From Clostridiales bacterium (GTDB taxonomy: Bacteria > Bacillota > Clostridia > Peptostreptococcales > Anaerovoracaceae), in the NCBI GenBank assembly GCA_012513435.1, contig JAAZCE010000014.1:1-40279 (forward strand): 40,279 nucleotides of DNA, read 5' to 3'. Shown piece by piece: positions 1-40,279 of this stretch (position 1 is its first letter; every line of letters starts with the position of its first letter). The position numbers and the translations under genes are program-made. Below the pieces are notes generated by a model. That model was not told the DNA's origin. It saw only the letters and a list, made by a program, of their open reading frames with translations, and ran no database searches.

Positions 1-67
1 CTACCGGGCTCGACCCTGTGCCCCCCTGCTTGTAAGGCAGGTGCTCTCCCAGCTGAGCTAAGCGCCC
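1..67 (-). tRNA. tRNA-Val (anticodon TAC), 3' end cut by window edge
   Basis: Read on the minus strand, the gene starts at 67 with GGGCGCTTAGCTCAGC, a normal acceptor and D-arm start. The anticodon stem CCTGC/GCAGG encloses a loop with anticodon TAC, which reads GTA valine codons. The T-arm GGGTCGAGCCC is present. The last acceptor bases and the CCA lie outside the window. The gene sits 8 bp downstream of a tRNA-Met gene and is probably cotranscribed with it. Confidence 0.93.
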
Positions 68-75
68 AAATGTTT

Positions 76-152
76 TGGTAGCGGCGAGTGGAGTCGAACC
101 ACCGACCTTCCGGGTATGAACCGGACGCTCTAGCCAACTAAGCTACACCGCC
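76..152 (-). tRNA. tRNA-Met (anticodon CAT), probably elongator
   Basis: This is a complete 77-nt tRNA on the minus strand with an encoded 3' CCA. The acceptor stem GGCGGTG pairs with CGCCGCT and the anticodon loop carries CAT. The first acceptor pair is G-U, not the unpaired first base of initiator tRNA, so elongator methionine is favoured. A tRNA-Ile2 with a lysidine-modified CAT anticodon cannot be fully excluded by eye. Confidence 0.92.
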
Positions 153-188
153 ACGCATTGCGGAATTTCTTTAACCGCTGCAAAAAAT

Positions 189-217
189 ATACTATCATTT
201 TAGGAACTTAATGTCAA
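189..217 (-). promoter_or_regulatory. SigA-type promoter of the tRNA-Met/tRNA-Val unit
   Basis: On the minus strand the -35 box TTGACA (217-212) is followed by a 17-bp spacer and the -10 box TAGTAT (194-189). The -35 is a perfect consensus match. The predicted start is about 30 bp before the tRNA-Met 5' end. Confidence 0.75.
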
Positions 218-287
218 GATATTTTATATTATAATATTGCCACATATCCATTATTTTATAATACATATCACAATAAGGAGGTGCCAT

Positions 288-533
288 ATGATTAAATATT
301 CAATACCTTTACCCAGCGCAAAGCCCGGCAAAGAATACGTGATAAATCGTATCGAAAAGCATGGTTCAAATACGGATAGTTTGAAGGGGTACGGCATATT
401 CCCCGGCATTAAAATAAAATTACTTTTCAGCAGCCCGACAAAAAATCCTTCCGCTTATGAAATAATGGGAACTGTTCTCGCCCTGCGGCATGAGGATTCC
501 AACGACATATACATCTCGCCTGTAAATGGCTAG
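288..533 (+). CDS. feoA: FeoA family ferrous iron transport protein
   Basis: This 81-residue protein has the FeoA SH3-like fold pattern: a short N-terminal leader, a central 'LKGYGIFPGIKIKLL' segment (the family's 'LxxxGixpGxxi' signature) and a C-terminal beta strand ending 'DIYISPVNG'. FeoA is a small cytoplasmic partner that supports Fe2+ uptake by the membrane GTPase FeoB, encoded 57 bp downstream. The ATG at 288 is chosen because AAGGAGG lies just before it; a longer in-frame start at 237 has no ribosome binding site. The feoA-feoB order is typical. A terminator-like hairpin separates the two genes, so feoA could be transcribed in excess of feoB. Confidence 0.88.
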   Translation: MIKYSIPLPSAKPGKEYVINRIEKHGSNTDSLKGYGIFPGIKIKLLFSSPTKNPSAYEIMGTVLALRHEDSNDIYISPVNG

Positions 534-550
534 CACTACGTTCACACTCA

Positions 551-590
551 AAATACCTCTCTCATATACTCCACAGAGAGGTATTTTTTT
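551..590 (+). terminator. Terminator-like hairpin between feoA and feoB that also holds the feoB ribosome binding site
   Basis: A perfect 12-bp stem (551-562 with 575-586, 12-nt loop) runs directly into a T tract ending at 590, so the transcript has intrinsic terminator form. The feoB ATG is the next base. The only plausible Shine-Dalgarno, AGAGAGG (575-581), lies inside the 3' arm. The structure could therefore attenuate feoB transcription and, in read-through transcripts, hide its ribosome binding site. Confidence 0.75.
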
Positions 591-2390
591 ATGACTGGTA
601 AAACCATAGCCCTTGTGGGCAACCCTAACGTAGGTAAAAGCACGGTATTCAATGCTCTGACTGGCATGCATCAGCATACAGGTAACTGGCCCGGCAAAAC
701 AGTATGCAATGCCATAGGAGAAATTTATTATAAGGAGCAGACTTATGAGCTTGTGGATTTGCCCGGGACATACAGCCTCTCCTCTCTTTCTCCTGACGAG
801 AGATTTACATCTGAATACATATCCTCCGGAGAAGCCGATATTTACCTTGTAGTAGCAGATGCAACATGCCTTGAGAGAAATCTGCTTCTGGTAAGAGATA
901 TTCTTTCCATTACTCATAATGTTATACTCTGCCTGAACCTAATGGACGAAGCCGAAAAGAAGGGAATTTCCATAGATATTCTGGCTCTGAAGAGAATTCT
1001 TAAGATTCCCGTAATATGCACCTCTGCCCGCTCAGGCAAGGGCCTTGATTCCCTTCTTGAAGCTCTCCGCAAGTTTCGCGTGGACACATCCGGCGGGCCT
1101 CCCTCCGGCAGTGTTCCTGAACCCGGTGAAATATTCAGAAGGTGCGTGACCATGTCTACCCAGGAGCCCCACGGCTTTGATAGAAAGATGGACCGCATTC
1201 TGACGTCAAAGGCTCTTGGCTTTCCTATTATGTTTCTCTTGCTCATACTTATTTTCTGGATAACTATGGTGGGGGCCAATTACCCATCCGCCGCCCTTTC
1301 AGGCCTCTTTGCGTTCCTTGGGGAAAAGCTCAGATATTTTCTTGAGTTTTTAGCCATGCCCGACAGCCTTATATCCTTAATATCAGACGGCGTTTACACC
1401 ACCCTTGCGTGGGTGGTTTCCGTTATGCTTCCTCCTATGGCAATATTCTTTCCTATGTTTACCCTTCTTGAGGATTTCGGATACTTGCCAAGGGTTGCCT
1501 TTAATTTGGATTCGGCCTTTAAGAGCTGCGGAGCACATGGAAAGCAGTCTTTAACCATGTGCATGGGCTTTGGCTGTAATGCCTGCGGTGTTATGGGTTG
1601 CAGAATAATCGAATCTCCAAGAGAAAGACTCATTGCCATACTCACCAACAGCTTCGTACCATGTAACGGCAGGTTTCCCACCTTGATAGCCTTCATACTT
1701 ATATTCTTTACGGCAGGCCTCGGCGCTTTCAAAAGTCCCGTGGCGGGAGCTATCCTGGCTTCTCTCATTCTTCTGGGTATTCTAACCACGCTGCTGGTAT
1801 CCAAGCTACTTTCTATTACCGTACTGAAGGGGATTCCTTCCTCATTTGTACTTGAGCTTCCTCCCTATAGAGTCCCAAAAGTGGGAAGCGTCATACTGCG
1901 CTCAATTTTCGACAGAACGCTCTTTGTTCTCGGAAGAGCCATAGTAGTTGCAGCGCCTGCCGGTGTAATAATATGGCTCCTGGCAAATCTATATGTAGGC
2001 AATATGTCAGTTTTGGATCACTGCACTTCCTTCGCCCAGCCCTTTGGCCGCATAATAGGTGTAGACGGCGTTATAGTAATAGCCATTATTCTCAGCTTTC
2101 CCGCAAATGAAACATTCATCCCCATAATGCTCATGAGCTACATGTCTACGGGTATGCTGACGGATTACAGCAGCTTATCTCAGCTTCACGAAACTCTTAT
2201 AGGCTGTGGCTGGGATATGCAAACAGCCATCTCGGTTCTGATTTTATGCCTATTCCACTTTCCGTGTGGAACTACTCTGTTGACCATAAAAAAAGAAACG
2301 GGCAGTCTCAAATGGACCGCCCTGGCATTTTTTCTTCCGTCAATAATCGGAATATTCTTCTGTCTATGTATTAATCTGTTCTTTCTGTAA
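591..2390 (+). CDS. feoB: Ferrous iron transporter FeoB
   Basis: This 599-residue polytopic membrane GTPase imports Fe2+. The N-terminal G domain shows G1 GNPNVGKST (residues 10-18), G3 DLPGTY (56-61) and G4 NLMD (116-119). From about residue 205 come two Gate regions with many hydrophobic segments, including the conserved 'GFGCNACGV' cysteine motif and 'CNGRFPTL'. The C-terminus ends soon after the last membrane segment, so the protein is at the short end of the family (600-770 residues) without a cysteine-rich tail. The start at 591 gives a natural FeoB N-terminus directly before G1. Its ribosome binding site is in the hairpin immediately upstream. It forms an iron-uptake pair with feoA. 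Confidence 0.95.
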   Translation: MTGKTIALVGNPNVGKSTVFNALTGMHQHTGNWPGKTVCNAIGEIYYKEQTYELVDLPGTYSLSSLSPDERFTSEYISSGEADIYLVVADATCLERNLLLVRDILSITHNVILCLNLMDEAEKKGISIDILALKRILKIPVICTSARSGKGLDSLLEALRKFRVDTSGGPPSGSVPEPGEIFRRCVTMSTQEPHGFDRKMDRILTSKALGFPIMFLLLILIFWITMVGANYPSAALSGLFAFLGEKLRYFLEFLAMPDSLISLISDGVYTTLAWVVSVMLPPMAIFFPMFTLLEDFGYLPRVAFNLDSAFKSCGAHGKQSLTMCMGFGCNACGVMGCRIIESPRERLIAILTNSFVPCNGRFPTLIAFILIFFTAGLGAFKSPVAGAILASLILLGILTTLLVSKLLSITVLKGIPSSFVLELPPYRVPKVGSVILRSIFDRTLFVLGRAIVVAAPAGVIIWLLANLYVGNMSVLDHCTSFAQPFGRIIGVDGVIVIAIILSFPANETFIPIMLMSYMSTGMLTDYSSLSQLHETLIGCGWDMQTAISVLILCLFHFPCGTTLLTIKKETGSLKWTALAFFLPSIIGIFFCLCINLFFL

Positions 2391-2413
2391 TTCTCTCACG
2401 AACTAAGCCCCAT

Positions 2414-2941
2414 TTATTCTTTGGTGGCTTTGGTCATGTCACGTATGTACTCCTTCATTTCTTCGCTGTCTACTCCCAGTACATAGGTAAACTCTTCTTC
2501 AAGAAGCTTCTCGGCTGCCTTCAAAGTATTGTTATCGGTTGTAGGCAGCTTCTTACCCTCCTCCTGTAGCTCCTGTTTCTTCAGGTATATGCATCTAATC
2601 ATCAGTATCAAATCCCGGTCAACTCCCTTGGACAGGATATCATGATACATGTCGTTCCTAAACCTCCGGTCACTGTTCCATTCAAAATCCTTGTCTCTTA
2701 TTCCCAGGAGCAATTCGTCTATTTCCTTTTTTGACAGGGGCTCCCGCATCTTTGAAACCAACACCTCGTTGTCGGCCGGTACGAATACCGTCGACGAAAT
2801 ACTGCTACAAGGTTTCAGTATATAATACAGGCTTTCCTTCTGCCCCGCCACAAAACGCATGGGCTTAATATCCTCAATAATACAGATACCATTTGTCCCA
2901 TAGACAACGTTAGTTCCCTTCTTGAATTTTCTATCTTCCAT
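2414..2941 (-). CDS. CarD/CdnL-family transcription regulator
   Basis: The 175-residue protein begins with the CarD/CdnL/TRCF RNA-polymerase-interacting Tudor-like module (residues 5-60: 'FKKGTNVVYGTNGICIIEDI', then a 'YYILKPC' strand and 'VFVPADN'). A mostly helical C-terminal half follows, as in CarD proteins, where it contacts promoter DNA. Family members bind the RNA polymerase beta subunit and stabilise open complexes. The start is supported by GAGGAAG upstream and by a good SigA-type promoter at 2965-2993. It converges on feoB with only 23 bp between the stop codons and no obvious terminator there. It could also be one of the smaller Clostridia CarD-like paralogues rather than the main CdnL. 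Confidence 0.85.
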   Translation of the reverse strand: MEDRKFKKGTNVVYGTNGICIIEDIKPMRFVAGQKESLYYILKPCSSISSTVFVPADNEVLVSKMREPLSKKEIDELLLGIRDKDFEWNSDRRFRNDMYHDILSKGVDRDLILMIRCIYLKKQELQEEGKKLPTTDNNTLKAAEKLLEEEFTYVLGVDSEEMKEYIRDMTKATKE

Positions 2942-2964
2942 TACGTCACTTCCTCACTACTACT

Positions 2965-2993
2965 AGTATACATAATTTTTGCCAAAATTTCAA
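2965..2993 (-). promoter_or_regulatory. SigA-type promoter of the CarD-like gene
   Basis: On the minus strand TTGAAA (2993-2988), a 17-bp spacer and TATACT (2970-2965) precede the gene by about 24 bp. It lies back to back with the promoter of the exporter gene at 3016-3044. Confidence 0.65.
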
Positions 2994-3015
2994 AGGTATT
3001 TTGATTTGTATTTTG

Positions 3016-3044
3016 TTGATTGTTAATCCAATATTTGTTAGAAT
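3016..3044 (+). promoter_or_regulatory. SigA-type promoter of the EamA-family exporter
   Basis: TTGATT (3016-3021), a 17-bp spacer and TAGAAT (3039-3044) lie 43 bp before the ATG at 3087. A seven-codon upstream ORF starting at the ATG of AAGGATGG (3073) overlaps the main start out of frame. Confidence 0.6.
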
Positions 3045-3086
3045 AGCTAAGTACGCGCATATTGATACTAAGGATGGCTCAACAAA

Positions 3087-3956
3087 ATGAACAATAAACT
3101 AAAAGTAAACCTATATTCCTTCTTAACCGTTTTCCTCTGGGCCTCGGCCTTTCCCTTTACAAAAGTCATCGGAGACCAGCTCTCCCCCAACGTTCTGGGG
3201 TTTCTCCGCTGCTTCATAGCCGCCCTGCTTTTGCTGGTTATCAGCAAGGTGACTCATATGCGAAAGCCTTTCAGAAAAAAGGATATTTTATACTTTGCTG
3301 CTGCCGGAGCTACCGGGTTTTCTCTTTACCTGGTATTCTTCAATACAGGTCTTTTGACCCTTACATCGGCAACATCCAGCATAATGACGGCGGTGGCTCC
3401 TATTCTTACTGCTATTGCCGCCTACAAACTTTACAAGGAAAAAATTAATATCATAGGCTGGATATGTATAGCTTTATCCTTTGCTGGAGCTGCAATACTG
3501 CTGTTCTGGAATGGTATTCTATCTATAAATATAGGTATATTCTGGGCCCTGGCTTCATCGGTGGTCTTCGCTGCGTACAACATTCTCAACAGAAAACTGT
3601 CCTCCAAAGGGTACACCTCTATGGAGATAGTTACATACAGCGTTCTATGCGGGACCATACTGCTTCTGCCCTTTCTCCCCCAGACCGTAAGTCAAATGGC
3701 AGCCGCAGACCCGGTGGTAATAGCTATCGTCATATACCTGGGTATAATGCCAAGCGCCGTTTCTTATCTTCTGTGGTCCAAGGGAATCGCTCTTGCTGAG
3801 AGAACCAGCGAGGCAACCAACTATATTTTTATCATTCCCCTTCTTTCCACGGTAATGGCATTTTTAATGCTCCACGAAGTTCCTGATTTGGGTACCTTTA
3901 TTGGTGGGGCCGTAATCATTGCCAGTGTTGTTGTCTTCAGCATAAAGGGTAAATAA
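3087..3956 (+). CDS. EamA-family (drug/metabolite transporter superfamily) permease
   Basis: This 289-residue integral membrane protein has about ten hydrophobic segments arranged as two EamA repeats (roughly residues 8-135 and 145-285). It shows the typical first-helix 'WASAFPFTKVIG' and the second-repeat 'SAVSYLLWSKGIALAERTSEA'. Such proteins export small metabolites or amino acids across the cytoplasmic membrane; the substrate cannot be told from the sequence. It is a single gene behind its own promoter. The nearest Shine-Dalgarno (AAGGA at 3070) is about 12 bases upstream and is shared with a tiny overlapping upstream reading frame, so translation may be modest. No neighbour suggests a pathway. 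Confidence 0.88.
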   Translation: MNNKLKVNLYSFLTVFLWASAFPFTKVIGDQLSPNVLGFLRCFIAALLLLVISKVTHMRKPFRKKDILYFAAAGATGFSLYLVFFNTGLLTLTSATSSIMTAVAPILTAIAAYKLYKEKINIIGWICIALSFAGAAILLFWNGILSINIGIFWALASSVVFAAYNILNRKLSSKGYTSMEIVTYSVLCGTILLLPFLPQTVSQMAAADPVVIAIVIYLGIMPSAVSYLLWSKGIALAERTSEATNYIFIIPLLSTVMAFLMLHEVPDLGTFIGGAVIIASVVVFSIKGK

Positions 3957-3997
3957 GATAAATAAAAAGGCCCACATGGTGGAATAATAAGAAAGCC

Positions 3998-4027
3998 TTG
4001 CTATAATTGCTTTCACTGTTATATAAT
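3998..4027 (+). promoter_or_regulatory. Possible SigA-type promoter of the DUF4430 lipoprotein gene
   Basis: TTGCTA (3998-4003) and TATAAT (4022-4027) are separated by 18 bp and lie about 30 bp before the AAAGGAG site of the gene at 4060. The long spacer and imperfect -35 make this moderate evidence. Confidence 0.45.
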
Positions 4028-4059
4028 TTGGCAAAGAGATAAGAGAAAGGAGCTTCAAT

Positions 4060-4485
4060 ATGAGAAAAATTCTTGCGGTACTCTTTATGGGTATAATGAT
4101 GGCTTTTGCCTTTACGGCTTGCAATGATGATGATAATACTGCCGCTTCAGGACAAAATGAATCAACGGACATGATAGAGGTAGTATTCAGCGTTGATTAT
4201 CCTGACGAATCAGGCATAACCGATATCGACGACCAGGTTATTCAGGTTCCGGCAGGCAGCAGCGTCCTCGATGCTACTACGCTGACCGTTGAGGTCATTT
4301 CGGAAGACTCGTCAGACGGTTCAAAATACATTACCAGCATCGGCGGTCTGGCTGCTACTGATTCATCTGGCTGGGTTTATGAGGTCAACGATAAGGCAAT
4401 CATGGAATCTGCCAACGTCCACAAGCTATCAAAAGGCGACGAGCTTTCATGGGAATACACTTCATGGGAAGATATGGACAACTAA
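4060..4485 (+). CDS. DUF4430-domain lipoprotein
   Basis: The 141-residue product starts with a lipoprotein signal peptide (MRKILAVLF..., lipobox FTAC with Cys21), so the mature protein should be anchored on the outer face of the membrane. After an acidic, low-complexity linker the rest matches the DUF4430 / transcobalamin-C-terminal-like fold: a beta-rich unit with 'VIQVPAGSSVLDAT' and near the end 'SSGWVYEVND'. Such domains often occur in surface proteins of Firmicutes, sometimes with cobalamin-linked or adhesive roles, but the function here is unknown. The start is supported by AAAGGAG six bases upstream. The gene is monocistronic, with a terminator at 4503-4537. Confidence 0.8.
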   Translation: MRKILAVLFMGIMMAFAFTACNDDDNTAASGQNESTDMIEVVFSVDYPDESGITDIDDQVIQVPAGSSVLDATTLTVEVISEDSSDGSKYITSIGGLAATDSSGWVYEVNDKAIMESANVHKLSKGDELSWEYTSWEDMDN

Positions 4486-4502
4486 TTTGCTTGCTATACG
4501 AG

Positions 4503-4537
4503 AAGAAGCTGTCAATTTGGCAGCTTCTTTTGATTTT
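4503..4537 (+). terminator. Intrinsic terminator after the DUF4430 lipoprotein gene
   Basis: AAGAAGCTG (4503-4511) pairs with CAGCTTCTT (4521-4529) around a 9-nt loop, followed by a T-rich stretch. It begins 17 bp after the stop codon. Confidence 0.8.
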
Positions 4538-4541
4538 AACC

Positions 4542-4700
4542 CTATTTGGAATATATCTCCATAATATCAGGGAACTCCTGAAACTGCTCAAATACTCCAT
4601 CGTCATAAGCGTTGGTAAGAGCCTGAACTATCTTACACTTCTCATCAGGCTTCTTCTCATTTCCGACCTTTTCCAGAGCTATGCTCTCGATAGACAGCAT
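4542..4700 (-). pseudogene. Possible downstream half of a frame-broken small gene
   Basis: A 52-codon reading frame on the minus strand (ATG at 4700, stop at 4542) gives a hydrophilic, normal-looking peptide that begins MLSIESIALEKVGNE and ends DIMEIYSK. It lies in another frame from the ORF at 4679-4894 and overlaps its last codons. No good Shine-Dalgarno precedes its ATG. A one-base change near 4709-4715 would fuse both frames into a single protein of about 120 residues. I therefore read it as the C-terminal part of a disrupted gene, although a real second small gene is possible. Confidence 0.4.
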
Positions 4701-4894
4701 TGTAGAATCCACTTACTCATCCCAAGGAATATTCTTGCGTACACAGCTTCAATCAACCCATGTTCATTTAAGTCGGTCAAGACACATGCCAGTAGCTTGA
4801 CTCCCGCTTTCACTTCTGCCCTGTCTTCTTCATCTGCCTTGTTGAACTTATCTAATATGAAATTGGTTTCTTTTATTACTTGTTCTTTATCCAT
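4679..4894 (-). CDS. Small hypothetical protein, probably truncated by a frameshift
   Basis: The 71-residue product starts MDKEQVIKETNFILDKF and is charged and helical to about residue 55. It then changes character: the last ten residues (WILQCCLSRA) are cysteine-rich and unlike the rest, which suggests reading out of frame. A good ribosome binding site (AGAGG) precedes the ATG at 4894, so the start looks genuine. The continuation is probably in the frame of the 4542-4700 entry. I do not recognise the family. It has no signal peptide or membrane segment. It stands alone between the DUF4430 gene and the ABC exporter, both on the other strand. Confidence 0.5.
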   Translation of the reverse strand: MDKEQVIKETNFILDKFNKADEEDRAEVKAGVKLLACVLTDLNEHGLIEAVYARIFLGMSKWILQCCLSRA

Positions 4895-5050
4895 TATATG
4901 TACCTCTGTGTGAATTTACCATATCATTCTGCATCGATTTTTTAAAAGTGCTGCACATTTTTTTATTTCATTATTCCCGCAATAGGTTATAATGACAGTA
5001 TAAAGACCTACGTTTTATCTGAGATAACAGCAGCTCAAAGGAGACATTTT

Positions 5051-5836
5051 ATGGCTGAAATACAATATGGCATAAGAACAAAAAATATCAATAAAAGCTA
5101 TGATAAAAAGCAAGTACTCTTCAACGTTTCCATGAAAGTGCCAAAGGGAAAGATTTATGGCCTTCTTGGCCCCTCCGGCTGCGGGAAAACCACCCTAGTA
5201 AAAGTCCTAGTGGGGATATTAAAGGCCGGCAGCGGCACGGCTTACATAGGGGAAAGCACCTTGCCCTCTTTAAAAGCAACATCCGAAATAGGTTATATGT
5301 CCCAGTCTGCGGCCCTGTATCCGACTTTGACTGGATATGAGAATCTGAAATTTTTTGGCAGCCTCTACTGCCTGAAGGGGCAGGAGCTTGAGGACCGCAT
5401 ACATTACGTTTCCTCCCTGGTACATCTTACCGATGATTTGCAAAAGAAGGTTGGAAACTATTCCGGCGGCATGCAGCAAAGGCTTTCTCTGGCAATTTCC
5501 CTTCTGCCTAATCCGTCGGTTCTTCTCCTTGACGAGCCTACCGTCGGCATCGACCCTCTCCTTCGTCAGGAAATATGGCAGGAGCTTCACAGGCTGTCGG
5601 AAAAGGGAGTCACCATCCTCATAACCACTCACGTTATGGACGAAGCGGAAAAATGCCATTATCTAGGCATGATGCGGGATGGCCGCATACTCGTATCCGA
5701 TACTCCCGAAAATATATTGAAAGCCACAGGCTGCTCTTCCGTGGAGGATGCTTTTATCCTTCTCAGTGCTCCCAAGCAGTCCCGCGAAAAAGCACATGAA
5801 GATGCATACGAAGGAGGTGGCAACGATGAGAATTAA
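5051..5836 (+). CDS. ABC transporter ATP-binding protein (ABC-2 type exporter)
   Basis: This 261-residue cytoplasmic ATPase energises the permease encoded next. It shows the Walker A motif GPSGCGKTT (about residues 40-48), a Q-loop region 'GYMSQSAALYPTLTGYENL', the ABC signature YSGGMQQR, Walker B VLLLDEPTVG and the switch histidine in 'ITTHVMDEAE'. This is the layout of the multidrug/antibiotic exporter group (NatA/DrrA-like). AAAGGAG lies 8 bases before the ATG, and a TATAAT hexamer at 4988-4993 may be its -10. Its last 11 bp overlap the permease gene, whose ribosome binding site lies within this coding sequence, so the two are translationally coupled. The substrate is unknown. Confidence 0.93.
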   Translation: MAEIQYGIRTKNINKSYDKKQVLFNVSMKVPKGKIYGLLGPSGCGKTTLVKVLVGILKAGSGTAYIGESTLPSLKATSEIGYMSQSAALYPTLTGYENLKFFGSLYCLKGQELEDRIHYVSSLVHLTDDLQKKVGNYSGGMQQRLSLAISLLPNPSVLLLDEPTVGIDPLLRQEIWQELHRLSEKGVTILITTHVMDEAEKCHYLGMMRDGRILVSDTPENILKATGCSSVEDAFILLSAPKQSREKAHEDAYEGGGNDEN

Positions 5837-6881
5837 AAGCATAACGATGAGAATCCTCAATCAGCTTCGCCACGATAAAAGAACCGTCATGCTGGTTCTC
5901 GTAGCGCCTATACTCATTCTCACCCTAATCTATTTCATCCTGGGGTCCGACAACTCTACTTACAAAATTGGAGTAATCAATGCTCCTGATTCTGTAATAA
6001 AAGAGCTTAAGAACAGTGAAAGCGGCGATGTTGAAACAATCTGTATGGATGAAGTTTCGCCGGAGGATGCCATAAATGACGAAGAAGTCGTTGCCCTTAT
6101 TAACATCAGCGATGATATGAAAGATGCGGATATTTATCTGGATGGCACAGATGCATCCAAGGCTCAGAAGGCGCAAGCCATAATCAAGGGTGCCAACGCT
6201 GCGGCAGTACAGGATGCCTTGAGCCAGAAGATACCCGGAGCCTTCCAGCCAAAATACAATGTGAATTATGTGTACGGAGACAAGGATGCTTCCCTCTTTA
6301 ACAACTTCGGAGCGCCCCTTATCGGTCTAATAGTATTCTTCCTGGTTTTCCTGCTGGCCGGAATAAGCTTCCTTACGGAGAGAACCTCAGGAACCCTTGA
6401 AAGAATGCTTTCCACCCCTGTAAAGGGTGGTGAAATAGTAACGGGCTATGTGCTGGGCTTCAGCATTCTCGCCCTCATACAAACAGCTCTCATTACTCTG
6501 TTTGTAGTTTACGTTCTGGACATGACTGTCATGGGCAGCATATGGTATGTGTTCCTCATCAACCTTTTGACGGCTATTACGGCACTGACCATGGGAATGT
6601 TCTTCTCCACTCTGGCAAGCAGCGAATTCCAGATGGTTCAATTCATACCACTCGTAATCCTGCCTCAGGTTTTTTTGTGCGGACTCTTCGAGCTTACTGG
6701 AGGATGGAAAATCGCAGGCTATTTCATTCCTCTCACATATACCACCGAAGGTCTGAGAGAGGTGATGTTACGCGGCAGCGGCTTCGGGATCATTTGGCTT
6801 GACTGCCTGGTTCTTATTGCCTGGGCAGGACTGTTCATGTCCCTGAATACCATTCTCATCAAAAGGAGCCCTTTAAAATAG
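5826..6881 (+). CDS. ABC-2 type transporter permease
   Basis: The 351-residue membrane protein has the ABC-2 layout: one N-terminal membrane helix (about residues 20-40), a long extracytoplasmic region of some 135 residues, then about five membrane helices (residues 165-345). The inner motif 'ERTSGTLERMLSTPVKGGEIV' is characteristic of this family. With the upstream ATPase it should form a two-gene exporter for a drug, lipid or peptide; the substrate is not deducible. The ATG at 5826 is chosen because GAAGGAGG lies 7 bases before it. An in-frame start at 5748 would lie deep inside the ATPase gene. No terminator is evident before the small ORF at 6939. Confidence 0.9.
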   Translation: MRIKSITMRILNQLRHDKRTVMLVLVAPILILTLIYFILGSDNSTYKIGVINAPDSVIKELKNSESGDVETICMDEVSPEDAINDEEVVALINISDDMKDADIYLDGTDASKAQKAQAIIKGANAAAVQDALSQKIPGAFQPKYNVNYVYGDKDASLFNNFGAPLIGLIVFFLVFLLAGISFLTERTSGTLERMLSTPVKGGEIVTGYVLGFSILALIQTALITLFVVYVLDMTVMGSIWYVFLINLLTAITALTMGMFFSTLASSEFQMVQFIPLVILPQVFLCGLFELTGGWKIAGYFIPLTYTTEGLREVMLRGSGFGIIWLDCLVLIAWAGLFMSLNTILIKRSPLK

Positions 6882-6938
6882 TGTTATGTCTTTGTATAAC
6901 CTGTACACTCATGGGCATAATAATCACGAGGTGATGTT

Positions 6939-7076
6939 ATGAGCTACAGCAAATTCAAAAATGATGGTCGCGCCAATCCCGACCTTGTCATTGACCATAT
7001 GGTGAAGGAAGCCGAGAAGCAGATAAAGGCAATGACTGGAGAGGAAGTCAAGCTGAAGGTTGAACGAAAACAATAA
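6939..7076 (+). CDS. Small hypothetical protein (45 residues)
   Basis: The ORF starts MSYSKFKNDGR and ends VKLKVERKQ. It is hydrophilic and probably helical (centre 'DHMVKEAEKQIKAMTGEE'), with no membrane segment or cysteine. GAGGTG lies a few bases before the ATG, and a strong terminator starts just after the stop codon at 7076, so the gene looks real. It could be the last gene of the ABC-2 operon (57-bp gap). I do not recognise the family; a small spore-associated protein is a guess based only on its size and on the sporulation genes that follow. Confidence 0.6.
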   Translation: MSYSKFKNDGRANPDLVIDHMVKEAEKQIKAMTGEEVKLKVERKQ

Positions 7077-7079
7077 TTT

Positions 7080-7105
7080 GGAGCGGCAACCCGGCCGCTC
7101 CTTTT
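7080..7105 (+). terminator. Intrinsic terminator after the 45-residue ORF
   Basis: GGAGCGGC (7080-7087) pairs perfectly with GCCGCTCC (7094-7101) around a 6-nt loop and is followed by TTTT. It lies between the plus-strand genes and the converging sigF gene. Confidence 0.8.
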
Positions 7106-7132
7106 ACCATTCTCATATGAATTTTTTTATTC

Positions 7133-7870
7133 TCATACGCTCTCTATCTTTTCCCTCATTCTGCTCAGTACTCTCTTCTCTATTCTGGAAACCTGAACCT
7201 GGGAAATACCCAAAATCTGAGCTATCTGCTGCTGAGTCATATCCTTGAAATAGCGCAGTATGATTATCTGCCGTTCACGATCCTCAAGGTCTCTGATGGC
7301 CATCTTAAGGTCTATGAGCTTCACATTCTGCTCCTCTTCGTCCTTGTACTCCCAGGTCTGCCTTCCTGACTGCATGGTTTCATTATCCAGACTTTCAACA
7401 TTTGCCAGAGAATCGATGGCTTCCAAAATCTCCATTACACGCTCAGAGGACACTCCAAGCTCCAATGCCAAATAGCTTATCTTCGGGCTTGCACCGTGCT
7501 TATTGTAATACTCCTGCTGCAAATTCTTCAGGTTTTTCATTTCCGTTTTTAGCTGACGGCTTATCTTTATCTTCCCGTCATCACGCAGATATCGCTTGAT
7601 TTCTCCTAATATCATGGGAACCGCATAGGTCGAAAACATCACATCGAATTTGGTGTCGAATCTGTCGATGGCCTTTACAAGACCTACAAATCCTACCTGC
7701 ATCAAATCCTCAGGCTCATAGTAGCCCGATGCGTACTTCATCGCCAGGTTTTTGACCAGTCCTATATTTTGGCTGACGACTGTTTCCCGTGCCTTTTGGT
7801 CGCCCGCCTGTGCTTCCTTAATTAGTTTGTATGTATCTTCCTTCGCGATGGGTTCATACTTATATGCCAC
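7133..7870 (-). CDS. sigF: Sporulation sigma factor SigF
   Basis: The 245-residue SigF drives early forespore-specific transcription. Region 2 appears as 'EPEDLMQVGFVGLVKAIDRFDTKFDVMFSTYAVPMILGEIKRYLRDDG' in consecutive parts, region 3 follows ('SRQLKTEMKNL'), and the region 4 helix-turn-helix is 'MTQQQIAQILGISQVQVSRIEKR'. Length and architecture match SigF and differ from SigG, which lies elsewhere at 26963-27733. The gene overlaps the end of spoIIAB by 11 bp, the classic spoIIA operon order AA-AB-sigF. That couples synthesis of the sigma factor to that of its anti-sigma factor. In the family, SigF is held by SpoIIAB until unphosphorylated SpoIIAA releases it. Confidence 0.97.
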   Translation of the reverse strand: MAYKYEPIAKEDTYKLIKEAQAGDQKARETVVSQNIGLVKNLAMKYASGYYEPEDLMQVGFVGLVKAIDRFDTKFDVMFSTYAVPMILGEIKRYLRDDGKIKISRQLKTEMKNLKNLQQEYYNKHGASPKISYLALELGVSSERVMEILEAIDSLANVESLDNETMQSGRQTWEYKDEEEQNVKLIDLKMAIRDLEDRERQIIILRYFKDMTQQQIAQILGISQVQVSRIEKRVLSRMREKIESV

Positions 7871-8300
7871 TGACTACGTCAAGGTATTTGGTCATTGTAA
7901 CGGTGGTTCCTTTACCATTCTCTGACTTGACCTTGAGCTTATCCATAAAGCTCTCCATTACCGTAAAGCCCATTCCTGATCGTTCTTCGCTGTCTCCTGT
8001 GGAAAAGAGGGGCTCCATAGCCTTTTCTACGTCTTCGATTCCTACGCCCTTGTCCTCCACCATCAGCACCACCTTCCCGCTGCTGTGGACCATACATTCC
8101 ATGGTAATGGTCTTTTCGCCTTCACTATCTGCATATCCATGTATTATGCTGTTACTGACTGCCTCGGAAACGGCTGTTTTTATTTCCGTCAGCTCCTCCA
8201 CAGTCGGGTCCAGAGGCATGATAAACGCCGCTGACACCGCTCTTGCAAAAGCCTCGTTTTCGGCAACGGCGCTGAATTCCACTTTCATTCTATTCTCCAT
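7860..8300 (-). CDS. spoIIAB: Anti-sigma F factor / serine kinase SpoIIAB
   Basis: The 146-residue GHKL-type ATPase binds SigF and phosphorylates SpoIIAA on serine. The ATP-binding boxes are visible: N box 'EAVSNSIIHGY' (about residues 45-55), G1 box 'DKGVGIED' and G2 box 'SGMGFTVMES'. It starts six bases after the spoIIAA stop codon and runs 11 bp into sigF, so the three genes are tightly coupled. It acts in the cytoplasm of the predivisional cell and the forespore. There is no unusual residue in the boxes. Confidence 0.96.
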   Translation of the reverse strand: MENRMKVEFSAVAENEAFARAVSAAFIMPLDPTVEELTEIKTAVSEAVSNSIIHGYADSEGEKTITMECMVHSSGKVVLMVEDKGVGIEDVEKAMEPLFSTGDSEERSGMGFTVMESFMDKLKVKSENGKGTTVTMTKYLDVVSGI

Positions 8301-8306
8301 CTTCTG

Positions 8307-8672
8307 TTAAACCTCCATCCGTAATTGTTCACGACCGGTCATTATGGAAACAGCTTCATCATATGTGTCGGCCTTAGAAATCAATGTGAATACTCCTGCC
8401 ATAGAAAGGAGCTTTTCTATATATAGAGAGCACCCTGAAATATAAATATTGCCGGAGGTCTTAGACAGCCTTTTATATCTTCCAAGAACCACGCCTATTC
8501 CGGCACTGTCCATAAAACTCACCCCGGAAAAATCCAAAATCAGATTTTTGCATCTGAAGGCTTTCATTGCTTTATCTACACTGTTTCGCAGCGGTGCTGC
8601 CCCGTGGTGGTCTATATCACCCTTTATACATGCTATCAATATATTTTCCGAAACTCTGAAAATCACTTCCAC
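8307..8672 (-). CDS. spoIIAA: Anti-anti-sigma factor SpoIIAA
   Basis: This 121-residue STAS-domain protein releases SigF from SpoIIAB when dephosphorylated. The phosphorylatable serine is in 'SFMDSAGIGVVLGRYK', the classic DSxGIG motif. Translation begins at GTG 8672, because AAGGGGGTG is correctly spaced before it and the N-terminal strand 'EVIFRVSENILIACIKGDID' then matches the family. That ribosome binding site lies in the 3' arm of a perfect 19-bp hairpin (8679-8727). Expression of the operon may therefore depend on how the hairpin region is transcribed or unfolded. Confidence 0.95.
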   Translation of the reverse strand: MEVIFRVSENILIACIKGDIDHHGAAPLRNSVDKAMKAFRCKNLILDFSGVSFMDSAGIGVVLGRYKRLSKTSGNIYISGCSLYIEKLLSMAGVFTLISKADTYDEAVSIMTGREQLRMEV

Positions 8673-8727
8673 AAAAACACCCCCTTATCAAAGACTACAA
8701 TAATATTATAGTCTTTGATAAGGGGGT
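8673..8727 (-). terminator. Perfect 19-bp hairpin with T tract between thiI and spoIIAA, overlapping the spoIIAA ribosome binding site
   Basis: Left arm 8679-8697 and right arm 8709-8727 are exact inverted repeats around an 11-nt loop. On the minus strand the second arm is followed by GTTTTT (8678-8673), as in an intrinsic terminator for thiI. The arm also contains the run AAGGGGGTG that serves as the spoIIAA Shine-Dalgarno, seven bases before the GTG start. Read-through RNA would hide the site. Confidence 0.75.
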
Positions 8728-8769
8728 TGTCTTTAAGAGAAAATGTTGAAATTCTTCTATTTTTGCAGT

Positions 8770-9954
8770 CTAAAGGGGATATATGTCGACTATCTCCTCC
8801 GACTCAAGAGCAGCCTTTATCAAGCCTTCACAGTCCAGCTTCCCCTCAGAAGCAAGTATTCTGTCTAGCTTAGGCTTGGTGGCCGGATGCTTGGGAAGGA
8901 ATACCGTACAGCAGTCCTCATAGGGTTGGATGGACGTCTCATAGGTGCCTATTTCCTGGGCCTTATCCATGATATCCACCTTGTCCATGGCTATGAGAGG
9001 CCTCATTACCGGCATCTTGACACAGGCATCGGTGACTGCAAGAGCCTCTGCCGTCTGACTTGCTACCTGTCCTAGGTTTTCTCCCGTTATGAGCATACCG
9101 CAGGCCGTCTGCTCTGCCAGCTTTTCGGCAATTCTCATCATGAATCTCCTTACAAGGATTGTAGTCTCCTCCTCAGGACAATGCTCCACTATCTGCTGCT
9201 GAATAGGCAGTAAATTGATGATGTGCATCTTATATCTTCCACAGTATGTAGCCACTATCCCGGCAAGCTCCTCTACCTTTTCCTGAGCTCGCTGGCTCGT
9301 ATATGGATATGAATGAAAGTGTACGGCCTCTATGAGCATCCCTCTTTTGGCCATCATCCAGGTGGCTACCGGAGAATCTATACCGCCTGAAAGCAAGGTC
9401 ATTCCCTTGCCGTTGGTCCCCAGAGGCAGTCCGCCGAAGCCCGGTATTTTATCCTGAAAAATATATGATTTATCATGTCTAACATCGACAAAAAGCAGGC
9501 AGTCGGGATTATGCACGTCTACTTTCAGTACCTTGCAGCCCTTAAGAATCGCAGCGCCTATCTTCCTGCCTATTTCAGGGGATTTTACCGGAAAATTTTT
9601 ATCGGCACGCTTTGCCTCAACCTTAAAGGTCTTGGGATTTCTCTCCTCTATGACTCCACGCATGTATTCAACTGCTACCTCGCCTATGGCCTCCATAGTG
9701 CTTTCGCACTCTACGGCAGGGCTGATCGACGCAACGCCGAAGACCTTGCCTATTTCCTTGATTATGGCCTGCTTGTCAAGGCTTTTATCGGCTCTTACGT
9801 AAATAAGGCCCTCGTGCCGCTTAACGCTCACGCCTTCAAATTTCCTGAGAAGTTTTTTTATTCTTTCCACAAGCATTCTTTCAAAGTAGGGCTTGTTCAT
9901 TCCCTTTAAGGCTACTTCTCCGCATCTTACTATAAAGATATGTTCGTTCCCCAT
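8770..9954 (-). CDS. thiI: tRNA 4-thiouridine synthase ThiI (no rhodanese domain)
   Basis: The 394-residue cytoplasmic enzyme adenylates U8 of tRNA and inserts sulfur to give 4-thiouridine; in many bacteria it also serves thiazole synthesis. An N-terminal ferredoxin-like plus THUMP domain (about residues 1-165, including 'KTFKVEAKRADKNFP') precedes a PP-loop ATPase with SGGIDS at residues 189-194. It ends near 394, so the C-terminal rhodanese domain of the E. coli enzyme is absent, as in Bacillus. The cysteine desulfurase gene lies 8 bp upstream and probably provides the persulfide, as in the Bacillus nifZ-thiI pair. A terminator-like hairpin follows. Confidence 0.95.
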   Translation of the reverse strand: MGNEHIFIVRCGEVALKGMNKPYFERMLVERIKKLLRKFEGVSVKRHEGLIYVRADKSLDKQAIIKEIGKVFGVASISPAVECESTMEAIGEVAVEYMRGVIEERNPKTFKVEAKRADKNFPVKSPEIGRKIGAAILKGCKVLKVDVHNPDCLLFVDVRHDKSYIFQDKIPGFGGLPLGTNGKGMTLLSGGIDSPVATWMMAKRGMLIEAVHFHSYPYTSQRAQEKVEELAGIVATYCGRYKMHIINLLPIQQQIVEHCPEEETTILVRRFMMRIAEKLAEQTACGMLITGENLGQVASQTAEALAVTDACVKMPVMRPLIAMDKVDIMDKAQEIGTYETSIQPYEDCCTVFLPKHPATKPKLDRILASEGKLDCEGLIKAALESEEIVDIYPL

Positions 9955-9962
9955 TTTTTCTC

Positions 9963-11126
9963 CTATCTGAAGCTTCCAAGCCTTCTGAACATCTTCACCG
10001 CTTCCGCTGTTTTATTTACGGTCATTTCCATTTCAGACTCGGTGTTTAGCTTTCCAAGGCTGAATCTAAGAGTTCCTTCTATTTCCTTGTCCTTAAGGCC
10101 CATAGCCTTCAACACGTGACTTTGGCCCTTCTTGTTGGAGGAGCACGCAGAGCCCGTTGAAACGTATATTCCGTCCTGCTCAAGAGTATGCAGAAGCACT
10201 TCTCCGCGAGTCCCCAGGAAGGTAACGTTCAAAAGAGACGGACAGCATTGTCCCGGCAGAATTCCCGCCTGCTCAGGACTGTTTATCACTATATCACCCA
10301 CCTCTGAGAGAAGTCCTTGGCACAGCTTGTCTCGCAGCACCTCCATTCTCTCCATATCCTCTCCCAAGGTATCGTATGCCATTTGAGCAGCCAGCCCCAT
10401 ACCGACAATGGCAGGGACATTCTGAGTGCCGGAACGTTTTCCTTCCTCCTGTCCTCCACCCTCCATGAGTGCTGGAATGTTAAGACCCTTCTTGATGAAA
10501 AGGGCTCCCGTTCCCTTTGGTCCGTGAAGCTTATGCCCGCTGATGGAAATCATGTCGGCACAGGTCGGAGCTTTCATCTTGCCAAAGCTCTGAACAGCAT
10601 CGCAGTGCAAAACTCCCGGTGCTTTCTTCCTCTTCATTATCGCCTTGGCTTCTTCAAGGGGCATTAGGGTACCCGACTCATTGTTGACGTGCATCAATGA
10701 AACGAGAATAGTCTTATCGTCTATTGCTGATTCAAGAGCCTCCCTATCCAGTCTGCATTTACGGTCTACTCCTATGTAGACTACATCCAGGCCTTCTCGC
10801 TCCAGCCTCTTGAAACATTCCAGCACCGCCGGATGCTCCACCTTGGATGTTATTATCTTATTCCCGGATCTCTTCAGAGAACGGACAGCACCCAACACAG
10901 CCATATTGTCTGCCTCTGTTCCTCCTGAAGTGAAGAAAATCTTTCCCTCACCGGCTCCAATCGCCTGCTCCATCTGCCGTCTGGCTTTTTTTAACGCCTT
11001 TTCGGCGTCCACTCCAAGCTGATACAGAGAGGACGGATTGCCAAAATCCTCCTCCATATACCGAAGCATGATTTTAGTAACTTCGTCGTACTGTCTTGTT
11101 GTAGCGCTGTTGTCCAAATATATCAT
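9963..11126 (-). CDS. Cysteine desulfurase (NifS/IscS family), partner of ThiI
   Basis: The 387-residue PLP enzyme converts cysteine to alanine and a protein-bound persulfide. The PLP lysine is K199 in 'SGHKLHGPKGTG', and the conserved catalytic cysteine is C328 in 'STGSACSSNKKG'. The substrate-binding 'GGTEADN' (residues 68-74) is also intact. It is directly upstream of thiI with an 8-bp gap, which suggests a role in sulfur delivery for tRNA 4-thiouridine (NifZ-like), although general Fe-S cluster supply is possible. No scaffold protein gene (iscU or sufU) is nearby. A terminator separates it from rny, so its own promoter or read-through must drive it. Confidence 0.94.
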   Translation of the reverse strand: MIYLDNSATTRQYDEVTKIMLRYMEEDFGNPSSLYQLGVDAEKALKKARRQMEQAIGAGEGKIFFTSGGTEADNMAVLGAVRSLKRSGNKIITSKVEHPAVLECFKRLEREGLDVVYIGVDRKCRLDREALESAIDDKTILVSLMHVNNESGTLMPLEEAKAIMKRKKAPGVLHCDAVQSFGKMKAPTCADMISISGHKLHGPKGTGALFIKKGLNIPALMEGGGQEEGKRSGTQNVPAIVGMGLAAQMAYDTLGEDMERMEVLRDKLCQGLLSEVGDIVINSPEQAGILPGQCCPSLLNVTFLGTRGEVLLHTLEQDGIYVSTGSACSSNKKGQSHVLKAMGLKDKEIEGTLRFSLGKLNTESEMEMTVNKTAEAVKMFRRLGSFR

Positions 11127-11140
11127 CTTTTCTTCTCTCT

Positions 11141-11175
11141 CATAAATAAAAAGGGGCTCTTATGCGGCAGCCCCT
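11141..11175 (-). terminator. Intrinsic terminator after rny
   Basis: On the minus strand AGGGGCT (11175-11169) pairs with AGCCCCT (11158-11152) around a 10-nt loop and is followed by TTTTTATTT. It starts about 9 bp after the rny stop codon and lies before the desulfurase gene. Confidence 0.8.
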
Positions 11176-11183
11176 CTTGTATC

Positions 11184-12728
11184 TTATTTCGCGTAATCTA
11201 TCGCTCTTGTTTCCCTGACTACGTTGACCTTTATCTGGCCCGGATATTCAAGCTCCGATTCGATTTTCTTGGAAATATCTCTCGCCAGAAGTGCAATGGA
11301 ATCATCGCCTATTTCATCAGGTTTGGCGATAATTCTGATTTCTCTGCCTGCCTGAATAGCGAAGGATTTATCAACGCCCTCAGTAGTATTGGCAATTTCT
11401 TCAAGCTTCTGCAGTCTCTTGATATAAGATTCAAGAGTCTCTCTTCTGGCCCCCGGCCTTGCTGCCGATAAGGCATCTGCCGCTGCAATAAGCACAGCTT
11501 CAGTGGACTTAGGTTCGTAATCTCCGTGATGTGCGGCCATACCGTTGATGACAGCTTCCGATTCCTTGTATTTTCTCAGCACCTCTATACCGATGTCCAC
11601 ATGCGTACCCTCACGCTCGTGGTCAAGAGCCTTGCCTATATCGTGAAGCAGTCCGGCTCTCTTGGCAAGAGTAGTATCAAGTCCAAGTTCTCCGGCCATA
11701 AGACCTGCCAGCAAAGCAACCTCTACGGAATGCTTCAGCACGTTCTGTCCGTAGGACGTTCTGTACTTAAGTCTACCGAGCAGTTTCACAAGCTCAGGAT
11801 GAAGGTTGTGTATTCCCACCTCAAAGGTAGCCTGCTCCCCTTCTTCCTTGATGATGGCCTTGACTTCTCTCTCGGATTTCTCCACCATCTCTTCGATTCT
11901 TGCTGGATGTATACGCCCATCAACTATGAGCTTTTCAAGTGAAAGTCTAGCAACTTCTCTCCTTACAGGATCAAAACCTGAAAGAATAACTGCTTCAGGT
12001 GTATCATCGATAATTAAATCGATTCCCGTCAGAGTTTCGATTGCTCTTATGTTACGTCCTTCTCTTCCTATTATTCTGCCTTTCATTTCGTCATTAGGAA
12101 GAGGCACTACGGAAACAGTGGACTCGGCAACATGGTCTGCGGCACATCTCTGAATAGCTCCAGTAACGATTTCCTTTGCCTTCTTGTCCGCATCCTCCTT
12201 GGCCTTATTCTCTATATCCTTATAGAGAGCCGCCGCATCATTTCTCGCTTCTTTCTCTACCTTCTGCAGGATTATTTCTCTAGCCTGTTCAACTGAATAG
12301 CCCGAAATCTTTTCAAGCTCCTCCAGCTGTTTCTTAAATACCTTTTCCATCTCCTGCTGTTTATTCGATATGTTCTTTTCCTTATTCGTTATGCTTTCTT
12401 CTTTTTTCTCAATATTTTCAAGTTTTCTGTCCATAGATTCTTCCTTCTGAATCAATCTTCTTTCAGACTTCTGAATCTCGTTTCTTCTTTCCCTTATCTC
12501 TCTTTCAAGGTCACTGCGCTGCCTATGCGCGTCTTCCTTGGCCTCCAGAATTTTCTCTTTCTTCAGGGTTTCAGCCCTGTTCTCTGCATCCAAGAGCATG
12601 TTTTTCGCCTTTTGTTCAGCATTGCCTATGGTCTTTTCACCGATAGATTTTCTAAGTATATATCCAACCAGCAGTCCTATCAGCAGTGCTGCCAGCCCAA
12701 TTACAATAGTTATTACTATCCCCGTCAT
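11184..12728 (-). CDS. rny: Ribonuclease Y
   Basis: The 514-residue membrane-anchored endoribonuclease initiates mRNA decay. An N-terminal membrane helix (residues 2-24, '[20 protein letters not shown]') is followed by a long charged coiled coil (about 30-190). Next comes a KH domain ('[19 protein letters not shown]') and then an HD domain with the metal-binding pair in '[12 protein letters not shown]'. The start at 12728 is chosen because AAGGAGG lies 8 bases before it; an upstream in-frame ATG at 12758 lacks a site. The length fits the family (about 515-520). A strong SigA-type promoter lies at 12850-12878, and a terminator ends the unit at 11141-11175. Confidence 0.97.
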
Positions 12729-12849
12729 TGAACATTCCTCCTTCTCTTTAGTTTTCAAATTTCAATTTTATAATCAAATCAAAGCAACTTGTAAAATATC
12801 AAATCATTACTAGTTAAGTAATAATATTTAAATTAAAGCACACAATAGC

Positions 12850-12878
12850 ATTATAGACTTTTTTGTACGTCTAGTCAA
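12850..12878 (-). promoter_or_regulatory. SigA-type promoter of rny, overlapping the rodA ribosome binding site
   Basis: On the minus strand TTGACT (12878-12873), a 17-bp spacer and TATAAT (12855-12850) form a near-consensus promoter. Its -35 box shares bases with the AAGGA (12877-12881) that precedes rodA on the other strand. Confidence 0.75.
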
Positions 12879-12888
12879 GGAAATGGGG

Positions 12889-13995
12889 GTGTCAATAATA
12901 AACAAATTTTTACATCTGGTCAATAGCTGTAATCGCCGCATAGTCCTCGCTCCTGTCCTTCTTTCCATTATGGGCATCCTGTGTCTGTCAAGCATTTCCT
13001 ACAATAACGGGACCTTCCCTTCCAGGGAAGTTATTATACAATCTGTGGCCCTAATTCTGGGGCTTCTGCTTACGTGCATCACCCTGTATTTGGGCTACAG
13101 ATTCTTTACTTCTCTTGAAAAGTTTTTATATATTTTTGGTATCGCTCTCCTGCTCACAGTCTATATTCCCGGAATTGGCACATCGTCCTACGGCTCCAGA
13201 GCATGGATTGATGTAGGTATAGTTACCTTCCAGCCCTCCGAGGCGGCCAAGATAATATTCATTCTGGCCATGTCAGCATACCTTTCAAATCACAATACCT
13301 CTCTCCACCGGGCCGGAGGCATAATACTTGCTGCTCTATACGGGCTGCCCTTCATTTTTATAGTCGCCAAGGAAGACTTCGGAACCGGGTGTGTATTCTG
13401 CGTTATCTGGATATTCATGGTGTTCTGTTCGGGTCTTGAGCTACGGATAATCGGCAGGCTGGCTCTTTGCCTCTTTATTGCGACCCCTCTCATATACCAC
13501 TTCCTGGCCGGTTATCAGAAGGAAAGAATAGATGCTTTCCTAAAACCCGGCGACCTAGACCTTCCCGGCAATTATCAGGTATGGAATTCCAAAATAGCTA
13601 TAGGCTCCGGTGGATTTTGGGGCAAGGGCTATCTTCAAGGAACTCAAAGCAACCTTGGGTTTTTACCCATTCCCAAATCCGATTTCATCTTCGCAGCTAT
13701 TGTGGAGGAGCTGGGGTTCATTGGGGGTTTAGCGATAATACTTCTCTTTGCTCTTTTTTTATATCAGTCTCTCAAGGTTACCAAATATGCAAAAGACCTA
13801 CAGGGGACGTTAGTCGGTGCAGGTCTTACAGGTATGTTCTTTTTTCAAAGCTTTGAAAACATCGCCATGACTATGGGCATTATGCCCGTAACGGGAATAA
13901 CACTCCCCTTCGTGAGCTACGGCGGTTCTTCTATGCTTTCATCTATGATGGGAGTAGGCCTCCTGCTGAGCATTAGCTGTCGGCAAAAAGTCTGA
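12889..13995 (+). CDS. rodA: Rod-shape SEDS glycosyltransferase RodA
   Basis: This polytopic (about ten helices) SEDS-family protein of about 368 residues polymerises lipid II during side-wall growth. Its C-terminal signature 'FENIAMTMGIMPVTGITLPFVSYGGSSML' in parts is RodA-like: FEN-x-xM is found in RodA, while FtsW and SpoVE usually differ there. The extracellular 'NYQVWNSKIAIGSGGFWGKGYLQGTQSNLGFLPIPKSDFIFA' region is also intact. The GTG at 12889 is preferred because AAGGA is seven bases before it; the ATG at 12883 is only one base from that site. The last 23 bp overlap the end of minD on the other strand. The PBP2 partner gene mrdA is in the opposing operon. Confidence 0.92.
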   Translation: MSIINKFLHLVNSCNRRIVLAPVLLSIMGILCLSSISYNNGTFPSREVIIQSVALILGLLLTCITLYLGYRFFTSLEKFLYIFGIALLLTVYIPGIGTSSYGSRAWIDVGIVTFQPSEAAKIIFILAMSAYLSNHNTSLHRAGGIILAALYGLPFIFIVAKEDFGTGCVFCVIWIFMVFCSGLELRIIGRLALCLFIATPLIYHFLAGYQKERIDAFLKPGDLDLPGNYQVWNSKIAIGSGGFWGKGYLQGTQSNLGFLPIPKSDFIFAAIVEELGFIGGLAIILLFALFLYQSLKVTKYAKDLQGTLVGAGLTGMFFFQSFENIAMTMGIMPVTGITLPFVSYGGSSMLSSMMGVGLLLSISCRQKV

Positions 13996-14698
13996 CCAGT
14001 ATTTCCTTGAAATTTTCTTCTATATAGGTGCCCTTTTTGCAGATTATAGGTAAGCCCTGATTGGTGGAGATATGTATATTGTCGTCTTCCTGGATTATTC
14101 CCACGATGTCTCCCTGGAAAATCTCAGCCATAACGGGCAGACTGGGTATAAGCCCGCTCCTCATTAAATCCACCTTCACCTTGTTGACTATTAAAGAGAT
14201 ATCCTTTATTCCCTTATCTCTCAAATACCGTTCCGTAACATCTGCATCCCTTATGGAAGCCATTTCAGGCTCCGTTACTATTACCGCTTTATCGGCAGGA
14301 GCCAACGCGGCATCAAAAAGATCTCCTATTCCGGCAGGAGCATCTATTACTATATAGTCAAAGTATTTCCCCAGCTTGCTGCAAAGCACTTCCATGTGAA
14401 GAGCTGTAATATCTCTGTCGTCTCTTCTAGGAGATGCGGACATGAAATAAAGGTTATCAAAGCCGTCCACTTTTATCATAGCCTTCTTGATGCGACACAT
14501 TCCGGATAGTACGTCCATAACGTTATAGACCACCTTGTTTTCCATCCCAAGATAAAGATCCATATTTCTCATGCCTATATCCATGTCAATGAGCATTACT
14601 TTAAAACCGTAATTTGAAAGCATGGCACCGATGTTTACAGAAAACATGGTCTTCCCCGTGCCGCCCTTTCCGGATGAAACTAAAACAACTTTTCCCAT
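13973..14698 (-). CDS. minD: MinD-like septum-site ATPase without adjacent minC or minE
   Basis: The 241-residue P-loop ATPase belongs to the MinD/ParA family. It shows the deviant Walker A 'SSGKGGTGKTMFSVNIGA' (residues 8-25), 'LIDMDIGMRNMDLYLGMEN' and Walker B 'YIVIDAPAGIGD'. MinD sits on the membrane and places the division site with MinC. It is shorter than usual (about 265). The C-terminus 'ENFKEILVRLFADS' could form a brief amphipathic membrane-targeting helix. Neither minC nor minE is in the window, although clostridial gene order is often mrdA-minC-minD-minE-rodA. Its start overlaps mrdA by 19 bp and its end overlaps rodA by 23 bp. Another FlhG/MinD-type role is possible. Confidence 0.85.
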   Translation of the reverse strand: MGKVVLVSSGKGGTGKTMFSVNIGAMLSNYGFKVMLIDMDIGMRNMDLYLGMENKVVYNVMDVLSGMCRIKKAMIKVDGFDNLYFMSASPRRDDRDITALHMEVLCSKLGKYFDYIVIDAPAGIGDLFDAALAPADKAVIVTEPEMASIRDADVTERYLRDKGIKDISLIVNKVKVDLMRSGLIPSLPVMAEIFQGDIVGIIQEDDNIHISTNQGLPIICKKGTYIEENFKEILVRLFADS

Positions 14699-17016
14699 TT
14701 GTACTTTTCCCCGTACTTTCCAATAATTTCTCTCACTACAGGTGCAGCGTTCAGTGATGTTTTACCTTGTACCATCATTACCGCTACGGCTATCTCCGGT
14801 TCATCTGAGGGAGCCAATGCAACTGTCCATGCGAAGGAGTCATATGATTCCTTGTATCTGTCCAGGTCCTCTGAAGTAAGGTCATTGCTGCTTAAATTAA
14901 TAACTGCCCTTCTTACGGCATTCCCGTTGTCGGAGTAAATGTCGGGATACTCTTCCCTCAGGCGCCGCGCCTCTGCCTGAGCTTGCTCAAATGAAATATC
15001 GGAAGCAATCAAATGCAAATGCCTCTTGATATACTCTTCCTCATTCATTACGCTTTTCTTGCCGGCACGCTGGGCAGTTCCTGTCTTGGCTGCCGTAGAA
15101 TAAGGAAATCCGCGGAAAACACCTTGAAGGGATCCTCCGTCAGCCCAGGTAACTTCAACCATAGAACGAATCACTCTGTCAATATGCTTTTTGTTTATGC
15201 CGCTGTCGGAAGAATCTTCCCTATCCTGATCAACCACTAGACTTACCGCGTTTTTCTTGCCTCCGTTACCCATAGCGGCCATATAATTTGCCATCTGAAG
15301 GGTGGTATAGCAGTTATCTCCCTGTCCTATGGCAATGTTAAAGGTGTCCCCCATAGTCCATTCCGTTTGACTGAAATAGTCACTGGCACACACCTTGGCA
15401 AGCTCCGAGAGCTTTTCTGGGCGAACAATTTTATCTCTTTTTAGTTTGCCTATAATTTCCTTCAAAGTCAAGTCCTTATCGGCCCATTTCACAATATTTT
15501 CAAATTTTTTTCCAAAATTTTTTCTATCCTTCAATACTTTTTTTGTAAAGTATACCTCCTGCTGGCTCATGAGATAATTGTATAAACTGCTTTTTATTCC
15601 CCTTATCTTTTCCTCCTTTGAAGGAAGTGTCCCGCCGCTCTCTCCGATTTCCACTCCCGAAGGCTGACCCAGACCAAGTCTTTGGGCATAATCGATTATT
15701 ATGTCGTTGCCTATCCTTTTATCGTAACCCAGAGAGTTTCCTGTATACAAGTCTTGTCCCGCCGCTATTCCGTAAAAATAATAGTTGCAAGACACCTTCA
15801 TGCCTTCCGTAAGATTGACGTATCCGTGCGTCTCCTTCCTTTCATTCCACAAAAAACAGCCGTACTCTCTGCCGCTCAGGGAGACAAATCCGTCATCGTA
15901 AAGCCTCTCCTCCGGGTCAAGACCGCAGCTCAGAGCGGCAAGGGCAGTGACGGGCTTAAAGGTGGAGCCAGGCTGTACCGCTGTCATAGTAGCTATATTG
16001 TAAAGAGGGGCCGGGCTTAATGGGTCATAAGGATTTTCCTGTTGCAAATCATTCCATTTCTCCTGAGAAATTCCCTCAGCAAAGTCGTTAGGGTCAAAGC
16101 CGGGGAGACTGGCAAGGGTCAGAACCTCTCCTGTTTTCACATTAAGGACAACGGCTGCCCCCGACGCTGCGTTTTTGGCATAGGTCATCTGCATATCACC
16201 GTAATCGCTAAGGAAGGTCCCACCCACAGATGCAGCATCTATGGCCCTTTGAAGAGCGTCCTCCGTCACCTCCTGAACCTCTGCATCTATGGTAAGCTGC
16301 ACATCCTGGCCTTTTTTACCGTTGCTTTTGCTCAGCAGCTTCTTTACATTTCCCATAGAGTCTATTTGAAGATTGCTTACTCCGTCGGTACCTCGCAAAA
16401 CCTCCTCGCGGACCTTTTCTATGCCCGACTTTCCTATAAGGCTGTCCTTCCTGTAGCCCTTATCCTCAGCCGCCTTTTTTTCCTCCTTAGAAATGCTCCC
16501 TACATATCCGAGAATGTGTGAGGCCAGAGATCCCTTAGGATAATCCCTTACGTAATCCGTACTGACATAGACGCCGCTGCAGCTCTTTGCCTCTATTTTC
16601 TTTACAGTACGAGGAGAAACGCCCTCAGCCAGAACAATAGGCAGATAAGCATCATAGCCCGATGCCGAAAGCTGAGCCTTAATGTCCTCCTGAGTCTTGT
16701 TTATGTTCTCTCCTTCTTGACTGAGTATGCTCATTACCTCATTGGCACTGCTCAATGCCTTTTCCTTTGTCAGGTTCACCCTGCTCATGTTAATGTGATA
16801 TCTAGGCTTACTGGCAGCTAAAACCTCTCCATTCCTATCTAATATATCCCCTCTGGGTGCAGTTTCGTAAACGGCTCTCTGAGATGCTGCATCGGCGTAA
16901 TCCTGCCACTTGTCATGGGATATGACCGTAAGCATAAGGAGCCTCCCGCAAACAATGGCACCTGCTGCTACCATAAACAGGACGATAAAAAAATGCTTTG
17001 ACTTTTTTTTATTCAT
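14680..17016 (-). CDS. mrdA: Penicillin-binding protein 2 (class B transpeptidase of the elongasome)
   Basis: The 778-residue class B PBP cross-links side-wall peptidoglycan with RodA. It has one N-terminal membrane helix (residues 9-30), a dimerisation domain that starts at 'APRGDILDRNGEVLAASKP' (53-71), and a transpeptidase domain with STFK (351-354), SCN (409-411) and KTGT in 'STAAKTGTAQ'. A long insertion lies between the SCN and KTGT motifs (about residues 440-560), rich in lysine and predicted helix, which makes the protein longer than the E. coli enzyme (633) and typical of clostridial PBP2. It overlaps radC by 4 bp and minD by 19 bp, so the three form one operon. Confidence 0.94.
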   Translation of the reverse strand: MNKKKSKHFFIVLFMVAAGAIVCGRLLMLTVISHDKWQDYADAASQRAVYETAPRGDILDRNGEVLAASKPRYHINMSRVNLTKEKALSSANEVMSILSQEGENINKTQEDIKAQLSASGYDAYLPIVLAEGVSPRTVKKIEAKSCSGVYVSTDYVRDYPKGSLASHILGYVGSISKEEKKAAEDKGYRKDSLIGKSGIEKVREEVLRGTDGVSNLQIDSMGNVKKLLSKSNGKKGQDVQLTIDAEVQEVTEDALQRAIDAASVGGTFLSDYGDMQMTYAKNAASGAAVVLNVKTGEVLTLASLPGFDPNDFAEGISQEKWNDLQQENPYDPLSPAPLYNIATMTAVQPGSTFKPVTALAALSCGLDPEERLYDDGFVSLSGREYGCFLWNERKETHGYVNLTEGMKVSCNYYFYGIAAGQDLYTGNSLGYDKRIGNDIIIDYAQRLGLGQPSGVEIGESGGTLPSKEEKIRGIKSSLYNYLMSQQEVYFTKKVLKDRKNFGKKFENIVKWADKDLTLKEIIGKLKRDKIVRPEKLSELAKVCASDYFSQTEWTMGDTFNIAIGQGDNCYTTLQMANYMAAMGNGGKKNAVSLVVDQDREDSSDSGINKKHIDRVIRSMVEVTWADGGSLQGVFRGFPYSTAAKTGTAQRAGKKSVMNEEEYIKRHLHLIASDISFEQAQAEARRLREEYPDIYSDNGNAVRRAVINLSSNDLTSEDLDRYKESYDSFAWTVALAPSDEPEIAVAVMMVQGKTSLNAAPVVREIIGKYGEKYKWEKLF

Positions 17017-17690
17017 ATATATCCTTTTGCTTTCATGCTCACAAATTCTCCGTCTCCGATAACTATATGGTCCAGGACCGGTATGCCTAGTATATTCCCT
17101 GCTTCAATAAGCCTTTTTGTAGTGAGGATGTCCACCTCACTTGGATTAGGGTCGCCCGAAGGATGGTTGTGCAAAAAAACCACGGAACCGGCGCTTCGCC
17201 TTACTGCATCCACGAATACCTCTCTTGGGTGAGTGGTGCTTGAACAAAGGTCTCCTATGGAAACCTCAGTAACCTCGATAACCTCCCCCTTGGCATTGAC
17301 CATTACGCTTATAAAATGTTCCTTCTTGTAATACCTCATTCTCTCCATAAACATTTCGGCCACGTCCTCCGCACTTCTCAAAAGCTGTCTGTGGGAAACC
17401 GGTGCCGTAGCTATGCGCTTGCCAAGCTCCACTGCCGCAAGTATTTCGCAGGCCTTGGCTTTCCCTATACCTTTTACTGTCATTATTTCCTCTGGCTTAC
17501 ATTCGCTGAGAAAGCTTATTCCTTTGCTGTTTAGTGTCATAACATTTCCGGCCACTTCCAGCGCCGAGCTTTTGCTGGTTCCGCTACCGATTAGAATAGC
17601 AAGAATTTCTGAGGTAGAAAGTTTTTCCTTTCCTTCTCTCAAGAGCTTTTCTCTCGGACGCTCCACATCCGGTAATTGCCTGATATTCAT
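17013..17690 (-). CDS. radC: RadC/JAB-domain protein
   Basis: The 225-residue protein has an N-terminal helix-hairpin-helix-like region ('IMTVKGIGKAKACEILAAVELGKR', about residues 70-93) and a C-terminal JAB/MPN metalloprotein domain with the metal motif 'HNHPSGDPNPSEVD' (about 175-188). The family was named for DNA repair but its enzymatic role is unsettled. Firmicutes often carry it beside the mre/min/rod morphogenesis genes, as here. It is the first gene of the radC-mrdA-minD operon, and its stop overlaps the mrdA start by 4 bp. Full family length. Confidence 0.95.
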   Translation of the reverse strand: MNIRQLPDVERPREKLLREGKEKLSTSEILAILIGSGTSKSSALEVAGNVMTLNSKGISFLSECKPEEIMTVKGIGKAKACEILAAVELGKRIATAPVSHRQLLRSAEDVAEMFMERMRYYKKEHFISVMVNAKGEVIEVTEVSIGDLCSSTTHPREVFVDAVRRSAGSVVFLHNHPSGDPNPSEVDILTTKRLIEAGNILGIPVLDHIVIGDGEFVSMKAKGYI

Positions 17691-17829
17691 CTATAATATT
17701 TTCCCCAATTCCTTTCTTTATATTATCCTCAATATATAGTCTTAATTATTACCATATTTTACCATATAATATTTTCTTCATCAATAGCCATAATAATAAG
17801 TGTAATAATGTTTTGGGAGGTAAAAAGAA

Positions 17830-17988
17830 ATGGATATTAACAAGAGCGTTAAATGTATGGTAGAAAACTGCCAACATCACGCAGGTTCAGCAGACTACTG
17901 TTCCCTGGACTGCATAACAGTGGGAACACATGAATGCAACCCGACGGTAGACGAATGCACAGATTGCTTATCCTTTGAAAAGAGATAA
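17830..17988 (+). CDS. DUF1540-domain cysteine-rich small protein
   Basis: The 52-residue protein has seven cysteines (residues 9, 14, 24, 28, 36, 43, 46) and two histidines near Cys14, arranged like the DUF1540 family: 'VKCMVENC', 'YCSLDCITVGTHEC' and a final 'ECTDCLSF'. The pattern suggests a small metal-binding fold, but the family has no established function. GGGAGG lies 11 bases before the ATG. CATAATAATA about 30 bp upstream resembles a sporulation-type -10 only weakly. It is 85 bp upstream of sigK on the same strand, and no terminator is obvious between them. Confidence 0.8.
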   Translation: MDINKSVKCMVENCQHHAGSADYCSLDCITVGTHECNPTVDECTDCLSFEKR

Positions 17989-18073
17989 ATAGGACCATGC
18001 TCTTTTACTGAGGTCAGGCACTTCCCCCCTGTTTTTCGCATATAGTAAAAATCATCAGAGGGGGATACATATA

Positions 18074-18706
18074 ATGAGCGTTTCATTTCCAAAGCCACTA
18101 AGTGAAGAAGAAGAAAAATACTACATAAATCTATACGAACATGGTGACAAGATAGCTGGAGATATACTCATAGAAAGAAATTTGAGACTTGTTGCACACA
18201 TAGCCAAGAAATACACTTCCCACAGTCATACTATGGATGACTTTATTTCCATAGGAACTATAGGGCTTATTAAAGCCGTCAGTACATACAGAAGCGGTAA
18301 ATCCACTCGTCTTGCCACCTATGCTGCCAAGTGCATAGAAAACGAAATACTTATGAGCATACGCTCAACGAAAAAAAACGCTTCTGAGGTTTCCTTGAAC
18401 ATTCCTGTGGGAATGGATAAGGACGGTAACGAAATAAGTCTCAACGATATTTTAGGCACCGAGCCCGATGATATCGCCGATAACATCGACCTTAAGATAA
18501 AGATAAGGAATATGTTGGGGGCTCTTGGAGCCTGTCTTACCAAGCGGGAGCAAACGGTTCTCATACACAGATATGGGGTGTTAGGAAGACGCCCTAAAAC
18601 TCAGAGGGAGGTTGCTCACCTTCTGGGGATAAGCCGCTCCTACGTATCCAGAATCGAAAAGCGTGCCCTTCAAAAGCTCCACGAGGAGCTAGGGCCTCTC
18701 GATTAA
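18074..18706 (+). CDS. sigK: Late mother-cell sigma factor SigK without pro-sequence
   Basis: The 210-residue protein has SigK-type region 2 ('LIERNLRLVAHIAKKY', '[40 protein letters not shown]' in parts) and a region 4 helix-turn-helix ending 'RREVAHLLGISRSYVSRIEKRALQKLHEEL' in part. It starts MSVSFPKPLSEEEEKYY, which aligns with the mature N-terminus of Bacillus SigK, so the 20-residue hydrophobic pro-peptide is missing. No upstream in-frame start restores one. AGAGGGGG precedes the ATG. The gene is continuous, not split by a skin-type element. SigK should thus be active on synthesis, with timing set by transcription, as in C. difficile. Confidence 0.94.
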   Translation: MSVSFPKPLSEEEEKYYINLYEHGDKIAGDILIERNLRLVAHIAKKYTSHSHTMDDFISIGTIGLIKAVSTYRSGKSTRLATYAAKCIENEILMSIRSTKKNASEVSLNIPVGMDKDGNEISLNDILGTEPDDIADNIDLKIKIRNMLGALGACLTKREQTVLIHRYGVLGRRPKTQREVAHLLGISRSYVSRIEKRALQKLHEELGPLD

Positions 18707-18715
18707 ATATTCTCC

Positions 18716-20350
18716 TTATGCCAGAGTAGGCGCGCTGTAGCTTCCTGAATCTTCAAGGTACTCCAGTATCTGCTTATATATAGGCCCGGCAGCTCCGGAG
18801 CCGGAGCTGCCCTTTTCAACCAGGACCGTTATTACGAATTCAGGGTCTCGGCAAGGCGTGTATCCGGTCATCCACGCATTGGTTTTCATGTTTTCATCAG
18901 TGCCGAATTCTGCCGTTCCCGTCTTGACGGCTGTTTTCGCTTCACCACTGTCGTTAAGCATCTGAAGGAATTCAGCGCTACCCCTCTCCGTCACACCTTC
19001 CATCATGCATCCTATTTCCCCGGCTGTCTCGCCGGACATTACCTGGCTGCCTCCGGCTTTATCCTCTGCCAAGAGGTGAACCTCCCTGTCTATTCCTTTT
19101 GATGCTATTATATTGGTCATTCTGGCTATCTGCACAGGTGTCACCAGGTTTTCTCCCTGCCCTATTGAAAGGTTGCCTATGCCCGCACCGTGACTTTCCC
19201 CTTTTGTCATAACATGCCCTGAGCTTTCCTGAGGATACCCTTCCAATGCTTTTTCTCCTAGCCCCATTTTCTCAGCCATCTCTATTATTCTTTCACTTCC
19301 TACTGCCTGACCCAGCTGTATGAAATAGCTGTTGCATGATTGAGCGAAGGCATCTTCAAAGGATATCTGTCCATGACCCATTTCGCCTCCCGTTTCACAG
19401 CCTATGGACATGCCCTCCACATCAAAGGCTCCACTGCATCTGTACTGTTGGCTTTGATTTATTCCGTACTCAAGGGCTGCCGCTGCCACCACTATCTTAA
19501 ATACGGATCCGGGAGCATACTGTCCCTGAGTCGACTTGTTGACAAGTCTGCTGCCCTTTTTCATGTACTTATCAATATTGTTGGGGTCAAAGGTAGGGGA
19601 TGAGGCCATAGTCAGAACGCCTCCGCTGCTGCTGTCCAGTATTACCACAGCACAGGCGTTTTCCTCTTCTTCCAGTATATCCTCCACCGCCTTCTGCATT
19701 TCCTTGTCAAGAGAGGTTCTCACGCCTTCCTTTACGGAGGAATCACCCTCCCTCTCGGAGGTTATGATAAGACCCCTGCCCGGCAGTATGTTTCCCTTTA
19801 CATCGGCTACGGCATAGATGTGCCTGTTGAGCAGGTTAAGCTCATGGTCAAGCATAAGCTCAAGGCCTGCCGCTCCTGAAGAATCCTTTTTATTTACGTA
19901 TCCTATTAAGTGAGCCGCCAGCTGCTCATCGCTGTATCTTGCAGAGGCCTGGACTATATATACCTGCTTTTCCTCTATGAGTTTTTTTCCTAAGGCCTTG
20001 TTGTATTTCTCCGAAGAGTAGACACGGTAGCCCTTGTCGTTTCCTGCTATCTCATGAGCATTTAGCCTGTCCATTATTTCTTTTACATCTTTTCCGAATT
20101 GGTTTTCCTTGATTATATAGACATAGCGCTTATTGTCTGCAACCATAGCACTCCCATTCCTGTCATAGATTATACCTCTCGTATTGCTTCCCTCCAATGA
20201 AATCAGAGACTGTGCGTGTGTGGCCTGGGCCAACTGACTGCCGCCTATTATCTGTATATAAAAAAGCCGTCCTGCAAGAGCAATTATTGCCACTGCAAAA
20301 ACTATCATTACTATCTTTAAATTTTTCTTCATGGCCTGCATATTCTCCAT
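18716..20350 (-). CDS. Class B penicillin-binding protein (PbpA/FtsI-like transpeptidase)
   Basis: The 544-residue protein has one N-terminal membrane helix (about residues 10-33), a dimerisation region starting 'NTRGIIYDRNGSAMV' (56-70), and a transpeptidase domain with SVFK (282-285), SCN (338-340) and KTGT in 'AVKTGTAEFG'. It cross-links peptidoglycan outside the membrane. The compact size and absent PASTA domains separate it from SpoVD-type proteins; it may be a division or sporulation PBP. The ATG at 20350 is preceded by AAGGGAG; the ATGs 9 and 18 bases further in are alternatives. The ribosome binding site overlaps a terminator-like hairpin. It ends 10 bp from the converging sigK gene. 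Confidence 0.9.
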   Translation of the reverse strand: MENMQAMKKNLKIVMIVFAVAIIALAGRLFYIQIIGGSQLAQATHAQSLISLEGSNTRGIIYDRNGSAMVADNKRYVYIIKENQFGKDVKEIMDRLNAHEIAGNDKGYRVYSSEKYNKALGKKLIEEKQVYIVQASARYSDEQLAAHLIGYVNKKDSSGAAGLELMLDHELNLLNRHIYAVADVKGNILPGRGLIITSEREGDSSVKEGVRTSLDKEMQKAVEDILEEEENACAVVILDSSSGGVLTMASSPTFDPNNIDKYMKKGSRLVNKSTQGQYAPGSVFKIVVAAAALEYGINQSQQYRCSGAFDVEGMSIGCETGGEMGHGQISFEDAFAQSCNSYFIQLGQAVGSERIIEMAEKMGLGEKALEGYPQESSGHVMTKGESHGAGIGNLSIGQGENLVTPVQIARMTNIIASKGIDREVHLLAEDKAGGSQVMSGETAGEIGCMMEGVTERGSAEFLQMLNDSGEAKTAVKTGTAEFGTDENMKTNAWMTGYTPCRDPEFVITVLVEKGSSGSGAAGPIYKQILEYLEDSGSYSAPTLA

Positions 20351-20390
20351 AAAACAAAAACTCCCTTGAATGTATTTTTACCATTCAAGG
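20351..20390 (-). terminator. Terminator-like hairpin between the DUF1015 gene and the PBP gene, overlapping the PBP ribosome binding site
   Basis: On the minus strand CCTTGAATG (20390-20382) pairs with CATTCAAGG (20372-20364) around a 9-nt loop, then GAGTTTTTGTTTT leads straight to the ATG at 20350. The Shine-Dalgarno AAGGGAG (20367-20361) begins inside the 3' arm. This is the same layout as before feoB and spoIIAA. Confidence 0.7.
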
Positions 20391-20410
20391 AAGTCTGTAT
20401 ACGGTTTGTT

Positions 20411-21655
20411 TTATTTTAATCCGTGAAGGAACAGTCCGCTGCCCAACTTAGGCTCAAACCAGGTTGATTTAGGAGGCATTACCATATCGTTATCGGCAAC
20501 TGCCAACAAATCGGAAATGTCAACAGGATAAACGGCGAAAGCCACCTCCATGTCGCTGTTTACTCGCTTTTCCAGCTCCTTGAACCCTCTGATACCGCCC
20601 ACAAAATCTATCCTCTTATCCTTTCTTGGATCTTCGATGCCAAGTATAGGATGAAGAAGCTCGTTCTGAAGTATGGCCACATCCAGGCCATTTATAACAT
20701 GGTCGGGAATGATTTCAGCCTTTGCGGTAAGCCTGTACCACTTACCTTCCAAATACATTGCGAATATATGCTTGTGCTCAGGCTGATAAACCTGACTGCC
20801 CATATCCTCCACCTCAAAACCAGCCTGCTTTATCCTTGTCAGAAATTCCTGGCAGCTCAGACCGTTAAGGTCTTTGACTACTCTATTGTAGTCAAATATC
20901 TTCAGATCGTTATCCGGAAATATTACTGCCATGAAGAAATTGAATTCCTCATCGCCTGTATAATCTGGATGTTCTTCTCTCCTCTTAAGTCCCACCTTGC
21001 ACGCAGAAGCGCTTCTGTGGTGACCGTCTGCAATATAGAGGGCGGGAATCTCTCCAAAAAGCTCCGCCAGATTCTCAATAGCCTTATCGTCTTCTATTAT
21101 CCAAAGAGTATGGCTGATACCGTCCTCGGAGGTCAGGTCATAGACAGGTGCCTTGCCGGAGGTAAAGCCCTCTATCAAGGTCCTTATCCTCTTGTCGTCT
21201 CTGTAGGCCAGGAAAACAGGCTCCGTGTTAGCATCGCAGACGTCAAAGTGGTTTATCCTGTCCAGTTCCTTCTCAACTCTGGTAAATTCATGCTTCTTAA
21301 TTATGTTGTTTTGGTATTCATCCACTGCCACACAGCTCACTATGCCTGTCTGTACTCTGCCGTCCATTACCTGTCTGTAAATATAAAAGGCGGGCTTTGC
21401 TTCCTGGATAAAAACTCCATTTTTCAGTCTTTCCTCAATATTAGCTCTTGCCTTTTCGTAAACGGATCTGTCGTAAGGGTCTTCCTGCTCCGGCAAGTCT
21501 ATCTCGGACCTGCATATGTGCAAAAAACTGTAGGGATTCTCTCCTGCCATCTCTGCGGCTTCTTTTCTGCTCATAACATCGTAAGGCAATGATATAACCT
21601 GAGAAGCCAGCTTGTAATCAGGTCTTATTGCCTTAAAAGGTCTTACTGTTGCCAT
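20411..21655 (-). CDS. DUF1015 family protein
   Basis: The 414-residue cytoplasmic protein matches the conserved DUF1015 family over its whole length. The characteristic parts are the N-terminal 'VRPFKAIRPDYKLASQVISLPYDVM' (in part), 'NPYSFLHICRSEID', and the central 'LYIADGHHRSASA' histidine motif. In many Clostridia it neighbours serine or phosphoglycerate metabolism genes; here it follows cmk. The biochemical function is unknown. Its ATG overlaps the cmk stop codon in a TAATG arrangement, so the two are translationally coupled. A terminator-like hairpin follows its stop codon. There is no signal peptide or membrane helix. Confidence 0.88.
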   Translation of the reverse strand: MATVRPFKAIRPDYKLASQVISLPYDVMSRKEAAEMAGENPYSFLHICRSEIDLPEQEDPYDRSVYEKARANIEERLKNGVFIQEAKPAFYIYRQVMDGRVQTGIVSCVAVDEYQNNIIKKHEFTRVEKELDRINHFDVCDANTEPVFLAYRDDKRIRTLIEGFTSGKAPVYDLTSEDGISHTLWIIEDDKAIENLAELFGEIPALYIADGHHRSASACKVGLKRREEHPDYTGDEEFNFFMAVIFPDNDLKIFDYNRVVKDLNGLSCQEFLTRIKQAGFEVEDMGSQVYQPEHKHIFAMYLEGKWYRLTAKAEIIPDHVINGLDVAILQNELLHPILGIEDPRKDKRIDFVGGIRGFKELEKRVNSDMEVAFAVYPVDISDLLAVADNDMVMPPKSTWFEPKLGSGLFLHGLK

Positions 21656-22305
21656 TATTTTATCTCCTTTAACACGCAGTCTATTACAGCTTCCACGGAA
21701 AGCCCCGTCGTATCCACCGATATGGCATCGTCAGCCTTTCTCAGAGGATTTAGCTTTCTCGTAGAATCATTGTAATCTCTCTTTTTAATATCCTCCAATA
21801 CCTCTTCAAATGAAATGTTTTCACCCTTTTCAAGAAGCTCCTTGTGGCGTCTTTCAGCTCTTTCTTCAGGAGAGGCTGTCAGGAAAAATTTGTATTCTGC
21901 ATCCTTGAGAACGTTGGTCCCTATGTCTCGGCCATCCATTATGACGCTCTTTTTTGTTCCCATGCTGCGCTGCAGCTCAACCAGCTTTTCCCTTACCATA
22001 GGTATAGCCGAGGTTTGGGATGCCATCTGGGATATTGCAGAGGTCCTTATTTTATCGTTGACTGTTCTGCCGTCCAGGATTATATCTCCCGACACGAAAT
22101 CAATGTCGGTGTTATCCAACATTGTTTTCAGAGACTTCTCATCGCGTATATCTATTGCTTCCTCTTTTATCTTATATCCAACAGCTCTGTACATAGCTCC
22201 CGTATCGATATAATCTATACCAAGTCTTTTAGCCACTGACTTGGCAATGGTGCTCTTTCCCGCACCGCTTGGCCCGTCAATAGCAACTCTGAACACTTCC
22301 TTCAT
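21655..22305 (-). CDS. cmk: Cytidylate kinase
   Basis: The 216-residue enzyme phosphorylates CMP and dCMP with ATP. It shows the P-loop 'IDGPSGAGKSTIAKSVAKRLG' (in part, residues 9-24), the substrate segment 'YIDTGAMYRAVGYK', and 'VIMDGRDIGTNVLKDAEYKFFLTASPEERAERR' (in part) as in Cmk. Length is normal. It lies 14 bp downstream of nrdR and overlaps the DUF1015 gene by one base, in the unit nrdR-cmk-DUF1015. Confidence 0.97.
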   Translation of the reverse strand: MKEVFRVAIDGPSGAGKSTIAKSVAKRLGIDYIDTGAMYRAVGYKIKEEAIDIRDEKSLKTMLDNTDIDFVSGDIILDGRTVNDKIRTSAISQMASQTSAIPMVREKLVELQRSMGTKKSVIMDGRDIGTNVLKDAEYKFFLTASPEERAERRHKELLEKGENISFEEVLEDIKKRDYNDSTRKLNPLRKADDAISVDTTGLSVEAVIDCVLKEIK

Positions 22306-22319
22306 AGCTTCACCTCAGT

Positions 22320-22784
22320 CTAGTTTGTTTCTTTGTTGGTAAGAAGTTTTTCAATTTCAGCAACGAAGGTATTGATATCCGTAAACTGCCTGTATACCGA
22401 AGCGAATCGTACATATGCTACCTCATCCAGCTCCTTCAGACGTTCCATGACCAGTTCTCCTATAAACTTGCTTTCTACTTCTTTTTCCATGGTGTTGTTA
22501 AGACCACGCTCGATTTCATCGACTATCTTCTCCATTTCGGCAATGGAAACAGGGCGTTTCTCACAGGCTCTGATAATGCCATTAAGCAGCTTGCTTCTGT
22601 CAAATGCCTGTCTGCTGCCATCTTTTTTGATTACCATCAAAATCATTTCTTCCACTTTTTCATAAGTGGTAAAACGCTTGCCGCAGGTTTCGCATTCTCT
22701 TCTGCGTCTAATGGCATGTCCGTCTTCAGTGTGTCTTGAATCAATAACTTTACTATCTTCATTTTCACAATATGGGCACCTCAT
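22320..22784 (-). CDS. nrdR: Transcriptional repressor NrdR
   Basis: The 154-residue protein represses ribonucleotide reductase genes in response to dATP/ATP. An N-terminal zinc ribbon has cysteine pairs in 'MRCPYCENE' and '[12 protein letters not shown]'. An ATP-cone domain follows ('[29 protein letters not shown]' in parts). Full length for the family. AAGGAGG precedes the ATG, and a SigA-type promoter lies at 22816-22844. No ribonucleotide reductase gene is in the window. Confidence 0.97.
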
Positions 22785-22815
22785 CTTGAACCTCCTTAAC
22801 TATTCATACGAGGTT

Positions 22816-22844
22816 ATTATACTATATATTGTATTTTTTGCCAA
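22816..22844 (-). promoter_or_regulatory. SigA-type promoter of nrdR-cmk-DUF1015
   Basis: On the minus strand TTGGCA (22844-22839), a 17-bp spacer and TATAAT (22821-22816) lie about 30 bp before the nrdR start. The -10 is a perfect consensus. Confidence 0.7.
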
Positions 22845-22889
22845 GTTTATTGTCCATTGTTGTGGTTTAGGTGTTTTCCCTCTATATTG

Positions 22890-23138
22890 TTAGTCGATAA
22901 TAGGCGGTACGTCTACCAAGATAACATCCTCTCCTATAGTCTTGACATGCTTCCACTTTATTACATAGTCGTTAGTTTCCTTTCCGAATATCCGCATGAA
23001 GCTCTTGTCTCCCGGCAGAACTATTCCGTCTATCCTGCCCTCCTTCAGATTTATCTCGATATCACATACAAATCCCATGCTTTTACCGTCATATATATTT
23101 ATGACTTCCTTGTTTCTTATTTCATCGGTATTAAGCAT
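22890..23138 (-). CDS. YlmC/YmxH-type PRC-barrel sporulation protein
   Basis: The 82-residue protein is a single PRC-barrel-like unit ('NKEVINIYDGKSMGFVCDIEINLKEGRIDGIVLPG' in parts, then 'YVIKWKHVKTIGEDVILVDV'). It matches the YlmC/YmxH family, which is conserved in endospore formers but without a clear molecular role. The second ATG (23138) is preferred because AAGGAGG is 6 bases before it, while the ATG at 23144 abuts that site. It stands alone between the symporter terminator and nrdR. Confidence 0.87.
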   Translation of the reverse strand: MLNTDEIRNKEVINIYDGKSMGFVCDIEINLKEGRIDGIVLPGDKSFMRIFGKETNDYVIKWKHVKTIGEDVILVDVPPIID

Positions 23139-23160
23139 ACTCATCCTCCTTTTCTGCTGT

Positions 23161-23213
23161 TAAAGCAAAGGAACTCTCCTTATATGTAATTTCGTATATA
23201 AGGACGAGTTCCT
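23161..23213 (-). terminator. Terminator after the alanine/glycine symporter
   Basis: On the minus strand AGGAACTC (23213-23206), two unpaired bases and CCTTATAT pair with ATATAAGG, one unpaired base and GAGTTCCT (23076 side, ending 23169), followed by a T-rich run. The long two-part stem lies about 50 bp after the symporter stop codon. Confidence 0.7.
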
Positions 23214-23265
23214 CTTTACAGTGGAATTATATGCTGTTTTCAAAGCTCATATGACTGCTAAGCTC

Positions 23266-24702
23266 TTATTTTTTCTTAAATTCTTGTATATGCCCGCTGT
23301 TCAGCCTGTCGAAGTAATTCTTTGTCTCGTAGGCTATTACACCACTTAGAGCAAGCAATGCGATAAGGTTAGGAATTGCCATACAAGCATTGAATATGTC
23401 GGCAATAGTCCATACAGCTGATACAGTAAGGAACGGTCCGATGAGAACTGCCAGTATGTAAAGCCATCTGTAAACTGTTACGGCCTTCATATTGTTCGTC
23501 AGATACTCCAAACTCCTCTCTGCATAGTAATCCCAGCCTAATATAGTGGTAAATGCGAAGAATATCAGAGCTAACATGAGCACTACGCCTCCAACACCTT
23601 GTGCCCAAGGAAGTCCTGCTCCAAAAGCGTACGCTGTAACTTCGACGCCTTCAAGACCAGTATCCATAGCTACGTTATATGTATCCGTCACCATGATAGT
23701 AAGTCCTGTCATGGAGCAAATGCAAATAGTGTCAATGAAGGTACCTGTCATAGTAACCAGACCTTGCCTTACAGGCTCCTTAGTCTGAGCCGCTGCAGCT
23801 GCAATAGGAGCAGAGCCAAGACCTGCTTCATTAGAAAATATCCCTCTTGCAACACCCTTTTGCATCGCAATCATCAATGCACCAAGAGCTCCTCCCCCCA
23901 TTGCTCTTAAACCAAATGCACTTGCAACGATTTCACATACTGCATCAGGAAGTTCTTTTACATTGTATATGAGTATGCACAGGCAAACCAGTACGTAAGT
24001 TACTGCCATAAACGGAACTATTAATGATGCAACAGTTGCTATTCTCTTTACGCCTCCTATGATTACCAGCGCTGCACAAACTGCAACCACGATTGCTGCA
24101 ACGATTGTTGCAATGGAATAATTCAGTCCAAACAATGATACCATATGTGCATCGTTAGGGTCGAATACGCCCTTTACAGCTGATGCAATGCCGTTTACCT
24201 GAGTAATAGTACCGATTCCCAGAAGTCCTGCTGCTGCAGCAAAGAATGCAAACAGCTTAGCAAGCCACTTCCAGCTTTTGCCCATGCCGTTTTCTATGTA
24301 GTAGAACGGTCCGCCTAAAAATCTACCGTTGCCCTTGTCGACTCTGTACTTAACTGCCAGCAGACCCTCTGAATACTTTGTTGCCATTCCGAAGCATGCC
24401 GCGATTACCATCCAGAATACAGCTCCCGGACCACCTGCAACTACAGCGGTAGCAACACCGACAATGTTTCCCGTACCAATGGTAGCTGCTAGCGCTACGG
24501 ACAATGCACCGAAGCTGGTTACCTCACCGATGCCGTCTTCCTCATTTTTCACCATGTACTTAAGCGCTCTGCCCAGTTTCCTGAACTGAAGCAAACCCAG
24601 TCTGCAGGTGAGATAAATACCTGTTCCCATGATAAGGATTATCAGGGCCGGCCCCCAGACAAAATCGTCTATGGCCACCAAAACGTTGTTGAAGCTTTCC
24701 AT
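23266..24702 (-). CDS. Sodium:alanine/glycine symporter (AGCS family)
   Basis: The 478-residue polytopic membrane protein imports alanine or glycine with Na+. It has the AGCS pattern: 'GTGIYLTCRLGLLQFR' near the N-terminus, 'ALAATIGTGNIVGVATAVVAGGPGAVFWM' in parts, and 'GIFSNEAGLGSAPIAAAAA'. The start at 24702 is chosen for the GGAGAAGGAG site upstream and the match with family N-termini; an in-frame start at 24834 lies inside the riboswitch. Because a glycine riboswitch and terminator precede it, glycine is the likely substrate and ligand, with the gene probably switched off at high glycine. Confidence 0.94.
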   Translation of the reverse strand: MESFNNVLVAIDDFVWGPALIILIMGTGIYLTCRLGLLQFRKLGRALKYMVKNEEDGIGEVTSFGALSVALAATIGTGNIVGVATAVVAGGPGAVFWMVIAACFGMATKYSEGLLAVKYRVDKGNGRFLGGPFYYIENGMGKSWKWLAKLFAFFAAAAGLLGIGTITQVNGIASAVKGVFDPNDAHMVSLFGLNYSIATIVAAIVVAVCAALVIIGGVKRIATVASLIVPFMAVTYVLVCLCILIYNVKELPDAVCEIVASAFGLRAMGGGALGALMIAMQKGVARGIFSNEAGLGSAPIAAAAAQTKEPVRQGLVTMTGTFIDTICICSMTGLTIMVTDTYNVAMDTGLEGVEVTAYAFGAGLPWAQGVGGVVLMLALIFFAFTTILGWDYYAERSLEYLTNNMKAVTVYRWLYILAVLIGPFLTVSAVWTIADIFNACMAIPNLIALLALSGVIAYETKNYFDRLNSGHIQEFKKK

Positions 24703-24744
24703 AAATAACTCCTTCTCCCTTAGATAAAAAATAGAATAAAAATA

Positions 24745-24775
24745 AATGAAAAAAGTCGATAAAAAATATCGACTT
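24745..24775 (-). terminator. Riboswitch expression-platform terminator before the glycine symporter gene
   Basis: On the minus strand AAGTCGATA (24775-24767) pairs perfectly with TATCGACTT (24761-24753), followed by TTTTCATTTATT. It lies between the glycine aptamer and the symporter start, as expected for transcriptional control. Confidence 0.85.
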
Positions 24776-24805
24776 CCGGAGAGAATACAAATAATACAAC
24801 TATCT

Positions 24806-24896
24806 GCTCTGTCCTTTTGCCTGAGAGATTGCACGCCGGGATATATCTTCCCGGTATGTTTACACCTTCGGCGCTCCGTAAGAGACTCTCCAGAGA
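24806..24896 (-). ncRNA. Glycine riboswitch (single aptamer visible)
   Basis: On the minus strand the conserved glycine-aptamer elements occur in order: CTCTGGAGAG at the 5' side, GCGCCGAAGGTGTAAA, a variable GC-rich hairpin (CCGGG/CCCGG), AATCTCTCAGGCAAAAGG and the closing GACAGAG. Only one aptamer is evident; I found no second copy in the flanks, so it looks like a singlet. It is followed by the terminator at 24745-24775 and an AGCS symporter, a well known gene context for this riboswitch. Confidence 0.92.
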
Positions 24897-24956
24897 ATCA
24901 TAGTTTCATTCTCGTACTAAAAAACTGTAGGGTACGATTTATAAACTAACAGAGAA

Positions 24957-24985
24957 ATGTTACCATACCTTACAGCTCTTTTCAA
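24957..24985 (-). promoter_or_regulatory. Probable promoter of the glycine riboswitch transcript
   Basis: On the minus strand TTGAAA (24985-24980), a 17-bp spacer and TAACAT (24962-24957) lie about 60 bp before the aptamer. A short hairpin (TCGTAC...GTACGA) sits between promoter and aptamer. The rest of the 355-bp gene-free stretch 24703-25057 holds the aptamer, terminator and symporter ribosome binding site; nothing is recognised between 24986 and 25057. Confidence 0.5.
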
Positions 24986-25057
24986 TAAAAAAGTATCATA
25001 TATATTGTATACATGGATAAATCATAGGTTCAAAATCCGTCTTGAATATTATGTGGG

Positions 25058-26131
25058 TTATTCCACCGTAGGAAGTCCCGTAATATTGGCCTCTTTGAGG
25101 AGCATATCTAGAACCTTCTGATAAAGCAGTTCTATGTGAACATATTCATCTAGGGGTCGCCCCACCTGAGCCTCAATATTGCTTTCATCATACCCTTGAG
25201 ACTTGAAATCGGCAATGAGAGCTTCTTTCTCTTTGTCCGTATATTCAATGCCTTCTTTGTTCGCAATGTATGTTATGACCATTTCCTGCTTGACTCTGAG
25301 CTTGCTGCTGTCTTCGTTTACTGCTGCAAACTCCTTCTCGCTCCCAAAATCATAGCTAGCCAACAGGTCCTCACGAGTCATGCCGTAGGATTCGGCCATA
25401 ACATCCATCTGCTCGCTGTTGAAATCGATATAATGGTTCAATTCCTTTTCAGGATATTTTTTTACCTCAGTGTTGTCCAAGGCAACAGACCATAATTCTG
25501 TCTTCTGATTATTTATAGCCTCTGTTTCCTTTTCCTTATATAATGTTTCCCTTATAGAATCCTCATACTCACCTAAAGTAGTGTATTCAGTAGTGTTCTT
25601 CACAAACTCCAGATTGTATTCAGGTACCACCTCCCTGGTTACCAAATTAATGGTCACCTTAAAAACTACGTCTTTTCCCTGGAGCTTCTCGGTTGAATAG
25701 TCATCGGGGAACGTAAGGTTGAGCGCAACCTTTTCTCCTGTCTTCTTGCCGATGAGCCCATCCTCAAATCCATTGATAAAGGCATCGCTGCCAATGGTCA
25801 AATCGTATCCTTTGGCAGATCCTCCATCAAACTTCTTGCCGTTAACCTTTCCCACATAGTCAATATTCACTACATCGCCATCAGCTATGGCAGTATCCTT
25901 ATCTACTTCCTGAGATGTGGCGGCTGCTTCCAAAGTGCTGTCGATTTTGGCTGTCACCTGGTCATCCGTTATAGATATGGCATAAGGCGCTACCTCAAGA
26001 CCCTTGTACTTTCCGACTTTGATGTACTCCTTAAGGTCGTAGCCGTCATAGGACATGGACCCACAGCTTACAAGTGAAGCCGAAACAATAAGGCATATTG
26101 CCAAAGATAGTACCATTTTTACTTTTTTCAT
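25058..26131 (-). CDS. Trigger-factor-like FKBP-type peptidyl-prolyl isomerase lipoprotein
   Basis: The 357-residue protein begins with a lipoprotein signal (hydrophobic stretch then lipobox VSC), so it should act outside the membrane. About residues 80-170 form an FKBP-type domain ('GDVVNIDYVGKVNGKKFDGGSAKGYDLTIGSDAFINGFEDGLIGKKTGEKV' in parts). The C-terminal half is helical like the trigger factor C-terminal chaperone domain. The trigger factor ribosome-binding domain is absent. It is a likely foldase for exported proteins, an analogue of PrsA. The ATG at 26131 has AGAGGAGAGG before it; a longer form from a GTG at 26155 is unlikely. It lies 27 bp after the RelQ-type gene. Confidence 0.85.
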   Translation of the reverse strand: MKKVKMVLSLAICLIVSASLVSCGSMSYDGYDLKEYIKVGKYKGLEVAPYAISITDDQVTAKIDSTLEAAATSQEVDKDTAIADGDVVNIDYVGKVNGKKFDGGSAKGYDLTIGSDAFINGFEDGLIGKKTGEKVALNLTFPDDYSTEKLQGKDVVFKVTINLVTREVVPEYNLEFVKNTTEYTTLGEYEDSIRETLYKEKETEAINNQKTELWSVALDNTEVKKYPEKELNHYIDFNSEQMDVMAESYGMTREDLLASYDFGSEKEFAAVNEDSSKLRVKQEMVITYIANKEGIEYTDKEKEALIADFKSQGYDESNIEAQVGRPLDEYVHIELLYQKVLDMLLKEANITGLPTVE

Positions 26132-26158
26132 CTTCCTCTCCTCTTCGTATATCACAGA

Positions 26159-26833
26159 CTAATACATCTTATGTATTCTTTCCATGGATTCGTCCACGGC
26201 GGCCATGGATTTGGCACACTCCTTCAGTTCTTCAAGTGCGTAAGGCGGCAGCTCTTCGTTTCTCTTGTATTTCAGCTCGTGCTCCAGGCTGGCCCAAGTA
26301 TCCATAGCGATGGTCCTTATTTGTATCTCAACAGGCATGCTGTACGTTCTTTCTGACAGGAAGATAGGAATCTCAACTACAAGATGCAGGCTTCTGTACC
26401 CGCTTTCCTTGGGATTCTTGATGTAATCCTTCCTTCTTATCAGCTTAATGTCGTCCTGTCTAAGCAGACTTTCTTCTATAGTATACACGTCATCGATATA
26501 ATTGCAAATTACTCTTATTCCTGCAAAATCCGTAACCTTGTATACCGACTCAAGCTCAAGAGCCCAGCCTTTTCGCTTTATTTTCTCCACAATGCTCTTC
26601 ATGGATTTCAAGCGACATTCCATATGGTGTATAGGGTTGTAATCCATTCTGACACTGAACTCGTTGTCCAGTATATCCAGCTTCGTGCTTACTTCCTTGA
26701 TTGCGGCCTGGTACCGCATTCTGAGGTCAGAAAACACTTTTACCATTTCCCTGGCATCGTCCAGGGTTACTGTCATTTGGGGCGGTATCATGGATTCGCT
26801 AATTTCAAATTTTTCGTTTCTTTCAAGAATCAT
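26159..26833 (-). CDS. relQ: Small alarmone synthetase (RelQ/YjbM-type GTP pyrophosphokinase)
   Basis: The 224-residue cytoplasmic enzyme has a stand-alone RelA/SpoT synthetase domain without HD hydrolase, TGS or ACT domains. It transfers pyrophosphate from ATP to GTP or GDP, making (p)ppGpp. Visible motifs are 'VTDFAGIRVICNYIDDVY' (about 100-118), 'DYIKNPKESGYRSLHLVV' and 'VEIQIRTIAMDTWASLEHELKYKRN' in parts, all typical of the RelQ/YjbM group. GAGGA precedes the ATG at a spacing of 8. It is followed at 27 bp by the lipoprotein PPIase gene, perhaps as an operon. A terminator separates it from sigG. Confidence 0.93.
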   Translation of the reverse strand: MILERNEKFEISESMIPPQMTVTLDDAREMVKVFSDLRMRYQAAIKEVSTKLDILDNEFSVRMDYNPIHHMECRLKSMKSIVEKIKRKGWALELESVYKVTDFAGIRVICNYIDDVYTIEESLLRQDDIKLIRRKDYIKNPKESGYRSLHLVVEIPIFLSERTYSMPVEIQIRTIAMDTWASLEHELKYKRNEELPPYALEELKECAKSMAAVDESMERIHKMY

Positions 26834-26917
26834 CCCTGAGTCCTCGCTCTAATGTCAAACCTACAATATCGTTGATTCTATGATACCATGTCTTTTTGTG
26901 TTTTTGGTGTAAAGTAT

Positions 26918-26964
26918 GTAAAAAAATATGAGCCGCTCAAGAGGCGGCTCTGCGGCTCATATTT
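26918..26964 (-). terminator. Intrinsic terminator after sigG
   Basis: On the minus strand AAATATGAGCCGC (26964-26952) pairs with GCGGCTCATATTT (26936-26924), with a small GC-rich loop region, followed by TTTTT. The stem starts at the sigG stop codon itself. Confidence 0.85.
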
Positions 26965-27733
26965 ACACGTACTTCTTCATATAGTTCAGTGCATTTTTCT
27001 CAAGGCGGGAAACTTGGGCCTGACTTATGGAAATCTCCTCAGCAACCTCCATTTGCGTTTTCCCCTGAAAAAACCTCATATTGAGAATATGCTGCTCCCT
27101 TTCGGTGAGCTTTTTCATCGCCTCTGAAATCGACAGATTTTCTATCCAGCCTGCATCCGTATTCTTCATATCTTTTATCTGGTCCATTACATATATGGAA
27201 TCTCCGTCATCGTTAAAGACAGGCTCGAAGAGCGATATAGGGTCCTGAATGGAATCAAGAGCCAACACCACATCCTCCTTTTTCACGTCAAGCTCCTTAG
27301 CCACCTCTTCAACGGTAGGCTCACGCTGCAAAGTCTTTCCCAGCATTTCCTTCGCCGTAAGGGCTTTGTAGGCCATATCACGCAGGGACCTTGACACCCT
27401 TATGGAATTGTTGTCTCTCAAATACCTCCGTAGCTCACCCACTATCATAGGCACTGCATAGGTACTGAACTTGACTCCGTGGGACATGTCAAAATTATTC
27501 AGGGCCTTTATAAGACCCACACAGCCCACCTGAAAAAGGTCATCCGGATTTTCTCCTCGTCCTGAAAACTTCTGAATCACGCTTAAAACAAGCCTCAGAT
27601 TGCCTCTGATGAACTCATCCCGCACCTGCTTGTCGCCGGCCTTTATGGCCAAAAGCATTTCATACATCTCCTTATCTTTGTAGCGTGGCAACTTAGCAGT
27701 ATCTACACCGCAAATTTCAACCTTGTTGGCCAT
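26963..27733 (-). CDS. sigG: Late forespore sigma factor SigG
   Basis: The 256-residue protein begins MANKVEICGVDTAKLPRY, the near-invariant SigG N-terminus. Region 2 ('DDLFQVGCVGLIKALNNFDMSHGVKFSTYAVPM' in parts), 'RYLRDNNSIRVSRSLRDMAYKAL' and region 4 ('GKTQMEVAEEISISQAQVSRLEKNAL' in parts) match SigG closely. It controls late forespore genes after engulfment. The ATG at 27733 follows GAGGG and fits the family start; a TTG six bases earlier is unlikely. In most spore formers sigG directly follows spoIIGA-sigE. Here sigE ends at 34296 and the dlt/two-component block lies between. Confidence 0.97.
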   Translation of the reverse strand: MANKVEICGVDTAKLPRYKDKEMYEMLLAIKAGDKQVRDEFIRGNLRLVLSVIQKFSGRGENPDDLFQVGCVGLIKALNNFDMSHGVKFSTYAVPMIVGELRRYLRDNNSIRVSRSLRDMAYKALTAKEMLGKTLQREPTVEEVAKELDVKKEDVVLALDSIQDPISLFEPVFNDDGDSIYVMDQIKDMKNTDAGWIENLSISEAMKKLTEREQHILNMRFFQGKTQMEVAEEISISQAQVSRLEKNALNYMKKYV

Positions 27734-27813
27734 AAACAATTACCCTCACATCTCTTTTGCTCCCCTAAGCAGTCTTTGTGTCGTAATTTATTTATGTGCA
27801 AATCAAGGGTGTT

Positions 27814-29124
27814 TTATTCCGTAAAAAATAGTATTTCTATCTTATAACCCCCATCATTATTAATTATGTTGCATTTTCCATCCATTACTTCAACCATATT
27901 TTCAATATTTCTGATTCCGATATTTGTGCTTTCTCCACACTGGGGCATTTCTGCCACATTGTTTTCAACGGATATTCCCGACATACCCTCCATGGTGCAT
28001 GTGGCGATTCTGACGGCGTCATTTGGATCTGCATATTTCAAAATATTGGAGGTTATATTATCCATTATTCTGATTATGTAATCGGATTTTATAGAAATTT
28101 TATCTTCGTTCCAGTTAAAATCACATATTACATCAAATCCTCTGGTCTTTAGATATCCTGCCACCTCTGAAAGGATATCATAAAACACCGTCTGTAATTT
28201 TTGCGGATATTCCAGCTCAACCTCTTCATTTGAATTAACCAAAGAATATTCGAATATATTATCTATCATTCTCTTTATCTGATAAGCCTTGTCATCTATC
28301 TTATCTATGTACTTTTCCTTCTGAATTTCATTTCCATATTTTTTCTTCTTCAATATTTCGGTGTACATCAGAAGCGAGGTTAATGGAGTTCTAAGATCAT
28401 GTGACATCTCTGTAACCAGCTTATTGTGAGACTGTGTCAGGAATGCTTCCTGTTCCATCTGTTCCTTAAAGGAACTCCTCATTTGCTCCAGCCCTCTTGC
28501 CAGCTCTGACAACTCATCGTTTCCCTGTACAGTTATGGGATAGTCAAGGTTGCCGCCCTCAAGGATTTCAACTTCCTGGCTCAATACCCATATATATTTC
28601 ATGGTTTTCTGTATTCCCAGCATAAATACAAGCAAGAACAAAAATCCGGCTATAACAAGTTCTACTATCATTGCATAGATATAGTACCTTGAAGTAGAAA
28701 CACCTAATGTAAAAACATCAGCATCACCATCTTCAAACCTTACAGTATTATATTCTTCCCAGCCATAATAATCATCAGGAGACACCTCCCATTCTTGGCC
28801 TTCCGTTTCATACTCCGAATCATATTGCAGCTTGTTGTCCTTAAATATCTGCAATGACATAATATGATTCGTCCTCATCCATTTATCTAATACAGCCTTA
28901 TCATCACTTGCCACCCCGTTTTTCTTCACAAACTTCTTCAAGCTGCTTATTTTTTCTTCAACCTTGTTATCCACATATGTAGCATTTTCAAAATGTTCAA
29001 TAATTGCATATTCGACACCGATATTCATAGCCGTAAAGGCAGTAGCTGAAATTAAAAAGCTGATAAGCAGAAGCTTTGCCAGCTCTCTATATATAGATTT
29101 TTTATTGTTCCTTACGGCCTTCAA
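27814..29124 (-). CDS. Membrane sensor histidine kinase of the dlt-linked two-component system
   Basis: The 436-residue sensor has two membrane helices (about residues 18-36 and 150-172) that flank a 110-residue extracytoplasmic domain. A HAMP-like linker and a HisKA region follow, with His242 in 'EMSHDLRTPLTSLL'. The ATPase domain has the N box 'DNITSNILKYA' and a late 'NIGIRNIENMV' glycine box, but where a DxGxG box is expected it reads 'ISVENNVAEM'. It starts at TTG 29124, supported by AAAGGGG seven bases before it, and overlaps the regulator gene by 23 bp. Lying downstream of dltX, it probably senses envelope stress. Confidence 0.9.
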   Translation of the reverse strand: MKAVRNNKKSIYRELAKLLLISFLISATAFTAMNIGVEYAIIEHFENATYVDNKVEEKISSLKKFVKKNGVASDDKAVLDKWMRTNHIMSLQIFKDNKLQYDSEYETEGQEWEVSPDDYYGWEEYNTVRFEDGDADVFTLGVSTSRYYIYAMIVELVIAGFLFLLVFMLGIQKTMKYIWVLSQEVEILEGGNLDYPITVQGNDELSELARGLEQMRSSFKEQMEQEAFLTQSHNKLVTEMSHDLRTPLTSLLMYTEILKKKKYGNEIQKEKYIDKIDDKAYQIKRMIDNIFEYSLVNSNEEVELEYPQKLQTVFYDILSEVAGYLKTRGFDVICDFNWNEDKISIKSDYIIRIMDNITSNILKYADPNDAVRIATCTMEGMSGISVENNVAEMPQCGESTNIGIRNIENMVEVMDGKCNIINNDGGYKIEILFFTE

Positions 29125-29821
29125 ATCGGTACCCCTTTCCCCACACTGTGGTAATCATCCTAGGATTCTGGGGATCCTTCTCTATCTTTACGCGGAGCTT
29201 ACGTATATGCACCATAATTGTGCTGTTACAGTTATAAAAATATGGCTCATCCCAAACACTTTCATATATATTCTGAGCAGAAAATATTTTCTTCGGGTGC
29301 TTCATGAGCAGAAGAAGTATATGGTATTCAATATCTGACATCTCCGTAGCATTCCCTCTGATATACACTTCATTAAAATCTTCGTTTATTCGTATTCCCG
29401 CAAGGGCAATAAACCTATCATCAGCCTCGACCGCCCCCTGATCTTTCCCTCTGTATACCTGATATCTTCGAAGCAAAGCCTTTACTCTCCCTAAAAGTTC
29501 AGTGTAAGAAAAAGGCTTTGCCAAATAATCATCGCCACCAGCCATAAGGCCTACAAGCTTGTCGGATTCCTGCGCTTTTGCAGTAAGAAAAAGCACTGGG
29601 ACATATGAAATTTTTCTTATTTCCTCGCAGGTTTTGAGACCTGATATACCCGGCATCATTATATCAAGTATTACAAGATCCGTTTTCTCAGAAAACTTTT
29701 CCAGGCCTGCGAAACCGTCTTGGGCCTCTGTAACATTATATCCTTCTCCCTCAAGAAGAATCCTGATTCCCTCTCGGATATCCTCATCATCTTCAACAAT
29801 CAAAACATTTGCCAAACCCAT
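29102..29821 (-). CDS. OmpR/PhoB-family response regulator of the dlt-linked two-component system
   Basis: The 239-residue regulator has a receiver domain with acidic residues E10-D11-D12, phospho-acceptor D53 ('LVILDIMMPGISG') and the conserved lysine in 'DYLAKPFS'. A C-terminal winged helix follows ('IYESVWDEPYFYNCNSTIMVHIRKLRVKIE' in parts, ending 'GKGYRFEGRKEQ'). GAGGAG precedes the ATG. It is encoded with its kinase at the end of the dlt operon. The three 11-bp-spaced direct repeats before dltA (34162-34194) are of the kind this family binds, which suggests that it controls its own operon (inference). Confidence 0.93.
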   Translation of the reverse strand: MGLANVLIVEDDEDIREGIRILLEGEGYNVTEAQDGFAGLEKFSEKTDLVILDIMMPGISGLKTCEEIRKISYVPVLFLTAKAQESDKLVGLMAGGDDYLAKPFSYTELLGRVKALLRRYQVYRGKDQGAVEADDRFIALAGIRINEDFNEVYIRGNATEMSDIEYHILLLLMKHPKKIFSAQNIYESVWDEPYFYNCNSTIMVHIRKLRVKIEKDPQNPRMITTVWGKGYRFEGRKEQ

Positions 29822-29844
29822 CTGTTTTACACTCCTCTTTATCC

Positions 29845-29982
29845 TTAAAACTCAGCATATGTAAACTTCGGCGCGGAAATCATCCCGGCAAACATTACAT
29901 AAAAATATATTATCAGCATCATAATCAGAAAGACAATAGTATATTCTACAAAAGTCTTATCTATTGCTGTTGTTATCTTCAT
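29845..29982 (-). CDS. dltX: DltX-like small membrane protein of the teichoic acid D-alanylation system
   Basis: This 45-residue ORF starts at an ATG inside the end of dltD (26-bp overlap, other frame) and ends 23 bp before the response regulator gene. It has a short N-terminal part (MKITTAIDKTFVEY), a single hydrophobic helix (about residues 15-34) and the C-terminus PKFTYAEF. The last six residues fit the FxYxxF motif (F40, Y42, F45) of DltX, the microprotein whose terminal tyrosine relays D-alanine from DltB to DltD. DltX is usually encoded before dltA; here it follows dltD. The ribosome binding site (CAGG) is weak, so coupling to dltD translation is likely. Confidence 0.8.
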   Translation of the reverse strand: MKITTAIDKTFVEYTIVFLIMMLIIYFYVMFAGMISAPKFTYAEF

Positions 29983-31141
29983 TATAAAACCTGTATATTT
30001 CTTCATTGATTGTCACCCACCCTCGCCTCGCCGGATGAACAGCATCCTCAAAATAGTATTTTGAGTATTCCATATATGATAAATCTGTCACCTCGGCGTC
30101 ATATTCAGATGCTATCTTCTTTATATTATCATTAAAAACCCGGCGTTTTTCCTCTGTCAGCCCTGTATAATCATACCAATGACCATTTAATGGCTGAATC
30201 ACAAGCATAGACTTTATATCAGTTTGTCTGCATATATCCAGAAAACATTTCAGATCGTCATACTCCGGCGATTTCTCAAAGGATGCCTTCGCATGATAGT
30301 TTTCTGCGTATACCAACCGCTTTTTAAACTTGCTGTGAAAAAATCGATCACTCATTCCGTAAGGATTTGTTCTGCCTTTTATCTCGCTTTCCACGGCCTT
30401 CTTCGACAGAGCTTTCCAATCCAGCACGCCGTATTCGGGATTTTTCTTCTGTTGTGTGGTTTCTTTAAGCTTTTCAAGCTTAAAGGCTGTATTAACAGTC
30501 AGCAGCTCCTTATCACGCAAATACTTCTTTCGAATTCCGTAGAGCATTCTGTCAATATAACTGCCTTTATCATCCAAATACATTCTATTATATCGTTTTA
30601 CTCTGCTTCGCATCATATCGTCGGATTTTAACAATTCTATAGTCCTCTGCCCTATACGCCTTTTTACGTCCTTTGATATATCCTTATTTTCCATAAGAGC
30701 CATATAGTTGCCTTCCGAAAACCTTATAGCATAATTCTTGGCAATAACACCTTCCTTATAGAACCATGTGGGTGATAAAATAAGAATAACCTTCCTGTTC
30801 TGTAATTTACCTTCCACTGCTCCAAGGGATATGGCATGAGAAAGGCTCTGGTTATACGCCTTCCCTATAATCATAATATCGGCTTTCTTGTTCTTAAACA
30901 GGTTTGCAGGATGATATAGTGTCCTTTTGCCATGGTTGAACTCAGATGAACCGAATACCAACATAGAGTCCCGGGAAATATTCTCAGATATACTCGTATA
31001 TGATAAATCCTTATATACACTTACCCATGTACCAAAATCCTTGTTCTTAACACTTACATTATCCGTCACAGCCAAGTGAAGTGCAACTATAATCCCAAAA
31101 AATAATACGAATGCAGTTATAAATGCAGCTACTTTTTTCAT
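29957..31141 (-). CDS. dltD: D-alanyl-lipoteichoic acid biosynthesis protein DltD
   Basis: The 394-residue protein has an N-terminal membrane anchor (residues 3-25) and an extracytoplasmic SGNH-like domain. The nucleophile serine motif is 'MLVFGSSEFNHG' (about residues 60-71), and near the C-terminus 'YFEDAVHPARRGW' holds the Asp-x-x-His pair. DltD transfers D-alanine to teichoic acid on the cell surface. It is 14 bp after dltC, and dltX overlaps its 3' end. Like the whole dlt block, it is AT-rich compared with the flanking sporulation genes. Confidence 0.93.
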   Translation of the reverse strand: MKKVAAFITAFVLFFGIIVALHLAVTDNVSVKNKDFGTWVSVYKDLSYTSISENISRDSMLVFGSSEFNHGKRTLYHPANLFKNKKADIMIIGKAYNQSLSHAISLGAVEGKLQNRKVILILSPTWFYKEGVIAKNYAIRFSEGNYMALMENKDISKDVKRRIGQRTIELLKSDDMMRSRVKRYNRMYLDDKGSYIDRMLYGIRKKYLRDKELLTVNTAFKLEKLKETTQQKKNPEYGVLDWKALSKKAVESEIKGRTNPYGMSDRFFHSKFKKRLVYAENYHAKASFEKSPEYDDLKCFLDICRQTDIKSMLVIQPLNGHWYDYTGLTEEKRRVFNDNIKKIASEYDAEVTDLSYMEYSKYYFEDAVHPARRGWVTINEEIYRFYNEDNNSNR

Positions 31142-31155
31142 ATCCTTCCCTTTTT

Positions 31156-31386
31156 CTAAAGTCTTTCCCTGACAATTCCTATTATCTTGTTAGGAGTGTC
31201 AGACTCTTCCCTGGTCACTTCTGACGGCGGTATTATAACTCCAAAATTTTTCTCTATGGCCACAATTAGCTCCGTAAAATCCAGAGAATCCATAAGCCCC
31301 TCGTCTACAAGATTAACGTCTTGATCCTCTTTTACAACACTGTCTCCGCATATTTCTTCCAAAATATCAAGCAATTTTTCTTCCAT
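31156..31386 (-). CDS. dltC: D-alanyl carrier protein DltC
   Basis: This 76-residue acyl-carrier protein has the phosphopantetheine serine in 'LMDSLDFTELIVAIEKNFG' (about residues 31-49), matching the DltC DSLDF motif. It carries D-alanine as a thioester from DltA to DltB. The length is typical (about 78). It lies between dltB (23-bp gap) and dltD (14-bp gap). An ordinary fatty-acid carrier protein is unlikely given the operon. Confidence 0.96.
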   Translation of the reverse strand: MEEKLLDILEEICGDSVVKEDQDVNLVDEGLMDSLDFTELIVAIEKNFGVIIPPSEVTREESDTPNKIIGIVRERL

Positions 31387-31409
31387 TTTTCCTGTCCTCC
31401 CTGTTTTTA

Positions 31410-32573
31410 CTACAATACTCTCTCAACCAAAACATTAAACCTACCTGAGAAAATAAAGAATCCAAACATTATTAAATTAAAGGTTATAAACCAACAAAGA
31501 AGCTTGTACCACTTCTCCTTTTTATACTTTTTGTGAAGCTTAAATTTCTTCTGATACATTTCCGTAAAAGACAGAAGAATGCCATGATACAGCCCATACA
31601 ATATATACTGCATACTCAGACCGTGCCATACTCCCATTACAGTCATATTTATTATGAATCCAAAGGAAGCACGTGTAAGCTTGCCCTTGAACCAGCTACC
31701 CTTTATTGCCCTCATCATGATTCGAGAAAAGATAAAATCTCTAAACCAATGAGAGAGGGTAATATGCCATCTATCCCAAAACTCTATTATATCCTTGCTG
31801 ATAAAGGGTTTATTAAAGTTTTCCGGAGTTCTTATTCCAAATATATAGCTGACACCTATGGCCATAAGGGAGTATCCTGCGAAATCAAAAAACAAATAAA
31901 ACCCATAGGAATACATATATATAAGTGTCGATGTTATATCCCAACCCATTCCAAGCCTTATTTCAAGCTGATAAAAAGCTGTCGCTATTATCATTTTATA
32001 CACTATTCCAAGGCAAATTTTAAAAAGGCCTTGTCCCAGCAGCTCCAAATACTCGCTCTTGGAAGGAATTTGTTCCAGATCAACCTTAAATCTCCTGCTC
32101 CTGTCAATAGGTCCTGATGTCAATGTGGGAAAGAACAGCAACAGATACATAAAGTCAAAGGGGTTTATTTGTTGAATAATTCCATCAAAAATCTCTATTA
32201 TTATCTGTACGCTCTTAAAGGTCATATATGATATCCCTAAGAAAGCAAATACTTTCAAATCATACAATCCGGCTATCTTTGTTATTGCCAAAGGTGAAAT
32301 TGCAGCGATTATATATATCAAATACAGAATCTGATTTCTTTTAAACCTTTTATTCAATCTAACAAATGTTATTACCAGAAGAAATTCCAACAGACAATAC
32401 GCCCCAAGATATGCCAGTGCCTGAAGATTAGAGCCCATAGCCATCCATATAAAAAACAACGTGGCAGTCATACCGTAATATTTTATCTGCCGTTCACTTA
32501 TACCGAGAATTATCGCGGGGATAGATATAAGAACAAGACAAGCGAAAAAGTTAAAATCGCTAAACAAATTCAT
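31410..32573 (-). CDS. dltB: D-alanyl transfer protein DltB (MBOAT family)
   Basis: The 387-residue multi-pass membrane protein belongs to the MBOAT acyltransferases. It shows the family's 'FFPTLTSGPIDRSRRF' segment, 'FWDRWHITLSHWFRDFIF' and the catalytic histidine in 'MGVWHGLSMQYILYGLYHG'. It passes D-alanine from DltC across the membrane. Its ATG overlaps the dltA stop codon by one base (TAATG), so it is coupled to dltA. The codon and base composition is AT-rich: 19 of 60 bases are G or C in a spot count at 31801-31860. Confidence 0.95.
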   Translation of the reverse strand: MNLFSDFNFFACLVLISIPAIILGISERQIKYYGMTATLFFIWMAMGSNLQALAYLGAYCLLEFLLVITFVRLNKRFKRNQILYLIYIIAAISPLAITKIAGLYDLKVFAFLGISYMTFKSVQIIIEIFDGIIQQINPFDFMYLLLFFPTLTSGPIDRSRRFKVDLEQIPSKSEYLELLGQGLFKICLGIVYKMIIATAFYQLEIRLGMGWDITSTLIYMYSYGFYLFFDFAGYSLMAIGVSYIFGIRTPENFNKPFISKDIIEFWDRWHITLSHWFRDFIFSRIMMRAIKGSWFKGKLTRASFGFIINMTVMGVWHGLSMQYILYGLYHGILLSFTEMYQKKFKLHKKYKKEKWYKLLCWFITFNLIMFGFFIFSGRFNVLVERVL

Positions 32574-34096
32574 TATAGGTATTCCTCTAATTTCTTTCTA
32601 TCCGTTTTTCCGTTTTCCGTCATTGGAAGTTTATCAATAAAAACAATTTTCTTCGGAATCATATATTCCGGCAGCTTCTCCTTAAGCTTTATCCTCACCA
32701 TTCTTCTGTCTTGATGATCCCCGACTGCTCCGGGACTTACTAAAAAGGCTGCAAGATATCTGATTCTGTTTTCCTCTGTTTTTGGTACTACAGCTGCGCT
32801 CTCGATTCCGCCTATTGACATTAAATTAGCTTCTATATCTCCCATTTCTATCCTGTAGCCGTGTACCTTAACCTGTAAATCAATTCTTCCGCAGTGATGC
32901 ACCACCTCATTTTCTATGAACCCTTCATCACCTGTTCTATAAGCTCTCATGCTTTTACCGTTTATATTGACCATGCTGAAAACCTGTTCAGTCTTCTCAG
33001 GATTGTTGAAATATCCAGGACTTACCGTATCACCGATAATTTCAATCTCTCCCTTTTCTCCGTCAGAAGCTATGCTTCCGTCATCCTTTATTATTCTCAA
33101 TATTGTTCCCGGCTTTGGCTGCCCTATTGGAAGAGGCCTGTCTGCCTTTATCATTTCATCGTTAATTATAGCCTGGCTTACCGCCACCGTAGACTCGGTC
33201 GGCCCATATGTATTAACAATAATGCTCTTTGGAAATCTCAGGCGAAGTCTTTTAGCCGTCTCTCTTCTCAGCTTTTCACCGCAAAACAGGAAAACCCTAA
33301 GCTCAGGCAGCAAACTGTTGTCAAAGCCTTTATCCGACAGACATACATCTGCAAATGATGGCGTAGATACCCAATAATTTATAGTTCCTTCTGCGATGTA
33401 ATCAAGAAGCCTTCTGGTTTCTTTTTGCATTTCTTTATCAAGGCACCATACAGTTCCTCCCGAGACAAGGGCTGTATAGGTGTCCATAACCGACAAATCA
33501 AAAGAAAATGGTGCCTGATTCAAAAATATGCTTCCTTCTTTATCCTTTGGGCTGTCTCCAAGGGTAACTGACCATTGTGTGTATCTGCTGAGATTCTCAC
33601 TTGTAATCTGTACTCCCTTAGGCTCTCCTGTACTTCCTGATGTAAATATTATGTAAAACACGTCCTCTGGCTTTACCCACCCTTTTGTTCCTATCCTAAG
33701 GCAGGAATCTGCGGCCTCCTTTATTTCCTCAAGGCTCATAACTCTTACTTTATCCGGTAGCCTTTGTATATCCTGCTCATCCGTTGCCAGAACCAAAACA
33801 TTATCAACAGCTTTTACAATAGCTTCAATTCGTTCTTCAGGCATGGACGTGTCCACGGGGCAGTATGCCCTGCCGGATTTTACACAGGCAAAAAAGCATA
33901 CTACCATCCATGGATTTTTATGTCCGTACACAACAATTGCTTTTTTGCTTAGTCCTAATTCCATGTCCAGCTGCCATGCTAATCGATCTGACTTTTCCCA
34001 CAAATCTTCATATGTCATTTCTTCCTCAGAAGAGTGAAAAGCAATATTGCTTCCAAAATCCACAACTCGCCTTGAAATTTTTTCTAATATTTCCAT
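32573..34096 (-). CDS. dltA: D-alanine--D-alanyl carrier protein ligase DltA
   Basis: The 507-residue enzyme of the AMP-forming adenylation superfamily activates D-alanine and loads it onto DltC. Visible core motifs are the phosphate loop 'YIIFTSGSTGEPKGVQI' (about residues 148-164), 'NTYGPTESTVAVSQA', 'YRTGDEGFIENEVVHHCGR' and the catalytic lysine region 'PMTENGKTDRKKLEEYL' at the C-terminus. It is the first gene of the operon; a GGAGG site precedes the ATG at 34096. Upstream lies a promoter region with three direct repeats (34162-34194). Confidence 0.96.
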   Translation of the reverse strand: MEILEKISRRVVDFGSNIAFHSSEEEMTYEDLWEKSDRLAWQLDMELGLSKKAIVVYGHKNPWMVVCFFACVKSGRAYCPVDTSMPEERIEAIVKAVDNVLVLATDEQDIQRLPDKVRVMSLEEIKEAADSCLRIGTKGWVKPEDVFYIIFTSGSTGEPKGVQITSENLSRYTQWSVTLGDSPKDKEGSIFLNQAPFSFDLSVMDTYTALVSGGTVWCLDKEMQKETRRLLDYIAEGTINYWVSTPSFADVCLSDKGFDNSLLPELRVFLFCGEKLRRETAKRLRLRFPKSIIVNTYGPTESTVAVSQAIINDEMIKADRPLPIGQPKPGTILRIIKDDGSIASDGEKGEIEIIGDTVSPGYFNNPEKTEQVFSMVNINGKSMRAYRTGDEGFIENEVVHHCGRIDLQVKVHGYRIEMGDIEANLMSIGGIESAAVVPKTEENRIRYLAAFLVSPGAVGDHQDRRMVRIKLKEKLPEYMIPKKIVFIDKLPMTENGKTDRKKLEEYL

Positions 34097-34147
34097 ATGT
34101 TTTCCTCCGTTAATTAATATATGCTTAGTACAACTACCCTGATAGAT

Positions 34148-34194
34148 ATACTATCCCATATATTCCTTAACAGATTCTAAACTGTTTCTTAACA
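34148..34194 (-). promoter_or_regulatory. dlt promoter region with three tandem 11-bp direct repeats
   Basis: On the minus strand three 11-bp units lie end to end at 34194-34162. The first is TGTTAAGAAAC and the third TGTTAAGGAAT; the middle one fits nGTTTAGAATn. A -10-like TAGTAT follows at 34153-34148, eight bases after the last repeat, so the repeats occupy the -35 region and no SigA -35 is evident. This layout suits a PhoB/OmpR-type activator, and the regulator encoded in the operon is the obvious candidate (inference). Confidence 0.55.
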
Positions 34195-34295
34195 AACCTA
34201 AAACCAAACTATCCACGTACAATATATCCATGGTTTTATATTGCAGATATGCACCCTATCTTTGGATATAATTTCACTTATAGACTTGTTTTAGG

Positions 34296-35009
34296 CTATC
34301 CCAGCTTCTTTATTTCCCTTTGAAGGCGGGTAATGATTTTTTTCTCCAGCCGCGAAATATATGACTGGGATATTCCCATTCTGTCGGCCACCTCCTTCTG
34401 AGTCAATTCGCATCCGCCTATAAGCCCAAACCGCATTTCAACGATTTCCCTCTCCCTGCCGCTGAGCTTACCCATAGCGTAAACCAGCAGCTTCTTGTTG
34501 ACCTCGTCCTCAATGTGGCTGTAAACCTCATCATTTTCCGTTCCCAAAATATCCGAAAGAAGCAATTCATTGCCGTCCCAGTCCACGTTGAGAGGCTCGT
34601 CAAGGGAGACTTCGCCCCTTATTTTATTGTTCCGACGCAGATACATAAGTATTTCGTTTTCTATGCACCTTGAGGCGTAAGTGGCAAGCTTAATGTTCTT
34701 CTCCACCTTAAATGTATTCACGGCCTTAATAAGCCCGATAGTTCCTATTGAAATCAAGTCCTCCACATTGACTCCGGCGTTCTCGAATTTTTTTGCAATA
34801 TATACCACCAGCCTGAGATTATGCTCAATAAGTGTGTCCCTGTCCTTCTTGCTTCCTGCCATAAATCCCATAATAGCCCTATGCTCTTCTTCAGCAGGCA
34901 AGGGCGGTGGCAGCATATCGCTTCCTCCTATGTAAAACAACCTTTCATAGCTCTTTCCAGACAAAAGCCTCCTTAGCAGCCTCCTGATTCTCCCCATAAA
35001 TCCCAACAT
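34296..35009 (-). CDS. sigE: Early mother-cell sigma factor SigE (pro-SigE)
   Basis: The 237-residue protein has a basic, amphipathic N-terminal pro-sequence (residues 1-27, rich in Arg and Leu) that ends at '[14 protein letters not shown]', which aligns with the Bacillus pro-SigE cleavage region 'YYIGGSEALPPPL'. Region 2 ('[52 protein letters not shown]' in parts) and region 4 are very close to SigE. It is made inactive and cut by SpoIIGA, encoded just upstream with one base between the genes. It switches on the mother-cell programme. No terminator is evident before the dlt promoter region. Confidence 0.97.
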
Positions 35010-35010
35010 T

Positions 35011-35838
35011 TTACAAGCCTCCTTCGTTCATATTATTTGAAAGCAACAGCTCAAAGCCCTCTTTTTCAGGGAACAGCTCTCCCTCGCCCTTGGCGATTAC
35101 ACATCCCTTTATCCGTCTGCCGCCTACCTCTACATAATCTGTCCTTACGCCCTCCATAAGACCCCTGCCTTTTACGAATGTAAAGGGCACTATGCAAAGT
35201 CTCTCCGGTACAAGACTTTTTTCCAGCCTCGCCCAAAGGCTCTTCTCCGCTACAGCCACAGGCTTTCCGCTTGCAGGCTCCCGCAGATGATTGCCCGTAT
35301 CAAGAAACCCCTGAGCCTTTTCTCTTGCATCTCCTATGGCTATGGTCACTTCAAAGGTATGTTCTGCGTAGAGCTTCCTTTCTGCTACCGTTCTCGTCAC
35401 TTGCCTTAAGGTCACAAAAACTATTCCCATAAATAAAGCCAGTATGGCCGCCTTCATATCTCCCGTATATATGCCCGCGCCACAGTAGTACCCGTTGTTT
35501 TTAGTAAGAAGGAGCAACCCCATGGTGATGCCTCCTGTAAAATATGTAACGAGAAAAAAGACAACGGCCCTCTGCAAAAGCCTTTTTCTTCCGAAGGATA
35601 CTAGGCAAACAGCCGGAGCGAAAACCATTTCCATTAAAATCCTAAGGAGAGGCCCCGAGGGAATGAAAATCGTAAGAGCAAAGATTCCGCACATAAAACC
35701 TCCCACTGCCAGTCTTACTTTAGCGACTCCGCCCTTAAATGAGCCGCCGGCGGGCCGGCACACCATACAGGTCATCACAAGAAGTGCCGCTCCTATTATG
35801 CTGTTCTCCAATATGAGAATATCTCCGTATACCACCAT
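35011..35838 (-). CDS. spoIIGA: Sporulation sigma-E processing aspartic peptidase SpoIIGA
   Basis: The 275-residue protein has five or so N-terminal membrane helices (about residues 1-155) and a cytoplasmic C-terminal domain with the aspartic protease motif '[12 protein letters not shown]' (D-T-G at about residues 187-189). It processes pro-SigE after a forespore signal. It is somewhat shorter than Bacillus SpoIIGA (309). It is followed by sigE after one base, as in other spore formers. A GAGGGGG site precedes the ATG, and a probable promoter with a possible Spo0A box lies upstream. Confidence 0.95.
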
Positions 35839-35857
35839 GCTCTTATCCCCCTCTTGA

Positions 35858-35889
35858 ATTATATCTTTCCCCCCAATCGAAATTTGTCA
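35858..35889 (-). promoter_or_regulatory. Possible spoIIG promoter with a Spo0A-box-like element
   Basis: On the minus strand TATAAT (35863-35858) lies 20 bp before the spoIIGA start, and TGACAAA (35889-35883), a loose match to the Spo0A box core TGNCGAA, lies 19 bp further upstream. In Bacillus the spoIIG promoter is activated by Spo0A bound at the -35 region. Evidence is weak. Confidence 0.35.
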
Positions 35890-35935
35890 TTGCGTGGCAT
35901 CGATACCTAATTGATTTTTAGCAGCAAACTCAAGG

Positions 35936-35994
35936 CATAAAAAAAATGCACCAGGAACATCGGATTTATATCCGTCATTCCATGTGCATTTATC
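35936..35994 (-). terminator. Intrinsic terminator after rplT
   Basis: On the minus strand AAATGCAC (35994-35987), GGAA and CGGAT pair in an imperfect stem with ATCCG, TTCC and GTGCATTT (35951-35944), followed by TTTTTT. It follows the infC-rpmI-rplT operon by about 20 bp. Confidence 0.75.
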
Positions 35995-36016
35995 CTATTT
36001 ATTGTTCCTTCCTATC

Positions 36017-36370
36017 CTACAAGGCTTTTTTAGCTGTTTCGCAGAGCTGTGTGAAGCCTGCGGGATCATGAATCGCCATCTCAGAAAGCATCTTCCTGTT
36101 TATTTCGATGTTTGACTTTTTAAGACCGTTCATCAGCTTGCTGTATGAAATCTCGTTCATCCTTGCCGCAGCGTTGATTCTTGCGATCCACATTCTTCTG
36201 TATTCTCTCTTCTTGTTCTTTCTTCCTACATAAGCTGAACGGAGAGCTCTCATAGTAGCCGGCTTAGCTGCTCTGTAGATTTTGCTCTTTGCGCCGTAAA
36301 AGCCTTTAGCCTGCTTTAATACCTTCTTATGTCTCTTATGTGCATTTACACCTTTTTTAACTCTTGCCAT
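36017..36370 (-). CDS. rplT: 50S ribosomal protein L20
   Basis: The 117-residue, highly basic protein has the L20 N-terminal helix ('[35 protein letters not shown]' in parts) and the globular C-terminal part '[28 protein letters not shown]'. It binds 23S rRNA and is needed early in large-subunit assembly. It is the last gene of infC-rpmI-rplT. In Firmicutes L20 also binds the operon leader to repress it, and a suitable leader is present at 37131-37290. Confidence 0.98.
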
Positions 36371-36382
36371 TTTCTTACCTCC

Positions 36383-36583
36383 TTACTTATTCAGTACTGC
36401 CTTGATTCTCTTAAGATCTGCACTAGTTAAAGTTGTGGCCTTTCTCAGGCCTCTCTTTCTCTTTTGACTCTTCTTAGTAAGAATATGGCCCTTATATGCT
36501 TTATTTCTCTTTACTTTTCCAGAACCTGTTACTTTGAATCTCTTACATGCGCCTCTATGAGACTTCATTTTCTGTTTTGCCAT
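36383..36583 (-). CDS. rpmI: 50S ribosomal protein L35
   Basis: The 66-residue basic protein starts '[20 protein letters not shown]' and matches L35 throughout, including '[23 protein letters not shown]' in parts. It is a structural component of the 50S subunit. It lies between infC and rplT in the conserved operon, with AGGAGG before its start. Confidence 0.98.
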
Positions 36584-36614
36584 GGTGTTTTTCCTCCTAT
36601 TGTTCTATGTTCGC

Positions 36615-37130
36615 TTATTTATCCGTCTTCGGCGTAAGGATCATCGTAAGGCTTCTTCCTTCAAAATTAGGTTTCCTATCCATTTCGCCCACTTCTGAAA
36701 CTGCCTCGGCAAACTTCTGCATAACCTCCATGCCTCTGGCAACGTAATCTCTCTCTCTGCCTCTGAATCTGAGACTGACCTTAAGCTTATCTCCGTCCTT
36801 TAAGAACTTGGACCCTGTCTTTGCCTTTACCATGATGTCGTGGTCCTCAATAAACGTAGAAAGCCTGATTTCCTTAACCTGGGTTGTCTTCTGCTTCTTC
36901 TTGGCTTCCTTCTCTTTTTTTTGCATTTCATACTTGTACTTTCCGTAATCAAGTATTTTGCAAACCGGCGGGCTGGCCTTCGGAGAAATACAAACGAGAT
37001 CCAGTTTCTTTTCTTCTGCCATCTCGAGAGCTTCCTCTCTGCTTATTACCCCCAGTTGAGCACCGTCTGCGGCGATTACTCTCAGTTCCTTTGCACGAAT
37101 TTCTTCGTTAATCAATGATTCCTTACTGAT
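36615..37130 (-). CDS. infC: Translation initiation factor IF-3, with a rare AUC start
   Basis: The 171-residue factor prevents premature subunit joining and checks the initiator codon. Its N-domain starts 'SKESLINEEIRAKELRVIAADGAQLGVISREEAL' (in parts); the C-domain includes 'KEIRLSTFIEDHDIMVKAKTGSKFLKDGDKLKVSLRFRGRE' in parts. The start is set at ATC 37130: GGAGGTG lies 7 bases before it and the protein then matches family N-termini (ISK-ESLIN). An ATG at 37181 would read through the leader terminator and give a hydrophobic extension. Non-AUG starts are a known infC autoregulation device, because IF-3 rejects them. Confidence 0.94.
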   Translation of the reverse strand: MSKESLINEEIRAKELRVIAADGAQLGVISREEALEMAEEKKLDLVCISPKASPPVCKILDYGKYKYEMQKKEKEAKKKQKTTQVKEIRLSTFIEDHDIMVKAKTGSKFLKDGDKLKVSLRFRGRERDYVARGMEVMQKFAEAVSEVGEMDRKPNFEGRSLTMILTPKTDK

Positions 37131-37290
37131 TTTCTTACACCTCCAAAAAATATAAAAAGCGGATAAAAGTATCCGCTTCATCTCACATTTCCCATAAACA
37201 GACCCACAACAAGCCGCTTATGATAAAAGTCTTTATTAACCCAAGTAACTTTCGCCCTTAGGTGAGAAGCGGACAACTTCTTCTTTACTA
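37131..37290 (-). promoter_or_regulatory. infC-rpmI-rplT leader with terminator (L20-leader-like attenuator)
   Basis: The minus-strand leader contains a terminator: AAGCGGATA (37178-37170) pairs with TATCCGCTT (37165-37157), followed by TTTATATTTTTT. A competing pairing is visible: CCGCTTCTCAC (37272-37262) is complementary to GTGAG plus AAGCGG (37186-37173, with a 3-base bulge), and this uses the left arm of the terminator. Such alternative folds, controlled by L20, are established for Firmicute infC leaders. The exact family match is by recall and not computed. Confidence 0.75.
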
Positions 37291-37297
37291 CTACAAT

Positions 37298-37326
37298 ACC
37301 ATACCACAAACCGGCTGCCATTGCAA
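37298..37326 (-). promoter_or_regulatory. Probable promoter of the infC operon
   Basis: On the minus strand TTGCAA (37326-37321), a 17-bp spacer and TATGGT (37303-37298) precede the leader. The predicted start is near 37291, at the 5' edge of the attenuator leader. Confidence 0.5.
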
Positions 37327-37381
37327 GGGCTTTTTCCTGCGGCGGCCTATGTGAAATTTCTCAAGATGTCATCTCTTAAGA

Positions 37382-37687
37382 CTATAGACCTAGTTCCCTG
37401 GCAACCTCATCCTTTTCATGATAACCGGTAAGGCTTCTGACAGGCTTGCCGTCCTTAAATATTATGAGAGTCGGGATGACCGATATTCCATATTCTATGG
37501 CAAGAGGCTGCTCTTCATCTATGTTTACCTTGCCCACCTTTATGTCGGGATAGCTTTCGGCTATTTCGTTAATAACAGGACCCATCATTTTGCAAGGGCC
37601 GCACCAGGCTGCCCAAAAATCCACCAATACAGGCTTTTCCGAGGACTTAACTTCTTCGTTGAAATTATCTTTTGTTATTTTCAGCAT
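37382..37687 (-). CDS. trxA: Thioredoxin
   Basis: The 101-residue cytoplasmic protein has the active site 'FWAAWCGPCKMMGPV' (WCGPC at about residues 28-32) and the cis-proline in 'ISVIPTLIIFKDG'. It reduces protein disulfides with thioredoxin reductase. The length is normal. GGGAGG lies 8 bases before the ATG, and a promoter with TTGACA lies at 37710-37737. It is divergent from the sigma-54 activator gene; the operator at 37775 is 38 bp upstream of its -35 box. Confidence 0.96.
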   Translation of the reverse strand: MLKITKDNFNEEVKSSEKPVLVDFWAAWCGPCKMMGPVINEIAESYPDIKVGKVNIDEEQPLAIEYGISVIPTLIIFKDGKPVRSLTGYHEKDEVARELGL

Positions 37688-37709
37688 TTTACTTACCTCC
37701 CTATTATAT

Positions 37710-37737
37710 ATTTTACACTTTTAATCTGGACTGTCAA
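37710..37737 (-). promoter_or_regulatory. SigA-type promoter of trxA
   Basis: On the minus strand TTGACA (37737-37732), a 16-bp spacer and TAAAAT (37715-37710) lie about 22 bp before the trxA start. Confidence 0.65.
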
Positions 37738-37774
37738 GGTAAAATATGTAATATCTATATATTTCAGCATGAAC

Positions 37775-37790
37775 GATACGTTTTTGTATC
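37775..37790. promoter_or_regulatory. Operator GATAC-N6-GTATC before the sigma-54 activator gene
   Basis: A perfect palindrome with arms GATAC (37775-37779) and GTATC (37786-37790) around GTTTTT. It ends 7 bp before the -35 box of the activator's own promoter. The same element occurs three times downstream of the gene, so autoregulation is likely (inference). Confidence 0.75.
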
Positions 37791-37797
37791 ATATTTC

Positions 37798-37826
37798 TTG
37801 TTAATAGTCTTTCTCTAATGTATAAT
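37798..37826 (+). promoter_or_regulatory. SigA-type promoter of the sigma-54 activator gene
   Basis: TTGTTA (37798-37803), a 17-bp spacer and TATAAT (37821-37826) lie 25 bp before the ATG at 37852. Confidence 0.7.
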
Positions 37827-37851
37827 AATATGTATATAAAGGAGACATTTT

Positions 37852-39252
37852 ATGACATTGGAATTTTCGAACAGCATAAAAATAAACCAACTGCTCCCAA
37901 TCCTGGACAGCATAAGCGACGCCGTATTTATCGATGACCGCGACGGACATTGCCTATGGTGCAATAATGCCTGCGAAGAGCTTTACAAGATAGATTCCGA
38001 TGATATATGCGGCATGCATGTGGAGGAATTGGAGAAAATGGGAATCTTCACCCCATCCGTAACCAGGCGCGTACTGGAGGAGGAGCGGGAAATAACCATA
38101 ATCCACGAAAACAAGCTGGGCAAGAGGCTTCTGACTACGGGAACTCCTATTTTTTCCCATGAGGGCAAGCTTTCCAAGGTGATTACCACATCAAGAGATA
38201 TCACTCGCCTGACCTCCTTAGAAAACAAGCCGGAAGCAACCGAGCCCATGATAGATGTGAACGACATAGAGGACGGGAATGTTTACGGTGATATAATCGC
38301 CAAGTCACTGACAATGCAAAACGTAATGTCACTGACCAAAAAGCTGGCCACGGTGAACTCCACCGTGCTGATAACAGGAGAATCCGGCGTGGGCAAGGGA
38401 CTTATTGCCAAGCTTCTCCACGAAGAAGGCAACCGCTGGGAAGGGCCCTTCGTCACCGTCAACTGCGGCGCTATACCTGAAAATCTCATTGAATCAGAGC
38501 TGTTTGGCTACGCTTCAGGCGCTTTTACCGGCTCCCGTTCCGGAGGCAAGCAGGGTCTTTTTGAAGCTGCTCAGGACGGTACTATATTCCTCGACGAAAT
38601 TTCCGAGCTGCCCCTCAATTTGCAGGTCAAGCTCCTTCAAGTAATTCAAGAAAGAGAGATTACCCCTGTAGGCGGCGTGGAACCGGTTCCCGTGGATGTA
38701 AGAGTGGTGTCCGCCACAAACAAGGACCTTCTGGAGCTTGTAAAGCAAAACAAGTTCAGAGAAGACCTCTATTACCGGCTAAACGTAGTACCTATAAATG
38801 TACCGCCTCTGCGAGACAGACCGGAAGATATCCTGCCTCTCATTCACAGCTATCTGGCCAAATATAATCAATCCCTGCAAAACAACAAATCTATGAGCCC
38901 CGAAGTTTTGACAGTGCTTCTCAAATATCCTTGGCCTGGCAACATACGCGAGCTGCAGAATATAATAGAGCGATTGATAATAACAACCAGCGGCAGCACC
39001 ATTACAGATGACGACCTGCCTATATTCCTCAAACAGGAGGCTGAGGTGAACGCCAATATCTATACCGACCTCTCCCTGGCGGCATCTATGGAAAAGGCCG
39101 AACGGGAAATACTGATCAGAGCCCTAGCCAGCTATAAGTCCACCAGAGCTATTGCCAAGGTGCTGCGAGTGAGCCAGCCTACCGTAGTTAGGAAGCTTCA
39201 CAAGCACCATCTCGGTACTTCCGATACTGTTGAAACAGTTGAAAAGCAATAG
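37852..39252 (+). CDS. PAS-domain sigma-54-dependent transcriptional activator with TyrR-like HTH
   Basis: The 466-residue enhancer-binding protein has a PAS domain (about residues 12-120). The AAA+ domain (about 145-385) has Walker A GESGVGKG (176-183), the sigma-54-contact loop GAFTGS (223-228, final A replaced by S) and Walker B 'TIFLDEISELP'. A C-terminal HTH follows ('TRAIAKVLRVSQPTVVRKLHKHHLG' in parts). There is no receiver domain, so a ligand or redox signal sensed by PAS is likely. AAAGGAG precedes the ATG. Four GATAC-N6-GTATC palindromes flank the gene, and the aldehyde dehydrogenase downstream has a -24/-12 promoter, so it is the probable target. Confidence 0.93.
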   Translation: MTLEFSNSIKINQLLPILDSISDAVFIDDRDGHCLWCNNACEELYKIDSDDICGMHVEELEKMGIFTPSVTRRVLEEEREITIIHENKLGKRLLTTGTPIFSHEGKLSKVITTSRDITRLTSLENKPEATEPMIDVNDIEDGNVYGDIIAKSLTMQNVMSLTKKLATVNSTVLITGESGVGKGLIAKLLHEEGNRWEGPFVTVNCGAIPENLIESELFGYASGAFTGSRSGGKQGLFEAAQDGTIFLDEISELPLNLQVKLLQVIQEREITPVGGVEPVPVDVRVVSATNKDLLELVKQNKFREDLYYRLNVVPINVPPLRDRPEDILPLIHSYLAKYNQSLQNNKSMSPEVLTVLLKYPWPGNIRELQNIIERLIITTSGSTITDDDLPIFLKQEAEVNANIYTDLSLAASMEKAEREILIRALASYKSTRAIAKVLRVSQPTVVRKLHKHHLGTSDTVETVEKQ

Positions 39253-39265
39253 TTTTAAGAGGTGC

Positions 39266-39281
39266 GATACATTTTTGTATC
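39266..39281. promoter_or_regulatory. Upstream activator site 1 (GATAC-N6-GTATC)
   Basis: Perfect palindrome with arms at 39266-39270 and 39277-39281 around ATTTTT, 14 bp after the activator stop codon and about 270 bp before the -24/-12 promoter. Confidence 0.75.
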
Positions 39282-39284
39282 TCT

Positions 39285-39300
39285 GATACTTTTTTGTATC
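39285..39300. promoter_or_regulatory. Upstream activator site 2 (GATAC-N6-GTATC)
   Basis: Perfect palindrome with arms at 39285-39289 and 39296-39300 around TTTTTT; flanking T and A extend each arm to six bases. Its centre is 19 bp from that of site 1, close to two helical turns, so both lie on one face of the DNA. Confidence 0.75.
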
Positions 39301-39352
39301 AGTTCCCTTATCCAGTGTTTCAAAGGCTTATTTTGTTTTAAACTACATATTT

Positions 39353-39386
39353 ACAGCAAGTGATACGTTATTGTATCACTTGCTGT
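39353..39386 (+). promoter_or_regulatory. Upstream activator site 3 inside a 14-bp inverted repeat, possibly also the activator's terminator
   Basis: GATAC-GTTATT-GTATC (39362-39377) is the core of a longer perfect inverted repeat with arms 39353-39366 and 39373-39386. The right arm is followed by TTTC. The element could serve both as operator and as an intrinsic terminator for the activator gene. The rest of the 388-bp gene-free stretch 39253-39640 holds sites 1 and 2 and the -24/-12 promoter; nothing else is recognised. Confidence 0.65.
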
Positions 39387-39552
39387 TTTCCCAGTACTAT
39401 TTTTACACTCCCCCCTTTATCGCAGTAAAGGAATGTATACAATATTTTTATCTTTCATACTCTAGTCCATTTCTTTGTTTTTCAACGTTTGCATTGATTT
39501 TACTTGTGTTTTTTTGGTTTTGTTCCTAAAAGCATCAGCTTGTCCCCGGTTT

Positions 39553-39568
39553 TGGCACGGCAGTTGCT
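39553..39568 (+). promoter_or_regulatory. Sigma-54 (-24/-12) promoter of the aldehyde dehydrogenase gene
   Basis: TGGCAC (39553-39558), five bases, then TTGCT (39564-39568) match the sigma-54 consensus TGGCAC-N5-TTGCW exactly. The GG and GC dinucleotides are 12 bp apart as required. The expected start is near 39579, leaving a leader of about 60 nt before the ATG. Confidence 0.9.
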
Positions 39569-39640
39569 TTATTATCTGTAGCTCGGAAAGAGCCAATTCA
39601 AAAAGATAAGTTATTTGTATAATAAAGGAGGACTTAAAAA

Positions 39641-40279
39641 ATGGCAATGGATGCTCAAAAATTACAAGAATGCAAAGAATACGTTGCAGGTCTTGTAGCA
39701 AAAGCTAGAAAAGCACAGGAAATCGCTAATGGATTCACTCAGGAAGATGTTGACCTCATGACAGCGGCTGTGACTTACAACCTTACTAAGGCAGACAAGG
39801 TTAAGATGTATGCTGAAATGCTGGTTGAAGAATCCGGCATGGGTATTGCAGAAGATAAGGTTGGCAAAATTTATGGTAAGGTTTGGGGTTCATACCTCCA
39901 GATGAAAGATGAGAAATCCGTTGGTCTCGTAGAAGTTGACGAGAAGAACGGTCTTGAAAAATGGGCTAAGCCAATGGGCGTTGTTGCTGGCATCATGCCT
40001 GTAACCAACGGAGAAGCAACTCCTATCGTTAAAGCTAACATGGCTCTTAAGACTAGAAACGCTATCATCTTAGCACCTCACCCTAAATGTAAGAAGCTCA
40101 ACGTTGTAATCGTTAACGAAATTAGAGCTACTCTTAAGAAATTAGGATATCCTGAAGATTTAGTTCAGGGATTGGATCCTGAATGGGTTAAGTTAGAAAC
40201 TTCACAGCAGTTAATGAAGCAGTGTGATATTATACTGGCAACAGGCGGCGAAGCTCTCGTAGAAACTGCTTATTCCTCC
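39641..40279 (+). CDS. Acylating (CoA-dependent) aldehyde dehydrogenase, 3' end outside the window
   Basis: The first 213 codons are open to the window edge. The protein aligns by eye with the N-terminal domain of AdhE and other acylating aldehyde dehydrogenases: 'VEESGMGIAEDKV' (63-75), 'KPMGVVAGIMP' (110-120), 'MALKTRNAIILAPHPK' (134-149), 'DIILATGGEALVETAYSS' (196-213). Such enzymes interconvert an aldehyde and its acyl-CoA with NAD(P)H. At the usual 'TNPTST' it has 'TNGEATP' (122-128), so the substrate may differ; sulfoacetaldehyde- or semialdehyde-type enzymes are options. The catalytic cysteine is outside. Codons look biased towards strong expression. AAAGGAGG precedes the ATG. It is controlled by the -24/-12 promoter. 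Confidence 0.9.
   Translation, partial: MAMDAQKLQECKEYVAGLVAKARKAQEIANGFTQEDVDLMTAAVTYNLTKADKVKMYAEMLVEESGMGIAEDKVGKIYGKVWGSYLQMKDEKSVGLVEVDEKNGLEKWAKPMGVVAGIMPVTNGEATPIVKANMALKTRNAIILAPHPKCKKLNVVIVNEIRATLKKLGYPEDLVQGLDPEWVKLETSQQLMKQCDIILATGGEALVETAYSS

Follow-up and report, generated by a model that had tools for sequence, protein, structure and literature searches.

Four exact copies of the palindrome GATACN6GTATC surround the gene of a predicted sigma-54 activator in the window, that is, the whole 40,279-nucleotide stretch of clostridial DNA analysed here. The question raised by this locus is whether these palindromes are operators through which the adjacent activator controls a neighbouring sigma-54 promoter and, if so, which genes form the target. 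One copy precedes the activator gene and three lie between it and an aldehyde dehydrogenase gene, as a sequence-only reading of the same DNA had reported (Table 1).

Table 1. Predicted features of the activator-dehydrogenase locus, in window coordinates.
Feature	Position	Strand	Basis or remark
Operator 0, GATACGTTTTTGTATC	37775–37790	.	7 bp upstream of the activator -35; centre at about -50 from the predicted start
Sigma-70-type promoter of the activator gene, TTGTTA-17-TATAAT	37798–37826	+	Consensus match only
PAS / AAA+ (Sigma54_activat) / HTH_50 sigma-54 activator gene, 466 aa	37852–39252	+	Domain matches
Operator 1, GATACATTTTTGTATC, putative enhancer	39266–39281	.	Exact palindrome; orthologue conservation
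Operator 2, GATACTTTTTTGTATC, putative enhancer	39285–39300	.	19 bp from operator 1
Hairpin of 15 pairs with operator 3 at its centre; may terminate the activator transcript	39353–39386	+	Folding; short T tail
Operator 3, GATACGTTATTGTATC, putative enhancer	39362–39377	.	77 bp from operator 2
-24/-12 element, TTGGCACGGCAGTTGC	39552–39567	+	One of two exact TTGGCACN5TTGC matches in the genome
CoA-acylating-type aldehyde dehydrogenase gene, 5' part	39641–40279	+	Contig ends inside the gene

When the window was shuffled in 100-bp blocks, 0.036 exact matches were expected per window (500 shuffles, maximum 1), and for the 2.4-kb stretch that surrounds the sites the expectation was 0.0026 (blocks of the same size, 20,000 shuffles, maximum 1). 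With up to two mismatches allowed, the window holds 17 matches, the four exact ones included, a total no greater than chance would give (12.9 expected). Random scatter over the genome, which the sequence-only reading had named as evidence against its circuit, was looked for next: across the whole genome (2.28 Mb in 109 contigs), four of the seven exact copies lie at the activator locus, and a reversed control pattern has no match genome-wide. The wider pattern GATWCN6GWATC has 16 genomic matches, 12 of them outside the activator locus. The 11 of these that were read (all but C101:87183) fall inside open frames of 450–3,014 nt, measured from stop to stop, and have no sigma-54-like motif within 1.5 kb; no wider regulon was found among them, and the proposed circuit is not refuted by the scan.

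Several neighbouring genes upstream of the activator could be named. DltA and an adjoining MBOAT protein, DltB-like by position, mark a D-alanylation operon (31410–34096, minus strand), and a sigma-70-family factor adjoins SpoIIGA (34296–35838, minus strand), an arrangement that we take to be that of the sporulation sigma-E pair. The gene for translation initiation factor IF-3 (36615–37181, minus strand) is followed by ribosomal protein genes; these were recognised by eye, as was a thioredoxin-like gene between the IF-3 and activator genes.

The activator has a PAS domain, and its AAA+ sigma-54 interaction domain scored 228.5 bits against PF00158 (cut-off 20.2), and HTH_50 scored 40.8 bits against PF18024 (cut-off 27). 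We take HTH_50 to be the TyrR-type DNA-binding domain, and its score above the cut-off upholds the TyrR-like HTH ascribed to the protein earlier; the solved TyrR homologue 1g2h matched weakly (E 0.45), in keeping with this. The best NCBIfam model was PrdR, with 421 bits under a cut-off of 795, and TyrR reached 289 bits under a cut-off of 576. Because none of the 25 top-ranking NCBIfam models, which include PrdR, PrpR and TyrR, reached its cut-off, the protein is classed here as a predicted sigma-54 activator that belongs to no named equivalog. In the genome there is one match to sigma-54 itself (PF04552, contig C83), together with ten strong and three weak matches to other activators. A -24/-12-like motif follows the gene at 127–216 bp in eight of these ten. 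Repeated palindromes of the same N6 geometry but other half-sites stand beside -24/-12-like motifs at two of the ten, GAACC-N6-GGTTC at L016 and TGCAA-N6-TTGCA at L018, and these are candidate operators of other switches.

The -24/-12 promoter, earlier called perfect, is indeed an exact match to TTGGCACN5TTGC. Measured from start to start, operators 1, 2 and 3 lie 286, 267 and 190 bp upstream of it. A distance of 180–290 bp had been claimed for all four sites; this holds for the three downstream copies and fails for the site at 37775, which lies in front of the activator gene, 1,777 bp from the element. The 19-bp distance between sites 1 and 2 was confirmed in the window, and it recurs in 27 of 29 three-site arrays, the other two having 20 bp. 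Site 3 follows site 2 at 77–80 bp in 18 of these arrays, at 98 bp in eight, at 91 bp in two and at 102 bp in one, and the step from about 78 to 98 bp would be close to two helical turns. Among 37 loci with downstream sites, 27 have a promoter motif, 79–237 bp beyond the last site; no pattern of the TTGGCAC-N5-TTGC type was found in the other ten.

Whether the palindromes belong to this activator in particular was examined through 48 orthologous loci (L022–L049, L051 and L102–L120), which became 47 once L106 had been dropped as a duplicate of L049, and through 51 control loci of other sigma-54 activators (L050 and L052–L101). In the first count, which covered 300 bp before and 400 bp after the activator gene, GATWCN6GWATC occurred 128 times, at 45 of the 47 orthologous loci, and was absent from all 51 control loci; 11 other palindromes of similar make-up gave 0–1 matches in the orthologue or control set. 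In that count, the best BLAST segment, whose start is in many cases inside the gene, served as the reference for 'upstream' at the control loci. After the gene starts had been extended, which left two orthologues and two controls without an upstream stretch and two orthologues without a downstream one, the recount gave 125 sites at 44 of the 47 orthologous loci and again none at the 51 controls. Over whole loci the figures are 135 sites in 317 kb for the orthologues vs none in 490 kb for the controls, the orthologues being related and their site counts not independent. L104 and L112 had no site in the stretch scored in either count (L104 has one further downstream), and L047, a locus without its downstream region, had none in the recount. 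Chance as the origin of the palindromes is rejected in view of the shuffles, the genome count and this comparison of orthologous with control loci.

Binding of the sites by the activator is read from conservation and adjacency, and the operators might instead belong to another DNA-binding protein, for example a repressor. We regard this as most improbable: the sites gather around one orthologous group and around none of the 51 other activators, and in an alignment of 44 orthologues at least 95% retain the HTH segment SQPT.VRK (L047, L117 and L120, truncated or incomplete, were left out of the alignment), whereas the corresponding segments of the ten other strong activators in the genome differ from it. 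Nor was a repeated GATAC palindrome found in the scanned flanks of those ten.

The orthologous loci also allow the operator to be described more fully. In 100 downstream sites, collected with a search pattern that fixed GATWC and GWATC and left positions 6 and 11 free, position 6 is A and position 11 is T, each at a frequency of 0.93. The fuller operator consensus is GATWCA-N4-TGWATC, preceded by Y and followed mostly by A or G. All four sites of the window have T at position 11 and one has A at position 6, and a search of the orthologous loci with one mismatch to GATACN6GTATC also returned GATGC and GCATC variants. The TyrR-box type of geometry proposed earlier, 5-6-5, survives in part: the N6 spacer and the G-N14-C pair agree, but 5-6-5 is too short and the half-site differs from that of the TyrR box. 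Despite the symmetric half-sites, 67 of the 100 sites have a T-rich spacer and 25 an A-rich one when read on the activator-sense strand.

The arrangement of genes ties the sites to their putative target as well as to the activator. At L110, L114, L116 and L120 the dehydrogenase and activator genes are divergently oriented, with sites in the stretch that separates them; at L032 the dehydrogenase gene is about 4 kb from the activator gene and is preceded by two sites, 3.8 kb from the activator gene. The operators stay with the target gene when gene order changes. Of 349 family genomes searched for the 19-bp tandem operator, 47 have it, each as a single copy, and all 30 of these loci that were examined (that of the window included) adjoin an orthologue of the activator and/or the dehydrogenase, 27 of them both. 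Since the tandem operator is found once per genome and beside these genes, the system looks like a single-target switch. Across 99 family genomes, 18 carry both activator and dehydrogenase, two the activator alone, 16 the dehydrogenase alone and 63 neither (Fisher p 1e-8, kinship ignored). The cut-offs for these counts were set after the genome lists had been viewed: at least 54% identity over the matched part for the activator, with a partial hit in G007 included, E <1e-150 for the dehydrogenase and E <1e-100 for the aminotransferase. The dehydrogenase lacks the activator in 16 of 34 genomes and the activator lacks a full dehydrogenase match in two of 20; for the 16 of 99 genomes with the dehydrogenase and no activator, another form of control or an assembly gap must account.

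The site counts at the orthologous loci, the conserved spacing and the movement of the sites with the target together strongly support the reading of the palindromes as putative operators and enhancers, and the sigma-54 circuit first suggested from the window gains by the same evidence. On these comparisons, it is very likely that the locus encodes a self-contained sigma-54 switch, with operators of the adjacent activator as enhancers and a dehydrogenase-aminotransferase operon as target.

A different role for the downstream palindromes, mainly as terminators of the activator gene with their operator likeness secondary, is suggested by the hairpin of which operator 3 is the core (-23 kcal/mol, z -8.7). 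At 35 orthologous third sites, flank pairing is 4.23 of 8, whereas 300 swaps of the flanks gave 3.57 ± 0.22 with a highest value of 4.20. Terminator-like hairpins centred on site 3 are found at 12 of 35; swapping of the 3' flanks gives 5.9 ± 1.8, and a count of 12 arises in 4 of 2,000 such permutations. In a broader scan, 30 of 37 loci have terminator-like hairpins, which are operator-centred in 15; however, 23 of the 38 hairpins lie elsewhere. The other sites show no clear excess over swapped flanks, with five of 33 at site 1 (2.8 expected; reached by 199 of 2,000 permutations), two of 29 at site 2 (1.8 expected; 1,307 of 2,000) and two of 28 at the upstream site (0.9 expected; 435 of 2,000), and a terminator role was rejected for all three. 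The hairpin in the window has a short T tail and was not listed by a general terminator scan of the region, which returned a weaker hairpin at site 1 that does not exceed the shuffled background. A terminator, moreover, needs neither a fixed GATWC half-site nor a fixed spacing, and the sites remain by the target gene where gene order differs. As the main function of the palindromes, termination is therefore very unlikely.

That sites 1 and 2 pair as mirror images and so form a hairpin as a general feature of these loci was also considered and rejected, there being no signal over 28 loci (a value as high as the observed one arises in 1,834 of 5,000 permutations). In L033, L039, L105 and L118 the two sites do form one hairpin of 17–23 pairs; the other 24 of the 28 loci with 19-bp spacing reach 9 at most.

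If operator 3 is both an enhancer site and part of the activator gene's terminator, readthrough, bound activator and terminator hairpin could influence one another at the palindrome that they share. A literature search with very narrow terms, which carries little weight, found no case of operator/terminator overlap. Such an overlap would let two kinds of selection on a single DNA palindrome be studied in a simple and testable setting.

The remaining copy, upstream of the activator gene, calls for a separate explanation. Its 7-bp gap to the activator -35 was confirmed, and the region holds eight promoter-like matches vs 4.7 in shuffles. A site upstream of the activator gene was found at 23 loci, in five of which (L110, L114, L116, L119 and L120) the layout is divergent or unclear. 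In the other 18, the centre of the site lies at -50/-51 in seven (the window included), at +2 in six, at +8 in four and at +11 in one, relative to a start predicted from the best-scoring sigma-70-type consensus match within about 100 bp. An operator over the transcription start is in the classic position for repression, and the -50 position is compatible with repression or activation. Since the site at 37775 stands beside the activator's own sigma-70-type promoter and about 1.8 kb from the -24/-12 promoter, it is probably autoregulatory and not an enhancer of the latter.

The contig ends inside the dehydrogenase gene, whose remainder was located on another contig (C70:1–948; 90% identical to L024), followed by a gene for an aminotransferase like Toa (C70:991–2316). 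The dehydrogenase gene had been proposed as the target by itself; its place under the sigma-54 promoter stands, and the lone gene gives way to a predicted operon with the aminotransferase, which is present in 33 of the 34 family genomes with the dehydrogenase. Conservation does not extend to the next gene, which is an AMP-binding acyl-CoA synthetase gene in L023 and L024 and LarA-like in L043, and in the present genome a LexA-like protein was recognised there by eye.

The dehydrogenase appears closest to acylating families. Its best NCBIfam model is the sulfoacetaldehyde model SauS (NF047625), to which the orthologue L024 scores 464 bits, under the cut-off of 600, and its best solved relative is 8cei, an acylating succinate-semialdehyde dehydrogenase. 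For the aminotransferase of the window's genome, the best solved relative is 6jix, a taurine:2-oxoglutarate aminotransferase (431 bits, E 4.5e-128). The L024 copy, which carries the class III aminotransferase domain PF00202 and is 89% identical to it, scores 448 bits to 6jix, with 230 for the next structure and at most 216 for GABA enzymes among the best 60 solved structures. Judged from these similarities, the substrate of the operon is probably taurine. The same circuit could, with appreciable likelihood though short of an even chance, serve beta-alanine, GABA or another omega-amino acid: the missed SauS cut-off and the succinate-semialdehyde relative both lean that way, and a PAS activator of Bacillus thuringiensis, GabR, controls a GABA aminotransferase gene (PMC4279683). 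The wide gap between the taurine enzyme and the GABA enzymes in the aminotransferase scores, and the rank of the sulfoacetaldehyde model as best for the dehydrogenase, speak against it.

The switch may be pictured as follows. The activator (37852–39252) would bind GATWCA-N4-TGWATC through its TyrR-type HTH, with the three downstream copies as an enhancer array. The bound protein, presumably an oligomer, would loop to the -24/-12 promoter at 39552 and use ATP to bring about transcription of the acylating-type dehydrogenase and taurine-type aminotransferase genes, which would be co-transcribed as one operon. The fourth copy, beside the activator's own sigma-70-type promoter, most likely holds the level of activator down, the sign of this effect being our supposition. 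The signal read by the PAS domain is probably the substrate or the aldehyde, with taurine or sulfoacetaldehyde as the most likely inducer.

These proposals give a concrete operator sequence, regulator and putative target in a group that is represented largely by metagenome-assembled genomes; the genomes of relatives come from goat, roe deer and horse samples, among others, and Candidatus Colimonas, the host of one orthologue, is assigned to Anaerovoracaceae. They also offer a testable link between taurine and sigma-54 control, a point on which no paper appeared among the literature matches listed. If the taurine reading is true, sulfoacetaldehyde may be oxidised via a CoA ester instead of being reduced to isethionate, and the sulfonate passed to sulfite-reducing neighbours would be expected to change. 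That the locus has an enhancer site inside the activator's terminator, that it is the first sigma-54 switch to govern a fermentative, CoA-linked pathway for taurine, and that its autoregulatory operator lies at -50 in some relatives and over the start in others is a tentative claim, and as a whole rather unlikely to hold.

Several known systems resemble parts of this circuit. In Clostridia, the gene of a sigma-54 activator usually adjoins its target, with binding sites mostly 100–250 bp before a TTGGCAT-N5-TTGCT promoter; most groups have several sites, and 170 of 263 activators have a single target operon (Nie et al., 2019; PMC6615313). The window circuit is like these groups in having the activator beside the target, multiple upstream sites and a sigma-54 promoter, and its layout is the one known from Clostridia, with an operator code of its own. 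Table 1 of that study (39 groups; PMC6615313) names no target that combines a taurine-type aminotransferase with an acylating dehydrogenase; novelty relative to it rests on the targets in this table, and one of its groups could still carry the motif. As letter strings, neither half-site occurred in the text of the sigma-54 papers among the matches listed. AdhR of Clostridium beijerinckii likewise has three sites before a dehydrogenase gene with a sigma-54 promoter, and the promoter is fully active only with all three, but it differs in its GAF and PAS domains and alcohol dehydrogenase targets (PMC7017808), as well as in its motif of TGT/ACA repeats with a 10–12 bp spacer (PMC6615313). GabR is similarly a PAS-AAA+-HTH sigma-54 activator of an aminotransferase gene, although it binds a region with a 21-bp repeat and its target is the GABA shunt (PMC4279683). 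The TyrR box, TGTAAA-N6-TTTACA with an invariant G-N14-C pair, shares its N6 spacer and that pair with the window sites; in contrast, its half-site is TGTAAA rather than YGATWC, TyrR regulates aromatic amino acid genes, and its activating boxes lie further up, 33 bp above the -35 in ipdC and 42 bp in mtr (PMC4374768).

On the metabolic side, Toa, the closest solved relative of the aminotransferase, belongs with TauF to a pathway of Bifidobacterium kashiwanohense that uses taurine nitrogen and reduces sulfoacetaldehyde to isethionate (PMC6616044); unlike in that pathway, an acylating-type dehydrogenase gene adjoins the aminotransferase gene here. CoA-acylating oxidation of sulfoacetaldehyde or 3-sulfopropionaldehyde is described for SqwD and HpfX of fermenting bacteria, which we liken to the present dehydrogenase by the described reaction; they belong, however, to sulfoquinovose or DHPS pathways and are paired with a CoA ligase (PMC11489063, PMC11659671). 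The HpfYZ ligase is of PF08442/PF02629 (PMC11489063, PMC11659671), and a search of this genome for a PF08442 ligase of the HpfYZ type, for the last ATP-yielding step, found none. Toa beside an acylating dehydrogenase was not seen described among the matches listed or in the available portions of these papers (PMC6616044, PMC11489063, PMC11659671), and it would be a further combination beyond the known pathways. Taken with the clostridial precedents, the switch is of a known type, made up of a clostridial activator, an enhancer and a sigma-54 operon, of which it is a new example with its own operator and a probable taurine target.
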